Part shown: piece by piece, positions 1 to 64,000 of the stretch
Layout of the letters: every line of letters starts with the position of its first letter
Numbering within the stretch: the stretch's first letter is position 1
From: Acuticoccus sediminis
Lineage (GTDB): Bacteria; Pseudomonadota; Alphaproteobacteria; Rhizobiales; Amorphaceae
Assembly (NCBI RefSeq): GCF_003258595.1
Contig: NZ_QHHQ01000003.1
Location: forward strand, 682,001 to 746,000
Reading direction: 5' to 3'
Length of the DNA: 64,000 nt
The notes under the pieces: model-generated
What the model was told of the DNA's origin: nothing
The model's input: only the letters and a program-made list of their open reading frames with translations
Database searches by the model: none
Translations under genes and position numbers: made by a program

Positions 1-32
1 TTCACGTTCTGGGGTTCGGCGACGGCTGACAT
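1..32 (-). CDS. Start of an unidentified protein, truncated by the window edge
   Basis: An ATG on the minus strand at 32-30 is preceded by a strong GGGAGGAG ribosome binding site. It opens a frame reading MSAVAEPQNV that leaves the window after ten codons. It would follow the RTX gene at 112-1104 on the same strand with a gap of about 80 bases. Only the start is visible, so no function can be given. The call rests on the ribosome binding site alone. Confidence 0.45.
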   Translation of the reverse strand, partial: MSAVAEPQNV

Positions 33-111
33 GTTTCTCCTCCCGCAGGGCATCCGAAGGGGGCTTCATAGGCCCATTGGCGGAGCCGAGCAAAGCGCAG
101 AACGCCGCCCG

Positions 112-1104
112 TCAGATGAAGTGGTCGTCCGTCAGGAGGTTGGCATTCACGCCGAGCAGGAGCACCGTCGCGTGTCCGTAGGCGATCTGGGCGTCATCGC
201 CGACCTGGGTGATGTCGACCGCGTCGCGCGCCGTCTCCCCGTCGTCCAGCATGAATCGCAGGAAGCGCAGCGCGATCACGTCCTCGTCGAGGTCGAAGTC
301 GGTGATGATGTCGTGGCCGTGACGCACCCCGATGACGAAGGTGTCGTGCCCCTCCCCGCCGGTGGTGACGTCGTTGCCGAAGCCGCCGATGATGCGGTCG
401 TTGCCGCCGTCGCCGAAGATGGTGTCGTCGCCCCAGCCGCCGAACAGGACGTCGTTGCCGTGGACGGCGAGGACCTCCTGCAGCGAGACATTGTCGATGA
501 CGACGCCCTGCGCGTCGGCCGTGCCGTCGGACTGACCGGCGAAGCGCAGGGTCCCGGTGCCGTCGCCGCTGCCGCCTTCGACGTTGAACTGGAAGGTCTC
601 GTAGGCGTCGACGCTGTCGGGGCGGATGGTGCCGAGGAGCTCGCCGTTCCAGTAGACGTTGAGCGTCTCGTCCGGCGCGTCGCTCGGCGCGCGCCACTGG
701 CCGGCATCGAACGTCAGGAGATAGGTCTCCCCGGCCTCGACGCCGTCGATCTGCTGGGAGATGTCGATGACGTCGGAGCCCACCGTCCCGGTATCGACCC
801 AGTAGCCGCCGTCGGACGCGGGCATGCCGACCCAGCCGTCGCGGACCACCTCGACGGCGACGCCGTTCTCCAGCGTCCAGCCCGTGGGTGTCCCGACGAA
901 GCCGAAGTCGCGGGCGCGCAGGCCGCTCACATCCTCGAACGAGCCGTTCTGGACGAGGTTGTGGCCGAGCGTGTCCTCGTCACGGTCGCCGCGCAGGACG
1001 TCGTCGCCGGTGCCGCCGAGGATCGTGTCGTTCCCCCCGGCCCCCTCGATCGTGTCGTCACCGAACCGGCCGTGGAGCCAATCGTCTGTGGCACGTCCGA
1101 GCAC
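112..1104 (-). CDS. RTX (hemolysin-type calcium-binding) protein with central jelly-roll-like domain
   Basis: This is a secreted protein of about 330 residues. Glycine-aspartate nonapeptide repeats (GGNDTILGGTGDD type) occur near the N-terminus and again in the last third (GNDVLFGGWGDD and following). Such repeats bind calcium after export by a type I secretion system. Between the two blocks lies a region of about 150 residues starting NLVQNGSFED, which resembles carbohydrate-binding-like domains of secreted proteins. No signal peptide is present, as expected for type I secretion. I chose the GTG at 1104 because GGGGAGAGA stands directly before it; an upstream GTG at 1197 would add 31 residues from an AT-rich stretch that looks more like a promoter. 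No ABC exporter is in the window. The ligand is unknown. Confidence 0.75.
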   Translation of the reverse strand: MLGRATDDWLHGRFGDDTIEGAGGNDTILGGTGDDVLRGDRDEDTLGHNLVQNGSFEDVSGLRARDFGFVGTPTGWTLENGVAVEVVRDGWVGMPASDGGYWVDTGTVGSDVIDISQQIDGVEAGETYLLTFDAGQWRAPSDAPDETLNVYWNGELLGTIRPDSVDAYETFQFNVEGGSGDGTGTLRFAGQSDGTADAQGVVIDNVSLQEVLAVHGNDVLFGGWGDDTIFGDGGNDRIIGGFGNDVTTGGEGHDTFVIGVRHGHDIITDFDLDEDVIALRFLRFMLDDGETARDAVDITQVGDDAQIAYGHATVLLLGVNANLLTDDHFI

Positions 1105-1555
1105 TCTCTCCCCACGCAAAGACCAAAACACGACAAATCCTCTCGATGCCAAATACTGGCGCTGATATGACTGCGAATATATCACACTATAGCGCACACA
1201 GATTCAGTCATCAATATGGCCGTAAAGTCATTTTATAGAACCAGAGGTTCGAATATTTAAGTAGAGAGCTGTAAGTTTGCGCAAGATGACCCCGGGATGC
1301 TCCCGCACGGGAGACGCATCGCCGACACGCCCGGCGCGCGTGGCCGGGGAGCCCCAGGTGACCTAGATACCGGGTTGACGCGCGGGCCGCTGCCGCGACC
1401 CCGGGACGCACGGCGCGCCGCCGGGCGGGGACTCCCCTACCTCCGGGCCGCCTCCCGTTCGACCGGCGCATTTGCCGCGCATTGCGCGGCGGGGCTGGTG
1501 CAGCTGGCGCCAGTGAGGCACACGTCAATGCAGTAGGACACCGAAAGGGCACCCC
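1105..1555. other. Intergenic region between divergent RTX and pepN genes
   Basis: The part at about 1140-1280 is strikingly richer in A+T than its surroundings and probably holds the promoter of the leftward RTX gene. The remainder is GC-rich and leads to pepN. I see no RNA gene or clear operator. A minus-strand frame that crosses this stretch and pepN is an antisense shadow. Confidence 0.5.
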
Positions 1556-4126
1556 ATGCGAACCGATACCGGCAAGACAGTCTTCCTCAAGGACTACGCG
1601 CCGACGCCCTACCGTGCCCCGCACACCTCGCTGATGTTCGCCCTCCACCCGACGCGTACCGTGGTGCGCGCGACGACGCTGTACGAGCCGGTCGGCGGCG
1701 GCCCGCTGGAGCTTGCCGGCGACGGCCTCTCGCTGATGGCGGCGGAGCTCGACGGCGCACCGCTCGACGAGAGCGCCTACGAGGCGACCCCGGACAGGTT
1801 CGTCCTCAAGGCCCCGCCCGCGGAGCCCTTCGCGCTTACCCTCGTCACCGTCGTCTCGCCGGACGACAACACCGAGCTGATGGGCCTCTACCGCTCCAAC
1901 GGCGTCTACTGCACGCAGTGCGAGGCCGAAGGCTACCGGCGCATCACCTACGCCTACGACCGCCCCGATGTCCTGTCGGTCTACGACGTCTTCGTGGTCT
2001 CCGATGCGGAGGGCGAGCAGGTCCTGCTGTCCAACGGCAACCTCGTCGACCGGAAGGTGTCGGGCGGCCGGCTGACCGCGCACTGGCACGACCCGTTCCC
2101 AAAGCCGACCTACCTCTTCGCCCTCGTCGCCGGCGACCTCGGCGCGGTCACGGACGAGTTCACCACCATGTCCGGCCGGAAGGTGGAGCTGAACATCTAC
2201 GTCGAGCGCGGCAAGGAGCCCCGGGCGACCTACGCGATGGACGCGCTGAAACGCTCGATGGTGTGGGACGAAACCCGCTTCGGGCGCGAGTACGACCTCG
2301 ACGTCTTCAACATCGTCGCGGTGTCGGACTTCAACATGGGGGCGATGGAGAACAAGGGTCTCAACGTCTTCAACGACCGCTACGTGCTGGCCGACCCGGA
2401 CGTCGCCACGGACCAGGACTATGCCGGCATCGAGACCGTCATCGCCCACGAATATTTCCACAACTGGACCGGCAACCGGATCACCTGCCGCGACTGGTTC
2501 CAGCTCTGCCTGAAGGAGGGCCTCACCGTCTTCCGCGACCAGGAGTTCACCTCCGACGAGCGCTCCCGGGGGGTGAAGCGGATCGCGGACGTGCGGCGGC
2601 TGCGCGCGGCGCAGTTCCCGGAGGACGCCTCGCCGCTGCGCCACTGCGTGCGGCCGAACAGGTACGACGAGATCTCGAACCTCTACACCTCGACCGTCTA
2701 CGACAAGGGCGCCGAGCTCATCCGCATGATCCACACCATGATCGGCGAGCCCCGCTTCCGCGCCGGGATGGACGACTACTTCGCCCGCTTCGACGGCACC
2801 GCGGCGACGGTCGAGGACTTCATCGGCTGCTTCTCGATCCCCGATCCGGGCGCCTTCATGCGCTGGTACGAGGAGCCGGGTACGCCCCGCGTCAAGGTCG
2901 CGGAGGCCTTCAAGGACGGGCGCTACACCCTCGAGCTGACGCAGGTTCCGGCCGAGGGCGCCTCCGTGAAGCCGATTCCGGTGCGCCTCGCGCTGCTCAC
3001 CGACACCGGTGCCATCGACCCGGCGAAGGCGACCGTGACGGGCGGCGAGATCGGCACCGGCCACATCGTCCTCACCGACAGGGTGACGGTGACGGTCAAC
3101 CGCCTCAACGCGGCGCCGATCGCCTCGGTGATGCGGGGCTTCTCGGCGCCGGTCACCATCGAACGCGCACCCGACGAGGCGCGCGACCTGACCCTCATCG
3201 CCAAGGACGACGACCCGTTCACGGTGTGGGACGCGGTGCAGCGCCTGGCGCTGTCGGCGATGCAGGCCCGCTATGACGGCGCCGCCATCGACGAGACGCC
3301 GCTCGCGGCCGCGCTCGGCACGCTGGCGGCGAACGCCGGCCATGAACCCGCCTTCCGCGCGCTCGCGCTCATCCTGCCGACGCGCCAGGCGCTCATCGAG
3401 GCGATCGGCCAGAACGTCGACCCGGACCGCGTCGACACCGCCCACCAGGGCCTCGGCGCCTCGCTCGGCGAGAAGATGCGGGACGTCCTCGCCAGGCTCC
3501 ACGGCGCCCCGCTGCCGCCGGCGGACGACGTCTCCGCCGACGCCGCGGGCCAGCGCGCGCTGCGCAACGCGGCGATGCAGCTTCTGGCGTCCGCCGGCGA
3601 CACGGGCCGCGCCATGGCGCAGGCGAAGAACGCGACGTCCATGACCGACCGCCTCGCCGCGCTCGGCGCTCTCGCCTTCACCAATGCCGGCGAGGCGGAC
3701 GAGGCGCTCGCCACCTTTGCCCGGGAGTACGACCACGAGCCGCTGGTGCTCGACAAGTACTTCGCGATGGAGGCGATGCGCCCGGATGCGGAGGCGCTCG
3801 ACCGGGTGCGGCGGCTGATGGAGCACCCGAAGTTCAGCCTCAAGACGCCGAACCGCGTGCGCAGCCTGATCGGCGCGTTCGCGCAGAACGTCGCCGCGTT
3901 CCACCGGGCCGACGGCTCCGGCTACCGCCTCGTGGCGGAGGTCGCGAAATCGCTCGACAAGTCGAACCCGCAGGTGGCGGCCCGGCTGCTGACGTCCTTC
4001 TCGGACGTGCGCCGGTTCGACGCCCCGCGGCGCGAGGCGGCGGCCGACGTCCTCGCGGACGTCCTGCAGACCGCGACGTCGTCGGACGTGGTCGACATCG
4101 CCCGGCGCCTGACCGCTAAGGGTTGA
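1556..4126 (+). CDS. pepN: Aminopeptidase N (M1 family zinc metallopeptidase)
   Basis: This cytoplasmic zinc exopeptidase removes N-terminal residues from peptides in protein turnover. The 856-residue product has the exopeptidase signature GAMEN at 262-266 and the zinc site HEYFH at 298-302 with the third ligand Glu321 in KEGL. The long C-terminal helical part and the overall size fit bacterial PepN of the Escherichia coli type. The ATG at 1556 has a GAAAGGG ribosome binding site at the right distance. The gene stands alone: the neighbour on the left is divergent and the one on the right convergent. Nothing appears to be missing. Confidence 0.97.
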   Translation: MRTDTGKTVFLKDYAPTPYRAPHTSLMFALHPTRTVVRATTLYEPVGGGPLELAGDGLSLMAAELDGAPLDESAYEATPDRFVLKAPPAEPFALTLVTVVSPDDNTELMGLYRSNGVYCTQCEAEGYRRITYAYDRPDVLSVYDVFVVSDAEGEQVLLSNGNLVDRKVSGGRLTAHWHDPFPKPTYLFALVAGDLGAVTDEFTTMSGRKVELNIYVERGKEPRATYAMDALKRSMVWDETRFGREYDLDVFNIVAVSDFNMGAMENKGLNVFNDRYVLADPDVATDQDYAGIETVIAHEYFHNWTGNRITCRDWFQLCLKEGLTVFRDQEFTSDERSRGVKRIADVRRLRAAQFPEDASPLRHCVRPNRYDEISNLYTSTVYDKGAELIRMIHTMIGEPRFRAGMDDYFARFDGTAATVEDFIGCFSIPDPGAFMRWYEEPGTPRVKVAEAFKDGRYTLELTQVPAEGASVKPIPVRLALLTDTGAIDPAKATVTGGEIGTGHIVLTDRVTVTVNRLNAAPIASVMRGFSAPVTIERAPDEARDLTLIAKDDDPFTVWDAVQRLALSAMQARYDGAAIDETPLAAALGTLAANAGHEPAFRALALILPTRQALIEAIGQNVDPDRVDTAHQGLGASLGEKMRDVLARLHGAPLPPADDVSADAAGQRALRNAAMQLLASAGDTGRAMAQAKNATSMTDRLAALGALAFTNAGEADEALATFAREYDHEPLVLDKYFAMEAMRPDAEALDRVRRLMEHPKFSLKTPNRVRSLIGAFAQNVAAFHRADGSGYRLVAEVAKSLDKSNPQVAARLLTSFSDVRRFDAPRREAAADVLADVLQTATSSDVVDIARRLTAKG

Positions 4127-4375
4127 GGGGAGTAAGGCCCCGGGGCGACGTGTCGGCGCCGACCCATGCGCCCGATCCGGGGCCCCTGCCCGCCGCCCGG
4201 CATGCAGGCGTCCGGGACGGCCCCGATCAGCGATCTCCCCCTGGCCCCGGGCGCAGGGACCGGGCCGACCTCCGCCCTGCGCATGCCACGGGACCGGAAG
4301 GGCGTGCGCCCCGGCCCGCGACTGCCGGTCCTCTCCGCTCCAGACCGTGACCGGCGACGGGTGCGCCCGTAGGCC

Positions 4376-5368
4376 CTATGACGCGCGCCGGGGGCGCAGT
4401 GCCCCGGCAACCCCGCGCGGGGACGGCGCCTTGACCTTCGCCTTCGCTCCGCCACGCTGCACCCCGAGCGTGTCGTAGACCGTTTCGGGCTCCAGCAGCG
4501 TGTACTGCCTCGAACCCGCGGTCCGGACGCTCTTGAACTCCAGGAACACCTCGCGCTGGACGAGGCCTTTGACGGTCGCGATCGTCTTGTAGGTGATGAT
4601 CCGGGGCTCCTTCGGGCTGAAGATCGTGACCTCGGCGTTCACCTCCCGCAGCAGCAGGAGGCTGTGGAACGCCGACCCGATGAAGCCCGCGATCTGCGAC
4701 GCGCCGGCGAGCGTCTCGAGCTGGCTGGCGATGGTGTGCTGCTCGGGGTGGTAGATCTCCCATCCGTCCGCGGAGAGGACGTCTTCGATCTCCACTTCGT
4801 TGGCGAACGACTTCAGCTTCTCCGGCAGGGCGCTGCGGGAGAGCCAGAGCTTCGGCCCGCCGGGCCGCCAGCCGCTGCGCGGTGTGTACTGGCCGAGGAA
4901 CCTGGCGTGCTCGGCGTTGAGCATGTGGCGCATCACGCATCCCGGATCGGGGACATGGAGCGTCTCGACGACGGTGGGCTGCGTGACCTTCAGGCTCTGA
5001 TTGCGAATGCCGAGGAGCTCGAGGACGGCAGTCTGATAAGGCGCGAGCGGCGACAGGCGGCACCAGAGGAGCGGCAGCTCCGGGCGTTGCCTCGCGTACC
5101 AGAGGTGGGTGCAGGACTCGAGAATGAAGTGCCCGAACAGCGGCGAGACATACCCTGCGAAGATGTGCTCGCCGTCGAGCCGCGCCTCCGGCCCGTAGGG
5201 GGCGGGCGGCGGATGCACCAGGCGTTGCCCGGCCCGGTGGATGGCGGCGGGCTCGACGTCCCGGTGGTCCCTGTCCACGACGCCGCCAAGTTGATGCCCG
5301 CCACCCGGACGCCGGAAGGGGAATACCGTGGCTTCCGGGTACGTATTCACAAAAATTTCGTGAGCCAT
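4376..5368 (-). CDS. Glycosyltransferase family 61-like protein (DUF563)
   Basis: A 330-residue protein with features of the GT61/DUF563 group, which transfers sugars onto polysaccharides or other glycans. Recognisable parts are GHFILES near residue 95, a WLSR segment in the middle, and the C-terminal block around AGFIGSAFHSLL, where the family has its conserved small-residue and histidine motif. I chose the ATG at 5368 because GAGGGTG stands six bases ahead; longer frames would start in an AT-rich non-coding stretch. It is convergent with pepN and has no sugar-pathway genes beside it, so the acceptor cannot be inferred. No membrane segment is visible. Confidence 0.7.
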   Translation of the reverse strand: MAHEIFVNTYPEATVFPFRRPGGGHQLGGVVDRDHRDVEPAAIHRAGQRLVHPPPAPYGPEARLDGEHIFAGYVSPLFGHFILESCTHLWYARQRPELPLLWCRLSPLAPYQTAVLELLGIRNQSLKVTQPTVVETLHVPDPGCVMRHMLNAEHARFLGQYTPRSGWRPGGPKLWLSRSALPEKLKSFANEVEIEDVLSADGWEIYHPEQHTIASQLETLAGASQIAGFIGSAFHSLLLLREVNAEVTIFSPKEPRIITYKTIATVKGLVQREVFLEFKSVRTAGSRQYTLLEPETVYDTLGVQRGGAKAKVKAPSPRGVAGALRPRRAS

Positions 5369-6186
5369 GACACCCTCAATTGAACAAATTCGAACAACCG
5401 TGGATCGGATCAGACGCACAGGGCCCGTTCCGGGTGCTGGAAAACAGCGGACCACACGCCGATGCGCTATGGATGCATGGGCGCGGCGCGGGCCAGACAC
5501 GTCATCGCACCTGCGATGACTATGCTTCACCCTCCATTCGACATTCGAGACGGAGGAGATCGCTGTGATGACTGAAGGCGCGGCGTTCTCGAACGAGCGC
5601 AGGCAAATGTCGGGAAATGTTCATCCAAGGCAGCCCCGTCAATAATCCGGACAACTGGTTGGTCGCACACACTGAATTCGCCGTCGTCAGAATTGACGGG
5701 CGGCTCTGCACTTCGCGCAATGCCTCTATTGACCGGAATTGCGCTGAAATTCACGCAAACGACACTCGAACGACAAGCAATTCAAACTCTGCTTGCCAAA
5801 ATCGACACATTTGATGCGATTTTGAGCCTGAAAGTCGGCAACGCATCGTAGAACGACAGAACAACTACCGAGATAGTGGAACTTATAATGCAACCAAGGT
5901 CAACCGATATTCGGGAACACCCGCCGCGACCGTCTGGACGAACGGTCCGACCACGCCGCATGACCCGACCGCCGCCGCCGTCGCCTCCCTCCCCCGCACG
6001 GACCCCCGTCGCGCGGGCATGGCGGATCTGTGCTCGAAAGGTGTCGCGGAGCCGCCGGCCGGACGGCTCCCCCGGGCGCGGCGGCCAACTCCGCACGGGA
6101 GAGGCAAGAACGAAGCCTTAACATCACTTGGACAAGCTGCGTACGGCGCCTACACTGCGCTGAGTCGGATGAGACGTCGGGGCACG
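5369..6186. other. Long intergenic region with an A+T-rich core
   Basis: This stretch lies between the leftward GT61-like gene and the rightward sensor kinase. Positions about 5530-5900 are clearly less GC-rich than the flanks and contain TATAAT at 5884-5889. Only short frames without ribosome binding sites or recognisable products occur. It should contain the promoters of both genes. No RNA gene was recognised. The A+T-rich core could be a remnant of acquired DNA, but nothing in it supports a specific element. Confidence 0.4.
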
Positions 6187-8835
6187 ATGGCAACGCGGTT
6201 GCAACCGAGCGATGGCGGACAGCGGCCGGTTGCGCCGCCGGCCGCCAACGTGGCGATTGAGGCGGCAAGCGCCCGCCAGACTGCCGGGACCCGCGGGCCG
6301 GCAGCCGCGGGCGTGCGTCCGCGCCCCGCCACACCCCCGACCCGCCCGGCCAAATCCCGCAGCGACCAGCGCCCGCAGGACCTCGTCGTCCGCCTCGAGG
6401 ACGCGAAGGCCAACGCCAACGAGGCGGCGCCCTCCGACCAGTTCGTCGAGGACGACGGGGGCGAGCCGACGCTGCTGCGCACCCCCGGCATGTCCGCCCG
6501 GTCCGACACGCCGCGCGAGCAGCCGGGACCCGACGCGCCCCGCACCCGGACCGATCCCAAGCGCCGCGTCGACACCGCGCGCAGCGCGCGCCGGCCGGAG
6601 ATGAACGGCCACGTCCGCCTCATCGCGACGCCGAACTACGGCCAGCTCCTCGCCCGCGAACCCCTGCTGCGCAAGGCGATCCCGTTCCTGACGATCATCT
6701 TCGTCCTCGTCATCGCGGCCTACCGGATCGCCATCACGCTCGACCACCGCGCCCGCGACGTGGCGCAGGCCCAGGGCGAGCTGACCCTCGTCGCCTCCGC
6801 GATGGCCTCCGAGATGGCCCGCCGCGCCGACAGCAGCGACGCCCCCCTGACCGACATCTTCGCCTTCAGCCTGCCGGACCGCGCGACCCAGGACGGCCGT
6901 CAGATCGCCCTCCTCGAGAACGGGCGGATCACCGCGACCTCCCCGTTCCGCAGCGAGCTGATCGGCAAGCCCGTCGCCACCATCCTCGGCGAGAACCAGC
7001 CGATGACCACCTTCGGCGCCCGCGCCGGCGTCATGGAGGTGGAGACCGCATTCGGCACCCAGTTCGCCACGGTCCACCACATCGAGGACCAGACCGGCTC
7101 CGTCGCGGTGACACAGGCCAAGCAGCAGGTGCTGACGGCCTGGCGCGAGGAGATGAGCACCAACGCCGTCCTCTTCATGACGACGGCGGGCGTGATCATC
7201 GTGGTGGTCTACGCCTTCTACGCCCAGTCCGCCCGGGCGCGCACGGCCGACCACATCTACGGCGCGACGTCCGAGCGGATCGACACCGCGCTGACCCGCG
7301 GCCGCTGCGGCCTGTTCGACTGGGACGTCGCGCGCGGCCGCATGTTCTGGACGCAGTCGATGTTCGAGGTGCTGGGGATGCCCCCGCGCGACGAATTGAT
7401 GGGATTCCGCGAGGTGGCCGCGCTGGTCCACCCCGATGACGGCGGCCTCTACGAGATCGCCGAGCGGCAGCTCAATTCCGGCGTCAAGGTGCTCGACCGC
7501 ACGCTGCGCATGCGCCACGCCGACGGCCGCTGGGTCTGGCTGCGCTTCCGCGCCGAGCTCGTCCACGACGACGAGACCGGCCGTCCGCACCTCATCGGCG
7601 TCGCGCTCGACACCACGGAGCAGAAGCGGCTGCAGGAGCTTTCGGCGACGGCGGACATGCGCCTGCGCGACGCCATCGAGACCGTCTCGGAGGCGTTCGT
7701 CCTGTGGGACACGCACAACCGCCTCGTCATGTGCAACACCAAGTACCAGGAAATGCACAACCTCCCGGACGAGGCGGTGCAGCCCGGAACGCCCTACACC
7801 GTGGTGATCAACGCCGCACGCCAGCCGGTCGTCTCCTCCCACATGCTGTCGCGCTCCGACGGGCCGGAGACCGAGCGCTCCTACGAGGCCGAGCTCGCCG
7901 GCGGCCGCTGGCTGCAGATCAACGAGCGCCGGACCAAGGACGGCGGCTTCGTCTCGGTCGGAACGGACATCACCGCGCTCAAGACCCATGAGGAACGCCT
8001 CATGGAATCGGAGAAGCGGCTGAAGGCCAACGTCGTCGAGCTGAAGAGCGCGCGCCGGACCGCCGAGAACCAGACCCGCCAGCTCGCCGAGCTCGCTGAG
8101 AAGTACGCCGAGGAAAAGACCAAGGCCGAAGACGCCAACAAGGCGAAGTCCGAGTTCCTGGCGAACATGTCCCACGAGCTGCGCACGCCGCTCAACGCGA
8201 TCATCGGCTTCTCCGAGATCATGAAGAGCGAGATGTTCGGCCCCCTCGGCGCGCCGAAGTACGGCGAGTACACGCACGACATTCACCACTCCGGCAGCTA
8301 CCTGCTGGGCGTCATCAACGACATCCTGGACATGAGCCGCATCGAGGCCGGCCAGGTGGACCTGTCGATGGAGACGGTGGACCTCTCCGAGCTCTTCAAC
8401 GAGGCGACGCGCATCATGACGCCGATCGCCGCGGAGAAGTCCATCAAGCTGGTCTCCGAGATCACCGAGGGCACGCGCATCGTGGTGGACCGCCGCGCGA
8501 TGAAGCAGATCCTTCTCAACCTCATGTCCAACGCGGTGAAGTTCACGCCCAACGAAGGCTGCGTCACCACCCGCGCCAAGCTGGAGCGCGACGCGGTGGT
8601 GGTCGCCGTCGAGGACAACGGCATCGGCATCCCCAAGCGCGAGCTGGACCGCCTCGGCCAGCCGTTCGTCCAGGTCGAGACGCAGCTCACCAAGACCTAC
8701 CAGGGCTCGGGCCTCGGCCTCGCCATCGCCCGCTCGCTGACCGAGCTGCACCGCGGCAAGATGGTGATCGAATCCGAGGTCGGCGAAGGCACGACCGTGA
8801 CCGTCCGCCTCCCCCGCGGCTCCGCCTCGGCCTGA
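6187..8835 (+). CDS. Membrane-bound PAS-domain sensor histidine kinase, PleC/DivJ-like
   Basis: This is an 882-residue hybrid-free histidine kinase. A low-complexity, Pro/Arg-rich N-terminal tail of about 150 residues precedes two membrane segments at about 164-184 and 325-346, which enclose a periplasmic sensor region. Two PAS domains follow at about 375-480 and 490-600, then a coiled-coil and the HisKA domain with phospho-acceptor His663 in NMSHELRTP. The ATPase domain shows the N box (NLMSNAVKF), EDNGIGIP and GSGLGLAIA. The segment FSEIMKSEMFGPLG after the H box is typical of alphaproteobacterial cell-cycle kinases PleC and DivJ. No response regulator is adjacent, which suits an orphan kinase of the DivK/PleD network. 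The start is uncertain: ATG codons at 6169, 6187 and 6601 are possible. Confidence 0.85.
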   Translation: MATRLQPSDGGQRPVAPPAANVAIEAASARQTAGTRGPAAAGVRPRPATPPTRPAKSRSDQRPQDLVVRLEDAKANANEAAPSDQFVEDDGGEPTLLRTPGMSARSDTPREQPGPDAPRTRTDPKRRVDTARSARRPEMNGHVRLIATPNYGQLLAREPLLRKAIPFLTIIFVLVIAAYRIAITLDHRARDVAQAQGELTLVASAMASEMARRADSSDAPLTDIFAFSLPDRATQDGRQIALLENGRITATSPFRSELIGKPVATILGENQPMTTFGARAGVMEVETAFGTQFATVHHIEDQTGSVAVTQAKQQVLTAWREEMSTNAVLFMTTAGVIIVVVYAFYAQSARARTADHIYGATSERIDTALTRGRCGLFDWDVARGRMFWTQSMFEVLGMPPRDELMGFREVAALVHPDDGGLYEIAERQLNSGVKVLDRTLRMRHADGRWVWLRFRAELVHDDETGRPHLIGVALDTTEQKRLQELSATADMRLRDAIETVSEAFVLWDTHNRLVMCNTKYQEMHNLPDEAVQPGTPYTVVINAARQPVVSSHMLSRSDGPETERSYEAELAGGRWLQINERRTKDGGFVSVGTDITALKTHEERLMESEKRLKANVVELKSARRTAENQTRQLAELAEKYAEEKTKAEDANKAKSEFLANMSHELRTPLNAIIGFSEIMKSEMFGPLGAPKYGEYTHDIHHSGSYLLGVINDILDMSRIEAGQVDLSMETVDLSELFNEATRIMTPIAAEKSIKLVSEITEGTRIVVDRRAMKQILLNLMSNAVKFTPNEGCVTTRAKLERDAVVVAVEDNGIGIPKRELDRLGQPFVQVETQLTKTYQGSGLGLAIARSLTELHRGKMVIESEVGEGTTVTVRLPRGSASA

Positions 8836-9208
8836 TCCACCGCCCCGCTTTCATCGCCGACGCCCGGCCTGCGCACCGGAGTGCGCGTTGCATCGCGCGT
8901 TCCGTTCAGAAGCCGTGACCGGGGGCGTCGTCCGTCCGTCTCGCGCGACAGGCTGCGCGCGCTCCCATGGCGAGCGGCCATCCCGGCGACCCGTGCTCAG
9001 CGTAGCCGAACGAGCAAGTCGTGCCGGATGGACCAACGGCGACAGAACTTTAAGTTCGGAAATACAATAACCGAACTCAGAGTTACGCAACGGATAAATT
9101 AATTTCGCGCTGAGCGGCTGCGACAGCATGCGAACATTACGATCATTGCAAAACATTATTGCGGATGCCATGACAGCGGGGACAAAGTATTCATGGCAGG
9201 GATGCTCA
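8836..9208. other. Intergenic region between sensor kinase and RTX gene
   Basis: About 370 bases without a recognisable gene. The right half, from about 9040, is A+T-rich and probably carries the promoter of the RTX gene at 9209. An in-frame start at 9128 would add 27 residues to that gene but has no ribosome binding site. Confidence 0.4.
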
Positions 9209-10033
9209 ATGCTCAACGGACTTCTGGTGAAGCTCGAGTCGTTCTACCCGAACCTGCAGACGGTCGCGACGGCCGCCGAGTTCGCGACGGTGGGCAACCA
9301 GGTCGAATTCATCCGCGCGGACCAGCCCGGCCCCCTCGAAGTGATCGACAGCACGTTCGACCTCTACGGCAGCCGCGTCGACTACACGATCACCGAGGAC
9401 ACGGTCCGAGGGTTCGGCAGCGTGTCGGGCGCGTCGGGCTTCAACGGCCCGGTCTTCACCTTCCCCGACTTCGCCAGTCCCGCCGGCCTCAGCCTCAATG
9501 ACGTGACGATCATCGGCGCCTCCACGCTCGGCGTGGCCGACGAGGACGTCACCGTCAGCAAGTCGCAGCTCTTCATCAACCTGGAGGGTCTCCCGTTCGA
9601 CGAGGGCGACACCCTGTTCCTGCGCCTCGGCTTCAACATCTCCGGCGGCCGCAGGGCGGATCACATCTCCGGCGACCTCGGCAACGACCGGCTGTTCGGC
9701 CTCGCCGGAAAGGACCACCTCTTCGGCGACGTCGGCGAGGACGTGCTCCTCGGCGGCGACGGACGCGACACGCTGGACGGCGGACGCGGCAACGACCGTC
9801 TGTTCGGGGAGGCCGGCGCGGACGTCTTCGTCCTCTCCGACCAGGGCGTCGACCGGGCGCTCGACTTCAACCCGGACGAGGACAGGGTTCGCGTCGAGAG
9901 CGGCGCGGACGGTTTCGGCGATCTCGACCTCTTCCAGCGGCCCAACGGCGTCGCCGTGGCGGACGGGAACAGCCGGATGTTCCTCGCCGGTGTCACGGTG
10001 GACGAGGTCGACGCCCACTGGTTCATCTTCTGA
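9209..10033 (+). CDS. RTX (hemolysin-type calcium-binding) protein
   Basis: A 274-residue secreted protein. The first 140 residues form a domain I do not recognise. About six glycine-aspartate repeats follow at about 150-210 (GDLGNDRLFGLAGKD and similar), then an acidic C-terminal end FILWHADVE-like in reverse sense, finishing in DAHWFIF, which probably serves as the type I secretion signal. The ATG at 9209 has an AGGGA site eight bases upstream. It belongs to the same repeat family as the product at 112-1104, and both end in a short hydrophobic tail, but the non-repeat domains differ. No exporter gene is near. Confidence 0.75.
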   Translation: MLNGLLVKLESFYPNLQTVATAAEFATVGNQVEFIRADQPGPLEVIDSTFDLYGSRVDYTITEDTVRGFGSVSGASGFNGPVFTFPDFASPAGLSLNDVTIIGASTLGVADEDVTVSKSQLFINLEGLPFDEGDTLFLRLGFNISGGRRADHISGDLGNDRLFGLAGKDHLFGDVGEDVLLGGDGRDTLDGGRGNDRLFGEAGADVFVLSDQGVDRALDFNPDEDRVRVESGADGFGDLDLFQRPNGVAVADGNSRMFLAGVTVDEVDAHWFIF

Positions 10034-10110
10034 CCCCGCGGCGCCGGGCCGTCTCGGCGGCCCCGGCGACACCGACTTTCCGCCCGCGCGCGCCCGGGGC
10101 GGGCCCGCTC

Positions 10111-10875
10111 CTACGCCTTCCAGTGCTTCACCAGCGCCATCGCCCCCTGCCGGAGAATGTGGACGTCGATCCCGACGGCGACGAACGTCGCGCCGGCCTC
10201 CGCTACCTCCGCCGCGTACTGCGGGTCCGGCGAGAGGAAGCCCGCCGGCTTGCCGGCCGCCCGGATGCGGCGCACCGCATCCTTCACCGCCGCCCGCACC
10301 TCCGGATGGCCGGGCTGGCCGACGTAGCCGAGGCTCGCCGCGAGATCCGCCGGGCCGACGAACACCGCGTCGACCCCGGGGACGGCGCAGATCTCCTCCA
10401 GCTCGGCGACGGCCGACAACGTCTCGATCTGCACGATGAGGCAGACATCCTCACGGGCGTGGACGAAGTAGTCGGGGATCGCCCCGTAGCGTGAGGCGCG
10501 CGTCAGGCCGGCGACACCGCGGATTCCCGTCGGCGGATAGGCGACCGCAGCCGCCGCGAGCCGTGCCTCCTCGGCGTTCTGGACGTAGGGGACGAGCAGG
10601 GTCTGCACCCCGTTGTCGAGAAGCTTCTTGATCTCGGCCACGTCGACCGAGCCCGGCCGCACCACCGTCGAGACCGGATAGGCCGAGGCGGCGTGGAGCA
10701 GCGGCAGCACCGAGACGGCGTTCGTCGGCGAATGCTCGGTGTCGATCATCAGCCAATCGAAGCCCGCGGCGGCCAGCATCTCGATCCCGGCCAGATCGCT
10801 CATCTGAGACCAGAAGCCGATCTGCCGCTCACCCTTCTGGATGGCGGCTTTAAACGCGTTGCGACGAAGCTCCAT
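10111..10875 (-). CDS. HpcH/HpaI family class II aldolase (2-keto-3-deoxy acid aldolase type)
   Basis: This 254-residue enzyme belongs to the metal-dependent pyruvate aldolases, which split 4-hydroxy-2-oxo acids to pyruvate and an aldehyde. Active-site residues of the family are present: His48 in DTEHSP, Arg73 in VVRPGS, and the metal ligands Glu151 in QIET and Asp177 in FVGPADLA. Family members act on 4-hydroxy-2-oxoheptanedioate, 2-keto-3-deoxy-L-rhamnonate or garL-type sugar acids, and the sequence does not decide between them. The gene stands alone between two convergent or divergent neighbours, so the pathway is open. Confidence 0.9.
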   Translation of the reverse strand: MELRRNAFKAAIQKGERQIGFWSQMSDLAGIEMLAAAGFDWLMIDTEHSPTNAVSVLPLLHAASAYPVSTVVRPGSVDVAEIKKLLDNGVQTLLVPYVQNAEEARLAAAAVAYPPTGIRGVAGLTRASRYGAIPDYFVHAREDVCLIVQIETLSAVAELEEICAVPGVDAVFVGPADLAASLGYVGQPGHPEVRAAVKDAVRRIRAAGKPAGFLSPDPQYAAEVAEAGATFVAVGIDVHILRQGAMALVKHWKA

Positions 10876-11140
10876 GGACGGTCCTCAGGTTCTTGTTGGC
10901 CGTGCGCGGCGGGATGAAGCGCACGACGGAAGCGTCACCGGACAATGGTCGCCCGGCGGCGCGAGGCGCAAGGGCCACCCGTCCTTTCAGGGGCAAAGGG
11001 AGACGCCGCGCAACGCTCCGGAGGCGGAGGAAACAAGCGCGCAAAGTGTGACGGGGGTCGCACCCCTTTCCGCCGCGCGGCGCCATCTGAAGGTCATCGA
11101 AGATACCAAGACGAAGACTCAAACGAACAGGAGAGACCCG

Positions 11141-11263
11141 ATGACCCCTCGACTTCTCTGCGTTTCGATCGTCCTCGCCGTCGCCGGCCAGTCCCTCGCC
11201 TGGGCCGTGGCCGTCAGCCTCGCCACGCCGGTCGGCGCGGTGGCCGGATTTCCGGTCGCCTAG
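11141..11263 (+). CDS. Possible 40-residue hydrophobic peptide
   Basis: The frame starts at an ATG with a good AGGAGAG site eight bases upstream and encodes a peptide that is almost entirely hydrophobic after three residues, consistent with one membrane helix or a secretion signal. It ends within the last codons of the oppositely oriented glnE, so the 3' ends overlap by four bases. I do not recognise it. It could be a small membrane protein or a chance frame. Confidence 0.4.
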   Translation: MTPRLLCVSIVLAVAGQSLAWAVAVSLATPVGAVAGFPVA

Positions 11264-14091
11264 TCCGGTCCGGCCGGCTCCCCGCTCGCCGTCGTCGGCA
11301 GCGGCGCGACGATCCGCTCGAACAGGTCGCGCACCGCCTGCTGGCGCTCGTGGAGGTCGGCCACCAGGAACGTAAGGTCCGGCGCCTCGCCGGCCCGAAC
11401 GAGGATCCGCCGCAGCGCGGGCGGCGCGTCCTCCAGCCGGATCGCCCCCTCCGAGGCGATCGAAAGGACCTGCGACAGGCGCTGATAGAGCGCGCTCGTC
11501 GCCAGCAGCAGCTCCGCGTCGTCGCCGGACAGCACCTCGGCATCGCGCGCCCGAACGAGCGCCGACGCGGTCGAGGTGTCGCCGCCGATCTCCGTGAGAC
11601 CGTGCTTCAGCTGCAGATACTGGGCGATGAAGTCGATATCGACCTGCCCGCCCGGCATGTGCTTCAGGCCGTCGCCTTGCTGCTCGGCCATCCGCGCCCG
11701 CATCGACGCGACCTCCTCGGCGAGGCCGGCGCGCGTGCGATCGGTCGTCAGCGCCTCGCCGATGGTGGCGAGCGCGGCCTCGGACAGCCCCTCGCTGCCG
11801 GCGACGACGCGCGCCCGCGTCAGCGCCATATGCTCCCACACCCACGAACTCTCCGCATGATAGGTCGTGAACGAGCGGATGTGCGTCGCGATCGGCCCCG
11901 CCCGTCCCGCCGGGCGCAGGCGCAGATCGACCTCGTAGAGCGTGCCCTTGGCCGTCGGCGCGGACAGCGCCGCGATGAGGCGCTGCGCGAGGCGCGTGTA
12001 GTAGTGCCCCGGCGAAAGCTGGCGCCGGCCGTCCGAGGCTCCCGCGTCCTCCGCGCAGTCGTAGATGAAGACGAGGTCGAGGTCGCTCGTCGCCGTCATC
12101 TCGCGACTGCCGAACTTGCCGAGCGCCACCAGCGCGACGGCCCCGCCCTTCAGCGTCCCGTGCGCCTCCGCGAACGCCCCGCCGGCGATGCGCAGGGCGT
12201 GCCGCGTGACGACCTCGGCGAGGAGGCTCAGCGCGTGCGAGGCGTCCGGGCCGATCAGCGAGCCGGTGAGGATCCGCACGTCGATCAAGAGCGCCTGCTC
12301 CTGGCCGAAGGTGCGCATGGCGTCGAGTTTGGCCTCGTAGCTCGGCTCCCCCTCCAGCGCGGTGAGGAGCTGCGAGTCGAGTTCCTCCGCGTTCGGCAGT
12401 CGCCCGAAGAAGGCCGGGTCGATGAGGACGTCCAGCACGTGCGACAGCCGGGCGAGCTCGCCCGCGAGGCGCGGAGCGGCGGCCACGATCAGCACCAGCA
12501 CCGGGATCAGCTCGCGGTGCGCGTCGAGCCGCGCCAGCAGCTCCACACCGCGCGGCAGGCGGGCGAGGAAGACGTCGAACGCCTCGATCGCGTGCTCGGG
12601 ATCGGTCGATGAGGCCAGCGCCGAGGCGAACGACGGGGCGAGCGCCGTCAGGAGCTGCTGCGCCTTGTCGGTGCGCAGCGCCTGGTAGCGGTCGGATCGC
12701 CAGACCTCCATCGCCTCGTTGAACTTGGCGGTGACGGCCTCGGGAATGTCCGAGTTGTCGACGAGCCCCTTCAGCATCGGATTGGTCTGACCGACGGTGC
12801 CGGAGAGCGAGCCGAAGTGGCGATGAACGGTCGCGAAGGTCTTCGTCAGGTCGCCCTTCAGGTCGTCGGTGCGCATCATGCAGGCGATGGCGGGCAGCTT
12901 CTCCTCGCTGGGGAGGTCGTGGGTCTGCTCGTCGGCGACCATCTGGATGCGGTGCTCCACCCGGCGCAGCACCTCGTACGCCTCGGTGAGCTCGCGGCAG
13001 GCGTCGAAGCTGACCCAGCCGGAGCGGGAGAGCGCGGACAGCATCGCGACGGTGGAGCGGCCACGCAGGCGGCGATCGCGCGCACCGGCGATCCGCTGCA
13101 GGCTCTGCACCACGAACTCGATCTCGCGGATGCCGCCGCGGCCGAGCTTCACGTTGTGCCCCGGCACCGTCAGCGTACCGGCCCCGCGGACGGCCGCGAT
13201 CTGCTCGCGCATCGACATCGTGTCGTCGATGACGGTGAAGTCGTACGCCGCGCGCCAGACGGACGGCGTCACGGCGGCGATGTAGGCTGCGCCCGCCGCG
13301 CGGTCGCCGGCGACCTGGCGCGCCTTGATCATCGCCTGCCGCTCCCACGAGCGGGCGCGGGTCTGGAAGTACGTGATCGCCGCCCAGGTGGAGACGGCGA
13401 CCGGCGTCGCCCCCGGGTCGGGCCGCAGCCTGAGGTCGACGCGGAAGACGTAGCCGTCCGCGGTCCGCTCCTGCAGAAGCCGCGTCATGCGCTGCACGAG
13501 GCGGACGGCGCGCTTGGAGTCGATGCCCGCGTCCTCCGCGCGGCCGGGATCGACGAGCGCCACGAGGTCCACGTCGCTCGAGTAGTTCAGCTCCCGCCCG
13601 CCCAGCTTGCCGAGCGCCAGGACGATGAGGCCGCAGGTGTCCGCGTCCGGCTTCACGCCGCGGCTCTCGGCCTCCAGCAGCACGCTCTTCAGCGCCGCGT
13701 CGATCGACAGATCCGCCGTCCGGCTGAGCGCGCCGGTGACGACCGCGACGCTCGCCCCCGCGAGGAGGTCGGCCAAAGCCACGGCGAGCGAGACCTTCCG
13801 CTTTGCGATCCGCAGGTCCCGTCCGACCGCGTCGAGATCCGCCGTCGCCGTGACGGCTGCTGCGGCGACCGTCTCCTCCAACGGGCGGTCGAGGACTTCG
13901 AGCAACTCGCCCGGCTGGGAAAGCATCAGGTGCTTCAGGTAGGGCGAGACGGCCGCGACCGTCGACAGCGCTACGAGCAACTCTGCCGGCAGCGAACCGG
14001 CCGCCGACTTCGCGATCGCCTCGTCGAAGAGCGGATCACCCGGACAGGCGAGCGGCTCGAGCTGGGCGCGCAGGGGAGCGTCGGCCTGCAT
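11260..14091 (-). CDS. glnE: Bifunctional glutamine synthetase adenylyltransferase / adenylyl-removing enzyme
   Basis: GlnE adds AMP to glutamine synthetase or removes it, according to the nitrogen state signalled by PII. The 943-residue product has both nucleotidyltransferase domains: the N-terminal removing domain with GKLGGRELNYSSDVDL near residue 160 and the C-terminal transferase domain with GKFGSREMTATSDLDL near residue 650. The ATG at 14091 lies one base after the stop codon of the sensor kinase gene, so translation is likely coupled. The gene is the last of the regulator-kinase-glnE unit, an arrangement seen in other rhizobia-related genomes. Confidence 0.96.
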   Translation of the reverse strand: MQADAPLRAQLEPLACPGDPLFDEAIAKSAAGSLPAELLVALSTVAAVSPYLKHLMLSQPGELLEVLDRPLEETVAAAAVTATADLDAVGRDLRIAKRKVSLAVALADLLAGASVAVVTGALSRTADLSIDAALKSVLLEAESRGVKPDADTCGLIVLALGKLGGRELNYSSDVDLVALVDPGRAEDAGIDSKRAVRLVQRMTRLLQERTADGYVFRVDLRLRPDPGATPVAVSTWAAITYFQTRARSWERQAMIKARQVAGDRAAGAAYIAAVTPSVWRAAYDFTVIDDTMSMREQIAAVRGAGTLTVPGHNVKLGRGGIREIEFVVQSLQRIAGARDRRLRGRSTVAMLSALSRSGWVSFDACRELTEAYEVLRRVEHRIQMVADEQTHDLPSEEKLPAIACMMRTDDLKGDLTKTFATVHRHFGSLSGTVGQTNPMLKGLVDNSDIPEAVTAKFNEAMEVWRSDRYQALRTDKAQQLLTALAPSFASALASSTDPEHAIEAFDVFLARLPRGVELLARLDAHRELIPVLVLIVAAAPRLAGELARLSHVLDVLIDPAFFGRLPNAEELDSQLLTALEGEPSYEAKLDAMRTFGQEQALLIDVRILTGSLIGPDASHALSLLAEVVTRHALRIAGGAFAEAHGTLKGGAVALVALGKFGSREMTATSDLDLVFIYDCAEDAGASDGRRQLSPGHYYTRLAQRLIAALSAPTAKGTLYEVDLRLRPAGRAGPIATHIRSFTTYHAESSWVWEHMALTRARVVAGSEGLSEAALATIGEALTTDRTRAGLAEEVASMRARMAEQQGDGLKHMPGGQVDIDFIAQYLQLKHGLTEIGGDTSTASALVRARDAEVLSGDDAELLLATSALYQRLSQVLSIASEGAIRLEDAPPALRRILVRAGEAPDLTFLVADLHERQQAVRDLFERIVAPLPTTASGEPAGPD

Positions 14092-14092
14092 G

Positions 14093-15547
14093 TCAGGATG
14101 CCAGCGGCAGAGAGATCCGCACTGCGAGGCCCGGATTGGCATCCTCGAGCGAGAGCTGGCCCCCGTGGTGGCCGACGATCGCCTTCACCATCGACAGGCC
14201 GAGACCGGCGCCGGGCTTGGAGCGGGCCGCGTCCATCCGCACGAAACGGTCGGTCAGGCGCGCGCGGTCGCCCTCGGCGACACCAGCACCGTGGTCGCGC
14301 ACGGTGAGCACCGCGTCGTCGCCGACCCGCTGCAGCCGCAGCTCGACGATGTTGGCCTCGCTGGCACCGTATTTCATGGCATTGTCGAGCAGGTTCGCGA
14401 TCATGGTGCGCAGTAAGGTTGGCTCGCCGGGGATGGCAAGCCCAGGTGTCACGTCTACGACCAATTGCATACCCGCATCTTCGGCCGCCGGCTCGTAGAA
14501 CTCGCCCATATCCTCGACGACCGCCGAGAAGTCGGTGCGCTCCAGCGCGACGGCGGTGGTGTGGCTCTCCACCCTCGCGATGGTCAGGAGCGCGTCGAAG
14601 GTGCGGATGAGCTGGTCGCAATCCTCGATCGTGGCCGCGAGGGTCGCCTCGCGCTCCGGTCCTTCGGTGTGGGTGCGCAGCATCTCGTCGAGCCGGTTGC
14701 GCACGCGCGTCAGCGGGGTCTTCAGGTCGTGCGCGATGTTCTGCGACACTTCCTGAAGCCCGGCGTGCAGCCGCTCGATCTCGTCCAGCATCGTGTTGAC
14801 GCCGACGGCGAGGCGGTCGAACTCGTCGCCCGAGCCGTCGGTCGGCAGGCGGCGGGAGAGGTCGCCGGCGACGATCTGCCGCGTCGAGCCGCCGATCGCG
14901 TCGACCTTGCGCAGCACGACGCGCGAGATGAAGGCCCAGGAGAGCAGCGCCAGCACCGCCACGACCACCATCGCGCCGCGGATCGAGCGGCTGATGATGG
15001 CGGAGAACTCGATCCGGTCCTCCACGTCCCGCCCCACGAGGAGCCGGTAGTGACCGCCCAGCACCGAGAGGCGCGCCAGCGCGCGGTGCGTCGCCCGCTC
15101 GGCGCCCTCCGCCGGCACGAGCCGGGTGTAGCGCACCGGGAAGGCGGCCCCCGTCACGACGTCGGCCGGGTCGTAGATCAACTCGGCGACGTTGCCGGCG
15201 ATCGGATTGCCGGAGAAATCGGTGATCAGGTAGAGGTTCGCGTCCGGCCGCATGGAGCGCCGCTCGATGGTGCTCATCAGCTTGAAGAGGCCCGTGCGGC
15301 GGAACTCGTTGACGAGCTCCGCGCTCTCCCCCTCGATCGCCGCCTCGAGCTGGCGGTCGATGATGTCCTTCGTCGTGTTCGAGATGTAGGCGATCAGGCC
15401 GAGCGCCAGCCCGCCGAACACCGCAAGGTAGACGATGGTCAGCTTGAACGCGGTGGTGCGCACGAGACGCGCCCGGCGAATGCGCCGAGCCCTCGTCCGC
15501 TCGCCGCGCGGCTTTCTGGCGGCCCGCTCGGCCGTCATGTCGGTCAC
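14093..15547 (-). CDS. HAMP-domain sensor histidine kinase of a two-component system
   Basis: A 484-residue membrane kinase. Transmembrane segments lie at about 33-55 and 190-210 with a periplasmic sensor domain between them. A HAMP linker follows, then HisKA with phospho-acceptor His273 in IAHDLKTPLTR and an ATPase domain with NLLDNAMKYG, DHGAGV and GAGLGLSMV. The start is a GTG with GGGGAGG a few bases ahead; an in-frame ATG three codons later is possible. It lies 75 bases downstream of its cognate OmpR-type regulator and directly before glnE. The signal is unknown; adjacency to degP suggests envelope stress. Confidence 0.92.
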   Translation of the reverse strand: MTDMTAERAARKPRGERTRARRIRRARLVRTTAFKLTIVYLAVFGGLALGLIAYISNTTKDIIDRQLEAAIEGESAELVNEFRRTGLFKLMSTIERRSMRPDANLYLITDFSGNPIAGNVAELIYDPADVVTGAAFPVRYTRLVPAEGAERATHRALARLSVLGGHYRLLVGRDVEDRIEFSAIISRSIRGAMVVVAVLALLSWAFISRVVLRKVDAIGGSTRQIVAGDLSRRLPTDGSGDEFDRLAVGVNTMLDEIERLHAGLQEVSQNIAHDLKTPLTRVRNRLDEMLRTHTEGPEREATLAATIEDCDQLIRTFDALLTIARVESHTTAVALERTDFSAVVEDMGEFYEPAAEDAGMQLVVDVTPGLAIPGEPTLLRTMIANLLDNAMKYGASEANIVELRLQRVGDDAVLTVRDHGAGVAEGDRARLTDRFVRMDAARSKPGAGLGLSMVKAIVGHHGGQLSLEDANPGLAVRISLPLAS

Positions 15548-15622
15548 ATTGCCTCCCCGTGCGCTCCCGCGCGCACCTAGGATATCCCGATCCGCGTCTA
15601 CCGGCTCAAGCGCCGCACGCCG

Positions 15623-16303
15623 TCAGTCCGCGTCCGCCCGGATCACATAGCCTGCGCCGCGCACGGTGTGCACCAGCGGGCTCTTGAACGACTTGTCGAT
15701 CTTGCCCCGGAGGCGGGAAATATGGACGTCGATGACGTTCGTCTGCGGGTCGAAGTGGTAGTCCCACACGTTCTCGAGCAGCATCGTGCGCGTCACGACC
15801 TGGCCGGCATGGCGCATCAGGTACTCCAGCAGACGGAACTCCCGCGGCTGCAGGACGATCTGCTTGCCCGCCCGCGTGACGGTATGGGACAGGCGGTCGA
15901 GCTCAAGGTCGCCGACCTTGTACACGGCCTCGAACTCGGCGGTCTGCTTGCGCCGGGCCAGCGCCTCGATCCGGGCGAGAAGCTCGGTGAAGGCGTAGGG
16001 CTTGGTGAGATAGTCGTCGCCGCCGGCGCGAAGGCCCTTCACCCGGTCGTCCACCTGCGCCAGCGCGGACAGGACCAGGATGGGGACGTGCTTGTCCTTC
16101 TCCCGCAGCGTCTCGATCAGCGACAGGCCGTCCCGCTTCGGCAGCATCCGGTCGACGATGAGGACGTCGTACTCGGCGCTGAGCGCCATCTCGAGCCCCG
16201 CCTCGCCGTTGCCGGCGGTGTCGCAGGAATGACCGGCCTCAGTCAGTCCACGCGCGAGATAGCGCGCCGCGTCCGCATCATCCTCGACAATCAAAACCTT
16301 CAT
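15623..16303 (-). CDS. OmpR/PhoB-family response regulator
   Basis: A 226-residue regulator with a receiver domain carrying the acidic pocket Glu7-Asp8-Asp9, phospho-acceptor Asp51 and Lys101, followed by a winged-helix DNA-binding domain (about 130-225) with REFRLLEYL and the recognition-helix region around TNVIDVHISRLRGKID. The ATG at 16303 has AAGGACG upstream; a longer frame from 16351 lacks a site. It is the partner of the kinase immediately downstream. The unit sits between degP and glnE. Confidence 0.94.
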   Translation of the reverse strand: MKVLIVEDDADAARYLARGLTEAGHSCDTAGNGEAGLEMALSAEYDVLIVDRMLPKRDGLSLIETLREKDKHVPILVLSALAQVDDRVKGLRAGGDDYLTKPYAFTELLARIEALARRKQTAEFEAVYKVGDLELDRLSHTVTRAGKQIVLQPREFRLLEYLMRHAGQVVTRTMLLENVWDYHFDPQTNVIDVHISRLRGKIDKSFKSPLVHTVRGAGYVIRADAD

Positions 16304-16365
16304 CAAACGTCCTTCATCCCTATGGACGGCCTTCAGACCGCTTTTGTTCACGTATTAATCGTTCG

Positions 16366-17619
16366 TCAACTCACAAGAACCGCCGAGCGGGCGGGCGCGG
16401 TCGCGTCCATCATCGTCGCGGCGGTCTTCTGCAGAAGCGCCGCCGTCAGGGGTCCCTCGAACTGCGCGACGTTCCTGTGCAGCCGCTCGCGGAGTTCCGG
16501 CGCCGAGTGCGGATCGAACTCCCGCTCCAGCAGCTCGTCGACGATCCGGACCAGCCGGCCGAAGCGCTCCCGCCGGTCTGAAATCCCGTCGTAGTCGGCG
16601 GGGATGACGTCGCGCAGGACGTCGAACCCCAGCGCCTCGATCTGTTCGAGCGCGCCGGGATTGCCGAACACCATGATGGGATGGCCGAGGAGCAGCGGCT
16701 TGATGGACTTTTCCGTAAATCTCCGCCTCTGACCGCCCGTCATCTCCGTCTCGGTGACGAGCGACATGCGTGTCGCCGCGTAAAGGTCCGGCTCGAGCTC
16801 GGTCACGAGCGCGCCGGGCGAGGAGATGTCCGCGGCGCTCTCGTCGAAGCGGCAGTCGCGGAAGAAGGTCTTCACCGCCTCGCGCCCCGCCGCGGAGCGA
16901 CCGAGGTAGAAGCCGGCGTGGTAGGCGGCCGTCTCCACGGCGGCGACGCGCTTCTCATGGGCGATGAAGGTGGCGTGGAACCGGTGCCGCTGCGGGTGAT
17001 TCGCGATCGTGTAGAGCAGCGCCAGGCGATGCGGACGCGGGGTCGCGTTGAGGCACAGGGCCATCCGGTCGGCGGTGGACGCAGCGTCGATCCGCGCGTG
17101 GCCGATCTCGTGGAGGCGGTCCCGCTCCGCCCTCTCCGCCAGCTCGAAGACGTAGTGATGGAACCAGGCGTGGCGGATGGCCTTCACGGCCGCCGGGGCG
17201 GAGGACCGGGCGATCTGCTCGCCGAGGGCCTCGCTCGTCTGCACGAAGACAACCTGATCGGGACGCAGCCGCAGCGCGTCCATCAGGTCCTTGAGGTTCG
17301 TGCCGAGAGTGTCGGTGTAGGCGATCCCTTCCCAGGACAGGTCGACGACCAGCATCGGCCGGGGACCGGCCACCGCGCGGGCGGCCTCGGGATCGACGAT
17401 CTTCAGGTGGGTGCGGTCGGAGCCGAACAGCCAGTGCTGGCGAACGCGGATGTAAAGAAAGGTCAGCTCCGAAAACGGCTCCAGCGCGGACAGTCGTTCC
17501 AGCTCGCTGAAGAAGGAGGTGACCGGATCGTTCGGTTCGGAGGTGAACTTTTGGAGGTTGATGACCAAAGCTTCGCAATCCACCCGAACGGAGCGTGACG
17601 GAAAATGCCACGCGATCAA
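16366..17619 (-). CDS. Unknown protein with a glycosyltransferase-like C-terminal motif
   Basis: A protein of up to 417 residues that I cannot place in a named family. The C-terminal third contains SLVTETEMTGG, then TEKSIKPLLLGHPIMVFG and a GALEQIEALGFDVL segment. This order (ET...TEK..KP...G.P.+..G....L...GF) is seen in enzymes that modify glycans, such as exostosin- or fucosyltransferase-like proteins, so a glycosyltransferase is possible. No signal peptide or membrane segment is visible. The start is uncertain: the longest frame begins with TTG at 17619 just after a strong hairpin, and a GTG at 17583 is an alternative. It lies between degP and the response regulator on the same strand. Confidence 0.7.
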   Translation of the reverse strand: MIAWHFPSRSVRVDCEALVINLQKFTSEPNDPVTSFFSELERLSALEPFSELTFLYIRVRQHWLFGSDRTHLKIVDPEAARAVAGPRPMLVVDLSWEGIAYTDTLGTNLKDLMDALRLRPDQVVFVQTSEALGEQIARSSAPAAVKAIRHAWFHHYVFELAERAERDRLHEIGHARIDAASTADRMALCLNATPRPHRLALLYTIANHPQRHRFHATFIAHEKRVAAVETAAYHAGFYLGRSAAGREAVKTFFRDCRFDESAADISSPGALVTELEPDLYAATRMSLVTETEMTGGQRRRFTEKSIKPLLLGHPIMVFGNPGALEQIEALGFDVLRDVIPADYDGISDRRERFGRLVRIVDELLEREFDPHSAPELRERLHRNVAQFEGPLTAALLQKTAATMMDATAPARSAVLVS

Positions 17620-17626
17620 CGATTTG

Positions 17627-17652
17627 AGAGGCCGGGCCGCAGCCCGGCCTCT
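17627..17652. terminator. GC-rich hairpin at the 3' end of degP
   Basis: An 11 bp perfect stem (AGAGGCCGGGC with its complement) closes a CGCA loop 20 bases after the degP stop codon. A run of five T follows on the plus strand, and five A precede it on the minus strand in the direction of degP transcription. The T run is thus on the strand opposite to degP, so it is a textbook intrinsic terminator only for rightward transcripts. It may still end or stabilise the degP mRNA. Confidence 0.5.
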
Positions 17653-17672
17653 GCTTTTTACGCAGTACTCAA

Positions 17673-19211
17673 TTAACCGCGATCTTCCTCGACGGGAACC
17701 GCGACATAGCGTGCGTTCTTGCCGGACTGGATGCGCAGGAACACGTTGCTGCGTCCCTCGCTCTTGGCCATGTCCATGCCGTCCTGGAAGTCGGACTGGC
17801 TGGCCACGTCCTCGCCGCTGGCCTGCAGGATGATGTCGCCCGAGCGGATGCCCGCCTCGGCCGCCGCGCTGCCCGGATCCACGCTGATGACGGCGAGACC
17901 GTCGCTGTCGAGCCCGGTCTGGCGGGCCGGAACCAGCGTCATCCCGAGGACCTGCGAGGTCTCCTGATCGCCCTGGTCGCCCTGGTCGCCGTTGCGGTCG
18001 CTGCCACGGTCGGCCGTCTCGGTGTCGTTCAGCGTGCCGAGGGTGACCTCGACGTCACGCTGCTTGCCGTCGCGCCACACGGTGATCGCCACCTTGGAGC
18101 CGGGCTCCTTGCCGGAGATCGTGCGGGCGAGGTCGCGCGGGTTTTCGACGTCCTTGCCGTCGACGGCGACGATCGCGTCACCCGGCTCGATGCCGGCGGT
18201 GGCCGCGGGGCTGCCGTCCTGCGGCTCGGTGACGAGCGCGCCGTTGACCGACGAGCGGCCGATGCTCTCGGCGAGCTCGGGCGTGATCGTCTGGATCTGG
18301 ACGCCGAGCCAGCCGCGGGTGACGGAGCCGTCGTCCTTCAGGTCGGCGATCACATCCTCGGCGATGGACGCCGGGATCGCGAAGCCGATACCGACCGAGC
18401 CGCCCGAGGGCGAGTAGATCGCGGTGTTCACGCCGACGACGTTGCCGGCGAGGTTGAAGGTCGGGCCGCCCGAGTTGCCGCGGTTGATCGGAGCGTCGAT
18501 CTGCAGGAAGTCGTCGTACGGGCCGGCGCCGATCTCACGGCCACGGGCCGAGACGATACCGGCCGTCACCGAACCACCCAGACCGAAGGGGTTGCCGACC
18601 GCCATCACCCAGTCGCCGACGCGGGTTTCCTGCGACGCGAAGGAGACGAACGGGAAGTCGTGGTCACCCTGGATCTTCACCAGCGCGAGGTCGGTCTTCT
18701 CGTCGACGCCCACGACCTGAGCGTCGTGCGTCTCACCGTTGTTCAGGATGACGGTGACTTCCTCGGCGTCGTCGACGACGTGACCGTTGGTGACGACGTA
18801 GCCGTCGGCCGAGATCAGGAAGCCGGAGCCCTGACCCATCGAGTACTGCTGACCGCGACGCTCGTCGCGGCGGTCGTTGCGGCGCTCGCCGTCGCGGCCG
18901 AAGCGCTCACCGAACTGCTCGAAGAAGTCGAAGGGCGAGCCCTCGAATCCGCGGAAGTTCGAAAGGCGCGGCTGGGCGCGGCTCTTCACCTGGATGGACA
19001 CGACCGCCGGGCTGACACGGTCGACGATGTCGGCGAAGCTGGGCGCGACGTTCTGCGCCGAGCTCGGAACCTGTGCGGAAAGGTTTTGCGCGTGGGCGGG
19101 CGTGGTGCCCGCGCCGTCCACCACCGCAGCCCCGACCGCGCCCATCAGGAACGTTCCGGCGAGGAGCGCGGCGGTACGGCGCTTACCGGCGTTGGTGATA
19201 TTCAATCCCAT
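17673..19211 (-). CDS. degP: Periplasmic Do-type serine protease/chaperone DegP (HtrA)
   Basis: DegP degrades or refolds damaged envelope proteins. The 512-residue product has an N-terminal export signal ending near AHA40, the trypsin-like domain with His144, Asp174 and Ser247 (GNSGG), and two PDZ domains at about 280-375 and 410-505. A charged Arg/Asp-rich loop at 106-121 and a Gly/Asp-rich linker near 395 are typical of rhizobial members. GAGGAG precedes the start. It follows the ccm operon on the same strand and precedes the two-component genes and glnE, a conserved order in the group. A second homologue is at 51394-52893. Confidence 0.95.
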   Translation of the reverse strand: MGLNITNAGKRRTAALLAGTFLMGAVGAAVVDGAGTTPAHAQNLSAQVPSSAQNVAPSFADIVDRVSPAVVSIQVKSRAQPRLSNFRGFEGSPFDFFEQFGERFGRDGERRNDRRDERRGQQYSMGQGSGFLISADGYVVTNGHVVDDAEEVTVILNNGETHDAQVVGVDEKTDLALVKIQGDHDFPFVSFASQETRVGDWVMAVGNPFGLGGSVTAGIVSARGREIGAGPYDDFLQIDAPINRGNSGGPTFNLAGNVVGVNTAIYSPSGGSVGIGFAIPASIAEDVIADLKDDGSVTRGWLGVQIQTITPELAESIGRSSVNGALVTEPQDGSPAATAGIEPGDAIVAVDGKDVENPRDLARTISGKEPGSKVAITVWRDGKQRDVEVTLGTLNDTETADRGSDRNGDQGDQGDQETSQVLGMTLVPARQTGLDSDGLAVISVDPGSAAAEAGIRSGDIILQASGEDVASQSDFQDGMDMAKSEGRSNVFLRIQSGKNARYVAVPVEEDRG

Positions 19212-19322
19212 TCAATTGTCTCCTCGGAAGGGGATTTGTCGTCCTCGAGGATCAACCTAAGTGCGCTCAGATTACGCTGCACTGTCCGTGGTGTGACAAT
19301 TTGGTAAGCTGACCGCGCATCC

Positions 19323-20537
19323 TCAGGTTTCAGTGCGTGTCACGACTGCCGCCCCCCGCTCCAGCGTGAGATGGACCGGGCAGCGGTTCGCGATTTCGGC
19401 GAGACGGGCGTGGTTCTCCGGGTCGGTCCCGGGTCCGAATCGGATGACGCGTTCGAACCGGTCGATCCGGCCGTCCTTGCCCGCGTCGACGTCCATGCAT
19501 TCCTCGCAGTCGTCCTTGTGGACCTTTCCGTGCGTGACGTCGACCGTCGCGTCGACGCTCCACCCCTTTCGCGCGCCGTACATGCGCATCGTCATCAGCG
19601 TGCAGGCGGCGAGCGCGGAGGAGAGCAGGTCGTAGGGGGTCGGCCCCGCGCCCTCGCCGCCGATCTCCGCCGGTTCGTCGGCGATCAGAGGATAGCCGGA
19701 GGCGGTCAGCGCCGTCTTGAAGGCGCCGTCCAGCGCGACCGCCCGGGCGCCGTCCGGCGGACCGGAGACGTCGGGCGCTGGCGTCTCGAGCACGAACCGG
19801 CTTGCCCAGGCGGCGACGATGTCGGCCGCATACTGCGCGTCGTCGGGATTGCTGAGGAGGTGGTCGGCGCTCCCGAGCGACACGAAGCTCTTCGGGTGCC
19901 GCGCCGCGACGAAGATCCGCGTCGCGTTGTCGATGCCGACGTAGTTGTCCAGCGGCGCGTGCATGACGAGGAGCGCGGCCTTCAGCGCGCGGACATGGTC
20001 CGTCACCTGGTGGGTCCGAAGATCCTCCAGGAACTCGCGGCGGATCGTGAACTCGCGCCCGGCCAGGGTCACGCGCGCCTCCCCGTCCTCCTCGATCCGG
20101 GCGAGGTCGGCCGCGAAGTTGTGCGTCACGTGCTCCGCGTCGGCCGGCGCCGCGATGGTCGCGACGGCCTTGACCTCCGGGATCTGCGACGCGGCGACGA
20201 GGACCGCGGCGCCGCCCAGCGAGTGGCCGATGAGGATCTGCGGCGCGCCGATTCCCTCGCGCATCGCGTCGGCCATCTTCACGAGGTCGCCCACGTTGGA
20301 TGAAAAGTGCGTCGAGGCGAACTCGCCGCCCGACGCGCCAAGGCCGGTGAAGTCGAAGCGGACGGTGGCGATCCCCTTGTCCGCCAGACGCCGCGCGATG
20401 AGCTTCGCCGCGCGCAGGTCCTTGCCGCAGGTGAAGCAGTGCGCGAACAGGGCGACGGCACGGATCGGCCCGGCCGGGCGGTCCACCAGCGCGGCGAGCT
20501 CGGCGCCGAGCGCGCCCTTGACCTTGAGTTCCGTCAT
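19323..20537 (-). CDS. Fused alpha/beta hydrolase and OsmC-family protein
   Basis: A 404-residue two-domain protein. Residues about 1-255 form an alpha/beta hydrolase with the nucleophile Ser106 in GHSLGG. Residues about 265-404 form an OsmC/Ohr domain with its two conserved cysteines, in LAACTL and in NRCPVHL. OsmC domains reduce organic hydroperoxides with these cysteines. The fused form is widespread in proteobacteria, but its substrate is unknown. The ATG at 20537 has GAGAGGG upstream. It lies between the ccm operon and degP on the same strand. Confidence 0.9.
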   Translation of the reverse strand: MTELKVKGALGAELAALVDRPAGPIRAVALFAHCFTCGKDLRAAKLIARRLADKGIATVRFDFTGLGASGGEFASTHFSSNVGDLVKMADAMREGIGAPQILIGHSLGGAAVLVAASQIPEVKAVATIAAPADAEHVTHNFAADLARIEEDGEARVTLAGREFTIRREFLEDLRTHQVTDHVRALKAALLVMHAPLDNYVGIDNATRIFVAARHPKSFVSLGSADHLLSNPDDAQYAADIVAAWASRFVLETPAPDVSGPPDGARAVALDGAFKTALTASGYPLIADEPAEIGGEGAGPTPYDLLSSALAACTLMTMRMYGARKGWSVDATVDVTHGKVHKDDCEECMDVDAGKDGRIDRFERVIRFGPGTDPENHARLAEIANRCPVHLTLERGAAVVTRTET

Positions 20538-20696
20538 CGCATCCCTCTCGCGCATGCCCGCCTCGTGAGGCGTTTAGCATGGGGACGCGGGGACGCGATC
20601 GCCACCCCGTCCGGCACGTTGGGCCCACCTGCGCCCGCCGGGCTGCCCACGACAGTCCCGGTTTCCGGCCCGGACGACGCCCTTCGAAGGTGCCGC

Positions 20697-21170
20697 CTAG
20701 GTCTTGCGACGCTCGTCGAGGACGGCCTGGAGCTGCGCCTCCTCGTCGGCCGACAGGGCGGCGTCGGCGGGCGCCGGCTTCGGGCGCCGGCGCAGGTAGG
20801 TGACCGCTGCCGCGAGCGCCGCCAGCAGCACCAGGACCGGCATCGCCCACAGCGCGAACGTCTCCGCGTTGAACGGCGGGCGGAGGCGCACGAAGTCGCC
20901 GTAGCGGTCGGTGAGGTAGCTCATCACCTCGTCGTCGGTGTCGCCGGCGACGATGCGCTCACGCACCAGGAGGCGGAGATCCTTGGCGATGCCCGCATCC
21001 GAGTCGTCGATGGTCTGGTTCTGGCAGACGACGCAGCGGAGCTCCTTGGAGAGCTCGCGCGCCCGCGCCTCGAGCGCGGGGTCGGCGAGCTCCTCGTCCG
21101 GATTGACCGCGAGCGCCGGCCCCGCGAGCGCGAGGACGACCGCGAATGCCGCGAGCCACCTCGCCGTCAT
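20697..21170 (-). CDS. ccmH: Cytochrome c maturation protein CcmH/CycL
   Basis: CcmH is a membrane-anchored periplasmic thiol-redox protein that keeps the apocytochrome CXXCH motif reduced for haem attachment. The 157-residue product has a signal segment (about 5-21), the family motif LRCVVCQNQ with Cys46 and Cys49, and a C-terminal membrane helix at about 107-126. Its start overlaps the end of ccmF by four bases. It is the last gene of the ccmI-E-F-H operon. Its short form, lacking the TPR domain, fits with a separate CcmI. Confidence 0.95.
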   Translation of the reverse strand: MTARWLAAFAVVLALAGPALAVNPDEELADPALEARARELSKELRCVVCQNQTIDDSDAGIAKDLRLLVRERIVAGDTDDEVMSYLTDRYGDFVRLRPPFNAETFALWAMPVLVLLAALAAAVTYLRRRPKPAPADAALSADEEAQLQAVLDERRKT

Positions 21171-23149
21171 GCCCCTGCCCCTGCCGGCTCGGTCTCGCGG
21201 CGTCGCGCCGGAGCCGGGAGCCCGATGCGCAGCTTGCGGTCGGCCAGCGACAGGGCGCCGCCCGCCGCCGCGATCAGGCCGCCGATCCAGATCAGCAGCA
21301 CCATCGGCTTGTAGAACATGCGCACGACGACCTTGCCGTCGGCCACATCCCCCAGCGTCACATAGAGCTGCGAGGCACCGATGGTTTTGATCGCCGCCTC
21401 CGTGGTGGGCATGTTGCGCGCCGGGTAGAAGCGCTTGGCCGGCTTGAGGATGCTCACCGTGCGCCCTCCCCGCCGCACGTCGAACACGGCGACGCTGTCG
21501 GTATAGTTCGGCCCCTCGACCCGCTCCGAACCGACGAAGCGCAGCTCGTAGCCCGCCACCGAGGCGGTGTCGCCGGGACCCATGTCGCGAATCACCTCCG
21601 TCTCGAACGCCGACAGGGCGGCGATGCCGAGGACGGTGACGCCGATGCCGAGGTGCCCCAGCGCCGCGCCCCACGTCGACCGCGGCAGGCGCGTCAGGCG
21701 GGAGAGGCGCGAGCCCAGCGACTGCCGGCCCGTGCGCAGCCAGAGCTCGGCGACGCTGCCGACGATGAGATAGAGGCCGAGTGCGACGCCGAAGGCCGCC
21801 GTCAGCGCCGTCTCCTCCCCCGCGAGCCAGGCCGAGATCGCGGCGCCGACCACGGCGATCGCCGCCGCGGGGATCAGCCGCTGCGCCGCCGCCGCCGCGT
21901 CGCCCCGCTTCCAGGCGAGGAGCGGCCCGAACGGCAGCACCACGAAGAGCGGCACCATCAGCGGGATGAAGGTGAGGTTGAAGTAGGGCGGGCCGACGGA
22001 GATCTTCTCGCCCGTCACCGTCTCCAGCACCAGAGGGTAGAGCGTGCCGACGAGCACCGTCGCGCAGGCGGTCGTCAGGAACACGTTGTTGAAGACGAGC
22101 GCGCCCTCGCGGCTCATCGGCGCGAACGCCCCGCCGGCCTTCAGCGTCCCAGCCCGCAGCGCGAACAGCAGGAACGCCCCGCCGATGAAGGTCGCCAGGA
22201 TCAGGAGGATGAAGAGGCCGCGCGTCGGGTCGGACGCGAAGGCATGCACCGACGTCAGCACCCCCGAGCGGACCAGGAAGGTACCGAGGAGCGACAGAGA
22301 GAAGGTGATGATGGCGAGGAGCACCGTCCACACCTTCAAGGCGTCGCGCTTCTCCATCACCGCCGCCGAGTGGAGGAGCGCGGTGCCGGCGAGCCAGGGC
22401 ATGAACGAGGCGTTCTCGACGGGGTCCCAGAACCACCAGCCGCCCCAGCCAAGCTCGTAGTAGGCCCAGTAGGAGCCCATGGCGATGCCGAGCGTCAGGA
22501 AGATCCACGACAGCAGCACCCAGGGGCGAACCCAGCGCGCCCACGCGGCGTCGATCCGCCCCTCGATCAGCGCGGCAACGGCGAATGCGAAGACGATCGA
22601 GAAGCCGACATAGCCGACGTAGAGGAGCGGCGGATGGATCGCGAGGCCGATGTCCTGCAGCAGCGGGTTGAGGTCACGCCCCTCGAACGGAGCCGGGAAC
22701 AGCCGCTCGAACGGGTTGGACGTGGCGAGAATGAACGACAGGAAGGCGACCGAGACCCACCCCTGCACCGAGACCACGCAGGCGCGCAGCGACAGCGCCA
22801 TGTTGCGTCCGAGCGTCGCCGCCATCAGCCCGAACAGCGTGAGGACGAGGATCCAGAGCATCATCGAGCCCTCGTGGTTCCCCCACACGCCGGCGATCTT
22901 GTAGACCAGCGGCTTGGCGGAGTGCGAGTTCTCGTAGACGTTCACCAGCGAGAAGTCGGAGCGCACGTAGGCCGCGGCCAGCGCCACGAAGGCGAAGCCG
23001 ACGAGGGCGAAGACCGCTCCGGCCGACGGAGCCGCCGTCGCCATCAGCCGCGCGTCGCCGGTCCGTGCGCCGACGATCGGCAGCACCGACTGGACGAGCG
23101 CCACGGCAAGCGCAAGGACGAGTGCGAAATGTCCGACCTCGTTCAGCAT
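21167..23149 (-). CDS. ccmF: Cytochrome c haem lyase subunit CcmF/CycK
   Basis: CcmF is the large membrane component of the haem ligation complex and works with CcmE and CcmH. The 660-residue protein has about 15 membrane segments and the haem-handling tryptophan-rich motif WGGWWFWDP near residue 235, flanked by conserved histidines. Size and layout match the family. The start lies seven bases after the ccmE stop and the end overlaps ccmH, so translation of the operon is coupled. Confidence 0.97.
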   Translation of the reverse strand: MLNEVGHFALVLALAVALVQSVLPIVGARTGDARLMATAAPSAGAVFALVGFAFVALAAAYVRSDFSLVNVYENSHSAKPLVYKIAGVWGNHEGSMMLWILVLTLFGLMAATLGRNMALSLRACVVSVQGWVSVAFLSFILATSNPFERLFPAPFEGRDLNPLLQDIGLAIHPPLLYVGYVGFSIVFAFAVAALIEGRIDAAWARWVRPWVLLSWIFLTLGIAMGSYWAYYELGWGGWWFWDPVENASFMPWLAGTALLHSAAVMEKRDALKVWTVLLAIITFSLSLLGTFLVRSGVLTSVHAFASDPTRGLFILLILATFIGGAFLLFALRAGTLKAGGAFAPMSREGALVFNNVFLTTACATVLVGTLYPLVLETVTGEKISVGPPYFNLTFIPLMVPLFVVLPFGPLLAWKRGDAAAAAQRLIPAAAIAVVGAAISAWLAGEETALTAAFGVALGLYLIVGSVAELWLRTGRQSLGSRLSRLTRLPRSTWGAALGHLGIGVTVLGIAALSAFETEVIRDMGPGDTASVAGYELRFVGSERVEGPNYTDSVAVFDVRRGGRTVSILKPAKRFYPARNMPTTEAAIKTIGASQLYVTLGDVADGKVVVRMFYKPMVLLIWIGGLIAAAGGALSLADRKLRIGLPAPARRRETEPAGAGA

Positions 23150-23156
23150 CGCGGCG

Positions 23157-23675
23157 TCACTCCTTGGGGATCGTCTGGTCGGGATTCTCGGTCGCCGTCT
23201 TGGCGAGGCCCTGCATGCCGGTGCGCGCCTCCTCGCCCTCCTTCCAGCGCCCCTGCGCCTTCAGCGAGTCGACGACCTCCTTCGGCATGTAGTTCTCGTC
23301 GTGGCGGGCGAGCACGGTGTCGGCCTTCAGCGTGCCCGACGGGTCCATGACCCCTTCGGTGACGACGCCCTGCCCCTCGCGGAAGAGGTCCGGGAGGATC
23401 CCGGTGTAGGCGACGGGGACGTGGTTCACCGTGTCGGTGACGGCGAAGACGACCTCGCCGTCGCTGCCCCGCTGGACCGAGCCTTCCTCGACGAGGCCGC
23501 CGAGGCGGACCCGCGCGCCGGCTGGGTGGACGGACTGCTTCAGCTCCGTGGGTGTCGCCGCGTAGGTGATCCTGTCGCCGAGGCCGTAGAGGACGAGCGC
23601 CGCCGCAGCCGCGATCGCGAGCCCCGCGACGCCGACGAGGGCGAGACGGCGCGCCTTGCGTCCGCGCCGGGTCAT
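23157..23675 (-). CDS. ccmE: Periplasmic haem chaperone CcmE/CycJ
   Basis: CcmE binds haem covalently and passes it to apocytochrome c. The 172-residue product has an N-terminal membrane anchor (about 11-30), an OB-fold domain, and the haem-attaching His125 with Tyr129 in LARHDENYMP. It is followed at once by ccmF. A gap of about 230 bases without a gene separates it from ccmI upstream. Confidence 0.97.
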   Translation of the reverse strand: MTRRGRKARRLALVGVAGLAIAAAAALVLYGLGDRITYAATPTELKQSVHPAGARVRLGGLVEEGSVQRGSDGEVVFAVTDTVNHVPVAYTGILPDLFREGQGVVTEGVMDPSGTLKADTVLARHDENYMPKEVVDSLKAQGRWKEGEEARTGMQGLAKTATENPDQTIPKE

Positions 23676-23906
23676 CGGCCGCCCTCCGGGTGCGGCGATG
23701 CCGCCATGGCCGCGCCCGTCGCGGCCCGATCGGTTTCGAATGCTGCTCTACGCCCTACTCGTCGCAACGTCGTGTCTCCACCCGGTCCTGTTCTGCGTGC
23801 CGTGCTTCTGCGTGCGGCGGGCTCGGCGGTCGGCCGCGCCCGGTGCGTGCCGGCCCATTATGCGCAGACAGCTTATGGGCGCGGCGACCTGGATCAAAGC
23901 AGGACG

Positions 23907-25073
23907 TTAGCGCCCGTCCGTCGCAGGGCCGACGGCTTGCGTGAAGGCGGCCCGGTCCGTCTCGTCGAGCGCGGCGAGGGCCTTCGTCCTGGCCGCCGCG
24001 GCGTCCTCGTCCCGGCCGAGGACGCGGTAGGAACGCACGAGACGCACCCACTCGTCGACGCTGCCGCCGTCGGCCTCGAGCCGGGCGGCGAGGCCCTCGA
24101 CCATGCCCTCGATCTGCGCCGCGCGCTGCTCGGCCGGCAGCGCGGCGATGGCGGCCGCGGCGGACGACGACGGGTTCGGCCCCCCCTGCTGCGCGGCGGG
24201 TATGCGGGGTCCGGCCCCCGGTTGGGCCGCGAGCGCGGCGGCCGCCGTGCCGCCCGCGGCGGCGTCGGTCTGCTGCAGGGCGGCGATTTCGGAACGGGCG
24301 AGCGGGAGCCAGTTCTCGGTCCCGTCACTCGATTCGAGGAGACTGGCCCAGCGCTTCGCGGCGGCGCCGAGGTCGCCGCGCTGGCGGTCGGCGACCGCGA
24401 GGAAGACGCGCGGCGCCACCGCCTCGGGTTCCAGCGCCGACGCCCGCTCGAACAGCGCGACCGCCTCGTCCGGCACGGTGCCGCCGCCGGCGAACATCAG
24501 CGCCTGGCCGCGCCCGGTCAGGAGCCGCGCGTCCTCGCCCAGAAGGTCGATGGCGCGGCGATAGGCCTCGGCCGCGTCGGCGAAGCGGGTGAGGCGCAGG
24601 TACATCGGCGCGATGGCCGCCCAGCCCTCCCCCTCCTCCGGATGGGCGGCGAGGCGCGCCTCGGCCTGGGAGAGTAGCTCGGCAACGTCGGTCCCGCTGG
24701 TCTGCTGGCGTTCCGCGAGGGGTCGGTCGCCGTAGCCGGGCATGCCGAGCGTCAGGTAGCCGGCCACCGTAACGGCGGGGATCAGCACGACGAGGATCGC
24801 GGCGACGACCCAGCGGCGCCGGCCGATGGCTGCGGCCTCGCCCGCCTCGCGGTGGGCGCGCAGCAGGCGGCGGGCAACCTCCGTGCGGGCAGCCTTGGCC
24901 TCCTCCTCGCCGATGGTGCCGTTGGCGCGGTCGGTCTCGATCTCCTCGAGCTGCGCGGCGTAGACGACCTCGTCCGATCCGCCGACGGCCGGCTCGCCGC
25001 TCGCCAGAAGCGGTCGACATACCAAGGCGAGCGTCAAGAGCGCCAATACGGCGAACACGATCCAGAGCACCAT
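23907..25073 (-). CDS. ccmI: Cytochrome c maturation protein CcmI/CycH
   Basis: CcmI is a membrane-anchored apocytochrome c chaperone. The 388-residue protein starts with two membrane segments (about 2-22 and 86-108) that enclose a cytoplasmic loop. TPR-like repeats follow (for example LSQAEARLAAHPEEGEGW and the AEAYRRAIDLLGED region), which hold the C-terminus of the apocytochrome. It is the first gene of the ccm operon, downstream of popZ on the same strand. Confidence 0.93.
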   Translation of the reverse strand: MVLWIVFAVLALLTLALVCRPLLASGEPAVGGSDEVVYAAQLEEIETDRANGTIGEEEAKAARTEVARRLLRAHREAGEAAAIGRRRWVVAAILVVLIPAVTVAGYLTLGMPGYGDRPLAERQQTSGTDVAELLSQAEARLAAHPEEGEGWAAIAPMYLRLTRFADAAEAYRRAIDLLGEDARLLTGRGQALMFAGGGTVPDEAVALFERASALEPEAVAPRVFLAVADRQRGDLGAAAKRWASLLESSDGTENWLPLARSEIAALQQTDAAAGGTAAAALAAQPGAGPRIPAAQQGGPNPSSSAAAAIAALPAEQRAAQIEGMVEGLAARLEADGGSVDEWVRLVRSYRVLGRDEDAAAARTKALAALDETDRAAFTQAVGPATDGR

Positions 25074-25168
25074 TGCGCCTTAGTGATGGCCACACGGCCT
25101 GAATGCAAGATTGTATCGACTGCAACCGTCCGGCAAATTGTCGCCGAACGGGACCGCTGATGGCCGGA

Positions 25169-26746
25169 TCAGCGGCGTCCGGTCAACCGCTCGATCTCCT
25201 CGCGCACCAGACGTTCGACGATGGTCCTGAGGTTGGCGTCGATCCATTCGCGCAGCAGTGGCCGCATCGCCTCCCGGGCGAGGTCCTCGACGCTGGTGCC
25301 GCGCCCCGCCGCACCCTGATGGACGGTCCGTGCGAGCTCGTCGAACGCGGCCCGGGCGGCCCGCCGGGTGGTCCGGCCGACCAGATCGTCCTCCCGGAAC
25401 GCGCCCTCCCGCTCCTCGGCGGGGAAGCCTGCGTCCTCGTCCTCGCGCAGGAGCGCATCGTCGTCCCACTCGCGAAGCCGCCGCCGGCGCTCCGCGACGC
25501 CCTCGGACCAGGCGCGACGCGGCGTCGCCACCCCGCCGGAGCCGTCCTTGGGAGGGTTGCTCTCCGCGACGTCCCGGTCGCGGGCCTCCTCCACGGGATG
25601 CCGCGCCCGCGTGTCCCGCGGGCCAGACCCGGGCGACGGCGGCAGGGGGTAGCCGGGCCAATCGTCCACCTCGCCGGGGGACGACGCGCGGGAGGGTAGA
25701 GCGGTGCCGGGCACCGTGTCCCGGGATCGGGGCGTGCCCTGCGGCAACCGGGCGCCGTCGGCGCGATCCGCGTCGCCGTCGGCGCCGGACAACGGGGGCC
25801 GGCCGGCTTCCGGCTCCAGTGCAACGACGGGGACGGCGGTCTTCGCCGACGTCGCCTCGATCGGGTCGGGGGAACCGGCCGAGACGTCCGCAGGCGGTTG
25901 CCGGTGCTGCCCTGACTTGTCCGTCGGGCGGAAGGCCGCGAGGTCCACCACCGTGGAGGCCGCCGGCGGCGCCGACGGAGTTTCCGCATTGCTCCGACCG
26001 TCCACCGGTCCGGCGGGCGCGCCGCTCCGTACCGGCGCGCCGGAGTCGGCGGACCGGCCCGGAGGCGCCACCGCGTCGCGACGCCGGGCTGCCCCTTCCG
26101 GCGGTCCGTCGGCCTCGCCGGAGCCTGTCGGCGCGAGGGACTGGTAGACCGGACCGTCCGTCCCGTCGGCAAACGGCTCCGCAGGGGCCCCGCCGGCGGG
26201 GCCGGCTCGTCCATCGACGGCTGGCGGACCGGAATCAGGGCGCCGGATATTCGCCGGGTCGTCCGACGGCGGGCCGTCGCCGCAGGCGAGCGTCGCGAAC
26301 CGGGGGCCGGACGCAGACGGCAGCTGCGGGTGCTCCCGCCCCGGGAGGCCGGCAAAAGTCGAGGCAATGCCGATCCCCGCGCGCGCCCCACCATGCGCCG
26401 GCAGTCCTGCCGGCGCGCGGGCGGGCGGCGCTGCGGGGCCGCCCGCGACGCAGCCGTCGATGGCGGCGAGGAGCGCGGTGCGGGTCCGGTCGGTCGCCAC
26501 CCGGTCCTCGTGGGAAAGGCCGACCGGCTCCGCGCCTGCCTCCGCGGCTTCGTGGACGGGCGCCGCATCCGACCAGCTCGCGTCCGCGAATGCGGAGCGG
26601 ATCGACCGCTCGACGCTGTGCGGCATCGGCTCGCGCCGGGCGTGCCAGGTCGCGCCGGCCGCGCGCGGACCGGCGGGCACGACGGGCTCTGCGCCGGGAC
26701 CGTCCTCGGCGAGGATCCTGCGGATCGAGGCCAGAAGGTCATTCAT
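25169..26746 (-). CDS. popZ: PopZ-like polar organising protein (DUF2497), unusually long
   Basis: PopZ builds a polar matrix that anchors the centromere complex in alphaproteobacteria. Both diagnostic ends are present: the N-terminal helix MNDLLASIRRILAED and the C-terminal oligomerisation region with LAREAMRPLLREWIDANL and the following IVERLVREEIERL segment. The 525 residues between and around them are mostly disordered, rich in Pro, Ala, Gly and acidic residues. The Caulobacter protein has fewer than 200 residues, so the linker is greatly expanded here. I chose the ATG at 26746 because the family starts with this helix; the longer frame from 26884 adds nothing family-like. It precedes the ccm operon. 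Confidence 0.85.
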   Translation of the reverse strand: MNDLLASIRRILAEDGPGAEPVVPAGPRAAGATWHARREPMPHSVERSIRSAFADASWSDAAPVHEAAEAGAEPVGLSHEDRVATDRTRTALLAAIDGCVAGGPAAPPARAPAGLPAHGGARAGIGIASTFAGLPGREHPQLPSASGPRFATLACGDGPPSDDPANIRRPDSGPPAVDGRAGPAGGAPAEPFADGTDGPVYQSLAPTGSGEADGPPEGAARRRDAVAPPGRSADSGAPVRSGAPAGPVDGRSNAETPSAPPAASTVVDLAAFRPTDKSGQHRQPPADVSAGSPDPIEATSAKTAVPVVALEPEAGRPPLSGADGDADRADGARLPQGTPRSRDTVPGTALPSRASSPGEVDDWPGYPLPPSPGSGPRDTRARHPVEEARDRDVAESNPPKDGSGGVATPRRAWSEGVAERRRRLREWDDDALLREDEDAGFPAEEREGAFREDDLVGRTTRRAARAAFDELARTVHQGAAGRGTSVEDLAREAMRPLLREWIDANLRTIVERLVREEIERLTGRR

Positions 26747-26997
26747 CGCGCCAGCTCCCATCGCGCCAACCCGGGCCGCGCCAACCGAGGTTGCGTCCAG
26801 ACCGGGCCGCGACGTCGCAGACGCCGGTCGAATCAACGTGCGGTCGGCATCGTACCCTTTGCGCCCCCGCCGCCAGGACGCCACAAACAGTTCGCAAGGG
26901 TTGATTCACAGTTCCGTCGCCGAACGGCGCCTCCGGCCGTTGACTGATCCGATGCGACCGTGCCCACCGGGCGACCGATCCAGCCGAGGACCAGCCC

Positions 26998-27873
26998 ATG
27001 TTCGACCTGCGTGATGCCGAGATGCTCCGCGAGATCGTCAAAGCCGGGGGCTTCCGCGCCGCCGCCGACACGATGGGCCTGTCGCAATCGGCGGTCTCCA
27101 ACCGCATCGCGGCGCTGGAGCGGCGGCTCGGCGTGCAGCTCTTCGACCGCTCCCGCCGCCAGGCGAGCCTGACGCTCGTCGGCCGCCGCGTGCTGGAGGA
27201 AGGCGAGCGCCTCATCGCGCTGCGCGACCAGATCGTCGAGGGGATCACCGGCGCCTCGGCGGCCGGCACGCTGCGCCTCGGCGTCGCCGAGACGATCGTC
27301 CACACGCGCCTCCCCGCCATCGTCCGCGCGCTGCGCGAGGCGGCACCGGCGCTGCGGATCGAACTGTCGGTCGAAGTCTCCCAGCGCCTCTCGGCGATGC
27401 TGGCGGACGACGAGATCGACCTCGCGGTGCTCCTGCGCCAGTCCGTCCCGCCCGGTGCGGTCGGCGGGCCGATCTCCCGTTCCGAGCTCGGCTGGTACGC
27501 CTCGCCCGCCCTCGACCTCGGCGACGCGCCGCTCACCGTCGCGACGCTCGCGCGGTGGCCGATCGTCACCTTCTCGCGCGGCACGCTCCCCTACCGCGAG
27601 GTGGAGCGGCTGTTCGCCCGGCCGGAGATCGAGCCGCCCATCCTCCACGGCAGCGCCTCCCTTGCGACGGTGCTCTCACTGGTGGCCGACGGCACCGGGA
27701 TCGGCACCCTGCCGGTGGAGATGGTCGCCGGCGACGTCGAGCAGGGCCGCATCGTCCCCGTCCCCGTCGCCGCGGAGCTCGTCCCCTCCGCGCTCGACTT
27801 CACGATCTGCCGGATGAAGAGCCTCGGCGCGGCCGTCGACGCCGTGATCGACCGTCTTCACGGCCACAAATGA
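26998..27873 (+). CDS. LysR-family transcriptional regulator
   Basis: A 291-residue regulator with the LysR winged helix-turn-helix at about 1-60 (FRAAADTMGLSQSAVSNRIAALE) and a periplasmic-binding-protein-like effector domain at about 90-290. It is transcribed in the same direction as the D-glutamate-cyclase-family and TRAP genes that follow, and divergently from popZ. A family-type binding site overlaps its stop codon, directly ahead of the next gene, so it probably controls the 27947-31746 genes. Confidence 0.93.
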   Translation: MFDLRDAEMLREIVKAGGFRAAADTMGLSQSAVSNRIAALERRLGVQLFDRSRRQASLTLVGRRVLEEGERLIALRDQIVEGITGASAAGTLRLGVAETIVHTRLPAIVRALREAAPALRIELSVEVSQRLSAMLADDEIDLAVLLRQSVPPGAVGGPISRSELGWYASPALDLGDAPLTVATLARWPIVTFSRGTLPYREVERLFARPEIEPPILHGSASLATVLSLVADGTGIGTLPVEMVAGDVEQGRIVPVPVAAELVPSALDFTICRMKSLGAAVDAVIDRLHGHK

Positions 27874-27890
27874 TCACTACAGGAGATCAT
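27870..27890. promoter_or_regulatory. Putative LysR operator (ATC-N9-GAT) with downstream -35 element
   Basis: The perfect inverted repeat ATGATC-N9-GATCAT contains the ATC-N9-GAT core (a T-N11-A type site) known for LysR regulators. TTGACA follows at 27911-27916, with ACAAAT 17 bases further on at 27934-27939. This fits an activator site about 50 bases upstream of a promoter for the gene at 27947. If that -10 element is used, the transcript would start almost at the ATG. Confidence 0.5.
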
Positions 27891-27946
27891 TTGAGGCTCC
27901 AATTCATCAGTTGACAGCATCATTTTTTGGGAGACAAATATTTCTT

Positions 27947-28810
27947 ATGAATGTCGCTGCGAATGAGCCCACCTCCGAGCCGCACCGGCTGGTGTACGCC
28001 CACCCGGCGGACCTTCGCCGCGCGAGCCGCACCGGCGACTTCGCCGAGCAGACCGCCGGTCAATGCCCCGGCGCCCTCCAGGCCAACCTCGTCATCCTCC
28101 CCAAGGACGCCGCCGACGAGTTCCTGGCCTTCGCGGTGCGCAACTCCAAACCCTGCCCGCTGGTCGGCGTGACCGACCCGGGATCGCCCCACCTGCCGAT
28201 GCTCGCCGACGACCTCGACCTTCGCACCGACGTGCCGCGCTACCGCGTCTGGCGCCACGGCGAGCTGGACGACGAGCCGACCGACATCGCCGACCTCTGG
28301 CAGGGCGACCTCGTCGGCTTCGCCATCGGCTGCTCGTTCTCGTTCGAGGACGCGCTGATCGCCGAGGGACTGCCCGTGCGCCACGTCGAGGCGGGGCGGA
28401 ACGTGCCGATGTACGTAACCGGCCGGCCGACCGAGCCGGCGGGCCGTTTCCAGGGCCCGATGGTCGTCTCCATGCGCGCCATGCCGCCGGACGCCGCGAT
28501 CCGCGCGATCGTCCTGTCCGACCGGCAGCCGCTCGCCCACGGAGCGCCGGTCCACATCGGCGACCCCGCCGCCCTCGGCATCGCCGACGTGATGAAGCCC
28601 GACTTCGGCGACCCGCCGGTCATCGAGGCCGGCGACGTGCTCGTCTGGTGGGCTTGCGGCGTGACGCCCCAGCGCGCGCTGCAGGCCGCGAAGGTGCCGT
28701 TCGCGATCACCCACGCCCCCGGCTTCATGCTGGTCACGGACTTGCTTGCAGAGGGGCTGACCACCTTCCCCACACGCGCCTCCCGCCGCGTGCCGCGATC
28801 CACCACGTGA
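27947..28810 (+). CDS. D-glutamate cyclase family protein (DUF1445, putative hydro-lyase)
   Basis: A 287-residue member of the DUF1445 family, which includes bacterial putative hydro-lyases (YcsI type) and the domain of mammalian D-glutamate cyclase. That enzyme converts D-glutamate to 5-oxo-D-proline. Family blocks are clear: GALQANLVILP, the CPLVGVTDPG region, FAIGCSFSFEDAL, and WWACGVTPQRAL with THAPGFMLVTD at the end. The ATG at 27947 follows GGGAGA by 12 bases; an in-frame TTG at 27911 would use a codon inside the -35 element. A TRAP transporter follows after 11 bases, so the imported compound is probably the enzyme's substrate or a precursor. Confidence 0.85.
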   Translation: MNVAANEPTSEPHRLVYAHPADLRRASRTGDFAEQTAGQCPGALQANLVILPKDAADEFLAFAVRNSKPCPLVGVTDPGSPHLPMLADDLDLRTDVPRYRVWRHGELDDEPTDIADLWQGDLVGFAIGCSFSFEDALIAEGLPVRHVEAGRNVPMYVTGRPTEPAGRFQGPMVVSMRAMPPDAAIRAIVLSDRQPLAHGAPVHIGDPAALGIADVMKPDFGDPPVIEAGDVLVWWACGVTPQRALQAAKVPFAITHAPGFMLVTDLLAEGLTTFPTRASRRVPRSTT

Positions 28811-28821
28811 GGAGCCTTCCG

Positions 28822-29883
28822 ATGCACAAGTCCCGACGTCTAGCCGTGGCCCTTCTCGCCGCGACGACCCTCGCCAGCGTCCCGGCGCTGGCCCAGGAGA
28901 TCGAGCCTGTGACGCTCGCCGTGGTCGGCTCCTGGTCGAGCCTGCCGCTCCACAAGAACTACGAGAAGCCGTTCTGGACCGAGGCTCTGCCCGAGGCGTC
29001 CGCCGACGCCATCACCGTCGAGCTGACCACCTTCGACCAGATGGGCGTCGCCGGCGGCGACGTCTACCGCCTGCTCGGCGACGGCGTGTTCGACGTCGGC
29101 ACCACCGTGGCGGACTACATCGTCGGCGATGCGCCGGAGCTCGAGGGCCTCGACGTGCCGCTCCTCGCGACCTCGGTGGCGGATGCCCACAAGATGGTCG
29201 AGGCCGCCTGGCCGATGGTCGCCGACGTCGTCGAGGACCGCTTCAACGCCAAGCTGCTGACCATCGCGCCCTATCCGCCGCAGGTCGTCTTCTGCAAGGG
29301 CGAGGTGAAGAGCCTCGCCGACCTCAAGGGCAAGAAGGTCCGCGGCTCGGGCCGCATGACGACGAAGTTCCTCGATGCGCTCGGTGCCGAGGGCGTCAAC
29401 ATCGCGTTCGGCGAAGTCCCGGGCGCGCTGGAGCGCGGCGTCGTCGACTGCGCGATCACCGGCTCCGGCTCGGGCTACTCCGCCGGCTGGTGGGAGTCGG
29501 CCGACCACCTGATGACCCTGCCGCTCGGCGGCTGGGACCCGGTCATCTCGGCGATGAACCTCGACAAGTGGAACGAGTTGCCGGCGGCAACGCAGGAGCT
29601 CATCGCCTCCAAGGCCAAGTCGGAGCTCGAAACCCCGGCATGGGACGCGGCCGCCGCCGCGCTCGAGGGCGACATCGCCTGCCTCACCGGCAGCGGCGAG
29701 TGCCCGCTCGGCGAGCCGGCCTCGATGACCCTCGTGGAGCCGAGCGCCGAGGACGTCGCCACGGCCGAGGACGTCCTCAAGACCGTCGTCCTGCCCGACT
29801 GGGCCGAGCGCGCCGGCCCGGACGCCGTCGCCCGCTGGAACGAGACCGTCGGCAAGGCCGTCGGCGTCACGATCGGCGAGTAA
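28822..29883 (+). CDS. TRAP transporter substrate-binding protein (DctP type)
   Basis: A 353-residue periplasmic solute receptor that delivers its ligand to the DctQ/DctM permease. The signal peptide ends at LAQ near residue 26. The DctP fold is marked by the LADLKGKKVRGSGRMTTKFLDALGA segment, whose arginine is the usual carboxylate clamp, and by FGEVPGALERGVVDCAI. GAGGAG precedes the ATG. With the two permease genes downstream it forms a complete TRAP system. The ligand is unknown; most DctP proteins bind organic acids. Confidence 0.9.
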   Translation: MHKSRRLAVALLAATTLASVPALAQEIEPVTLAVVGSWSSLPLHKNYEKPFWTEALPEASADAITVELTTFDQMGVAGGDVYRLLGDGVFDVGTTVADYIVGDAPELEGLDVPLLATSVADAHKMVEAAWPMVADVVEDRFNAKLLTIAPYPPQVVFCKGEVKSLADLKGKKVRGSGRMTTKFLDALGAEGVNIAFGEVPGALERGVVDCAITGSGSGYSAGWWESADHLMTLPLGGWDPVISAMNLDKWNELPAATQELIASKAKSELETPAWDAAAAALEGDIACLTGSGECPLGEPASMTLVEPSAEDVATAEDVLKTVVLPDWAERAGPDAVARWNETVGKAVGVTIGE

Positions 29884-29890
29884 ACTGGCC

Positions 29891-30475
29891 GTGGAGACGG
29901 TCTCCACCACCACCCCGGGTGACGGCGTCGTGCGCGCCGTCGCCCTCCTCGCCCGGGTGAACCGCGCCATCGCCGTCATCCTCGGTCTGGCGCTCCTCGT
30001 CACCGCCGGGCTCATCCTCCTCGAGATCGTCCTGCGCGAGGCGACCGCCGGCATGCTCGGCGGCACCGACGAGATCTCGGGCTACGTTATGGCCGGCGTC
30101 GCCTCCTGCGGCTTCGCCTACGCGCTGCTGGAACGGGCCCACGTGCGCATCGACATCCTGCAGCGCCGCCTCCCCAGCCTCGGCCGCGCGGCGCTCGACC
30201 TCCTCTCCATGGCCTCGCTGGCGGTGGTCGCCGGGCTCGTCTCGGTCCACGGCTGGAGCGTGCTGGCCAAGACCATCGCCCGTTCGAGCCGCTCCAACAC
30301 GGCGCTCGAGGTGCCGCTGTGGATCCCGCAGTCGATCTGGCTCGCCGGGTGGGTCTGGTTCACCCTCTGCGCGCTCTTCATGCTGGTCGCGGCCGCGATC
30401 CTCGTCGCCCGCGGGCGCCTCGCCGAAGCCGAAAGCGCGGTGGGCCTCCTCTCCGAAGCGGAGGACGTGGCATGA
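29891..30475 (+). CDS. TRAP transporter small permease subunit (DctQ)
   Basis: A 194-residue inner-membrane protein with four predicted helices (about 26-48, 62-80, 100-120 and 144-168), the usual DctQ form. It pairs with DctM to form the sodium-driven permease. It begins with GTG seven bases after the binding-protein stop, and its end overlaps the start of dctM as ATGA, so translation is coupled. Confidence 0.9.
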   Translation: METVSTTTPGDGVVRAVALLARVNRAIAVILGLALLVTAGLILLEIVLREATAGMLGGTDEISGYVMAGVASCGFAYALLERAHVRIDILQRRLPSLGRAALDLLSMASLAVVAGLVSVHGWSVLAKTIARSSRSNTALEVPLWIPQSIWLAGWVWFTLCALFMLVAAAILVARGRLAEAESAVGLLSEAEDVA

Positions 30476-31746
30476 TCGGCATCATGACCGGGTCGCTCTT
30501 CGCGCTCCTGGCGCTCTCGCTGCCGGTCGGCGTGGTCCTCTTCGTCCTCGGGATCGGGATCGACGTCTTCGGGTCGGCCTTCCCGCTGATCCGGGGGCTC
30601 GGCCAGGTGGTCTGGTCGTCGATGAACTCCTCGCTCCTCATCGCGATCCCGTTCTTCGTCCTCCTCGGCGAGATCCTCGTGCAGGCGGGCGTCGCGGAGC
30701 GCACCTACCGCTCCCTCGACGCCTGGCTCTCCTGGCTGCCGGGCGGGCTCATCCACGCCAACATCGGCACCGCGACGATGTTCTCGGCGACCTCGGGATC
30801 GTCGGTCGCGACGGCTGCCACGGTCGCCACCGTCGCGATGCCGCAGGCGGACCGGCTGGGCTACGACCCGCGCCTCTTCGCGGGGTCGATCGCCGCGGGC
30901 GGCACGCTGGGGATCATGATCCCGCCGTCCATCAACCTCATCGTCTACGGCTTCCTGACCGAGACCTCGATCCCCCGCCTCTTCCTCGCCGGTCTCGTCC
31001 CGGGGATCCTCCTGGCGCTGGGCTTCATCGCTCTCACCGCCGTCGTGTGCCGCCTCCGTCCGGAGCTCGGCGGGCCGTCGCGGGACGCCACGTGGAGCGA
31101 GCGCATCGGCGGGCTGACGGCGCTCGTCCCCATCGCCATCCTCTTCGCGGTCGTGGTCGGGTCGATCTATGCCGGGTGGGCGACACCGACCGAGTCGGCG
31201 GCGCTCGGCGTGGCGATGGCCTTCGTCATCGCCGCGTTCCAGTCCGGCATCCGCTGGAGCTGGGTCGCGGACGCCCTGCGCGGGACGGTCAAGGTAACGG
31301 CGATGATCGTCTTCGTGATCGCCGCCGCCTCGTTCCTGAACTACTGCCTCGCCTCGGCCGGGCTCGGCCGGCAGCTTCAATCGATGCTGACCGGGCTCGA
31401 CCTCGGGCCGCTCGAGACGCTGCTCGTCATCGTCGTCATGTACATCGTCCTCGGCTTCTTCATCGAGACGCTGTCGCTGATGGTGGCGACGATCCCGATC
31501 GTCGTGCCCATCGTCACGGCGCTCGACTACGACAAGGTGTGGTTCGGGATTCTCCTCGTGCTGCTGATCGAGATGGCGCTCATCACCCCGCCGGTCGGCC
31601 TGAACCTTTACGTCGTCCAGGGGGCCCGCAAGTCCGGGCGGCTGTCGGAGGTCATGATCGGCGCCTTCCCCTACGTCCTGGTGATGCTGGCGATGGCCGG
31701 GCTCCTGATCGCGATCCCCGGCATCGCGCTCTGGCTGCCGGGCTGA
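30472..31746 (+). CDS. TRAP transporter large permease subunit (DctM)
   Basis: A 424-residue transporter subunit with about 12 membrane segments. Family features are the N-terminal LLALSLPVGVVLF helix, FFVLLGEILVQAG, and the substrate-path loops SATSGSSVATAATVATVAMPQ and GGTLGIMIPPSINLI. GGAGG lies ahead of the ATG inside the end of dctQ. It is the last gene of the first TRAP operon. Confidence 0.94.
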   Translation: MIGIMTGSLFALLALSLPVGVVLFVLGIGIDVFGSAFPLIRGLGQVVWSSMNSSLLIAIPFFVLLGEILVQAGVAERTYRSLDAWLSWLPGGLIHANIGTATMFSATSGSSVATAATVATVAMPQADRLGYDPRLFAGSIAAGGTLGIMIPPSINLIVYGFLTETSIPRLFLAGLVPGILLALGFIALTAVVCRLRPELGGPSRDATWSERIGGLTALVPIAILFAVVVGSIYAGWATPTESAALGVAMAFVIAAFQSGIRWSWVADALRGTVKVTAMIVFVIAAASFLNYCLASAGLGRQLQSMLTGLDLGPLETLLVIVVMYIVLGFFIETLSLMVATIPIVVPIVTALDYDKVWFGILLVLLIEMALITPPVGLNLYVVQGARKSGRLSEVMIGAFPYVLVMLAMAGLLIAIPGIALWLPG

Positions 31747-31891
31747 TCGCCCGGCACGCGACGCCGCGCAGCGCCGCCGCCACCGACGGGATGGCCGCGC
31801 CGGCCGGCGGCGCGGCGTCATTCGGAGTTGACCTCCACCCGCCGGGTGCGGATGGTCCCGCCGACATGTCCCAGGTTTGGAATTCCACCTC

Positions 31892-32875
31892 TTGACCACC
31901 CTCATTCTCGGCGGGGCCGGCTTCGTCGGCCTCAACATTGCCGAGGCGCTCATGGCGTCCGGCCAATCCGTCGTCCTGTTCGACCGCAGCGCGCCGCCCC
32001 CCGCCTTCGTCGAGCACCACGCCGCCGGCGGCCTCCTCACCGTCGTCCAGGGCGACGCAACCGACGCCGCCGCCGTGCACGCCGCCGCCAAGGGCTGCGA
32101 CACCCTCGTCCACGGCGCCGCGATCACCGCCGGGCCGGACCGCGAGACGACCGACCCGGGCCTCATCCTCGCCGTCAACAACGGCTCGCTCGTCCCCGCC
32201 CTCGAGGCGGCGCGCGACGAGGGCATGAAGCGCGTCGTGATCCTGTCGTCCGGCGCGGCCTACGGCGACGCCGGCTTCATCCACGACGACCTCGACGAGG
32301 ATACGCCCTGCGATCCGGTCGGCCTCTACTCCATCACCAAGTTCGCCTCGGAGCGGATCGCCCGGCGGCTTGGGACGCTGTGGAAGGTGGACGTGCGCGT
32401 CGTGCGCCTTTCCGCCGTGTTCGGCCCGTGGGAGCGCGACACCGGCGTGCGCGACACGCTGAGCCCCCACTTCCGCATCATGCAGGCGGTCTCCCGCGGG
32501 GAACCGCTGATCCTGAACCGCGCCGCCGTCCGCGACTGGATCTATGCGCCCGACGTCGGCACGGCCATCGCCGGTCTGCTGGCCGTCGAGGCGCCGCAGT
32601 ACCCGGTCTACAACATCTCCACCGGCGATCGCTGGACGGTGCTCGACTGGGCCAAGATCGTCGCCGGTCTGACCGGCACCGAGGCCTCGATGGCCGGGCC
32701 CGGCGAGACGCCCACCGTGCCGGTCAAGGACAGCGGCGACCGTGCCCCGATGCGCATCGAGCGGATGCTCGCCGACCTGCCTCCGGCGAGGAATTCCGGC
32801 TGCGAAGACTCGGCCAGGGCGTACCTCGACTGGTGGAAGACCTTCGGCCCCGCCGTCGTCGGCGACGTAGCCTAG
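31892..32875 (+). CDS. NAD-dependent epimerase/dehydratase family protein
   Basis: A 327-residue extended short-chain dehydrogenase. It has the Rossmann motif GGAGFVG near the N-terminus, an acidic nucleotide-binding residue in VVLFDRS, and the catalytic YSITK (Tyr-x-x-x-Lys) with the upstream Ser of LSSGAAYG. The family modifies nucleotide sugars or oxidises uronates and other sugar acids. Its place between two TRAP operons favours a catabolic role on an imported acid. The start is probably TTG at 31892; another TTG at 31877 is in frame. Neither has a convincing ribosome binding site. Confidence 0.85.
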   Translation: MTTLILGGAGFVGLNIAEALMASGQSVVLFDRSAPPPAFVEHHAAGGLLTVVQGDATDAAAVHAAAKGCDTLVHGAAITAGPDRETTDPGLILAVNNGSLVPALEAARDEGMKRVVILSSGAAYGDAGFIHDDLDEDTPCDPVGLYSITKFASERIARRLGTLWKVDVRVVRLSAVFGPWERDTGVRDTLSPHFRIMQAVSRGEPLILNRAAVRDWIYAPDVGTAIAGLLAVEAPQYPVYNISTGDRWTVLDWAKIVAGLTGTEASMAGPGETPTVPVKDSGDRAPMRIERMLADLPPARNSGCEDSARAYLDWWKTFGPAVVGDVA

Positions 32876-32915
32876 GCGTCGGCCCGCCGTCCGGGCACGG
32901 CGGGAAATGGCATAC

Positions 32916-32941
32916 CAATTGCTAGTGGGATCTCGCAATTG
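32916..32941. promoter_or_regulatory. Inverted repeat upstream of the second TRAP operon
   Basis: A perfect inverted repeat, CAATTGC-N12-GCAATTG, lies 13 bases ahead of the ATG of the second TRAP binding protein and covers the likely promoter or leader. A second, imperfect palindrome TGGCATACCA at 32908-32917 touches its left arm. Both look like operator sites. No dedicated regulator lies next to this operon. Confidence 0.4.
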
Positions 32942-32953
32942 TCTGGAGATCCC

Positions 32954-33967
32954 ATGCGCAAAGCCGTTCTTCTCGCCTCGGCGCTCGCTGTCCTGTCCGC
33001 CCCCGCCCTGGCGCAGGAGGTGACGATCCGCCTGCACTCGTTCTCGTCGCCCACATCGCTCGACCACACCGAGCACCTCGACCGCTGGGCGGAGGCCGTG
33101 GAGGCCGATTCGAACGGCCGCATCGACGTCCAGGTCTACCCCGCGATGCAGCTCGGCGGCTCGGCCGCCGACCTCGTCCAGCAGCTCGAGGACGGCGTCG
33201 TCGACATGATCTGGACGGTCGCCGGCTTCACGCCCGGCCGCTTCACCGGCACGCAGGGGCTGGAGCTGCCCTTCATGAACACCGGCGAGTCCGCCACCAT
33301 GAGCCCGGCTGCCATGGAGTTCATCGAGGCGAACCTCGCCAAGGAGTTCGAGGGCATCAAGATCATCGAGGTGCACGCCACGGACGGCGCCCTCTTCCAC
33401 ATGGCGGGCGCGTGCGTCGAGACCATGGACGACCTCGCCGGCAAGCAGATCCGCGTCTCCGGCAAGTACATCGGCGAGGCGGTGAAGGCCCTCGGCGGCA
33501 CGCCCGTCGGCATCGCGCTGCCGGGCGTCTACGAGGCGCTGGCACGCGGTCAGGTGGACGGCATGCTCATCAACTGGGCGATCACCAAGCCGTACAAGTT
33601 CTCCGAGGTCACCGACTGCCACACCGAGCCGCCGCTCTACCAGACGATGCTCATGACGCTGATGCGCCAGGAGACCTACGACGCGCTCCCCGACGACCTG
33701 AAGAAGGTGATCGACGACAACTCGGGCATCGAATACGCCAAGAAGATGGGCGTCGTCTGGGACAGCCAGACCAAGCCGGCGCGTGACGTCGCGGTCGAGG
33801 CGGGCGACGAGATCGTCACCCTCTCGCCCGAGGAGCTCGCCAAGTGGAAGGAGACGGTGAAGCCCGTCTACCAGATGTGGGCCGACGAGATGACCTCGCG
33901 CGGCTACGACGGCGACGCGCTGCTCGCGTCCCTCCTCGAGATCACGGCGAAGTACGGCCGGCAGTAG
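32954..33967 (+). CDS. TRAP transporter substrate-binding protein (DctP type)
   Basis: A 337-residue periplasmic receptor with a signal peptide ending at LAQ near residue 21. The DctP hallmark MDDLAGKQIRVSGKYIGEAVKALGG, with the clamp arginine, and LPGVYEALARGQVDGML are present. The ATG at 32954 has GGAG seven bases ahead. It heads the second complete TRAP operon of the cluster. It is only distantly similar to the first binding protein at 28822, so the two systems probably take different ligands. Confidence 0.92.
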   Translation: MRKAVLLASALAVLSAPALAQEVTIRLHSFSSPTSLDHTEHLDRWAEAVEADSNGRIDVQVYPAMQLGGSAADLVQQLEDGVVDMIWTVAGFTPGRFTGTQGLELPFMNTGESATMSPAAMEFIEANLAKEFEGIKIIEVHATDGALFHMAGACVETMDDLAGKQIRVSGKYIGEAVKALGGTPVGIALPGVYEALARGQVDGMLINWAITKPYKFSEVTDCHTEPPLYQTMLMTLMRQETYDALPDDLKKVIDDNSGIEYAKKMGVVWDSQTKPARDVAVEAGDEIVTLSPEELAKWKETVKPVYQMWADEMTSRGYDGDALLASLLEITAKYGRQ

Positions 33968-33970
33968 GCC

Positions 33971-34480
33971 ATGCGGCGCACGTTGACGGCCGTCTCCGAA
34001 GCCTTCGCCATCGTCGGCGGCCTCATCGTCGTGGCGGCCATCATCGTGACCGTGGTCGCGGTGGTGGCGGCACGCCTCGGGAGCCCGATCCTCGGCCATA
34101 ACGAGATCGTCGAGCTCCTGGTGGGCGTGGCCATCGCCTTCTTCCTGCCCTGGTGCCAGATGCGCGGCGCGAACGTGGTGGTGGACTTCTTCACCGCCCG
34201 CTTTCCCGACAAGGCCAAGGCCGGGCTCGACGCGCTGATGAGCGCCCTCTTCGCGCTCGTCGTCGCGGTGCTCGCCTGGCGGCTCATCGTCGGCGGGATC
34301 GACGCCTACAACCGGGGCCGCACCTCGATGTTCCTCCTCTTGCCGCAATGGTGGGGCTACGCGCCGGCCGCGCTCGCGATGGCTCTGTGGTCGCTCGTGT
34401 GCCTGGCGACGGCCGTCGAATCCGCGCTCGGGCTGAAGCCGCGCTCGGACCACCAGATCGCCACCGACGAGATCCAATGA
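33971..34480 (+). CDS. TRAP transporter small permease subunit (DctQ)
   Basis: A 169-residue membrane protein with four predicted helices and the DctQ core around NEIVELLVGVAIAFFLPWCQ and the VDFFTARFP loop. It starts three bases after the receptor gene, and its end overlaps dctM as ATGA. Confidence 0.91.
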   Translation: MRRTLTAVSEAFAIVGGLIVVAAIIVTVVAVVAARLGSPILGHNEIVELLVGVAIAFFLPWCQMRGANVVVDFFTARFPDKAKAGLDALMSALFALVVAVLAWRLIVGGIDAYNRGRTSMFLLLPQWWGYAPAALAMALWSLVCLATAVESALGLKPRSDHQIATDEIQ

Positions 34481-35793
34481 GTTCCTTCGATATCGGCGTC
34501 GCCATGTTTGCCGGCGCCGTGATCCTCATCATGCTGCGCATGCCGGTGGGGGTCGCCATGCTGCTGGTGGGCGGGCTCGGCTATGCCGCGCTCGTCGGCT
34601 GGTGGCCGATGCTCAACACGCTGAAGTCGCTGACCTTCAGCTGCTTCTCCTCCTACACGCTGTGCGTCATCCCGTTCTTCCTGCTGATGGGCGAGCTCGC
34701 CACCAAGGGGGGCATGTCGGCGGCGCTGTTCCGCGCCGCCCGCGCCTACGTCGGGCACAGGCGCGGCGGCCTCGGTGTCGCGACCATCCTCGGCTGCGCC
34801 GCGTTCGGGGCGATCTGCGGCTCCTCGCTCGCCACCGTCGCGACCATGACGAAGGTGGCCGAACCGGAGATGCGCGCCAACGGCTACTCCGGCGCGCTGA
34901 TGACGGGCACGCTCGCCGCCGGCGGCACCCTCGGCATCCTGATCCCGCCCTCGGTGATCCTGGTGATCTACGCGATCTACACCGAGCAATCGATCGGCGC
35001 CCTGTTCTTCGCCGCCGCTGTCCCGGGCGTCCTCGCGGCGCTCGGCTATGTCCTCGTGATCCAGGTCTATACGCTCGTCGCCCCCGGCGCCGCGCCGCGC
35101 GCAGAGCGGGTCGGCTGGAGCGAGCGGCTCGCCCGCACCCGCAGCGTCTGGCCGGCGATCGGCGTCTTCCTGCTCGTGGTGTGCGGCATCAACTTCGGCT
35201 GGTTCTCCCCCACCGAGGGCGCGGCCGTGGGAGCGGCGGCGGTCGGCGTCCTCGCCGTCGCGTCCGGCGGACTCACCTTCCGCGACTTCCTCGACGCCCT
35301 GCGCTCCACGGCCGAGATCACCGCGATGGTGTTCCTCATCCTCCTCGGTGCGGAGCTCTTCTCGGCGGCGCTGGCGCTGTCGCAGATGCCGCAGGAGCTG
35401 TCGCGCGAGGTGGCCGCGCTGCCGCTGCCGCCGATCGCCATCGTCGCCGCCATCGTCGCGATCTACCTGGTGCTTGGCTGCGCGATGGAATCGCTCGCGA
35501 TGGTGCTCCTCACCCTGCCGGTGTTCGTTCCGGTGATGCTGACGCTCGACCTCGGCATGGACCCGACGCAGGTGCTGGTGTGGTTCGGCATCCTGGTGCT
35601 CGTCGCCGTCGAGGTCGGCATGATATCGCCGCCCTTCGGGCTCAACCTCTTCGTCATCAACGGTCTCGCCAAGGAGGTTCCCCTCGGCCAGACCTACAAG
35701 GGCGTCGCCGGCTTCTGCGTCTCGGACACGGTTCGCCTGGTGCTGCTCATCGCTTTCCCCGGACTCTCGTTGTGGCTGCCTGGACTATGGTGA
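34477..35793 (+). CDS. TRAP transporter large permease subunit (DctM)
   Basis: A 438-residue polytopic membrane protein. It has the DctM motifs PFFLLMGELATKGG, FGAICGSSLATVATMTKVAEPEM and GGTLGILIPPSVIL, and the C-terminal VEVGMISPPFGLNLFV loop. It overlaps dctQ upstream by four bases and the oxidoreductase gene downstream by seven, so the four genes 32954-37226 are probably one transcript. Confidence 0.94.
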   Translation: MSSFDIGVAMFAGAVILIMLRMPVGVAMLLVGGLGYAALVGWWPMLNTLKSLTFSCFSSYTLCVIPFFLLMGELATKGGMSAALFRAARAYVGHRRGGLGVATILGCAAFGAICGSSLATVATMTKVAEPEMRANGYSGALMTGTLAAGGTLGILIPPSVILVIYAIYTEQSIGALFFAAAVPGVLAALGYVLVIQVYTLVAPGAAPRAERVGWSERLARTRSVWPAIGVFLLVVCGINFGWFSPTEGAAVGAAAVGVLAVASGGLTFRDFLDALRSTAEITAMVFLILLGAELFSAALALSQMPQELSREVAALPLPPIAIVAAIVAIYLVLGCAMESLAMVLLTLPVFVPVMLTLDLGMDPTQVLVWFGILVLVAVEVGMISPPFGLNLFVINGLAKEVPLGQTYKGVAGFCVSDTVRLVLLIAFPGLSLWLPGLW

Positions 35794-37226
35794 CCGATCC
35801 CCTCTCCCAGCTCGAAGACGAGGTCCGCCGCGACCTCGCCCGCATCGCTCACCCCCGCCAGCCCTGGCTGACGCCGAAGACCGCGCCTGACGGCACCGAG
35901 GCGCTCGACGTCCTCGTCGTCGGCGCGGGCCAGGGGGGCATCGCCACCGCGTTCGGGCTGAAGCGGGCCAAGGTCGACAACGTCCTCGTCATCGACATGG
36001 CCGAGGCCGGACGCGAGGGGCCGTGGCGCACCTTCGCGCGCATGCCGACCCTGCGCAGCCCGAAGGACTATACCGGCCCGGACCTCGAGGTGCCGAGCCT
36101 CACCTACGAGGCGTGGCACACCGCCCGCTTCGGCGCGGACCACTGGCAGGCGCTCGACCTCATCGGCCGGGAGGAATGGGCCGGCTATCTCGACTGGGTG
36201 CGCAGGATGACCGGCGCCCGCGTGCGCAACGGCGTCGAGCTGATCGGCATCGACGAGGCGGGGCCGCTGCTGCGTGCGACCGTGCGCGAGGCCGGCGCCA
36301 CGCGGGACATCCACACGCGGCGGATCGTGCTCGCGACCGGTCAGGAGAGCGGCGGCTCGTGGCACCTGCCGCCGGCCGTCGAGGCGCTCCCGGCGCACCT
36401 GCGCGCCCACACGTGCGAGGACATCGACTTCGCCGCGCTGGAGGGCAAGACCGTGTTCGTCCTCGGCGCGGGCGCGTCGGCCTTCGACAACGCGGCGACG
36501 GCGCTGGAGGCGGGCGCGGTCGTCCATCTTTTCACGCGGCGCGACAAGGTGCAGGTGATCCAGCCCTACCGCGCAATCACCTTCGCCGGCTTCATGCGTC
36601 ACCTTGCCGACCTCGACGACGCGTTGCGCTGGAAGATCATGCGGCACGTCCTCTCGCTGCGGGAGGGCTTCCCGCAGCACACCTACGACCGCTGCGCCCG
36701 CCACGACACCTTCCAGCTCCACGTCGGCGCGCCCTGGCTCTCCGCCCGGGCCGACGGCGACCGCGTCGTCATCGAGACGCCGCGCGGCACCATGGAGGGC
36801 GACTACGTCATCGCCGGCACCGGCATCGACATGGACTACGCCGCCCGCCCGGAGTTCGCCCGGTTCGGCTCCAACATCGCCAGCTGGGCGGACCGCTACC
36901 AGCCGCCGGTGGAGGACGCCGACGAGCGGCTCGGCCGCTACCCCTATCTCAACGACGATTTCTCGTTTGCGGAGAAGCACCCGGGCGAGACGCCGTGGAT
37001 CTCGCGCGTTCACCTTTTCGCCATCGCCGCGACGATGAGCTTCGGCCCGTCCGGCTCGTCGATCAACGCGATGACGACCGCCGTGCCCCGGCTCGTCTCG
37101 GGGATCACGCGCGGCCTCTTCCGCGAGGAGGCGCCGGGCTTTTATGAGGAACTCCTGAAATACGAGGTTCCTCAGGCGGTTGTGCCGGAGGCCGACGTCA
37201 TTGACCATCGCCGCGTGAAGGCGTGA
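35787..37226 (+). CDS. FAD/NAD(P)-dependent oxidoreductase (flavin monooxygenase-like)
   Basis: A 479-residue protein with an FAD-binding motif VVGAGQGGIATAFGL at about 45-60 and a second nucleotide-binding motif VLGAGASAFDNAA near residue 230, the layout of flavin-containing monooxygenases and related enzymes. The ATG overlaps the end of dctM by seven bases, so the enzyme probably acts on the compound imported by the second TRAP system. The FMO fingerprint is not strict, and the substrate cannot be named. It ends about 170 bases before the tRNA gene. Confidence 0.85.
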   Translation: MVTDPLSQLEDEVRRDLARIAHPRQPWLTPKTAPDGTEALDVLVVGAGQGGIATAFGLKRAKVDNVLVIDMAEAGREGPWRTFARMPTLRSPKDYTGPDLEVPSLTYEAWHTARFGADHWQALDLIGREEWAGYLDWVRRMTGARVRNGVELIGIDEAGPLLRATVREAGATRDIHTRRIVLATGQESGGSWHLPPAVEALPAHLRAHTCEDIDFAALEGKTVFVLGAGASAFDNAATALEAGAVVHLFTRRDKVQVIQPYRAITFAGFMRHLADLDDALRWKIMRHVLSLREGFPQHTYDRCARHDTFQLHVGAPWLSARADGDRVVIETPRGTMEGDYVIAGTGIDMDYAARPEFARFGSNIASWADRYQPPVEDADERLGRYPYLNDDFSFAEKHPGETPWISRVHLFAIAATMSFGPSGSSINAMTTAVPRLVSGITRGLFREEAPGFYEELLKYEVPQAVVPEADVIDHRRVKA

Positions 37227-37396
37227 CGGACCGCGCCGTTCGCCGGTGTGGGCGGCGGGTGCCGTGGCGCTGCTGCGCCCTTGTCGGCGTGTGGCAGGGT
37301 GTGTTACCCGACATCCTGAGAACGAAGTTCGCCCCAGCGGTCCGGCCCTTGCCAATCCGAAGCCGCCGCCGGCGTATACGCTTGCGTTTTCAGTGC

Positions 37397-37489
37397 GGAG
37401 CCGTGGGTGAGTGGCTGAAACCGGCGGTTTGCTAAACCGTTAAACGGGGTCAACCCGTTTCGAGGGTTCGAATCCCTCCGGCTCCGCCA
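37397..37489 (+). tRNA. tRNA-Ser (anticodon GCT), CCA encoded
   Basis: A 93-base cloverleaf. The acceptor arm GGAGCCG pairs with CGGCTCC (37479-37485). The anticodon stem GCGGT/ACCGT closes the loop TTGCTAA with anticodon GCT, which reads AGC and AGU. A long variable arm (CGGGT...ACCCG type) and the T-loop GGTTCGAATCC follow, then G and an encoded CCA. Its 3' 19 bases are the left attachment site of the island, and the tRNA remains intact. Confidence 0.97.
37471..37489. repeat. attL: 19 bp tRNA-Ser 3' end
   Basis: The sequence AATCCCTCCGGCTCCGCCA at the tRNA 3' end recurs exactly at 49006-49024. It is the crossover duplication left by the integrase encoded immediately downstream. Confidence 0.92.
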
Positions 37490-37602
37490 GCTACGCATTC
37501 GGTAACGTCCGCCCACGTCCAAAACCCGCAGAGTTCCTGGGCCTCGCCTCTTGCGGGTGTCCATCGGCGTCCGCAACTATGTGCCCATATCCGGGGATCG
37601 CG

Positions 37603-37631
37603 TTAGGCACCCCGTTAGGCACATGAGGCAC
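37603..37631 (+). repeat. Left cluster of TTAGGCAC repeats (probable integrase arm sites)
   Basis: TTAGGCAC occurs at 37603-37610 and 37615-37622, with TGAGGCAC at 37624-37631. The same octamer with the same 12-base step recurs near the right end at 48911-48955. Such clusters inside both ends of an element are typical arm-type binding sites of tyrosine integrases. Here they also lie in the integrase leader, which suggests autoregulation. Confidence 0.65.
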
Positions 37632-37636
37632 GCGGG

Positions 37637-38788
37637 ATGGCTGGAAGGCTCACGGCGACCCAGGTGAAGGCCCTCGACGAGGGGCGCCACGCCGATGGCG
37701 GCGGGCTGTATCTTCACGTGAAGCCGGGCGGGTGGCGCGGCTGGAAGTTCATTACCAACAAGGGTGGCAGGCGGCGCGAGAAGGGCCTGGGGGCTTTCCC
37801 CAAGGTAACCCTCGCCGATGCACGCAAGGCCGCAGCGCGCATCCGCCTCGCGATGGATGATGGTGAAGACCCGTTCGCCAAGGCTGAGGCTGCACCGACT
37901 GTCCCCACCTTCGCCAACGCGGCCGAGCAGTTCATCGACGGCATGGAGGCCGGGTGGAAGAACCCGAAGCACCGCCAGCAGTGGCGCAACACGCTCGACA
38001 CCTACTGCAAGCCGATGGCTGACAAGAGCGTCGCCGAGATCGACACCAACGACGTGCTTGCCTGCCTCACCCCGATCTGGACGGCGAAGGCCGAGACCGC
38101 CTCTCGTGTTAGGGGCCGGATCGAACGCGTTCTAGACTTCGCCCGTGCGCGAGGATGGCGGAACGGTATCAACCCTGCCCTCTGGCGCGGCCACCTCTCG
38201 GCGATCCTACCCGCAGCCGGCAAGCTCAAGCGCGGCCACCACGGCGCCATGCCTTATCCCGACGTGCCGGCCCTCATGAAGACGCTCGCCGAACGCCGAG
38301 GGACGGCAGCTCGCGCCCTCACTTTCACCATCTTGACCGCAGCACGGAGTGGCGAGGTCCGCGGTGCGACCTGGGCCGAGATCGATCTGGACAAGGCGGT
38401 GTGGATCGTCCCTGCCGATCGGATGAAAGCCGGGCGCGAGCACCGGGTTCCACTCTCGCCCCCCGCTCTCGCCGTCCTCGAAGCCCTGCCCAAGGGCGGA
38501 CCCGATGCGCTGGTGTTCCCCGGCCAGAAGAAGGACCGGCCGATGAGCGACATGACGCTCGGCGCCGTCCTCAAGCGCATGGAGCTAAACAACTTCACCG
38601 TTCATGGCTTCCGTTCCTGCTTTTCCACATGGGTGACAGAGTGCACCGACGCGACGATCGAGGTGCGTGAGGCGGCGCTGGCCCATGCGGCTGGGGACCG
38701 GGTGGCCGCAGCCTATAACCGTTCCGATCACTTCGCGAGACGGCGCGCGTTGATGGATGACTGGGCTACATATTGCGGGCTGGTATGA
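37637..38788 (+). CDS. int: Tyrosine-type site-specific integrase
   Basis: A 383-residue phage-type integrase. It has the N-terminal DUF4102 arm-binding domain (GGGLYLHVKPGG), a core-binding helical domain (about 90-175) and a catalytic domain with Arg237 (AARSGEVRG), a lysine in the MKAG beta-hairpin, His323-x-x-Arg326 (HGFR), His350 and nucleophile Tyr360. All catalytic residues are present, so it should be active. It is encoded 150 bases from the tRNA, pointing inward, and its end overlaps the next gene as ATGA. Confidence 0.95.
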   Translation: MAGRLTATQVKALDEGRHADGGGLYLHVKPGGWRGWKFITNKGGRRREKGLGAFPKVTLADARKAAARIRLAMDDGEDPFAKAEAAPTVPTFANAAEQFIDGMEAGWKNPKHRQQWRNTLDTYCKPMADKSVAEIDTNDVLACLTPIWTAKAETASRVRGRIERVLDFARARGWRNGINPALWRGHLSAILPAAGKLKRGHHGAMPYPDVPALMKTLAERRGTAARALTFTILTAARSGEVRGATWAEIDLDKAVWIVPADRMKAGREHRVPLSPPALAVLEALPKGGPDALVFPGQKKDRPMSDMTLGAVLKRMELNNFTVHGFRSCFSTWVTECTDATIEVREAALAHAAGDRVAAAYNRSDHFARRRALMDDWATYCGLV

Positions 38789-39258
38789 TGAAGTTAGCTG
38801 ATCATCACCGCGAACAGTTGCAGAAGATGGACCCGCACCTACGCAAAGCTTTTGAAGACGCAATTAGCGACGACTCAGGCCGTTCGATTCAACGTCTATG
38901 GTCATCACTGTTGCACGTTTCGACTGAGGAAGGCGATAGAGAGAGGTTGCTTAGTCTTATTGCGTTACTCCTAAGAACTGGCACCGTAGATGGTGACCTG
39001 TCTATAGAGCTGGCTAGCGCAATGGAGACGCCTCAGCGCAGGGGCCGCCGCGGTGATGTTGATCAATCGCTTCGCATCTGCGTGGAGGTCGCAGGCGCAT
39101 ACAACAGGCAACCTCAAGAGCGGCGCAAGCTTGAGGCTGCGAAGCAGGAGGTCGCGGACAAATTCGGGATGTCCTTCGACAAGGTCCATCACATATGGCG
39201 CAAATGGGAGCCATTGCTCAGGCGAGAATTAGAGCGAATTATCGCCCCCGATAGTTGA
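38785..39258 (+). CDS. Unknown island protein with C-terminal helix-turn-helix-like segment
   Basis: A 157-residue protein, not recognised. It is charged and probably all-helical. The C-terminal part (QEVADKFGMSFDKVHHIWRKWEP) looks like a DNA-binding helix-turn-helix, so a regulator or small-terminase-like role is possible. Codon use and base composition are clearly less GC-rich than those of its neighbours, which suggests separate acquisition. It starts within the stop codon of the integrase gene. Confidence 0.65.
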   Translation: MMKLADHHREQLQKMDPHLRKAFEDAISDDSGRSIQRLWSSLLHVSTEEGDRERLLSLIALLLRTGTVDGDLSIELASAMETPQRRGRRGDVDQSLRICVEVAGAYNRQPQERRKLEAAKQEVADKFGMSFDKVHHIWRKWEPLLRRELERIIAPDS

Positions 39259-39317
39259 TGCCACGGTTCGGCTGATGTGTATTGTTCGTGACTGTCCAAC
39301 GAATGGAAAGGGCAGTC

Positions 39318-39533
39318 ATGGACATCGACCACAACGCTTTGCGTCCGATCACGGTGCAGCTGAAAGATGCGCACAAGATGATCGGCATCGGCCGTACAAG
39401 CTTTTACGACCTGATGAAGCGCCCGGAATTTCCGCGCCCCGTCGAGATCATTCCCGGCCGTAAGAGCTTCGTCGTCTCGGAAATCGAACAATGGGTTGCG
39501 TCTCGCCTCGCAGCGCGCGGGGAGGCCGCGTGA
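39318..39533 (+). CDS. alpA: AlpA-family helix-turn-helix regulator/excisionase
   Basis: A 71-residue protein with the AlpA/MerR-like winged helix: KMIGIGRTSFYDLMKRPEFPRPV, then KSFVVSEIEQWVASRLA. AlpA proteins activate integrase or excision genes in phages and satellites, and are a standard part of Gram-negative phage-inducible islands. The ATG has GGAAAGGG six bases ahead; the 60-base gap before it probably holds a promoter. Its stop overlaps the next start. Confidence 0.88.
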   Translation: MDIDHNALRPITVQLKDAHKMIGIGRTSFYDLMKRPEFPRPVEIIPGRKSFVVSEIEQWVASRLAARGEAA

Positions 39534-39931
39534 TGGGCGTCCGCGAGGAAGTGCTGGCGGCGGTGGTCGCCGTCTACGCCGACGCCGAAGCTCAGGGGCT
39601 CGACGGCTGGAAGGCCTGCGAGACGGCGTTCCCCGGCATCCCGACCGACGTGATCGTCAATGCCATGATCGAGGTGACGAACCGCCAGACCGAGGCGTGG
39701 TGGTCTCAGGTTGAGCGCACCATCGACGTGAAGGTGTTGCACCGCGCGATCACCGCGGCCGGCTCCGAGACGGATGAGGATGAGGACGACGACGGCACAG
39801 ACGACGAGGTGGAGACGATCTCGGTGTCTAATGTCCGATGTGTCGGCGCGCTGCTAAATGGGCGCTTGGTCGACCCCGCCGAGCACGACAAGTGGATGTC
39901 CGATCGCCTCGCGAAGAGGGGGGGCAAGTGA
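39533..39931 (+). CDS. Unknown small island protein with acidic segment
   Basis: A 132-residue protein, not recognised. The N-terminal half is helical (VREEVLAAVVAVYADAEAQG). A run of Asp and Glu follows at about 80-95, and a basic C-terminus ends the protein. It overlaps the stop codons of both neighbours (TGATG junctions), so it is translationally coupled within the small-gene run between alpA and the replication-type gene. Confidence 0.65.
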   Translation: MGVREEVLAAVVAVYADAEAQGLDGWKACETAFPGIPTDVIVNAMIEVTNRQTEAWWSQVERTIDVKVLHRAITAAGSETDEDEDDDGTDDEVETISVSNVRCVGALLNGRLVDPAEHDKWMSDRLAKRGGK

Positions 39932-40161
39932 TGGCTAAGGACCACGACCTCGCCCTGCGCGACATCTGCGATGAGTACTGCCGGCTTGAAGACCGGATCC
40001 GCTTCTACACTGCCGGGGCGGAGTCGATCGCCGGCGACGCGCTCGACGGCTACGAATTGGACCCGTTGCTGCGCGCCAGCACAGACCTTCGGGAGTTCGC
40101 GGCCGCCTTCAAGGTGCTGCTGAACGATTACCACGAGGCTCAGAAGGTGGCCAAGGAATGA
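39931..40161 (+). CDS. Unknown small island protein
   Basis: A 76-residue, mainly helical protein without a recognisable domain. The start codon overlaps the stop of the gene before it (TGATG), and its end overlaps the next by four bases. A GAGGGGGG-type site precedes the start. Tight coupling is the main evidence that it is real. Confidence 0.62.
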   Translation: MAKDHDLALRDICDEYCRLEDRIRFYTAGAESIAGDALDGYELDPLLRASTDLREFAAAFKVLLNDYHEAQKVAKE

Positions 40162-40373
40162 GCGCCTTGGACCTGGGGACCGCACTCATCAACATCACGG
40201 TCGGCAAGCTGAAGGGTACGGGCACCTGGGTGGTGCTCGACGATCACTCGCTGATCTACGCCGAGTTCCCGACCCTGCGTGAAGCACGGGCCGGTGCGAG
40301 AGCCGCAGCGTCCGAGCTGCGGCGTGAGGGCTTCCACTTCGTCTGCATCGACGACCTGTGGGAGGAGCGATAG
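40158..40373 (+). CDS. Unknown small island protein
   Basis: A 71-residue protein with a short beta-rich N-terminal half (GTWVVLDDHSLIYAEF) and a helix (LREARAGARAAASELRR). Not recognised. It overlaps the previous gene as ATGA. Its end carries the GGAGGAG site of the following gene. Confidence 0.62.
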   Translation: MSALDLGTALINITVGKLKGTGTWVVLDDHSLIYAEFPTLREARAGARAAASELRREGFHFVCIDDLWEER

Positions 40374-40374
40374 G

Positions 40375-40635
40375 GTGAAGCCCGACAAAGAAAACCCGGC
40401 GACCGCCATTGGGGGTGAGCGGCGCCGGATCGAAGATGCACTGCAATGTTGTCGTGAGGGCGACGGTAACGCCGTCGTCCCCTCGGCGCAAGTCCATGCC
40501 GCTGCCGAGGCGCTGGTCATGACATCACCGACGCCCAAGCCAGCGGTGCCATGGCTGCGGCAGACGTTCGGCCTGACGGTATCGGAGGCGTGTCAGGCCA
40601 TCACCCTCGCTAGGGCTGCGAGGGCGGTCAAATGA
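40375..40635 (+). CDS. Unknown small island protein (GTG start)
   Basis: An 86-residue protein, not recognised. The GTG start is fixed by GGAGGAG seven bases upstream. The C-terminal part (LRQTFGLTVSEACQAITLARAAR) could form a helix-turn-helix. It overlaps the next gene as ATGA. Confidence 0.6.
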   Translation: MKPDKENPATAIGGERRRIEDALQCCREGDGNAVVPSAQVHAAAEALVMTSPTPKPAVPWLRQTFGLTVSEACQAITLARAARAVK

Positions 40636-41126
40636 AGCGGGGAGGCCGCAGCAAGGGCCATGGCGAGGATCACTTCACCAAGATGATCCGACACACAATG
40701 GAGGAGCCCGCTTGGCGGGCTCTTTCTCCGACCGCGCAGGCTCTCTACCCATGGCTCAAATTGGAGTGGCGCGGGGCACAGGCGAACAACAACGGCAAGA
40801 TCCGCCTCTCCACCCGGCAGGCTGCCGATCGGATTGGCGTGACGCCCGACACGGCAGCGCGCGCCTTTCATGACCTCCAGGCCAAAGGCTTCATCGTCCA
40901 GACGGAGCACGCTCGCCTCGGTATAGACGGTGCTGCCTGTTCACCTGCCTATGAGATCACCGAGTTGAAGTTGCCCGCGAGCGACAAGCAGGACGGCCGC
41001 AAGCTCTACCGCAACTGGAGGCCCGGTGCTGACTATCCCGTACACCGGACGAACGCCAACAACCCCAAGGGGCGCAACGGCCGCAAGGCGACGGGTAACG
41101 TGGTGAAGCTCAACCCCAAAATTTAG
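40632..41126 (+). CDS. Winged-helix protein, probable replication initiator or regulator of the island
   Basis: A 164-residue protein with a winged helix-turn-helix at about 55-100 (LSTRQAADRIGVTPDTAARAFHDLQAKGFI) preceded by an LSPTAQALYPWLKLEW helix. This pattern occurs in replication and regulatory proteins of alphaproteobacterial plasmids and prophages. The five phased 17 bp repeats begin six bases after its stop codon, the usual arrangement of an initiator gene and its origin. No primase or helicase domain is visible, so host enzymes would be needed. Confidence 0.65.
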   Translation: MKRGGRSKGHGEDHFTKMIRHTMEEPAWRALSPTAQALYPWLKLEWRGAQANNNGKIRLSTRQAADRIGVTPDTAARAFHDLQAKGFIVQTEHARLGIDGAACSPAYEITELKLPASDKQDGRKLYRNWRPGADYPVHRTNANNPKGRNGRKATGNVVKLNPKI

Positions 41127-41131
41127 AACCT

Positions 41132-41269
41132 GTCATAGAAATCATGACGCCCCTGTCGTAGAAACCATGACGGATACGCTCTGCCTGTCATAGAAATCAT
41201 GACACGCCGACATAGAAACCATGACGGATCGGGCCATTTGAGCCTGCCACCCGTCATAAAAACCATGAC
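41132..41269 (+). repeat. Five iteron-like 17 bp repeats, probable origin or operator array
   Basis: Copies at 41132-41148, 41155-41171, 41187-41203, 41209-41225 and 41253-41269 follow the consensus GTCATAGAAAYCATGAC, with at most three changes. Start-to-start distances are 23, 32, 22 and 44 bases, close to two, three, two and four helical turns. Each copy is itself an inverted repeat, GTCAT-N7-ATGAC. The array lies between the winged-helix gene and the morphogenesis operon. The stretch 41270-41460 beyond it has no gene and should contain the promoter of the head operon. Confidence 0.85.
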
Positions 41270-41460
41270 ATCCTTATCTTACCACGTAGTGGAGCCTAGC
41301 TGACAGCACGTCTGAAGGCAGGCAATGGTCCCTTGGACGGGCTCAGTCACCCTCGAAAACAAAATTTGCCGCTGGCCCCCAAGGTTGTGGAAAGGGCCAC
41401 CCTTGATTGCGCACACGCCTGCACTGATGTACAACCGGGATACCAGTATAGAGGCAGCTT

Positions 41461-41814
41461 GTGTCCATCCTTCTCGGCCCACTCGCGAGCGAACTCACCG
41501 CCGCCCTTGAGGCCGAGGGCGTGCCGTATGACATCGTGGTCACGCGCACGGTGACGACTGGTGGCGACCCGTGGAACCCGACGACCGAGGACGTGGATTA
41601 TCCATGCCGTGGCTGGCGTGACGCATGGATGCAGGGCGAGGTGGACGGCACGCTGGTCCTGCAGAGTGACAGCAAGATTGTCGTCCTGGCGCTGTCCATC
41701 GGCATCGTCCCGACGACCGCCGACACCATCACCCTGGATGGGCTGACCTACGCCATCATCGACGTCAGTGCTGACCCCGCTGGGGCGACGTTCACCGTGC
41801 AGGCCCGCCGATGA
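41461..41814 (+). CDS. Phage head closure / head-tail joining-like protein
   Basis: A 117-residue protein starting with GTG. A helical start (LASELTAALEAEGVPYDIVV) is followed by a beta-barrel region with VLQSDSKIVVLAL and ADTITLDGLTYAIIDVS, the layout of siphophage head-closure proteins. These close the portal-connector ring before tail docking. It is the first gene of the morphogenesis module. The assignment rests on fold-like pattern and position. Confidence 0.65.
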   Translation: MSILLGPLASELTAALEAEGVPYDIVVTRTVTTGGDPWNPTTEDVDYPCRGWRDAWMQGEVDGTLVLQSDSKIVVLALSIGIVPTTADTITLDGLTYAIIDVSADPAGATFTVQARR

Positions 41815-41920
41815 GCGCACTGTGTGCATATCTGGTCCCAATACCCAAAGTTGTGACGACGGGAGGGCTCGCGGTGTGGGTCTTTCTTTCTCGCTACCTC
41901 CTCGGTTCAGGGGCCCGCTG

Positions 41921-42325
41921 ATGGCCAGGGACTCCTTCTCCAAGGCGGTTGATGACTGGATCGCCAAGGCCGAACGCCGCCTGGACGAGGTGGTCGCCCG
42001 GTCGGCACACGACGTCGTCGCCGAGGCTCAACGCCCTCGCGCTGCTGGTGGTCGGATGCCTGTCGACTCCGGTCAGTTGCGCCGGAGCCTACGCGTGAAG
42101 ATTGACGGCACGGTGCGCGCGACGGGGAGCGAGGCTTCGGTAGCGGCGCTGCTGATGAAGGCGGGGCAGACGCTGACGGCGGAGTGGACCGCGAAGTATG
42201 CCGCGCACGTGGAGTTCGGGACCGGTCAGAAGGGACCGCGTGAGCCGGCAGCATTCGCCCGTGGTGCCATCGAACAATGGCCCCGGATCGTGAGGGCCAA
42301 CGCGCTCAAGGTGTCCCGCAAATGA
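41921..42325 (+). CDS. HK97 gp10-like connector protein
   Basis: A 134-residue protein with the HK97-gp10 family signature: MPVDSGQLRRSLRVKI in the middle and YAAHVEFGTGQKGPREP near the end. In phages, gp10-type proteins complete the head-tail interface or the tail terminator. The ATG at 41921 follows a 106-base gap without a gene. Its stop overlaps the start of the terminase gene as ATGA. In an island without a tail it would be the last part that meets the helper's tail. Confidence 0.85.
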   Translation: MARDSFSKAVDDWIAKAERRLDEVVARSAHDVVAEAQRPRAAGGRMPVDSGQLRRSLRVKIDGTVRATGSEASVAALLMKAGQTLTAEWTAKYAAHVEFGTGQKGPREPAAFARGAIEQWPRIVRANALKVSRK

Positions 42326-43824
42326 AGTCGGCCACCCTCGCAACCCGCTTCTTGACCTCGTTGGAGATCCCCGAGGGGCCCATGGCGGGCCGGCCGTTGA
42401 AGCTGGCGCCGTTCCAGAAGTCCTTCATCAAGGGTGCGCTCTCCGATGACGTGAACATCGCCTGCCTCAGTGTCGGCCGCGGTAACGGCAAAACCGCACT
42501 GTCGGCCGGCCTCGCCCTCGGTGCTCTACTCGGTGTGTGGGATACTCAGCCCCGGCGCGAAATCCTGGTGGCGGCGCGAACGAGGGATCAGGGGCGCATC
42601 GCCTGGACGTACATCGAGGGCCTTGCCCGCTCGCTGCCGGATGAGCTGCGCGCCCGGCTCCAGTTCCGCCGGTCCCCGATCCTGTCGGTCACCCTCGACA
42701 ACGAACATGAGATTCGTGTGCTGGCTGCGGACGGCAAGTCAGCCCTCGGCACGTCGCCGACCTTCGTGTTGATGGACGAGCGCGGCCATTGGGCGCTCGA
42801 CAAGGGCGACGCGCTGGAGCACGCGCTGCTGACCGGCCTGGGCAAGAGGAACGGCCGGGCGCTGATCATCAGCACCTCGGCGAGCGACGACGCGCACCCG
42901 TTCAGTCGCTGGCTGGATGAACCACAAAACGGCGTATTCGTTCAGGAGCACAGACCCGCTCCGGCCCTTCCTGCAGACGACCGCGAAAGCCTCCTCATCG
43001 CCAACCCCGGCGCCAAGGGTGGCATTGGTGCGAGCCTCGAATGGCTGGAGGCGCAGGCCCGGCGCGCCATCGCCCGCGGCGGCTCAACCCTCACGTCCTA
43101 TCGCCTCTATCACCGAAACGAACGTGTCGCGGCCGAGGATCGCGACACGCTGCTGACGGTGGATGAGTGGCTACAGTGCGAGGTGGCCGACCTTCCGCCG
43201 CGCTCCGGCCCGTGCGTCATCGGGATCGACCTCGGCGGATCGGCGAGTATGTCGGCGGCGGCGTATTACTGGCCCGAGTCGCACCGGCTCGAAACACGGG
43301 GCTGGTTCCCCTCCAAGCCCTCTCTCCTGGATCGCGGACAACGGGATGGTGTGTCCGACCGCTACGTGCAGATGCACGACCGCGACGAGCTGGCGACCCT
43401 CGGCGATCAGACCGTGCCAGTGGCGCCCTGGCTGGCCCAGGTGCTCCAGCACGTTGCCGGCGAGAATGTCGTGGCCATGGTGGCCGATCGGTTCAAGCAA
43501 GCCGAACTCGGCGAGGCGATGGACAAGGCCGGTGTCCGCATCCCGATCATCTGGCGCGGCATGGGCTTTAGGGACGGCGGCGAAGACGTCGAGCGATTTA
43601 GGCGCGCTGCCTACGATGGGGCAGTGCTCTCAATGCCCTCGTTGCTGATGCGCTCGGCGATCGCCGATGCGGTCGTAATACGCGATCCGGCCGGGAACGC
43701 GAAGCTGGCGAAAGGCCGGTCGCTTGGTCGGATCGACGCCGCGTCGGCAACCGTCCTGGCCGTGGCCGAGGGTGCCCGCATGCTGGGCCGCACACAGCCA
43801 ACGCGGAAGGTGTTCTGGGCATGA
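42322..43824 (+). CDS. terL: Phage terminase large subunit
   Basis: A 500-residue packaging motor. The ATPase domain has Walker A SVGRGNGKT (50-58) and Walker B FVLMDE (148-153). The nuclease domain has metal-binding aspartates at Asp303 (GIDLGG) and Asp389 (VADRF). Length and motifs are complete, so it should cut and pump DNA into the island's own capsid. No separate small terminase was recognised near it. The gene overlaps both neighbours. Confidence 0.92.
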   Translation: MKSATLATRFLTSLEIPEGPMAGRPLKLAPFQKSFIKGALSDDVNIACLSVGRGNGKTALSAGLALGALLGVWDTQPRREILVAARTRDQGRIAWTYIEGLARSLPDELRARLQFRRSPILSVTLDNEHEIRVLAADGKSALGTSPTFVLMDERGHWALDKGDALEHALLTGLGKRNGRALIISTSASDDAHPFSRWLDEPQNGVFVQEHRPAPALPADDRESLLIANPGAKGGIGASLEWLEAQARRAIARGGSTLTSYRLYHRNERVAAEDRDTLLTVDEWLQCEVADLPPRSGPCVIGIDLGGSASMSAAAYYWPESHRLETRGWFPSKPSLLDRGQRDGVSDRYVQMHDRDELATLGDQTVPVAPWLAQVLQHVAGENVVAMVADRFKQAELGEAMDKAGVRIPIIWRGMGFRDGGEDVERFRRAAYDGAVLSMPSLLMRSAIADAVVIRDPAGNAKLAKGRSLGRIDAASATVLAVAEGARMLGRTQPTRKVFWA

Positions 43825-44114
43825 GGTGTAGTCGTCACATCACCCGCACCAAGCGGTGGGCGAGGCTCCGCTGGGAGATCCTGCGGCGCGACGACTTCCA
43901 TTGCACCGCGTGCGGCGCCCACGCCACCAAGCTTGAAGTCGATCACCGTCACCCGGTTCGCACGCGGCCCGATCTGGCTTGGGACCCGGCCAATCTCCAA
44001 ACTTTGTGCGCCCCGTGCCATTCCCGAAAAACCTGCCTCGAACAGGGGCGAACTCTCCCCAACCCCGACCGCCTCGCGTGGGCGGCACTACTACGTGAGG
44101 ACGTGAAATGCTGA
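43821..44114 (+). CDS. HNH endonuclease of the packaging module
   Basis: A 97-residue HNH nuclease. Zinc-binding cysteines are Cys28, Cys31, Cys63 and Cys66. The catalytic HNH core is Asp41-His42, Asn58 and His67. HNH proteins encoded beside the terminase are needed for DNA packaging in HK97-like phages and are kept in capsid-forming islands. It overlaps terL by four bases and the capsid gene by seven. Confidence 0.92.
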   Translation: MRCSRHITRTKRWARLRWEILRRDDFHCTACGAHATKLEVDHRHPVRTRPDLAWDPANLQTLCAPCHSRKTCLEQGRTLPNPDRLAWAALLREDVKC

Positions 44115-45382
44115 CAAGTGTGCGAATCCAGCGCCGACAGTCGGAGATCCGACAGGCGCTCGCCCCGCTGGTGGCGAACGAAGCGCCGAACGAGGACGAG
44201 ACGCGCCAGATCGAGACGCTCGACCTGGAGTTCCGCCAGAACGAGACCCGCTATCGCGCGGCCCTGATCGCCGAAGACACCGAACGCCGCGAGGCCGGCG
44301 AGGAGCTGGAGAGCCGCAGCGATCGCGAATATGCCGACATCGTCGCCGGGTTCGAGATGCGCCAGGTGGCGCTCTACCTGGACGAAGGGCGCCAGTTCAA
44401 CGGCCGCACCGCCGAGGTGGTGACCGAGCTGCGCAACCAGGGCGGCTTTCGGGGTGTCCCGGTTCCCTGGCAGGCCCTTGAGGTTCGCGCCGGTGAGACG
44501 ATCGCCAGCGGCACGCCGGACCCGATCTCGACGCGCCCGATCATCGATCGCCTGTTCCCCGACACCGCCGCGGGCCGCATTGGCGCGCAGATGATCAGCA
44601 TCGACAGTGGCGCAGTGGAATGGCCCGTCACGACTTCCAGCGTGTCGGCAGGCTGGGCCGATGGCGAGACGGCGAACGTGGCCGGACCCACGACCTATGC
44701 CACGACCGATCGGGCGATGTCGCCGGACCACAACCTGGGCATTCAACTGCGCGTGACCCGCAAGGCGATCAAGCAATCGGGCGCGGCGCTGGAACAAGCG
44801 ATCCGGAGGGACATGGCCGGTGCCATGGCGGTCGAGATGGACCGGGCGGTGTTCCTCGGCACCGGCGCCAATGGTCAGCCGCTGGGCGTGATCACTGGGG
44901 CGGCGACCTACGGCATCACGTCCACCGACGCGGGCGCAATGGCTGACTGGTCCGCCTTCCGGGCTGCGGTGGTCCGCTTCATGACGGCCAACGCTGCGGG
45001 CTCGCCCTCGGCGGTGAAGGCTCTGATCCGTCCCGAGATGTGGTCCGTTTTGGACGCGACTCTGGTGTCCGGCACGGCCGTCTCCGAGTGGGACCGTCTG
45101 CTGAAGAACATCCCCGTCGGCAACATCGCGATGACGACGAACGGCCTCGCCGCTCCGTCCGGTGATCCGCTGGAGACGCAGTCGCTCCTCACCACATCGG
45201 CCGGCGGTGTCGCCCCGATCTTCGTCGGTGCCTGGGGCGCGATTGACGTCGTCCGCGATCCCTTCAGCGACGCGCAGTCCGGCGGGCTCCGCATCACCGC
45301 CCTCGCGACGCTGGACCTCACGGTGGCTCGCCCGGCTCAGCTCGAACTCATCACCGGCCTCGAGCTGGAAGCGGGCGTCTAA
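44108..45382 (+). CDS. HK97-family major capsid protein
   Basis: A 424-residue protein. Residues 1 to about 85 are a charged coiled coil, the delta/scaffold domain normally cut off by the prohead protease. The HK97-fold shell domain follows, with family blocks around LFPDTAAGRIGAQMIS, the ETANVAGPTTYATTD region and MDRAVFLGTGANGQPLGV. The presence of a scaffold domain next to a protease gene indicates a functional maturation pathway. Confidence 0.92.
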   Translation: MLTSVRIQRRQSEIRQALAPLVANEAPNEDETRQIETLDLEFRQNETRYRAALIAEDTERREAGEELESRSDREYADIVAGFEMRQVALYLDEGRQFNGRTAEVVTELRNQGGFRGVPVPWQALEVRAGETIASGTPDPISTRPIIDRLFPDTAAGRIGAQMISIDSGAVEWPVTTSSVSAGWADGETANVAGPTTYATTDRAMSPDHNLGIQLRVTRKAIKQSGAALEQAIRRDMAGAMAVEMDRAVFLGTGANGQPLGVITGAATYGITSTDAGAMADWSAFRAAVVRFMTANAAGSPSAVKALIRPEMWSVLDATLVSGTAVSEWDRLLKNIPVGNIAMTTNGLAAPSGDPLETQSLLTTSAGGVAPIFVGAWGAIDVVRDPFSDAQSGGLRITALATLDLTVARPAQLELITGLELEAGV

Positions 45383-45384
45383 CC

Positions 45385-46008
45385 ATGCTCTTCGGCGGCG
45401 CCATAGGTGAACTAGAGCTGCGGCGCGATAGCCGCGGCACGGGGCGTCGCCTCAAGGGGCGGTTCCCCTACAACCGGCTTGCTGTCCTGTCGGACGGCGG
45501 GCGCAACGGCGGACGGCCGCGCAAGGAACGCATTGCACCGCGGGCGTTCTCCTACCGCGTGGAGAGGCCCGACGAGGAAATCCACCTGCTGGTCGGTCAC
45601 TCCTATGACCGGCCCCTGGCGTCGCGGAACAATGACACGCTGACGCTTCGCGACACTGACGAGGCCCTGACCTTCGACGCGAACATCGTGCCGGAGGTTC
45701 AGGAGGCGCCCTACGTCCAGGACTTCCTGGCGGCCTTCAGCGCGGGACTGATCAGAGGCATCAGCCCCGGCTTTCGCATCCCCCCGCCGAGGACGGTTCC
45801 CGACGCCGAGAAGGTGGAGGAGGAGGACCCCGCCGAGGGCACCGCGCTTATCCGAACCATCTTCGAAGCGCTCCTTTACGAGCTTTCGCTGGTGACGGTC
45901 GCTGCCTACCGCGAGGCCACGGCCGAGGAGGCGCGGAGCTGGGATATGGCCCTTTCCGGCCTCATGGTGCCGCCGTCCCGCCACGTCCTGCACCGTTGGA
46001 GGCTCTGA
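45385..46008 (+). CDS. HK97-type prohead serine protease
   Basis: A 207-residue protease with His72 in LLVGHSYDRPLASR and Ser168 in LYELSLVTVAAYREA, the positions of the caudoviral prohead protease dyad. It removes the scaffold domain of the capsid protein after shell assembly. It lies two bases after the capsid gene, whereas in HK97-like phages the protease normally precedes the capsid. Its stop overlaps the next start (TGATG). Confidence 0.9.
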   Translation: MLFGGAIGELELRRDSRGTGRRLKGRFPYNRLAVLSDGGRNGGRPRKERIAPRAFSYRVERPDEEIHLLVGHSYDRPLASRNNDTLTLRDTDEALTFDANIVPEVQEAPYVQDFLAAFSAGLIRGISPGFRIPPPRTVPDAEKVEEEDPAEGTALIRTIFEALLYELSLVTVAAYREATAEEARSWDMALSGLMVPPSRHVLHRWRL

Positions 46009-46541
46009 TGGCCGAGACGCTAATGCAGACCGAGGACGTACCGGAGAGCTACCCCCTCGAACCGTCAGGGCTGTCTGACGGCGCTGCCGCACTCGATACG
46101 TCGGTCGTGTGGGGCCGGATCGAGAACTACGTGATCGCCCGCTGGAGCGTGCGCCCGGTGACGTGGATCGTGGAGGGTGAGGGCGATTGGTCCCCGCCTC
46201 TGACGCCCGCGACGATCTCGCTGACGGAACGGTGGACCGGTGAAGCGTGGGTGGAGGAGACGCTGCCCACGGGGCCGTTCGGCTACTGCATCCCCTGCGG
46301 TGGGCCGTGGCGCATTACCGCCAGTGTCGGCGATACCGAGGCCCCCGAACCTGCCCTGGAGGCTTACCGGAGGCTCGCTGAATATATGGCGGCCACACCC
46401 GGTAAGCCCGGCGCCATCAGTGAGAGCGTCACGGCCGGGTCCGTCTCCATCACGCACCGTCGGTCGCCCTCGTGGATCGCCGACGCCCTCCGCAACAGCG
46501 GTGCGGCGGATCTTCTACGCCCATATCGGAGAGTGGCATGA
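46008..46541 (+). CDS. Head-tail connector protein (gp6-like)
   Basis: A 177-residue protein. The C-terminal part (EAYRRLAEYMAATPGKPGAI and SPSWIADALRNSGAADLLRPYRRV) matches the closing helices of HK97 gp6-like head-tail connectors, which form a ring under the portal. The N-terminal half is less typical. It overlaps the protease gene before it and the portal gene after it. Confidence 0.75.
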   Translation: MAETLMQTEDVPESYPLEPSGLSDGAAALDTSVVWGRIENYVIARWSVRPVTWIVEGEGDWSPPLTPATISLTERWTGEAWVEETLPTGPFGYCIPCGGPWRITASVGDTEAPEPALEAYRRLAEYMAATPGKPGAISESVTAGSVSITHRRSPSWIADALRNSGAADLLRPYRRVA

Positions 46542-47617
46542 GGTGGCCCTGGCAGAAGCGTGAAGGTGTCACGGAAACCGTGATGCCTCACGAGACGCGC
46601 GCCAGCGGCTCCGGCTTCACGGCCGAGCTGATCGGGATGCGCGAGGCGTACATCAGCGGCGCCCGCGGCATGGCCGAGCTTACGGGGACTGCTCAGACCT
46701 GCATCACCATGTGGGAGAATGGCTTTGCCCTCGCCGACGTGGAGGGGACGGACCTCCTCAGCCGATCGGTGATGGCGGCCACGGCGCGCTCGCTGGCCCT
46801 ACGCGGTGAGGCGGTATGGCTGATCCGTGACGACGGCCTCGTGCCGGCGGTGGACTGGGAAGTGAGCACGCGTGATGGGTTGCCACGGGCCTACCGCCTG
46901 TCGATCCCCGACGCGGGCGGCGGTCACACCGAGACGGCACTGGCGGCCGAGGTGCTGCACTTCCGGACTGCGGTGGACATGGCGGCGCCCTGGTACGGCT
47001 CCGCACCGCTCCGGCGGGCTCGGCTCTCGGCTGGACTTCTCCATGCCCTCGAAACCGCCCTCGGTGAAGTCTACGAGGCGGCGCCGATCGGTAGCATGAT
47101 CGTCCCGCTACCGGAGTCGAGCGAAGCTGACATGAACGCCCTGACGCGGTCGTTCAGAGGATCGCGGGGCCGTGTTCTGGTCCGTGAGAGCGTGGCCGTG
47201 CAGGCGGCCGGTGGACCGGCTCCGGCGCAAGACTGGCGCCCAAATGACTTGTCCCCGGATTTGGGGAAAACCATGGCGCTGGAGGCCCTGGAGGCGGCGC
47301 GGGGCAGCATCTTCGCAGCGTTCGGTGTTCTCCCCGCCATGTGGGCCTCGAACGCGCAAGGGCCGCTCGTGCGCGAGGCGCAGCGGCATCTGGCGCAGTG
47401 GGTGCTCCAGCCGATGGGCGTCCTGATGGCCGAGGAGGCGTCCACCAAGCTCGGCACCCCCGTATCTGTGGACGTGGTGCGGCCTACCCAGGCATTCGAT
47501 GCCGGCGGGCGGGCTCGTGCCTTCGCTACCATGGTTGCCGCTATCGCCCAGGCAAAGGAGGCGGGGCTGGACCCCCAGGCCATCGAGGACTCGTTCAAGT
47601 TCATCGACTGGGAATGA
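46538..47617 (+). CDS. Phage portal protein (HK97 family)
   Basis: A 359-residue portal. Typical features are the short basic N-terminus (RWPWQKR), ISGARGMAELTGTAQTC, the wing region LRGEAVWLIRDDG, LAAEVLHFRT with the following YGSAPLRRA loop, and the stem/clip region around EAARGSIFAAFGVLPAMW. The portal ring is the entry for DNA and the dock for connectors. Here it is the last head gene, downstream of the capsid, instead of following terL. Confidence 0.9.
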   Translation: MRWPWQKREGVTETVMPHETRASGSGFTAELIGMREAYISGARGMAELTGTAQTCITMWENGFALADVEGTDLLSRSVMAATARSLALRGEAVWLIRDDGLVPAVDWEVSTRDGLPRAYRLSIPDAGGGHTETALAAEVLHFRTAVDMAAPWYGSAPLRRARLSAGLLHALETALGEVYEAAPIGSMIVPLPESSEADMNALTRSFRGSRGRVLVRESVAVQAAGGPAPAQDWRPNDLSPDLGKTMALEALEAARGSIFAAFGVLPAMWASNAQGPLVREAQRHLAQWVLQPMGVLMAEEASTKLGTPVSVDVVRPTQAFDAGGRARAFATMVAAIAQAKEAGLDPQAIEDSFKFIDWE

Positions 47618-47618
47618 G

Positions 47619-48230
47619 ATGCTCGCCCGTGCTCCCTGGTCGCCTCCAACGAAGGCGGCCAAGCCGAAGCGGCGGAAGCTCAACGAGGCGAAGCGGCGTC
47701 AGATGGTGGACACCGTCGCCAACATCATCCGGGCGGGCATGGAGGCCGGCGCTCCGTCCCGGTTCGCATTCGAGGCATCATGCCGCCACGGTATCCGCTC
47801 CGGCCTCTGTGAAGATGGCTGGCCTTGGCACGATGCTGACCTAGCTGCAGGCGACGTGGTGTCCCGAGCGCTGGCGATGACCGGTGCGACCCGACCGACA
47901 TGGAAGGAGGGGCAACCGGAGTGGACACAGGACGGCGCCCTGCCGATCGAACGCGAGCGCTGCATCCGGTGCGCGAAGCCGCTGCCGGAGGGGCATTGGA
48001 AGTTCTGCAGCGTGGTGTGCAAGGACGCCCACCGCAACGACCGTCGGGATTTGGACGCGGCGGCCGAGAACAACGTGCGGCGCGAGGCACTGCGGTCGGC
48101 ATGGTCGGCACAACAGCCAAAGCGCGAGTGCGAGGGCTGCGGGGGCATGTTTCGGCCACGCACCCCAACACAGCGATTTTGCCGGAACCAGTGTATCGGC
48201 GTAGCAAGGCGGGCAGGTCGATGGCGTTGA
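47619..48230 (+). CDS. Zinc-ribbon protein with two CxxC pairs sets
   Basis: A 203-residue basic protein, not recognised as a whole. It holds two predicted zinc sites: Cys115, Cys118, Cys130, Cys134, and Cys171, Cys174, Cys188, Cys192. The first half is helical and lysine-rich. It starts two bases after the portal stop and overlaps the next zinc-ribbon gene by ten bases. Position after the head genes suggests a role late in the cycle, such as packaging specificity or transcription control; this is inference. Confidence 0.65.
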   Translation: MLARAPWSPPTKAAKPKRRKLNEAKRRQMVDTVANIIRAGMEAGAPSRFAFEASCRHGIRSGLCEDGWPWHDADLAAGDVVSRALAMTGATRPTWKEGQPEWTQDGALPIERERCIRCAKPLPEGHWKFCSVVCKDAHRNDRRDLDAAAENNVRREALRSAWSAQQPKRECEGCGGMFRPRTPTQRFCRNQCIGVARRAGRWR

Positions 48231-48631
48231 AGCTGGATGACTTACCAGACGAGTTTTGCGAGCGCTGCGGCACCCCGATCGAGACCCACCTCAGCTACCG
48301 TCGCTTCTGCAGCGGGCGTTGCAAGCGGATGGTGTACTACCGGGAAGCGCACCCGGTGGAGCCGCGGACCTGTGCCGGATGCGGTGTGACGTTCCTGCCT
48401 CGCCGGAGCGATGCGAAATACTGCAGCCCGAAATGCGGCAACGCGGTCCGCAATCCCTTCAACGTCGCCGTCTATCGCGAAGAACGGTTGAAGCAGATCG
48501 CCGGTCGGACGTGCGCCCAATGCGGCACCACGTTCGACGCTCGGCGGCGGGATCAGATCTACTGCAGCGAGCGGTGTGGCAAAGCGGCCTCCAAGGCCCG
48601 CCAGCGCGCCAAGGCGGCCAAGGAGAACTAG
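48221..48631 (+). CDS. Triple zinc-ribbon protein
   Basis: A 136-residue basic protein built of three successive four-cysteine units: Cys13/16/30/34, Cys51/54/68/72 and Cys98/101/115/119. Each has the same C-x2-C-x13-C-x3-C spacing, so the protein arose by repeat duplication and is related to the second site of the gene before it. The C-terminal tail is Lys/Ala-rich and ends in AKEN. Nucleic-acid binding is likely. Its stop codon lies inside a 17 bp direct repeat. Confidence 0.68.
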   Translation: MALKLDDLPDEFCERCGTPIETHLSYRRFCSGRCKRMVYYREAHPVEPRTCAGCGVTFLPRRSDAKYCSPKCGNAVRNPFNVAVYREERLKQIAGRTCAQCGTTFDARRRDQIYCSERCGKAASKARQRAKAAKEN

Positions 48632-48866
48632 AGGGAGAGCGCGACGAGAACGAGGTTCGTAAGGACTTTACCGTTTCGGAGCGGGTGGCGATCGGGCGGG
48701 CCGTCGAAGAGCTTATCGGCAAGCGCCAGGGGCAACGGACGGACAAGGAACTTCGGGACAATTGTCCCGAAGTTGAGCCAGGCAAGAGGACGTCAGAGGT
48801 CGCAGCGGATCGCGCCGGCTTCGACAGCTACAAGAGCTACGAACGCGCAAAGGAGAACTAGAGGGA
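48620..48866 (+). repeat. 17 bp direct repeats flanking the ParB-like fragment
   Basis: AAGGAGAACTAGAGGGA occurs at 48620-48636 and again at 48850-48866. Each copy contains a stop codon in frame with the gene before it, and both proteins therefore end in Ala-Lys-Glu-Asn. The repeat encloses exactly the ParB-like fragment, which points to insertion or replacement by recombination at these sites. Confidence 0.75.
48637..48861 (+). pseudogene. C-terminal fragment of a ParB-like/phage methyltransferase-associated protein
   Basis: The frame reads DENEVRKDFTVSERVAIG and later RQGQRTDKELRDNC, EVAADRAGF and SYKSYERAKEN. This pattern is familiar from the middle of ParB-like nuclease and adenine-methyltransferase-associated proteins of alphaproteobacterial phages. 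No start codon with a ribosome binding site lies ahead of it, and the N-terminal ParB domain is missing. It is therefore a remnant, unless expressed from an internal GTG. It sits between the 17 bp repeats. Confidence 0.55.
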
Positions 48867-48910
48867 AGTCCGATCGGCTACGAAAAGAACGGTGGATGAA
48901 CACGGAATCG

Positions 48911-48955
48911 TTACGCACCACCGAATATTAGGCACAATGTTAGGCACTAAGGCAC
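48911..48955 (+). repeat. Right cluster of TTAGGCAC repeats (probable integrase arm sites)
   Basis: TTACGCAC at 48911-48918, TTAGGCAC at 48928-48935 and 48940-48947, and TAAGGCAC at 48948-48955. The 12-base step between the two exact copies equals that of the left cluster, and both clusters have the same orientation relative to the map. Confidence 0.65.
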
Positions 48956-49005
48956 ATTCAACGAACTATAAGCCAATAATATCAAGAGCTTAGTAGACAG
49001 ATCTT

Positions 49006-49024
49006 AATCCCTCCGGCTCCGCCA
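49006..49024. repeat. attR: 19 bp copy of the tRNA-Ser 3' end
   Basis: Exact copy of the left site, preceded by unrelated sequence. It marks the right boundary of the integrase-bearing island. Excision between the two copies would restore a single tRNA gene. Confidence 0.92.
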
Positions 49025-49150
49025 TACCCGCCGAAAATAGCCTGTGCTCCGTCGGTTACCATACGTCCTCGATGCGTGGTTCTGATCTACCTTGATCGGA
49101 AATGCTTGATCGACGACCGTCAAAATAGAGTGGCATTGCCGCTGGCCCAT

Positions 49151-50248
49151 TCAGTCCACAAACTCGGCCATGATTGAAGCGACCTGTCCAATGACGGATG
49201 TGGCATCCGTAACACCCTGCTTTTTCTGTTCTTCCGCCCAGGCGGCCTGAACCTCCTCATATCTGGTGGCGGTCACAAATTGATCGACCTCATCCATGCT
49301 CAAGGTTCGGACGCTGGCACCGGCTTCCCGCAACTCGTCCAATTGCGTGTCGAAGCTGTCCGCCATGACCGGTCCAAGGGGCTGGTATGATTTCTGGGCG
49401 GCGCGCTGGATTGCCTCCTTGTCCTCCTGTGCAAGTCCGTTCCAGACGTCCTTGTTCATTGCCAGAATATAGACATGACCCAGCCACAAATCCTTCGAGG
49501 CCAGCACATTGGGGGCGCTGTCATGGACGTTCAGATTGTACCCGCTGTCCACATTCACCATCAGGCCATCCAGCGTCCCATCCTTGAGGGCCGCAGGGAT
49601 TTCCGGGCCCCAATGCATCTTGACCGGCGTGGCCCCGGCATTCTTCAGATAGTCCAGATGCCAGAAGCTGGCTGAGCGCCATTTGCCGCCCTTCAGATCA
49701 TCCAGGCTGGTCATGGGCGCATTGCGGAAAAACGCGACCGGATAGCCGGTGCCAAAAAATATCTGGACGATATTGTTCTTGTCCAACTCTTTCGGGAAAG
49801 CGGGAACTTCGGCATAGACCTGTTGGAAAAATTCGCTTTGCTGGCCGTCCACCGGACCTTTGACGAAGCTTTTGAAGATCTGATGCAGTGGCAGCTCTTT
49901 GGCGGTGTATTCCGGCACAACAGTGGCAAGGTCGGCGGTGCCGTTGCTGACAGCGCCAAGTGCGTCATAGGCCGCGGCGATGTCGCCGTTCCAGTGGTCC
50001 TCGATCTTCAGGCGACCGTTGGATTCCTCCTCGATGGCGGGAAACACCACCTCCTTCAGGAAACGTGTCCGCATCCCCTCCAACGGTTGATGGTCGCTGA
50101 ACGTGAGGAGGCGAGGGGTCGTCTGCGCCATCGCTTGCGACACTGCGTTCGGCATCAACGTGATGGCTGCGGCTGCGCCCAATGCGGCAGCGAGCAGCTG
50201 CCTGCGATTGGTCCCGGTTCCACCCGCTATTTTGTCATCGACGATCAT
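49151..50248 (-). CDS. Tat-exported TRAP transporter substrate-binding protein (orphan)
   Basis: A 365-residue solute receptor. The N-terminus NRRQLLAAALGAAAAITLM is a twin-arginine signal, followed by cleavage near SQAMA. The DctP fold is shown by LLTFSDHQPLEGMRT, SLDDLKGGKWRSASFW and IPAALKDGTLDGLMVN; the clamp region is changed from the usual form. AAGGAAA precedes the ATG. No DctQ/DctM genes lie nearby, so it is either served by a permease elsewhere or works as a sensor-type receptor. Base composition differs from the chromosome and suggests transfer. It is divergent from tetR. Confidence 0.88.
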   Translation of the reverse strand: MIVDDKIAGGTGTNRRQLLAAALGAAAAITLMPNAVSQAMAQTTPRLLTFSDHQPLEGMRTRFLKEVVFPAIEEESNGRLKIEDHWNGDIAAAYDALGAVSNGTADLATVVPEYTAKELPLHQIFKSFVKGPVDGQQSEFFQQVYAEVPAFPKELDKNNIVQIFFGTGYPVAFFRNAPMTSLDDLKGGKWRSASFWHLDYLKNAGATPVKMHWGPEIPAALKDGTLDGLMVNVDSGYNLNVHDSAPNVLASKDLWLGHVYILAMNKDVWNGLAQEDKEAIQRAAQKSYQPLGPVMADSFDTQLDELREAGASVRTLSMDEVDQFVTATRYEEVQAAWAEEQKKQGVTDATSVIGQVASIMAEFVD

Positions 50249-50327
50249 GACACGCTTTTCCTTTCAACTCTATCTCCGCGGTCCGGGCCTTTTCTTGACC
50301 CGGGCATTGATCCTTGACTAGCGTCAT

Positions 50328-50347
50328 AACTGAACAATGCTTCAGTT
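50328..50347. promoter_or_regulatory. Inverted repeat AACTGAA-N6-TTCAGTT, probable TetR operator
   Basis: Perfect 7 bp arms with a six-base spacer lie in the 160-base region between the divergent receptor and tetR genes. TTGACT at 50314-50319 lies just upstream in the tetR direction, so the site overlaps a likely promoter. Size and symmetry fit a TetR dimer. Confidence 0.6.
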
Positions 50348-50407
50348 GGATATTCGCATTTGAAAAGCGCCGAAACCTCCGTCCCAACGCGGCTGAAACC
50401 AAGGAAA

Positions 50408-51019
50408 ATGCCCAGTCAGTCCAGATCGGGCGCAACTGTCGAGGCCCTTCACGAAGCGACCGTTCAGGTTTTGCTGGCGGAAGGGTTGAACCGGTTGACG
50501 ACCACCCGGGTCGCTGAGCGCGCCGGAGTCTCAGTCGGCACGCTTTACCAGTATTATCCGAATAAGCAGGCCTTGCTTTTTGCCATCCTGGCGCGTCATT
50601 TCGAGGAGATGGCAGAGGCGCTGGAGCGGATTGGCATCGACGGCCCCGCAGAGACGCTGGACGACCTGGCTCATCGTATCGCGGATGCCTATGTGTCCGC
50701 AAAACTGGCGCATCCCGACACGACAGTCGCACTTTATCGGGTTGCAGGGGCGATAGATCAGGTCCGATTGCCTTCGGATGTCTTCAAAAAGCTGGATGCC
50801 GCTGTGGTCCGGCTTTTGACGTGCGTCCCGGATGCGTCCTTCAGTGATCCCCACCGCGTGGCATTCACGTTGCTGTCTGCATTGGCGGGCGTGTCTCGAG
50901 GAAGCTTTGGGGCACTGGCCTCGGGGCGCCACGTGCAAGACAGCCTGCGTGAGGAAACCCGCCTTCTGTCCAGAGCCTACCTGCGAGCGGCAGCGGAAAC
51001 CGAACTGACAATGAAATAG
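50408..51019 (+). CDS. TetR-family transcriptional regulator
   Basis: A 203-residue repressor-type protein. The N-terminal helix-turn-helix is LTTTRVAERAGVSVGTLYQYYPNKQALL, the standard TetR pattern; the C-terminal ligand-binding domain is specific to this protein. The ATG at 50408 has AAGGAAA close upstream; a TTG at 50360 is an alternative that would add 16 residues. It is divergent from the TRAP receptor gene and probably controls it and itself through the palindrome between them. Confidence 0.88.
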   Translation: MPSQSRSGATVEALHEATVQVLLAEGLNRLTTTRVAERAGVSVGTLYQYYPNKQALLFAILARHFEEMAEALERIGIDGPAETLDDLAHRIADAYVSAKLAHPDTTVALYRVAGAIDQVRLPSDVFKKLDAAVVRLLTCVPDASFSDPHRVAFTLLSALAGVSRGSFGALASGRHVQDSLREETRLLSRAYLRAAAETELTMK

Positions 51020-51393
51020 AGGGCCACTCTGCTGAGATCCTTCAAACAGCAACACGATAAGGCGATTGATGAGGAGGATCATCCTGACGACGCAAGGCAA
51101 TGGGTGCCGACGCTGGGGACGCCGCTCCGGAACCTTTGCTAGCGCCGTCAAGGCCGTGGCGACCTCACTGCCTCAGTCACTTTATAGGGCTATAGCGTAA
51201 GTGTAGTTCTCAGTTTCGTCGGCTTCGGCCCGCCATACCCGCCCCGCGGGGCTACCTTAAAATACCGCAACGTTCTTTATCGCCGCCGCGATGAGGTGCA
51301 TCTTTCATGGCACCGGCATACGACGTCCGGAGGCGAGACGGCGCCGCCCCTACCGGCCGATACGGTTTTGGCATTCTCGCCGGGCGAATTTCG
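51020..51393. other. Gene-free junction between acquired segment and chromosome
   Basis: About 370 bases without a recognisable gene. The 14 bp repeat at 51230-51243 and the adjoining palindrome GCCCCGCGGGGC (51241-51252) mark the point where composition returns to the chromosomal level. The rest should hold the promoter of the protease gene at 51394. A longer in-frame start at 51307 would add 29 residues ahead of the signal peptide and is unlikely. Confidence 0.5.
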
Positions 51394-52893
51394 ATGAAAC
51401 GGTTGCACTCCAGCTTCGTCGCCATCCTCGTCGCAACGACCGCCCTCGCCGGCGTCCCGACCATCATGCAAGGCACGGCGGCGCAGGCGGCGGCTCCCCA
51501 GATCGAAGGCAGCGCGCTACCGGGGTCGTTTTCCAGCATCGTGAAGGCCAACAAGGACGCGGTCGTGACGGTGACGGTCGACGAGCGCGCCCCCGGCATG
51601 TCCGGCATCACCAACGACACCACGCCGAAGTCCGGCGAGCCGTCCCCCTTCGACGACTTCCTGCGGCGATACTTCGGAATGCCTCCGGAGGGTGAGCCCG
51701 ACGACGGGTCGTCCGCGGTGCCGCACCCGGCGATCCAGGGCCTCGGCTCCGGCTTCATCGTCGACAGCAACGGCACCATCGTCACCAACAACCACGTCGT
51801 GCGCAACGCCGACCGGATCACGGTGATCCTGAGCGACGGGACGAAGTTCCAGGCCCACCTCATCGGCACCGACGAGAAGACCGACATCGCCGTCATAAAG
51901 ATCGATGCCGAACACGCGCTCCCGACCGTTCGGTGGGGGAACTCGGACGACGTGACGCCGGGCGACTGGGTCCTCGCGATCGGCAATCCCTTCGGCCTCG
52001 GCGGCACCGTCACGGCGGGGATCGTCTCGGCGCTCGGCCGCGACCTCCAGTCAGGGCCGTACGACGATTTCATCCAGGTCGATGCGCCGATCAACCAGGG
52101 CAACTCGGGCGGGCCCCTCCTGGATGCCGCCGGCCACGTGATCGGCGTCAACGCGGCGATCTACAGCCCCACCGGCGGCAACGTCGGGGTCGGCTTCGCG
52201 ATCCCGTCCAATCTTGCCGAGAATATCGTCGAGAAGCTCACGACAAGCGGACACGTCGACCGCGGCTACCTCGGCGTGATGATCCAACTGCTCGACCAGA
52301 ACGTCGCCGAGGCGCTGGGAATCGACGGGACTGACGGGGCCCTCGTGACCGAGGTCACCTCCGGCAGCCCCGCTGCGGCGTCGGGGCTCCGGGCCGGCGA
52401 CGTCATCACCGGGTTCGCCGGCAGGACGGTCGGCTCCCCGCACGAGCTGTCGCGGATCGTCGCCGACGCGAACGCCGGGACGCCCGCCGAGGTCGGCCTC
52501 ATCCGCGACGGCAAGGCCATGACACTGAAGGTCACCGTGGGCGCGATGCCGAACGAGGACACCGTCGTGGCGGCGGAGGACGAGACCTACGCTCCGACCG
52601 GCCGACTGGGCCTGGCCCTCATCGACCTGACGCCTCAGTTGCGCCAGCAGTTCAACCTCGGAGCGGATGACACCGGCGCCCTCGTGGCGGCGGTCGATCC
52701 CGACAAGGCGGCGGCCGAGGCAGGGATCGAGGTCGGTGACGTGATCGTGGCGGTCGGGACCGAAGCGACGCACGACGCGCAGCAGACGAACGACCTCATC
52801 CAGAAGTCGGAGACCGGGTCGGGCAAGGTCCTTCTCCTCGTCGAACGCAACGGCCATCGGCTTTACGTGGCGCTGGACGCGAAGGTCGGTTGA
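51394..52893 (+). CDS. Second Do-type periplasmic serine protease (DegP/DegQ-like)
   Basis: A 499-residue HtrA-family protease with a signal peptide ending near AQA32, catalytic His134, Asp164 and Ser238 (GNSGG), and two PDZ domains at about 265-360 and 400-495. It is shorter in the loop before the protease domain than the first homologue and lacks its Arg/Asp-rich insertion. It lies next to acvB and lpiA but is convergent with them. It probably shares envelope quality control with the DegP at 17673. Confidence 0.93.
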   Translation: MKRLHSSFVAILVATTALAGVPTIMQGTAAQAAAPQIEGSALPGSFSSIVKANKDAVVTVTVDERAPGMSGITNDTTPKSGEPSPFDDFLRRYFGMPPEGEPDDGSSAVPHPAIQGLGSGFIVDSNGTIVTNNHVVRNADRITVILSDGTKFQAHLIGTDEKTDIAVIKIDAEHALPTVRWGNSDDVTPGDWVLAIGNPFGLGGTVTAGIVSALGRDLQSGPYDDFIQVDAPINQGNSGGPLLDAAGHVIGVNAAIYSPTGGNVGVGFAIPSNLAENIVEKLTTSGHVDRGYLGVMIQLLDQNVAEALGIDGTDGALVTEVTSGSPAAASGLRAGDVITGFAGRTVGSPHELSRIVADANAGTPAEVGLIRDGKAMTLKVTVGAMPNEDTVVAAEDETYAPTGRLGLALIDLTPQLRQQFNLGADDTGALVAAVDPDKAAAEAGIEVGDVIVAVGTEATHDAQQTNDLIQKSETGSGKVLLLVERNGHRLYVALDAKVG

Positions 52894-52914
52894 CCGCAGC
52901 CCCTCGGCCGGGCC

Positions 52915-54306
52915 CTAGCGCGGCGCGGCGCCACCGGATCGCGCCTGAGCCGGAGCCGCCAGCGCTTCGGCGAGGCGGGCACGGAGCATCGTTGCAAGGG
53001 CGGCGTAGTCGCCGTCGAAGTGGTGGCCGCCGGGGCGCTCGATCAGCGTCGCCTCGCGCAGCCCGGACAACGTGCACCCGGTGTCGTCGTCGGCCGCCTC
53101 CTGCGTGCCGTAGACGCATACGACCCGGTCCGCCGGCAGCGCGGCCAGCGGCCCCGCGAGCGGGATCTCCGCGCCCGATGACAGCCCGAGCCAGCCGGAG
53201 ATCGTCACCTCCAGCGTCGTCGAATGCGCGAGCCCGAGCAGTCCGACGAGGACGGTCCGGTCCCGTGTCGCCTCGTCGAGCTTCGGCCAGGCGAGCGGGA
53301 GGACGTCGGCGCCGAACGAATAGCCGAGGAGCGCGACCTTCTCCACACCCCATGCACGGCCATAGTGCGCCGCGATGCGCTCGATCGCGTTCGCGATCTC
53401 CTCGGGGCTGCGCTCGCTCCAGAAGTAGCGCAAGGCATCCACCCCCACGACCGCCACGCCGTGCGCGGCGAGCCACTCGCCGATGGTCTTGTCGAGGTCG
53501 CGCCAGCCGCCGTCGCCGGAGATGAAGATCGCGAGCGCGACGGGGTCCTCGGCCGGGAGTTCGGTGAGCGGCAGGTCCGCGAGCGGATCGGCGGGGCCCG
53601 CGGCCATTGCGAGGACGGCGTCCGCCGCCGCCCCGGCCATCTCGGCGCCCACGGCCCGGACAGCGTTGCCGCCGGCGGCAACGAACGGCGCGACGTCGGG
53701 TGCCGGGGCGTCCGGCAGGATCAGCGTCCAAGGTCCCGGCAGGTGCCGGGGTGGGGCGAGGTCGAAGCCGCCGCCGTCCCGCGGGGTCGCGGCCGCGCCC
53801 GGGCACAGCGGACGGCGCGCCGCGAGAACCGGCGAAAAGCCAAGGCTGACGGCGCCGGCGGCCGTATTCTCCGGGGCCTGCGCGAGGGCCAGGTAGGCCA
53901 TCGTCCCTCCTTCGCTGCCGAGCCCGACGACGACGGGCCAGCGCCACGTCGTCATGCCGAGCTGGCGTTCGGCGAGGCGCGACAGCTCCTCGAAGTCGCC
54001 GAAGACGTAGTGGCAGCCGTCCCCGTCCTGCGCCTCCTTCAGCGCCATCAGGCCGGGAAGTTCGACGAGCGCGACGGCGGTGCCCTTCGCCACCAGCGCC
54101 TCCGCCTGCGCCCGGACGGCATCGGTCGTCCCGTCAGCATCCGAGACGAGGACCGCGAAGGTCTCGGGCTGGCTCTCCGGAGCCAGCACCGTGATGTCGC
54201 CGATGTGGGCGGTCGCGACGGTCGTGGTGCGAGGCGCCGCCTGAGCCGGAGCGGGTGTCACGGCGAGGAGGACGGCTGCCGCCGCGGCGGCCCGGGTCAT
54301 GAACAC
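52915..54306 (-). CDS. acvB: AcvB/VirJ-family protein, probable lysyl-phosphatidylglycerol hydrolase
   Basis: A 463-residue periplasmic protein with a signal peptide (about 4-24). It has two VirJ/AcvB halves; the C-terminal alpha/beta hydrolase half carries ISGDGGWRDLDKTIGEWLA and the nucleophile motif GYSFGAD. In Agrobacterium and Rhizobium, AcvB/AtvA is encoded with LpiA and removes lysine from lysyl-phosphatidylglycerol. The gene starts two bases after the lpiA stop, with AGGA close to the GTG start, so the two are coupled. Confidence 0.9.
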   Translation of the reverse strand: MFMTRAAAAAAVLLAVTPAPAQAAPRTTTVATAHIGDITVLAPESQPETFAVLVSDADGTTDAVRAQAEALVAKGTAVALVELPGLMALKEAQDGDGCHYVFGDFEELSRLAERQLGMTTWRWPVVVGLGSEGGTMAYLALAQAPENTAAGAVSLGFSPVLAARRPLCPGAAATPRDGGGFDLAPPRHLPGPWTLILPDAPAPDVAPFVAAGGNAVRAVGAEMAGAAADAVLAMAAGPADPLADLPLTELPAEDPVALAIFISGDGGWRDLDKTIGEWLAAHGVAVVGVDALRYFWSERSPEEIANAIERIAAHYGRAWGVEKVALLGYSFGADVLPLAWPKLDEATRDRTVLVGLLGLAHSTTLEVTISGWLGLSSGAEIPLAGPLAALPADRVVCVYGTQEAADDDTGCTLSGLREATLIERPGGHHFDGDYAALATMLRARLAEALAAPAQARSGGAAPR

Positions 54307-54307
54307 G

Positions 54308-56959
54308 TCAATCCTGCCTCTGTAGTGCGCCGGGGCCGCGCGAGATGAGCCGCGTCGCGTCCATCAGCACGCGCGGTACGGCGAGCGGCCCCGTGTAGGC
54401 CAGATAACGCGGTTGCCAGTCCGGCCTGAACTTCGCCTTGAAGGCCCGCAGGCCGCGGAAGTTGTAGAACTGGTTGCCGTGCTCGTAGATGAGCCGCGCG
54501 AACCGGCTCCATGCCGGGGCCAGCGAATGGTCCGGCATCCCCGACATGGGCGCGAGGCCGAGGTTGAACGTCGCGGCCCCTTCGGCCTTCGCCGCCTCCA
54601 TCAGCGAGATGAACATGGCGTCCATCGTGCCGTTCGGCATGTCCGGCACGTGCCGCATGAGGTCGATGGACACCTGACGACCGCCCGCGCCGCGCCAGAT
54701 GTTGGCGAACGCGATCGGCCGGCCGTCGTGCTCGATCACGGCCTGGTCGAAGCGCTCGATGTACGGATCGGACCAGAAGCCGAGCGAGAACCCCTTCTCG
54801 CGGCCCTTCTGCTGGGCGAGCCAGGCGTCGGATATCGCGCGAAGCTGGGGGAGCATCGACGGCACCTCGGCGGCGGGAACGATGCGGAAGCCGAGTCCGG
54901 CCCGCTCGGCCCGCGATTTGGCCTGGCGGAGCTTTGCACCGGCCGAACCCTGAAACGAGAACTTCGCGAGATCGACGATGGCCACCTCGCCGAGCTTGGC
55001 GAAGGAGAACCCCGCGTCGATGTAGTGCGGCAGGAGCTGTGGCCCGACCTCGTAGAATGCAGGGTCCCCGCCGCATCGGTCAGCGAGTTCGCGAAACCGC
55101 CAGATGAGGTCCACCGCGACTTTCGGATCGTCCGCGACGGGGTCGCCCATCGCGAGGACGGTCTTGCCCTCGACGCCGTACATCACGAAGCCCGTGCCGA
55201 CGCCGGAGATCAGGAAGGACTTGTCGCCCAGCAGCGCGAGTTGGGCCCCCGGGTCCTCGACCTGCCCGACGATGGCGGCGATCTTCTCGAACTCGTCCTT
55301 CCCGGGAGGCGCGGCGGCGGACGGGGCGCGCACCACACGATAGAGCGCGTAGCCGGCGAGGACGATGGCCGCGCCCAGTGTGCCGCGCAGGAAGCGCGAT
55401 GCGTCGCCGTCGAGCGCGAACCGCCACCAGAGCTCCCGCGAGTAGTCGACCGACCGATAGGCGAGGAAGCCGAGCCAGACCGAGAGGCCGATGGCCACGG
55501 CCATCGCGCAGATCCAGGGCCAGGACGGCGTCGCCCCCCACGCGCCGCCTCCCCGGTAGAACGCGCGACGCGACGCGAGAAGGAGCGCGAGCGCGGTGGT
55601 GCAGACCGCAGCCTCCTCCACGTCGAGCCCCTTGAAGAGCGAGAAGACCGCACCGGCACCGACGAGCGCCACGGCGATCTGCCACGACGCGCGGCGCCGC
55701 CCGAGCAGCCCGACGGACACCACGAGAAGCGCCGCCCCGACCACGCTGGCGAGGAAATGGGACGTCTCCACGAAGGGAAGCGGCAGGAGATCCGCGAGGA
55801 TCGCGAGCCGCGTTCCCTCCGCAGGAGCCGCGCCGGAGAGCAGGAGGACGACCCCTCCCCCGAACACGGCGAGCCCGGCGATGCGCGGGACGAACGGCAT
55901 GACGGTCTGCGCGGCGCGTGAGCCGATCGCGGCCACCCGCGCCCGCGATGCGCCGACCTCGCCGGCCACGAAAAGCACCAGCGCGAAGGCGAACGGCACG
56001 AGGTAGTAGACCAGACGGAACAGGATGAGGGAGGCCGCGATCTCGGCATGGGCGGTGGACGGCAGGCCGAGCAGGATGACGGCCTCGAACGCGCCGAGCC
56101 CGCCCGGCACGTGGCTCACCACTCCGGCCACCGTCGCGAGGGCGAACACGACGAGGAAGCCCGGATACCCGATGTGGATGTCCGCCGGCAGCAGCAGCCA
56201 GAGCGCGAGGGCAGCGGCGAGGATGTCCGCCATCCCGAGCAGGACGATCGCAGCGCTCGTCCTCGAGTCCGGCAGTCGCACCGTCCAGCCCGAGACGTTC
56301 AGCGTGGCGGACCGGCCGCGATGCCAGACCGACCACCCGGCGACGGCAACGAGGGCGCCGGCGCCGGCGGCGATCCCGGCTCCACGCGGCAACCCGGCGA
56401 CCGCGCTGACGACGGACGGCTCGATCATCACGCATACCGCCGCGACGAGCGCGAGGCCGATCCAGAAGCTCACGGCGCCGAGCAGCGTGACCGCGAGGAT
56501 CTGCGACGGCGCGAGGCCGACGGTCCGGTAGCGTCGCAGACGGACGGCGCCGCCGGTCAGGACGCCGAAGCCGAGGACGAAGGTGAAGCTGTAGCTGATG
56601 AAGGCCGTCACGGCGACGAAGCGCGGCCTCAGGTGGGTGACGCCGACCTGCCGCAACGCCACGTGCTCGTAGCCGACGAGCGCGCAGTAGGAGAGCGCGC
56701 TGGCGGCGAAGGCGGCAAGGATCACCCAGCCTCGCGTGTTCGCCAGCGCGGTGCCGATATCCGCGAGCGTGACGTCGCGCAGGACACGATGGAGCTCGGC
56801 CGCGATGGAGATCAGCAGCAGCGCGAGAACGGCCAGTCCGAGATAACGGACCGCGGACGGCGGGATCCTTCTGCGAAGCGCTCCGATCCACCCGGACCGG
56901 ACAAGCCCGGACCGGGCCGCCGCGGGAGTTTCGACAGTCGTGTCTGCAGTGCCACGCAT
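54308..56959 (-). CDS. lpiA: Phosphatidylglycerol lysyltransferase/flippase LpiA (MprF family)
   Basis: An 883-residue membrane protein that transfers lysine from lysyl-tRNA to phosphatidylglycerol and flips the product, lowering surface charge against acid and cationic peptides. About 14 membrane segments cover residues 1-550. The soluble C-terminal synthase domain (about 570-880) has the MprF blocks FVMYGVEGKTVLAMGDPV, FYEVGPQLLPHYIDAGF and LGLAPMSGMPDHSLAP. The ATG at 56959 was preferred to an in-frame GTG at 56989. It forms an operon with acvB. Confidence 0.94.
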   Translation of the reverse strand: MRGTADTTVETPAAARSGLVRSGWIGALRRRIPPSAVRYLGLAVLALLLISIAAELHRVLRDVTLADIGTALANTRGWVILAAFAASALSYCALVGYEHVALRQVGVTHLRPRFVAVTAFISYSFTFVLGFGVLTGGAVRLRRYRTVGLAPSQILAVTLLGAVSFWIGLALVAAVCVMIEPSVVSAVAGLPRGAGIAAGAGALVAVAGWSVWHRGRSATLNVSGWTVRLPDSRTSAAIVLLGMADILAAALALWLLLPADIHIGYPGFLVVFALATVAGVVSHVPGGLGAFEAVILLGLPSTAHAEIAASLILFRLVYYLVPFAFALVLFVAGEVGASRARVAAIGSRAAQTVMPFVPRIAGLAVFGGGVVLLLSGAAPAEGTRLAILADLLPLPFVETSHFLASVVGAALLVVSVGLLGRRRASWQIAVALVGAGAVFSLFKGLDVEEAAVCTTALALLLASRRAFYRGGGAWGATPSWPWICAMAVAIGLSVWLGFLAYRSVDYSRELWWRFALDGDASRFLRGTLGAAIVLAGYALYRVVRAPSAAAPPGKDEFEKIAAIVGQVEDPGAQLALLGDKSFLISGVGTGFVMYGVEGKTVLAMGDPVADDPKVAVDLIWRFRELADRCGGDPAFYEVGPQLLPHYIDAGFSFAKLGEVAIVDLAKFSFQGSAGAKLRQAKSRAERAGLGFRIVPAAEVPSMLPQLRAISDAWLAQQKGREKGFSLGFWSDPYIERFDQAVIEHDGRPIAFANIWRGAGGRQVSIDLMRHVPDMPNGTMDAMFISLMEAAKAEGAATFNLGLAPMSGMPDHSLAPAWSRFARLIYEHGNQFYNFRGLRAFKAKFRPDWQPRYLAYTGPLAVPRVLMDATRLISRGPGALQRQD

Positions 56960-57179
56960 GTGCTTTACTCGATCGGGCAACCAACCCACCGCGGTCGGTG
57001 CGCACGCTCCGGCGAGCGGATCTATACTTCATTGCCCCAGGGCTTGGAAGCGCCAGCGAGGCGTCCGGAACGAACCCGCCTGCTGCCGCGTCGATCGATG
57101 CCGTCCCGATTTCGACCACCTCGGATGCTGCCTCCGCCCCCGTGCCTTCGGATCGGGGGCGGCGCCCGAACGCCGCGTG

Positions 57180-57959
57180 TCAATGCAGGCGGGCCAGCAC
57201 CTCCGCCTGCAGCTGCTCGAGCCGCTCCAGCCGGGCGATGTGCTGGGTGAGCTGGTAGTCGATCTTCTCGTGGATCTGGCGGACCTCGAGCTCGGCCTTC
57301 AGGTTGACCTGATAGTCGTTCTCGGCGCGCAGGCGATCCTTCGCCTCCAGCCGGCGCTGGCTCATGATGATGATGGGGGCCTGGATGGCGGCGAGCGTCG
57401 ACAGCGCGAGGTTGAGGAGAATGAACGGATAGGGGTCGAACGGCACGAAGAGCCAGCCCGTGACGTTCAGGATCATCCACAGCGTGCAGATCGCGCAGAA
57501 CGAGAGGATGAAGCCCCAGGATCCGCCGAACGCGGACATGCGGTCGGCCATCCGTTCGCCGAAGCTCGCCTGCGCGTCGTAGGCCGTGCCCGCGACCTCG
57601 GTGACGAGATCGCCGGTCGTGATGCTCTCGATGACTTCCCGCTCCAGCGGGCCGAGCTCGCCTATGGCCGACGTCAGCAGCTCGGTAATGTACCTCCGCC
57701 GGTATTCGTCGAGGTCCCGGCGGCAGATCCATGCCCCCTCGCGCCAGGCGGGGTGGTCGCGCGCGAGCAGGGCCGACACCGTCGGCCGCACGGCGGCGTA
57801 CGCGACCGCCTGATCGAATGTCACCGGCTGGCCGCATATGACGCACGCGACGTCGGGGACGGGGAGCGTCCCGCCGGTGTCGTCGCGGCGCGACGGGGCG
57901 CTGCCGGCCTGTGGTGCATCCGGCAACCCGCGGCCCGGACGTTCGGGGACGATCGACAT
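57180..57959 (-). CDS. DUF1003 membrane protein with N-terminal zinc-binding-like segment
   Basis: A 259-residue protein. DUF1003 is recognisable from GERMADRMSAFGGSWGFIL, two membrane helices (about 160-180 and 195-210) and the adjoining QAPIIIMSQRR segment. A coiled coil ends the protein (VRQIHEKIDYQLTQHIARLERLEQ). The N-terminal part has CVICGQ and a later Cys, perhaps a zinc site. GGAGG eight bases ahead fixes the ATG at 57959. The function of DUF1003 is not known. Confidence 0.85.
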   Translation of the reverse strand: MSIVPERPGRGLPDAPQAGSAPSRRDDTGGTLPVPDVACVICGQPVTFDQAVAYAAVRPTVSALLARDHPAWREGAWICRRDLDEYRRRYITELLTSAIGELGPLEREVIESITTGDLVTEVAGTAYDAQASFGERMADRMSAFGGSWGFILSFCAICTLWMILNVTGWLFVPFDPYPFILLNLALSTLAAIQAPIIIMSQRRLEAKDRLRAENDYQVNLKAELEVRQIHEKIDYQLTQHIARLERLEQLQAEVLARLH

Positions 57960-58409
57960 CAAACGACCTCCGCGACTGCGCGGGATGGAAGACGCGCCGC
58001 AGTCGAAAACTCGCCCTCGAAAGGAAGCGTGGCGAAGCGCTCGGGCGGCGTCGCAGTCCGGCACCGCGTCGGCGGCATCTGAGCCTGAAACGGCAATGTG
58101 TCAAAGCGGTGCGGCATATCCGAAATGCGGGGTCGTTCCCTCGCCAAACCGGAAAGCCCTCGGCGCTCTCCGGACGCGACCGCTTGACATTCGTCAAGTC
58201 CACGACGGTTTGAATGGGGCACGCGCAGGCCGACCGCCGGCGTCTCGCCGGCGCGGCAGCGTCTCGCCGGCAACATGTGACCGCATGCGGATTGCCCCTG
58301 CCCTCGCCGTCCCGGACCGTCGGGGCGGAGTTGCCGCAAGGGCGCGGCCGGTCTCCGGTGGGAGGATCGCCGTGAGGTTCGAGGCGGCGCAGGATTCCGG
58401 AGGCCGTGC
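57960..58409. other. Divergent intergenic region with palindrome and tandem repeat upstream of kup
   Basis: Two structures lie in this 450-base region. CTTGAC-N4-GTCAAG at 58183-58198 is a perfect palindrome that overlaps a TTGACA -35-like element. A 19-base unit containing GCGTCTCGCCGGC is repeated at 58240-58252 and 58259-58271. They lie about 140-230 bases ahead of kup and may be an operator and a leader element. No RNA gene was recognised. Confidence 0.45.
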
Positions 58410-60305
58410 GTGAGCATCGAGAGATCACCGACCGCGCTGGCTGTCCGCGCTCCGGCCGAGCCCGCGCGCCAGGGCCTCGCGCTCGCCGCGCTCGGCATCG
58501 TGTTCGGCGACATCGGGACGAGCCCGCTCTACGCGTTTCGCGAGGCGGCGACGGCGGCCGGCGGCGCCACGGCGGTCGAGGTGATGGGTGCCCTGTCGCT
58601 GATCGCCTGGGCGCTCCTTCTTTCGGTCTCCGTCAAGTATGTCTCGGTCCTGCTTCGGGTCGACAACGGCGGCGAAGGCGGCATCATCGCCCTCGCCGCC
58701 TTGCTCGATCTGCATCGCGCCCGCCGCGGGCGCCGGGCGGTGATGCTCGGTGTGGCACTCGCCGGCGCGGCCATGCTGTTCGGCGACGCTATGATCACGC
58801 CGGCGATCTCGGTCCTTGCCGCGGTCGAGGGGCTCCGGATTGCCATGCCCCGGCTGGATCCGGCGGTATTGCCGCTCGCCGCCACGATCCTCGTCGTCCT
58901 CTTCGCGATTCAGGGCGCGGGGACCGAGTTGATCGGTCGTTGGTTCGGACCCGTCATGCTGGCCTGGTTCGCGGCCATCGGAACCCTCGGCGCGATCGCA
59001 GTCGCCTCGCGCCCCGAAGTGCTGGCCGCGCTCGACCCACGGCATGCGGCAACCCTCCTCGCGACCCATCCGCTGCGGGCCACAGCGATCCTCACCGCGG
59101 TCTTCCTCGCGGTCACGGGCGGAGAGGCACTCTACGCGGACCTCGGCCAGTTCGGACGCAGGACCATTGCCCGCGCCTGGTACCTCGTGGTGCTCCCGGC
59201 CCTCCTCCTCAGCTACTTCGGACAGGGCGCCCTGGTCCTCGCCGAGCCCCACGCGCTCGACAGCCCCTTCTACCGGCTCGTCCCCGACGCCCTGCGGCTG
59301 CCGATGATCGCGCTGGCAACGCTGGCGACGATCATCGCCTCGCAGGCGGTCATTTCCGGCATCGCGAGCCTGGCCCGGCAGGCCATGGAGCTTCATCTCC
59401 TCGTGCCGCTGCGCGTGGTGCACACGAGCCGGACCAACGAGCATCACGTCTACCTGCCGGCGCTCAACGTGCTGATCGCCACGGGGACCGTCCTCATTGC
59501 GGTCGGCTTCGGCTCGTCCGGCGCGCTCGCCGACGCCTACGGGCTCGCGGTCGCGGGGGCGATGATCACCACCACCATTCTCGCAATCGCATACCTGCGC
59601 CGGCGGCATCACCGTCACGCCGCCGTCGTCGTGGCGCTGTTCCTGCCGCTTCTCGCCATCGACGTCACCTTCTTCGGCTCCAGCCTCGGGAAGATCGCAA
59701 ACGGCGGCTGGTTGCCGCTCACGCTGACCGCGCTGGCGTTCGGCGCCATGGCGAGCTGGCACATCGGGCGGCGCAGGCTCGTCGAGGTGGGCGGGCACGT
59801 CGGCACTCCGGTCCCCCGGTTCGCGCGCGAATTCGCCCGCAGCAAGGCGAACATCTCGGCACCGATCGTCGCGTTGATGCGCCCGGGCGAGGGAACCGTC
59901 GCCAGCCTCGACCAGCTGCGCCGCATCCTCGGGGTCAATCCGGACCGCGTCGTGATCGCCTCGGTCTGGGTCGGATCGAAGCCGCGGGTCGGGCAGGATG
60001 ACCGGGCCACCGTGGTGTGCCTCTGCGATGGGATGTGCCGCGTCGACCTCAAGGTCGGTTACCTGCAGCAGATCGACCTTCCGTCGCTGCTGTCGCCGGA
60101 ACTCCTGCGGCTGGGGATCGAGCCGGACGAGGCGGTCTATCTGGTAAGCCACGACCGCCTCGTGCCTCCGCCACGGATCCGCAGCCTCACGGACCTAGCG
60201 AGCGTCGCCTTCATCGTCCTGTTCCGTCTGGCCGAGCGGGCGACCGACCGGCTCCGCCTCCCTACAACGCGCACGCTCGAGGTCGGCGTACACAAGCAGC
60301 TCTGA
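58410..60305 (+). CDS. kup: Kup-family low-affinity potassium importer
   Basis: A 631-residue proton-coupled potassium transporter. It has the signature GDIGTSPLYAFRE at 33-45, YVSVLLRVDNGGEGGIIAL near residue 85 with conserved Asp and Glu, and about 12 membrane segments, followed by a cytoplasmic C-terminal domain from about 450. The GTG start has GGAGG upstream. Size and topology fit the family. The gene stands alone. Confidence 0.95.
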   Translation: MSIERSPTALAVRAPAEPARQGLALAALGIVFGDIGTSPLYAFREAATAAGGATAVEVMGALSLIAWALLLSVSVKYVSVLLRVDNGGEGGIIALAALLDLHRARRGRRAVMLGVALAGAAMLFGDAMITPAISVLAAVEGLRIAMPRLDPAVLPLAATILVVLFAIQGAGTELIGRWFGPVMLAWFAAIGTLGAIAVASRPEVLAALDPRHAATLLATHPLRATAILTAVFLAVTGGEALYADLGQFGRRTIARAWYLVVLPALLLSYFGQGALVLAEPHALDSPFYRLVPDALRLPMIALATLATIIASQAVISGIASLARQAMELHLLVPLRVVHTSRTNEHHVYLPALNVLIATGTVLIAVGFGSSGALADAYGLAVAGAMITTTILAIAYLRRRHHRHAAVVVALFLPLLAIDVTFFGSSLGKIANGGWLPLTLTALAFGAMASWHIGRRRLVEVGGHVGTPVPRFAREFARSKANISAPIVALMRPGEGTVASLDQLRRILGVNPDRVVIASVWVGSKPRVGQDDRATVVCLCDGMCRVDLKVGYLQQIDLPSLLSPELLRLGIEPDEAVYLVSHDRLVPPPRIRSLTDLASVAFIVLFRLAERATDRLRLPTTRTLEVGVHKQL

Positions 60306-60343
60306 TCCCGGAATGCCACTCGCGCCGCCCGTCCATGTTCCGG

Positions 60344-61609
60344 CTAGCGCATCGACTCCCGGTGCCGCCGGAACGCGCTCTTCACGCAGGCGCCGTCCCG
60401 TTCGGCCTTCAGCGTCATGACGGTCGACGGCGACAGGCGGTGCGGGCTGAGCTGCGTGCCGGTCGCCGAATTGAACCGCTCGAGGGCCGCTCGCGACCTT
60501 GCCCCCCACACGCCGTCGACCGGACCCGGCTGGCAGCCCAGGCGGTCCAGTTCCTCCTGGACGCGCCGCACCGTCTCCGCAGCCCGCCGGTCGATCGGTT
60601 CCGTCGTGGAGCGGACCGCCTCGCTCGTCTCCGACACGATGCGGAAGGCGCCAGCGCCGGCATCGACAAGAACGAGTGTGAACTCCACCGAGCCGCTGAC
60701 CCTCACGTTTCGGGCGGTCGCCTCGGCGGCGAAGTCGGCGACGCCGGACACGGCACACACGCTCCGTTCGCACTTCGCCGTCGGCGTGCCGCGGACCTGG
60801 AGGGAGCGAACCGGATACCGGCCGATGTAGGCCGCGATGCTCGCGACCACCTTCTCGCGCGGCAGCGCCTTCTGGCCGTAGTAGTCGACCACGTCCGCGT
60901 ACCGGGTTTCGGCGGAATACCTCGCCTGGGCGGCGTTCTGCCGGCTCCCGGCCTCCATGTGCTCGACGACGAAGGCGACGGCCGCGTCCTCCAGCGCACG
61001 AGGCTCGGGCGATTCCGGGGCGGCCGCGGGTTCCAGCACGCGGACCATGATTCCCAGATAGCGGGCCCTGTCCGGGGTCAGCTCGGCCATCTGATAAGGT
61101 CCGGGCCGGGTCACGAAGTCGATGGCGGCTTCGTTCAATCCGAGCTTGGTGAGATAGGCGCCGACGCGGGCGTTGCCGACGCCTGTTTCGTGCTTCGCGC
61201 CGTTCCGCTCGACGTAGGCCGCGTGGAAGCCGATCATGGCGTTCGGCTGCATGGCTCTGGGCTGGCCGCCAAGCCAGGCAAGGGCGCACGCCGACAGGCA
61301 TTCCGTCCCGTCGATGACCACGGTCCCCAGACCGCGGAGGCGGATCAGCTTGCCGATTTCAATGCCCGCGTCGAGGCTTCCTCCGGGACTGCTCAACAGG
61401 ACGATCCCGACCGGAACGTCGGAGATAACCTCCTGGAATACGTATTGATCGCCAGGCAGAAGCTCGCCCTCGACGAGAAATATCGGAAGGGTCTCGTCCG
61501 CTGGCGGGAGCCGCTGGATCGTGGCCGCTCCCCCCTCGGCCGCCTCGAACACGAAAGCGGCCATGATCACGGTCAGTATCAGTGACTTTGAAAATCCAAG
61601 CGCCAACAT
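60344..61609 (-). CDS. Secreted ClpP-like serine protease-fold protein with peptidoglycan-binding domain
   Basis: A 421-residue exported protein with an N-terminal signal or anchor (about 8-29). Residues 40-170 have the ClpP/crotonase-like fold seen in COG3904 proteins: SSPGGSLDAGIEIG at 73-86, nucleophile-like Ser106 in CLSACALAWLGG, and His129 in IGFHAAY. The C-terminal part (about 340-400, LDRLGCQPGPVDGVWGARSRAAL) is a peptidoglycan-binding module. The arrangement suggests a periplasmic peptidase held at the cell wall. It is convergent with kup; the substrate is unknown. Confidence 0.8.
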   Translation of the reverse strand: MLALGFSKSLILTVIMAAFVFEAAEGGAATIQRLPPADETLPIFLVEGELLPGDQYVFQEVISDVPVGIVLLSSPGGSLDAGIEIGKLIRLRGLGTVVIDGTECLSACALAWLGGQPRAMQPNAMIGFHAAYVERNGAKHETGVGNARVGAYLTKLGLNEAAIDFVTRPGPYQMAELTPDRARYLGIMVRVLEPAAAPESPEPRALEDAAVAFVVEHMEAGSRQNAAQARYSAETRYADVVDYYGQKALPREKVVASIAAYIGRYPVRSLQVRGTPTAKCERSVCAVSGVADFAAEATARNVRVSGSVEFTLVLVDAGAGAFRIVSETSEAVRSTTEPIDRRAAETVRRVQEELDRLGCQPGPVDGVWGARSRAALERFNSATGTQLSPHRLSPSTVMTLKAERDGACVKSAFRRHRESMR

Positions 61610-61847
61610 GGCGCCACTTTGCCGCCTTGTTTTTCACAAGGCAATATTTCGGGCACGACAGATCTCCATTGCCCTTTCGTGACATTCACGATGAGGTTTA
61701 TTGACGAGTGCGCCCTCGCGGCCGACATCCGCCCGCATGACGCCGCCTCGACCGTGCCGCCACGACGGCGACGGACCGGCCACGCCGGATCCAACGACAG
61801 ACGATCTCGTGGGCTGCCGGCGGCAGTTCCGCGATGGCAGGTCCCGA

Positions 61848-62903
61848 TCACCGACCCATGAACCGTCGCTGCGCCTCGATGCGGTCCGCCGCGGAGAGGA
61901 TGACGTCGGCGATGCGGTAGCCGGCAAGGGTGATCCTCTGCTCCGCCGTCACCTGGAGCCGCTCCCAGTATCCGGGCGGCAGCTCGGGCGCATCCGTGAC
62001 CGGCGAGACACCGTTGAGGATGAAGTTCACCATGTTCTGGACGAGCTTGTCGGCCGACTGGTCCTTGTCGGGGTCGCTGGCCGTCTCCAGGTCGAAGGCC
62101 CAGTCGACCGCGATCTGGTGGCTCTCGACGGCCCAGCTCCGAAATGCGTCGGGATCGCCGAGCGGATGAGCCTCCAGCTCGGCAAAGGCGGACCGGGGAT
62201 GGCGGTTCGTGAAGGTCAGGGCCGCGCGGTCGACTGCTTCGAGAGACGGGACCCGCAGCGCGTTGCTGTCCCAGAGGACGTGGAGGGGAATCGGCGTCCG
62301 CGTCACCGGGTCCAGGACGTAGCTCATCGTCGCGCCCGCGTTGCCCGTCGGGAAGTCGGCCGAGAAGAGATCGCCGACATGCATCGGCTGGTGGATGTCC
62401 CCGATGATGTGGAGCACCCAGCAGAGGGCGAACGCGCGCTCGGACGGGTCCGCCTCGGGGTTGCCCAGCATCGCGGAGGTCAGCGACAGAGCTTCGAGCG
62501 CCTGCCCGGCGGGTCCGCCGCGCCGCGCCTCGGCCGCGGCGACCGCTTCGGGCGGCGCATCCTCGGCCAGCACCGGCCAGCGCGCCGAGTGCCATGTCAG
62601 TCGATCGTTCGGAGTGAACTTGCTGTCGTCCGGCCAGCGCGCGCACTCGATGAACATCCGCCGCACGCGCTCCTTCCCCCTGGCGTCACCGACGGCCACC
62701 CAGAACGGCGCCGGATCCGGATGCCTGAGAAATATGAGCCCCAGCTTGTCGATCAGGTCGGGACGGGCACGCTCGATCTCGGCGAAAGCGATGGCGGCGG
62801 TCACCATGTGTCCGGGATGGTCCCAGGCACGGGCCACGTTCACCGTTGCAGGAAGCGCCGCAAGCGCCACGGCTGCAACTGCGCCAGTCCATCGCTTCGG
62901 CAT
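61848..62903 (-). CDS. S1/P1-type zinc-dependent nuclease
   Basis: A 351-residue secreted enzyme of the S1/P1 nuclease and phospholipase C fold. After the signal peptide, the mature chain begins with Trp27-Asp-His, whose N-terminal Trp supplies zinc ligands in the family. Further zinc ligands occur in TWHSARWP and in LHIIGDIHQPMHVGD. It cleaves single-stranded nucleic acids or removes 3'-phosphates outside the cytoplasm, probably for phosphate or nucleoside supply. I preferred the ATG at 62903 because GGAGG is eight bases upstream; an ATG at 62909 is too near. Confidence 0.9.
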   Translation of the reverse strand: MPKRWTGAVAAVALAALPATVNVARAWDHPGHMVTAAIAFAEIERARPDLIDKLGLIFLRHPDPAPFWVAVGDARGKERVRRMFIECARWPDDSKFTPNDRLTWHSARWPVLAEDAPPEAVAAAEARRGGPAGQALEALSLTSAMLGNPEADPSERAFALCWVLHIIGDIHQPMHVGDLFSADFPTGNAGATMSYVLDPVTRTPIPLHVLWDSNALRVPSLEAVDRAALTFTNRHPRSAFAELEAHPLGDPDAFRSWAVESHQIAVDWAFDLETASDPDKDQSADKLVQNMVNFILNGVSPVTDAPELPPGYWERLQVTAEQRITLAGYRIADVILSAADRIEAQRRFMGR

Positions 62904-63325
62904 GTCCATTTCCTCCCTGCCCTACGTGTCCTGATTTCGGCCAGCTATGCCTCGGGTCATGATGCCTCGGTTCGTGATGCCGCCTTCCGCGACGCCAATG
63001 ACTTCGCCCGCCGCCTGGCGTGCAGCGAGGGCTTCGCGCGTCCGGTCTCCCGGCCTCGCTCCCGTCCGGCCCGGAACCGGGTCGACTGACGGCACCGATC
63101 TCGATCTTGGCTTCGAGAATCCGAAGGCCGCGAAGTTTCCGATCGAGCAGTGATGGTCTGCGTCTCCAACACAGATCGCCGAGACACTATCCGCCATTCT
63201 GTTTCAATGATCCCCATCACGGGCGAGCGAGCCAAGCCCCCTCGCGCGATCGTGAGTTCGGCGTCCGGCCGAATGGCGGCTTCGGGTATTCGCAGGTGGG
63301 CCCGGAAACGGCCGCAAGCGGCACT
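62904..63325. other. Intergenic region with short tandem repeats beside the IS remnant
   Basis: A 15-base unit of the type ATGCCTCGGKTCRTG is repeated about two and a half times at 62947-62985. Frames on the minus strand across it have no ribosome binding site or recognised domain. The region ends at the terminal sequence of the IS3-like element. I see nothing else in it. Confidence 0.4.
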
Positions 63326-64000
63326 GAACCGCCCCGGCATCACCGGAGGCTGTTTGGTTGAAGTCACGCCGCCATGACTTGCTCATCGGTCATCGTCGCG
63401 AATTCGACAGCTTCGAAGGAGCGCCACGGCCCGCGCCGATGAGTGACCTCAGTCTCGTAAAGGCCGTTGATCGTCTCGGCGAGAGCGTTGTCGTAGCTGC
63501 CGACGGAAGGCTCGACACCGGCTTCGGCGAGGCGTTCCGTGCAGCGGATGCTGACATATCGCGAGCCGCGGTCGCCATGGGTGCACCAGTCCGCTGCCGT
63601 GGACGGGTCGTCGTTCATGCAGGGCATGCTCGAGGGCATCCAGCACAAAGCCGGCATGAATTGCCCGGCTCACCCGCCAGCCGACGATGCGGCGGGCGTA
63701 GGCATCGATCACGAAGGCAATGTAGACGAAGCCCGACCAGGTCGACACGTAGGTGAAATCCGACAGCCACAGCGCGTTCGGCGCCGGAGCATGGAACACG
63801 CGGTTCACATGATCGAGCAGACATGGCGCCGACGTGCTGTGGGCCGTCGTCCGGATCGACTTGCCACGAATGACGCCTTGTAATCCGATCCCCTTCTTCA
63901 GCCGTTCGACGGTGCACCGGGCGACCTCGAGAAGAAACGCTCGATCTCCGGCTTCAGCGCCCGGTCCCGCGTCGCTCGCGGCGAGAGCTTTGGCGAATCA
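63326..64000 (-). pseudogene. Decayed IS3-family transposase (OrfB), continuing beyond the window
   Basis: The minus strand encodes pieces of an IS3-type DDE transposase: CTVERLKKGIGLQGVIRG, ALWLSDFTYVSTWSGFVYIA, RIVGWRVSRAIHAGFVLDAL, then in another frame DRGSRYVSIRCTERLAEAGV and YDNALAETINGLYETEV. Compared with the usual order there are losses before CTVERL, before YDN and after EFAT, and a frame change at about 63590. The last residues (MTDEQVMAA) still resemble the normal C-terminus. A terminal repeat TGAACCGCCCCGG starts at 63326. It cannot encode an active enzyme. Confidence 0.82.

Follow-up and report, generated by a model that had tools for sequence, protein, structure and literature searches.

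Within the window, a 64,000-nucleotide stretch of an alphaproteobacterial chromosome (Acuticoccus sediminis), an island of 11,554 bp (11.5 kb) lies at its integration target, a tRNA-Ser(GCT) gene detected with ARAGORN (37397–37489, + strand). The island is bounded by two exact copies of a 19-bp att repeat, AATCCCTCCGGCTCCGCCA; the tRNA-side copy (37471–37489) forms the 3' end of the tRNA gene, and the distal copy is found at 49006–49024. In Acuticoccus mangrovi the island (L127) sits at the same tRNA between copies of the identical 19-mer. In two congeners (G159 and G064) the left flank and tRNA-Ser were kept at 77–79%, and neither carries an island of the family described below at this tRNA, the G159 island sitting at tRNA-Arg. 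In neither congener could the right flank be located within the roughly 1.5 kb compared; the alignments point to an empty integration site that is half shown, from its left side only.

All genes of the island lie on the + strand. A tyrosine integrase (37637–38788) with three Pfam domains over the cut-off (PF22022, 1.5e-27; PF13356, 1.3e-16; PF00589, 1.4e-13) is followed by a small ORF whose product gives a weak helix-turn-helix match close to the C terminus (38773–39258), of which the gene caller took only 39082–39258, and by an AlpA-type regulator or excisionase (39318–39533, open frame from 39282; PF05930, 9.3e-9). Next come three small overlapping ORFs (39533–39931, 39931–40161, and 40158–40373, together spanning 39533–40373), the middle one being related to frames in two further distinct islands (L127 and L122) and, at 58%, to one in this genome's second element. 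The short open frame at 40378–40635, not taken by the gene caller, has related frames in L117, L122, and L155. The protein encoded at 40632–41126 is likely a replication initiator of the winged-helix type, judging from weak wHTH matches below the cut-off; it has a 75% homologue in L013. Directly 3' of this gene, five 25-bp near-palindromic repeats (41129–41274, repeat family D1) form an array that is likely a replication origin or operator, and gene and array align as a unit with island L122 (74%). Pri-Rep or primase families matched none of the window island ORFs in Pfam, PHROG, or NCBIfam. The original prediction, made from the DNA alone, had described an element complete at both ends, with AlpA and a replication gene with repeats. 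The exact repeats, the integrase domains, and the PF05930 match agree with this; in the replication module the array adjoining the gene and conserved with L122 was borne out, while the gene itself gave only weak winged-helix matches.

Downstream of the array lie the head, packaging, and neck genes. The head closure protein Hc1 (41461–41814; phrog_161, 1.5e-18) precedes an HK97 gp10-like neck or tail-completion protein (Neck1; 41822–42325, start perhaps 41921; phrog_169, 1.4e-15; TIGR01725, 3e-7), the terminase large subunit TerL (42322–43824; phrog_9, 5.8e-55, and tree placement), and an HNH endonuclease missed by the gene caller, the probable packaging partner (43821–44114; PF01844, 1e-8). 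The HK97-fold major capsid protein (44108–45382) matched PF05065 (5.1e-16, residues 160–415), TIGR01554 (1.8e-14, residues 28–295), and, by profile, the solved capsid 8gta (6.4e-9); its N-terminal part is probably a scaffold domain. After the prohead (S78) protease (45385–46008; PF04586, 1.1e-14) and a predicted head–tail connector, "conn" (46008–46541), comes the portal protein (46538–47617; PF04860, 1.9e-11). The "conn" protein had no match in Pfam, PHROG, or NCBIfam, and its putative role is taken from relatives; a profile comparison (hhalign) gave 70.9% (E 3.8e-5) against 0.5% for the control. The island closes with a zinc-finger/HNH-like protein, zn1 (47619–48230; phrog_1271, 4e-6), a zinc-finger protein, zn2 (48221–48631; NinG-like, 3e-6), and a small ORF without a Pfam match (48634–48861). 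In the head set as first predicted, TerL, HNH, capsid, protease, portal, gp10, and Hc1 were all matched by profiles, whereas the "connector" had no library counterpart.

Tape measure, tail tube, fibre, holin, lysin, and CI-type families gave no match among the scanned ORFs of the island (Pfam, PHROG, and NCBIfam for the window ORFs; Pfam only for small ORFs), as had been expected for tail, lysis, and CI-type repressor genes. Tail-named matches were limited to the head–tail interface, namely the gp10 family and Phage_attach for Hc1. To cover the relatives, non-core genes of at least 60 aa from 75 delimited islands, viral contigs included, were grouped into 213 clusters, and one representative of each was scanned (Pfam, E ≤ 1e-4). 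None matched tail, lysis, or TerS families, and the matches included head-completion and connector families; the scan is not exhaustive because the gene caller misses some small genes, and it covered delimited islands, leaving out 26 loci without defined ends. Relatives with a tail module, which would have spoken against the original prediction, were not seen in the gene-called islands, with two reservations: a gene of 243 aa in one relative (L202) that partly resembles tape measures, and one PHROG "tail fiber" match among 107 proteins. The PHROG matches comprised the best 25 of 87 and the best 25 of 64 families. Across 170 family loci, no open frame reached E ≤ 1 with a P27-type TerS profile, which in a control matched 5 of 21 loci outside its training set. 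By HK97 standards, a packaging set in which no small terminase turned up is incomplete; the family may still encode a TerS of a type unrelated to known ones.

Eighty-eight genome loci, window included, were examined, and 62 of them were repeat-bounded. These delimited islands measured 9,317–11,731 bp (median 10.4 kb, SD 522), and 55 were located at tRNA genes, with 21 anticodon classes represented. An integrase and the order TerL-HNH-capsid-protease-portal were found in 62/62, with HNH recognised by profile in the interval separating TerL from capsid. The connector was either "conn" or a gp6-like adaptor (the latter in 27/62), never both and never neither. AlpA was recognised by profile search in 17 delimited islands, head closure in 33, and zn1 and zn2 in 11 each. 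The family spans many genera, is centred on alphaproteobacteria, and also occurs in Pusillimonas and Salinisphaera. In IMG/VR, 179 stretches encode the family TerL, and 78 of the 80 loci kept lie on contigs of at most 14.6 kb. PADLOC recognised three families, one protein each, among the 213 representatives, which suggests no clear defence cargo. The recurrence of the same tail-less gene set in related genomes, proposed as a check, was thus observed in every delimited island, and this head module and layout uphold the idea of an integrated element that forms capsids, lacks a tail, and is probably a satellite. The island is very probably a phage satellite, integrated and intact, that belongs to a distinct family and would build its own small head and use the tail of a helper.

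HK97-type head genes could be left in a defective prophage, a deletion derivative stripped of its tail genes, and reduced copies do occur: L196 retains TerL and integrase, and TerL, capsid, and portal are intact in 59/62 delimited islands, core genes being split in three. The relaxed selection and patchy gene loss of such a remnant were not observed, as median dN/dS was 0.11–0.13 for TerL, capsid, protease, and portal, and the same tail-less layout and size recurred in 62 islands of many genera. Purifying selection on the head genes therefore argues against a decaying prophage; nor did any tailed phage record carry this TerL, the best of the matches listed reaching 28.7%. Selection and conservation largely refute this explanation, and we regard it as extremely improbable. 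A tiny autonomous phage, with tail genes too diverged to be recognised, might be hidden in zn1, zn2, and the small ORFs without assigned function. However, no unassigned gene was common to more than 25/62 islands (BLAST clusters, which may split diverged families), and only three non-core genes exceeded 500 aa, all of one helicase/primase-like cluster. Conserved hidden tail genes were therefore rejected, and an autonomous phage is very improbable.

In the tree, the TerL sequences of the family grouped as one clade, with a very long stem that measured about 4 substitutions per site. TerL and capsid were about 30% or less identical to phage proteins among the matches listed (TerL, 26.5% to HK97), and none of 50,697 phage records matched the portal. 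TerL also matched the solved terminase 6z6d (1.7e-49), which we take to be that of HK97. HK97-type siphophages share a related TerL, the S78 protease, and the HK97-fold capsid; however, the islands have no recognisable tail or TerS, measure about one-quarter of such a phage genome, and reverse the HK97 order portal-protease-capsid to capsid-protease-portal. Among neck proteins, Hc1 of kit 2 was 50% identical to a protein of Paracoccus phage Shpa and the window gp10 38% to one of Paracoccus phage vB_PkoS_Pkon1; the window Hc1 gave weak phage matches (29–35%), and the gp6-like adaptor representative matched none. Compared with the head proteins, some neck proteins resemble siphophages of the same host group more closely, which would fit tail borrowing in part, though not for the gp6-like adaptor and the window Hc1. 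A gammaproteobacterial comparator reached through the Proteus match H44 was discarded, being an HK97-like prophage with a 1,104-codon, tape-measure-sized frame.

Facts on known elements were drawn from parts of the published record (PMC11389934, PMC10448857, PMC10803314, PMC13230959, PMC10690885, PMC13345588, PMC7762592, PMC11773190, PMC12324425). In these parts, capsid-forming phage-inducible chromosomal islands (cf-PICIs) are described with AlpA, HNH, TerL, a small terminase, Pri-Rep, capsid, protease, portal, and connectors, no tail, and a mean size of 14 kb. The islands share with them integration through an integrase and att sites, AlpA, their own HNH, TerL, capsid, protease, portal, and connectors, and the lack of tail genes. 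This common logic, together with helicase/primase-type genes in some relatives, at least one cluster of which is a Prim-Pol/D5-type primase, would suit a divergent, compact member of the known cf-PICI family. On the other hand, the searches of 170 loci and 213 representatives detected no TerS, the window copy has no Pri-Rep, and the median size is 10.4 kb instead of the published mean of 14 kb. The gene order also differs, not only from HK97 but from L207, a gram-positive element that is cf-PICI-like by its gene list and has portal before capsid; the L207 TerL falls outside the island clade, albeit on a very long branch. Membership in the known family is therefore unlikely, though clearly less so than the readings set aside above. 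Because of the missing known-type TerS, the missing window primase, the reversed order, and the distinct-looking head lineage, we did not file the island as a cf-PICI, and the "compact member" of that class proposed at the outset is not retained. A distinct family working like cf-PICIs fits better, judging from gene content, gene order, and a TerL tree whose one cf-PICI-like comparator was the gram-positive L207. The cf-PICI hosts named in the literature seen do not include this alphaproteobacterial lineage, in line with the prediction, and titles and abstract openings of the literature searched on cf-PICIs and alphaproteobacterial phage satellites held no description of the family, which is apparently widespread and undescribed.

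Other satellites differ as well. The cf-PISP/PISP satellite-plasmids of Vibrio (15.8 and 11.1 kb) likewise carry head genes and lack tail genes, but are episomal with plasmid maintenance genes. In a study that used about 900 cf-PICI capsids, the cf-PISP capsid clusters with those of gammaproteobacterial cf-PICIs and is reported from Vibrio only (PMC13230959). The Streptomyces satellites MulchRoom and MiniFlayer likewise encode their own head and packaging genes, the MulchRoom tail seeming helper-encoded, but use virulent helpers, carry terminal repeats, and encode a small terminase. Significant homology to cf-PICIs is not reported for them.

From the gene content we infer excision, replication, particle formation, a helper, and tail borrowing. 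The integrase and AlpA would excise the island, which would replicate from its own initiator and repeats; its capsid, protease, and portal would build a small head, TerL and the HNH nuclease would package the island DNA, and its connector and closure proteins would close the head. As the island has no tail, an infective particle would need tail and lysis functions from a tailed phage, either co-resident or infecting, and the family, without recognisable tails, probably travels by borrowing those of other phages. The window genome holds a tailed-prophage-like locus on contig C5, another tape-measure match on C3, a second element on C4, a head–tail cluster on C6, presumably GTA-like judging from its gene families, and, at the beginning of C8, an element that shares with the island a related integrase (profile, 1e-75) and AlpA (5e-9), its gp10 match being weak (2e-4). 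The window Hc1 matched only itself in its own genome, apart from a marginal profile match on C8 (0.01), and the "conn" profile matched nothing in the C3, C4, C5, C6, and C8 loci; therefore, no helper could be named. The C6 cluster, beside the tailed-prophage-like loci, raises the question whether the island packs itself and uses tails of a host gene transfer agent (GTA). The gp6-like adaptor profile matched this cluster (1.6e-18) about as well as the C5 locus (3.2e-20), and the family is centred on alphaproteobacteria. Yet the window "conn" matches neither locus, and the family extends to Pusillimonas and Salinisphaera, for which we know of no such GTA. GTA tails are very improbable, slightly more so than an autonomous phage, and a satellite with a tailed-phage helper remains the preferred reading.

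A T=3 head is modelled to hold 11.8 kb (8.1–17.1) at a predicted diameter of about 43 nm, an architecture called missing among tailed phages (PMC7762592). The near-constant length of about 10 kb is consistent with a T=3 shell, which makes the islands candidates. That they form an independent alphaproteobacterial lineage of capsid-forming satellites of about 10 kb, with T=3 HK97-fold heads and TerL plus HNH packaging without TerS, is a tentative proposal that we would sooner doubt than assert. The 62 repeat-bounded examples widen the range of capsid-forming satellites to take in marine and soil bacteria, a large group for which the literature searched showed none. They offer a natural set of approximately 10-kb HK97-fold heads for the "missing T=3 tailed phage" question, as well as a packaging system in which no small terminase is recognised. 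With a conserved head and varying connector and closure proteins, rules of head–tail compatibility become testable. On the core tree of 59 islands, connector type needs 2 changes; mutual exclusion is therefore mainly a lineage trait, many independent connector swaps were rejected, and Fisher p-values overstate the exclusion. Closure type needs at least 16 changes on the same tree, where the "none" class depends on profile sensitivity, and integrase side needs 12.

The island in the window (positions 37471–49024, 11,554 bp), part of a 7.76-Mb genome, is bordered at both ends by an exact 19-bp repeat, the left copy being the 3′ end of tRNA-Ser(GCT). Its genes are carried on the + strand. The left part contains, in order, an integrase, a small ORF, AlpA, further small ORFs, a winged-helix protein and five 25-bp repeats; the right part contains the head closure protein Hc1, a gp10-like neck protein, the large terminase subunit (TerL), HNH, capsid, prohead protease, connector, portal, two zinc-finger proteins and a small ORF. 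Acuticoccus mangrovi has an island with a TerL 87% identical at the same tRNA and with the same 19-bp repeat.

Repeats were searched around 88 non-duplicate genome loci, the window included, and islands were regarded as delimited when a span of 8.5–13 kb lay between copies of a repeat that either reached 16 bp or overlapped a tRNA. The 62 islands delimited in this way measured 9,317–11,731 bp (median 10,380, SD 522), and 55 of them had a tRNA at one end, representing 21 anticodon classes. This distribution is hardly shaped by the size limits. Among the best repeats overlapping a tRNA, a single one fell outside them, at a locus reduced to TerL and integrase (L196); a 5.9-kb locus with a 16-bp repeat and no tRNA (L184) was also dropped. 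A published model predicts 11.8 kb (8.1–17.1) for a T=3 capsid, and the abstract of that study finds it puzzling that tailed phages with T=1 and T=3 capsids are lacking (PMC7762592). The steady size of about 10.4 kb agrees with this figure, and a T=3 shell is predicted.

All 62 delimited islands contained an integrase and the order TerL-HNH-capsid-protease-portal, whereas in the HK97 order (TerS-TerL-portal-protease-capsid, TerS being the small terminase subunit) portal, protease and capsid are reversed. The window-type connector was found in 35 islands and a gp6-like adaptor in the other 27, never both or neither. Profile comparison connected the two types (70.9%, E 3.8e-5; unrelated control 0.5%). 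Because the connector type requires just two changes on a core tree of 59 islands, it is a lineage trait and no proof of frequent swapping; on the same tree the closure type requires at least 16 changes and the integrase side at least 12. The island family is alive rather than in decay. TerL, capsid and portal were single full-length frames in 59/62 islands, and median dN/dS, calculated from similar sequences only and from pairs that are not independent, was 0.11 for TerL (309 pairs), 0.13 for capsid (144), 0.12 for protease (53), 0.11 for portal (147), 0.24 for the connector (16), 0.15 for the gp6-like adaptor (25) and 0.27 for Hc1 (4).

Among 397 genomes from the order, 10, counting the window's own, had a TerL relative (at least 58% identity), the next best TerL there being about 33% identical. 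The portal profile identified 3 positives among 385 genomes from the class (E≤1e-30) and 6 among 398 from the phylum (E≤1e-20), all in the window's class. Named genomes yielded 211 loci with a relative; among the best 80, Rhodobacteraceae and other Rhodobacterales predominate, accompanied by Hyphomicrobiales, Reyranella, Hyphomonas/Ponticaulis and one member each in Pusillimonas and Salinisphaera. IMG/VR contained 179 stretches, and 78 of the best 80 were on contigs of at most 14.6 kb. In Paracoccus sp. 2205BS29-5, three distinct family islands (L197, L203, L206) were observed in one genome, at tRNA-Phe, tRNA-Asn and tRNA-Arg.

A 60-row TerL tree placed the 35 islands picked for diversity from 82 together on one side of a branch with SH-aLRT 100 and a stem of about 4 changes per site. 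Their nearest neighbours were three loci of the same order at about 30% identity; long branches make the place of the gram-positive comparator unsure. Against 50,697 phage records, identity reached 28.7% for TerL (best 30 of 95 matches) and 29.5% for capsid (best 15 of 30), and the portal had no match at E 1e-5. The control was a gram-positive element resembling the cf-PICIs (capsid-forming satellites with their own head and packaging genes); its portal matched 1,704 of the same records. Some neck proteins looked closer than the head proteins to those of alphaproteobacterial siphophages; the gp6-like adaptor representative had zero matches among the phage records, and matches for the window's Hc1 were all weak. 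The gram-positive element L207 (pCF11), a Lacticaseibacillus 'plasmid' of 13.8 kb whose gene set is cf-PICI-like, has a portal 94–95% identical to that of PV668529 and OP869847, both filed as 14-kb phages.

One representative (at least 60 aa) of each of the 213 non-core gene clusters was scanned. Pfam families at E≤1e-4 (two full lists, 18 and 14) belonged to replication, regulation, connector and head completion, and these complete lists held no tail, lysis or TerS family; since the gene caller overlooks some small genes, the tail and TerS scans of the islands are not exhaustive. Among the best 25 of 87 and best 25 of 64 PHROG families there was one 'tail fiber' match, not assigned to a gene; a 243-aa island gene (L202:15415-16143) resembled part of the tape-measure proteins, the sole such case among proteins scanned singly. 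Trained on 4 sequences, a TerS profile of the P27 type gave no match in 170 family loci but hit 5 of 21 control loci that had not been used to build it; many of these control loci include little flanking DNA.

Published cf-PICI descriptions name a small terminase and Pri-Rep; neither was found in the window copy when tested for. The island would work in the manner of a cf-PICI but is for this reason not filed as one. Most likely, when a helper arrives or is induced, the island would excise and then replicate. It would build a small head, filled by TerL and HNH and capped by its own connector and closure proteins, to which the helper would supply the tail. Possible tail donors in the same genome are a GTA-like (gene transfer agent) cluster and a tailed-prophage-like locus. 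The former is a head-tail cluster on contig C6 (about 78900–91200); the latter, on C5 (about 55000–80000), combines a tape-measure domain (PF10145, 5.8e-52) with TerL and a TerS-like gene.

A second integrated element of this genome (C4:204001-221390; L210, L125) spans 17.3 kb at tRNA-Arg(TCT) with a 48-bp att repeat. It contains head genes including TerS and TerL and an 896-aa candidate tape-measure-like protein, without a PF10145 match anywhere in the element; beyond that protein no tail-like gene was seen. Both zn1 (53%) and orf5 (58%) are common to this element and the island, and another genome (G159) carries a window-type island at the corresponding tRNA-Arg. A circular 17,494-bp 'plasmid' of Paracoccus marcusii (L209, NZ_CP157016.1) encodes a replication protein, portal, capsid, connectors, TerS and TerL without an annotated tail, and is perhaps an alphaproteobacterial satellite-plasmid from another head lineage. 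A further element of the window's genome, at the start of contig C8 (1–20000; L126) near tRNA-Lys, contains TerL (26%), TerS-like and connector genes, AlpA (5e-9) and an integrase near that of the island family (profile 1e-75).
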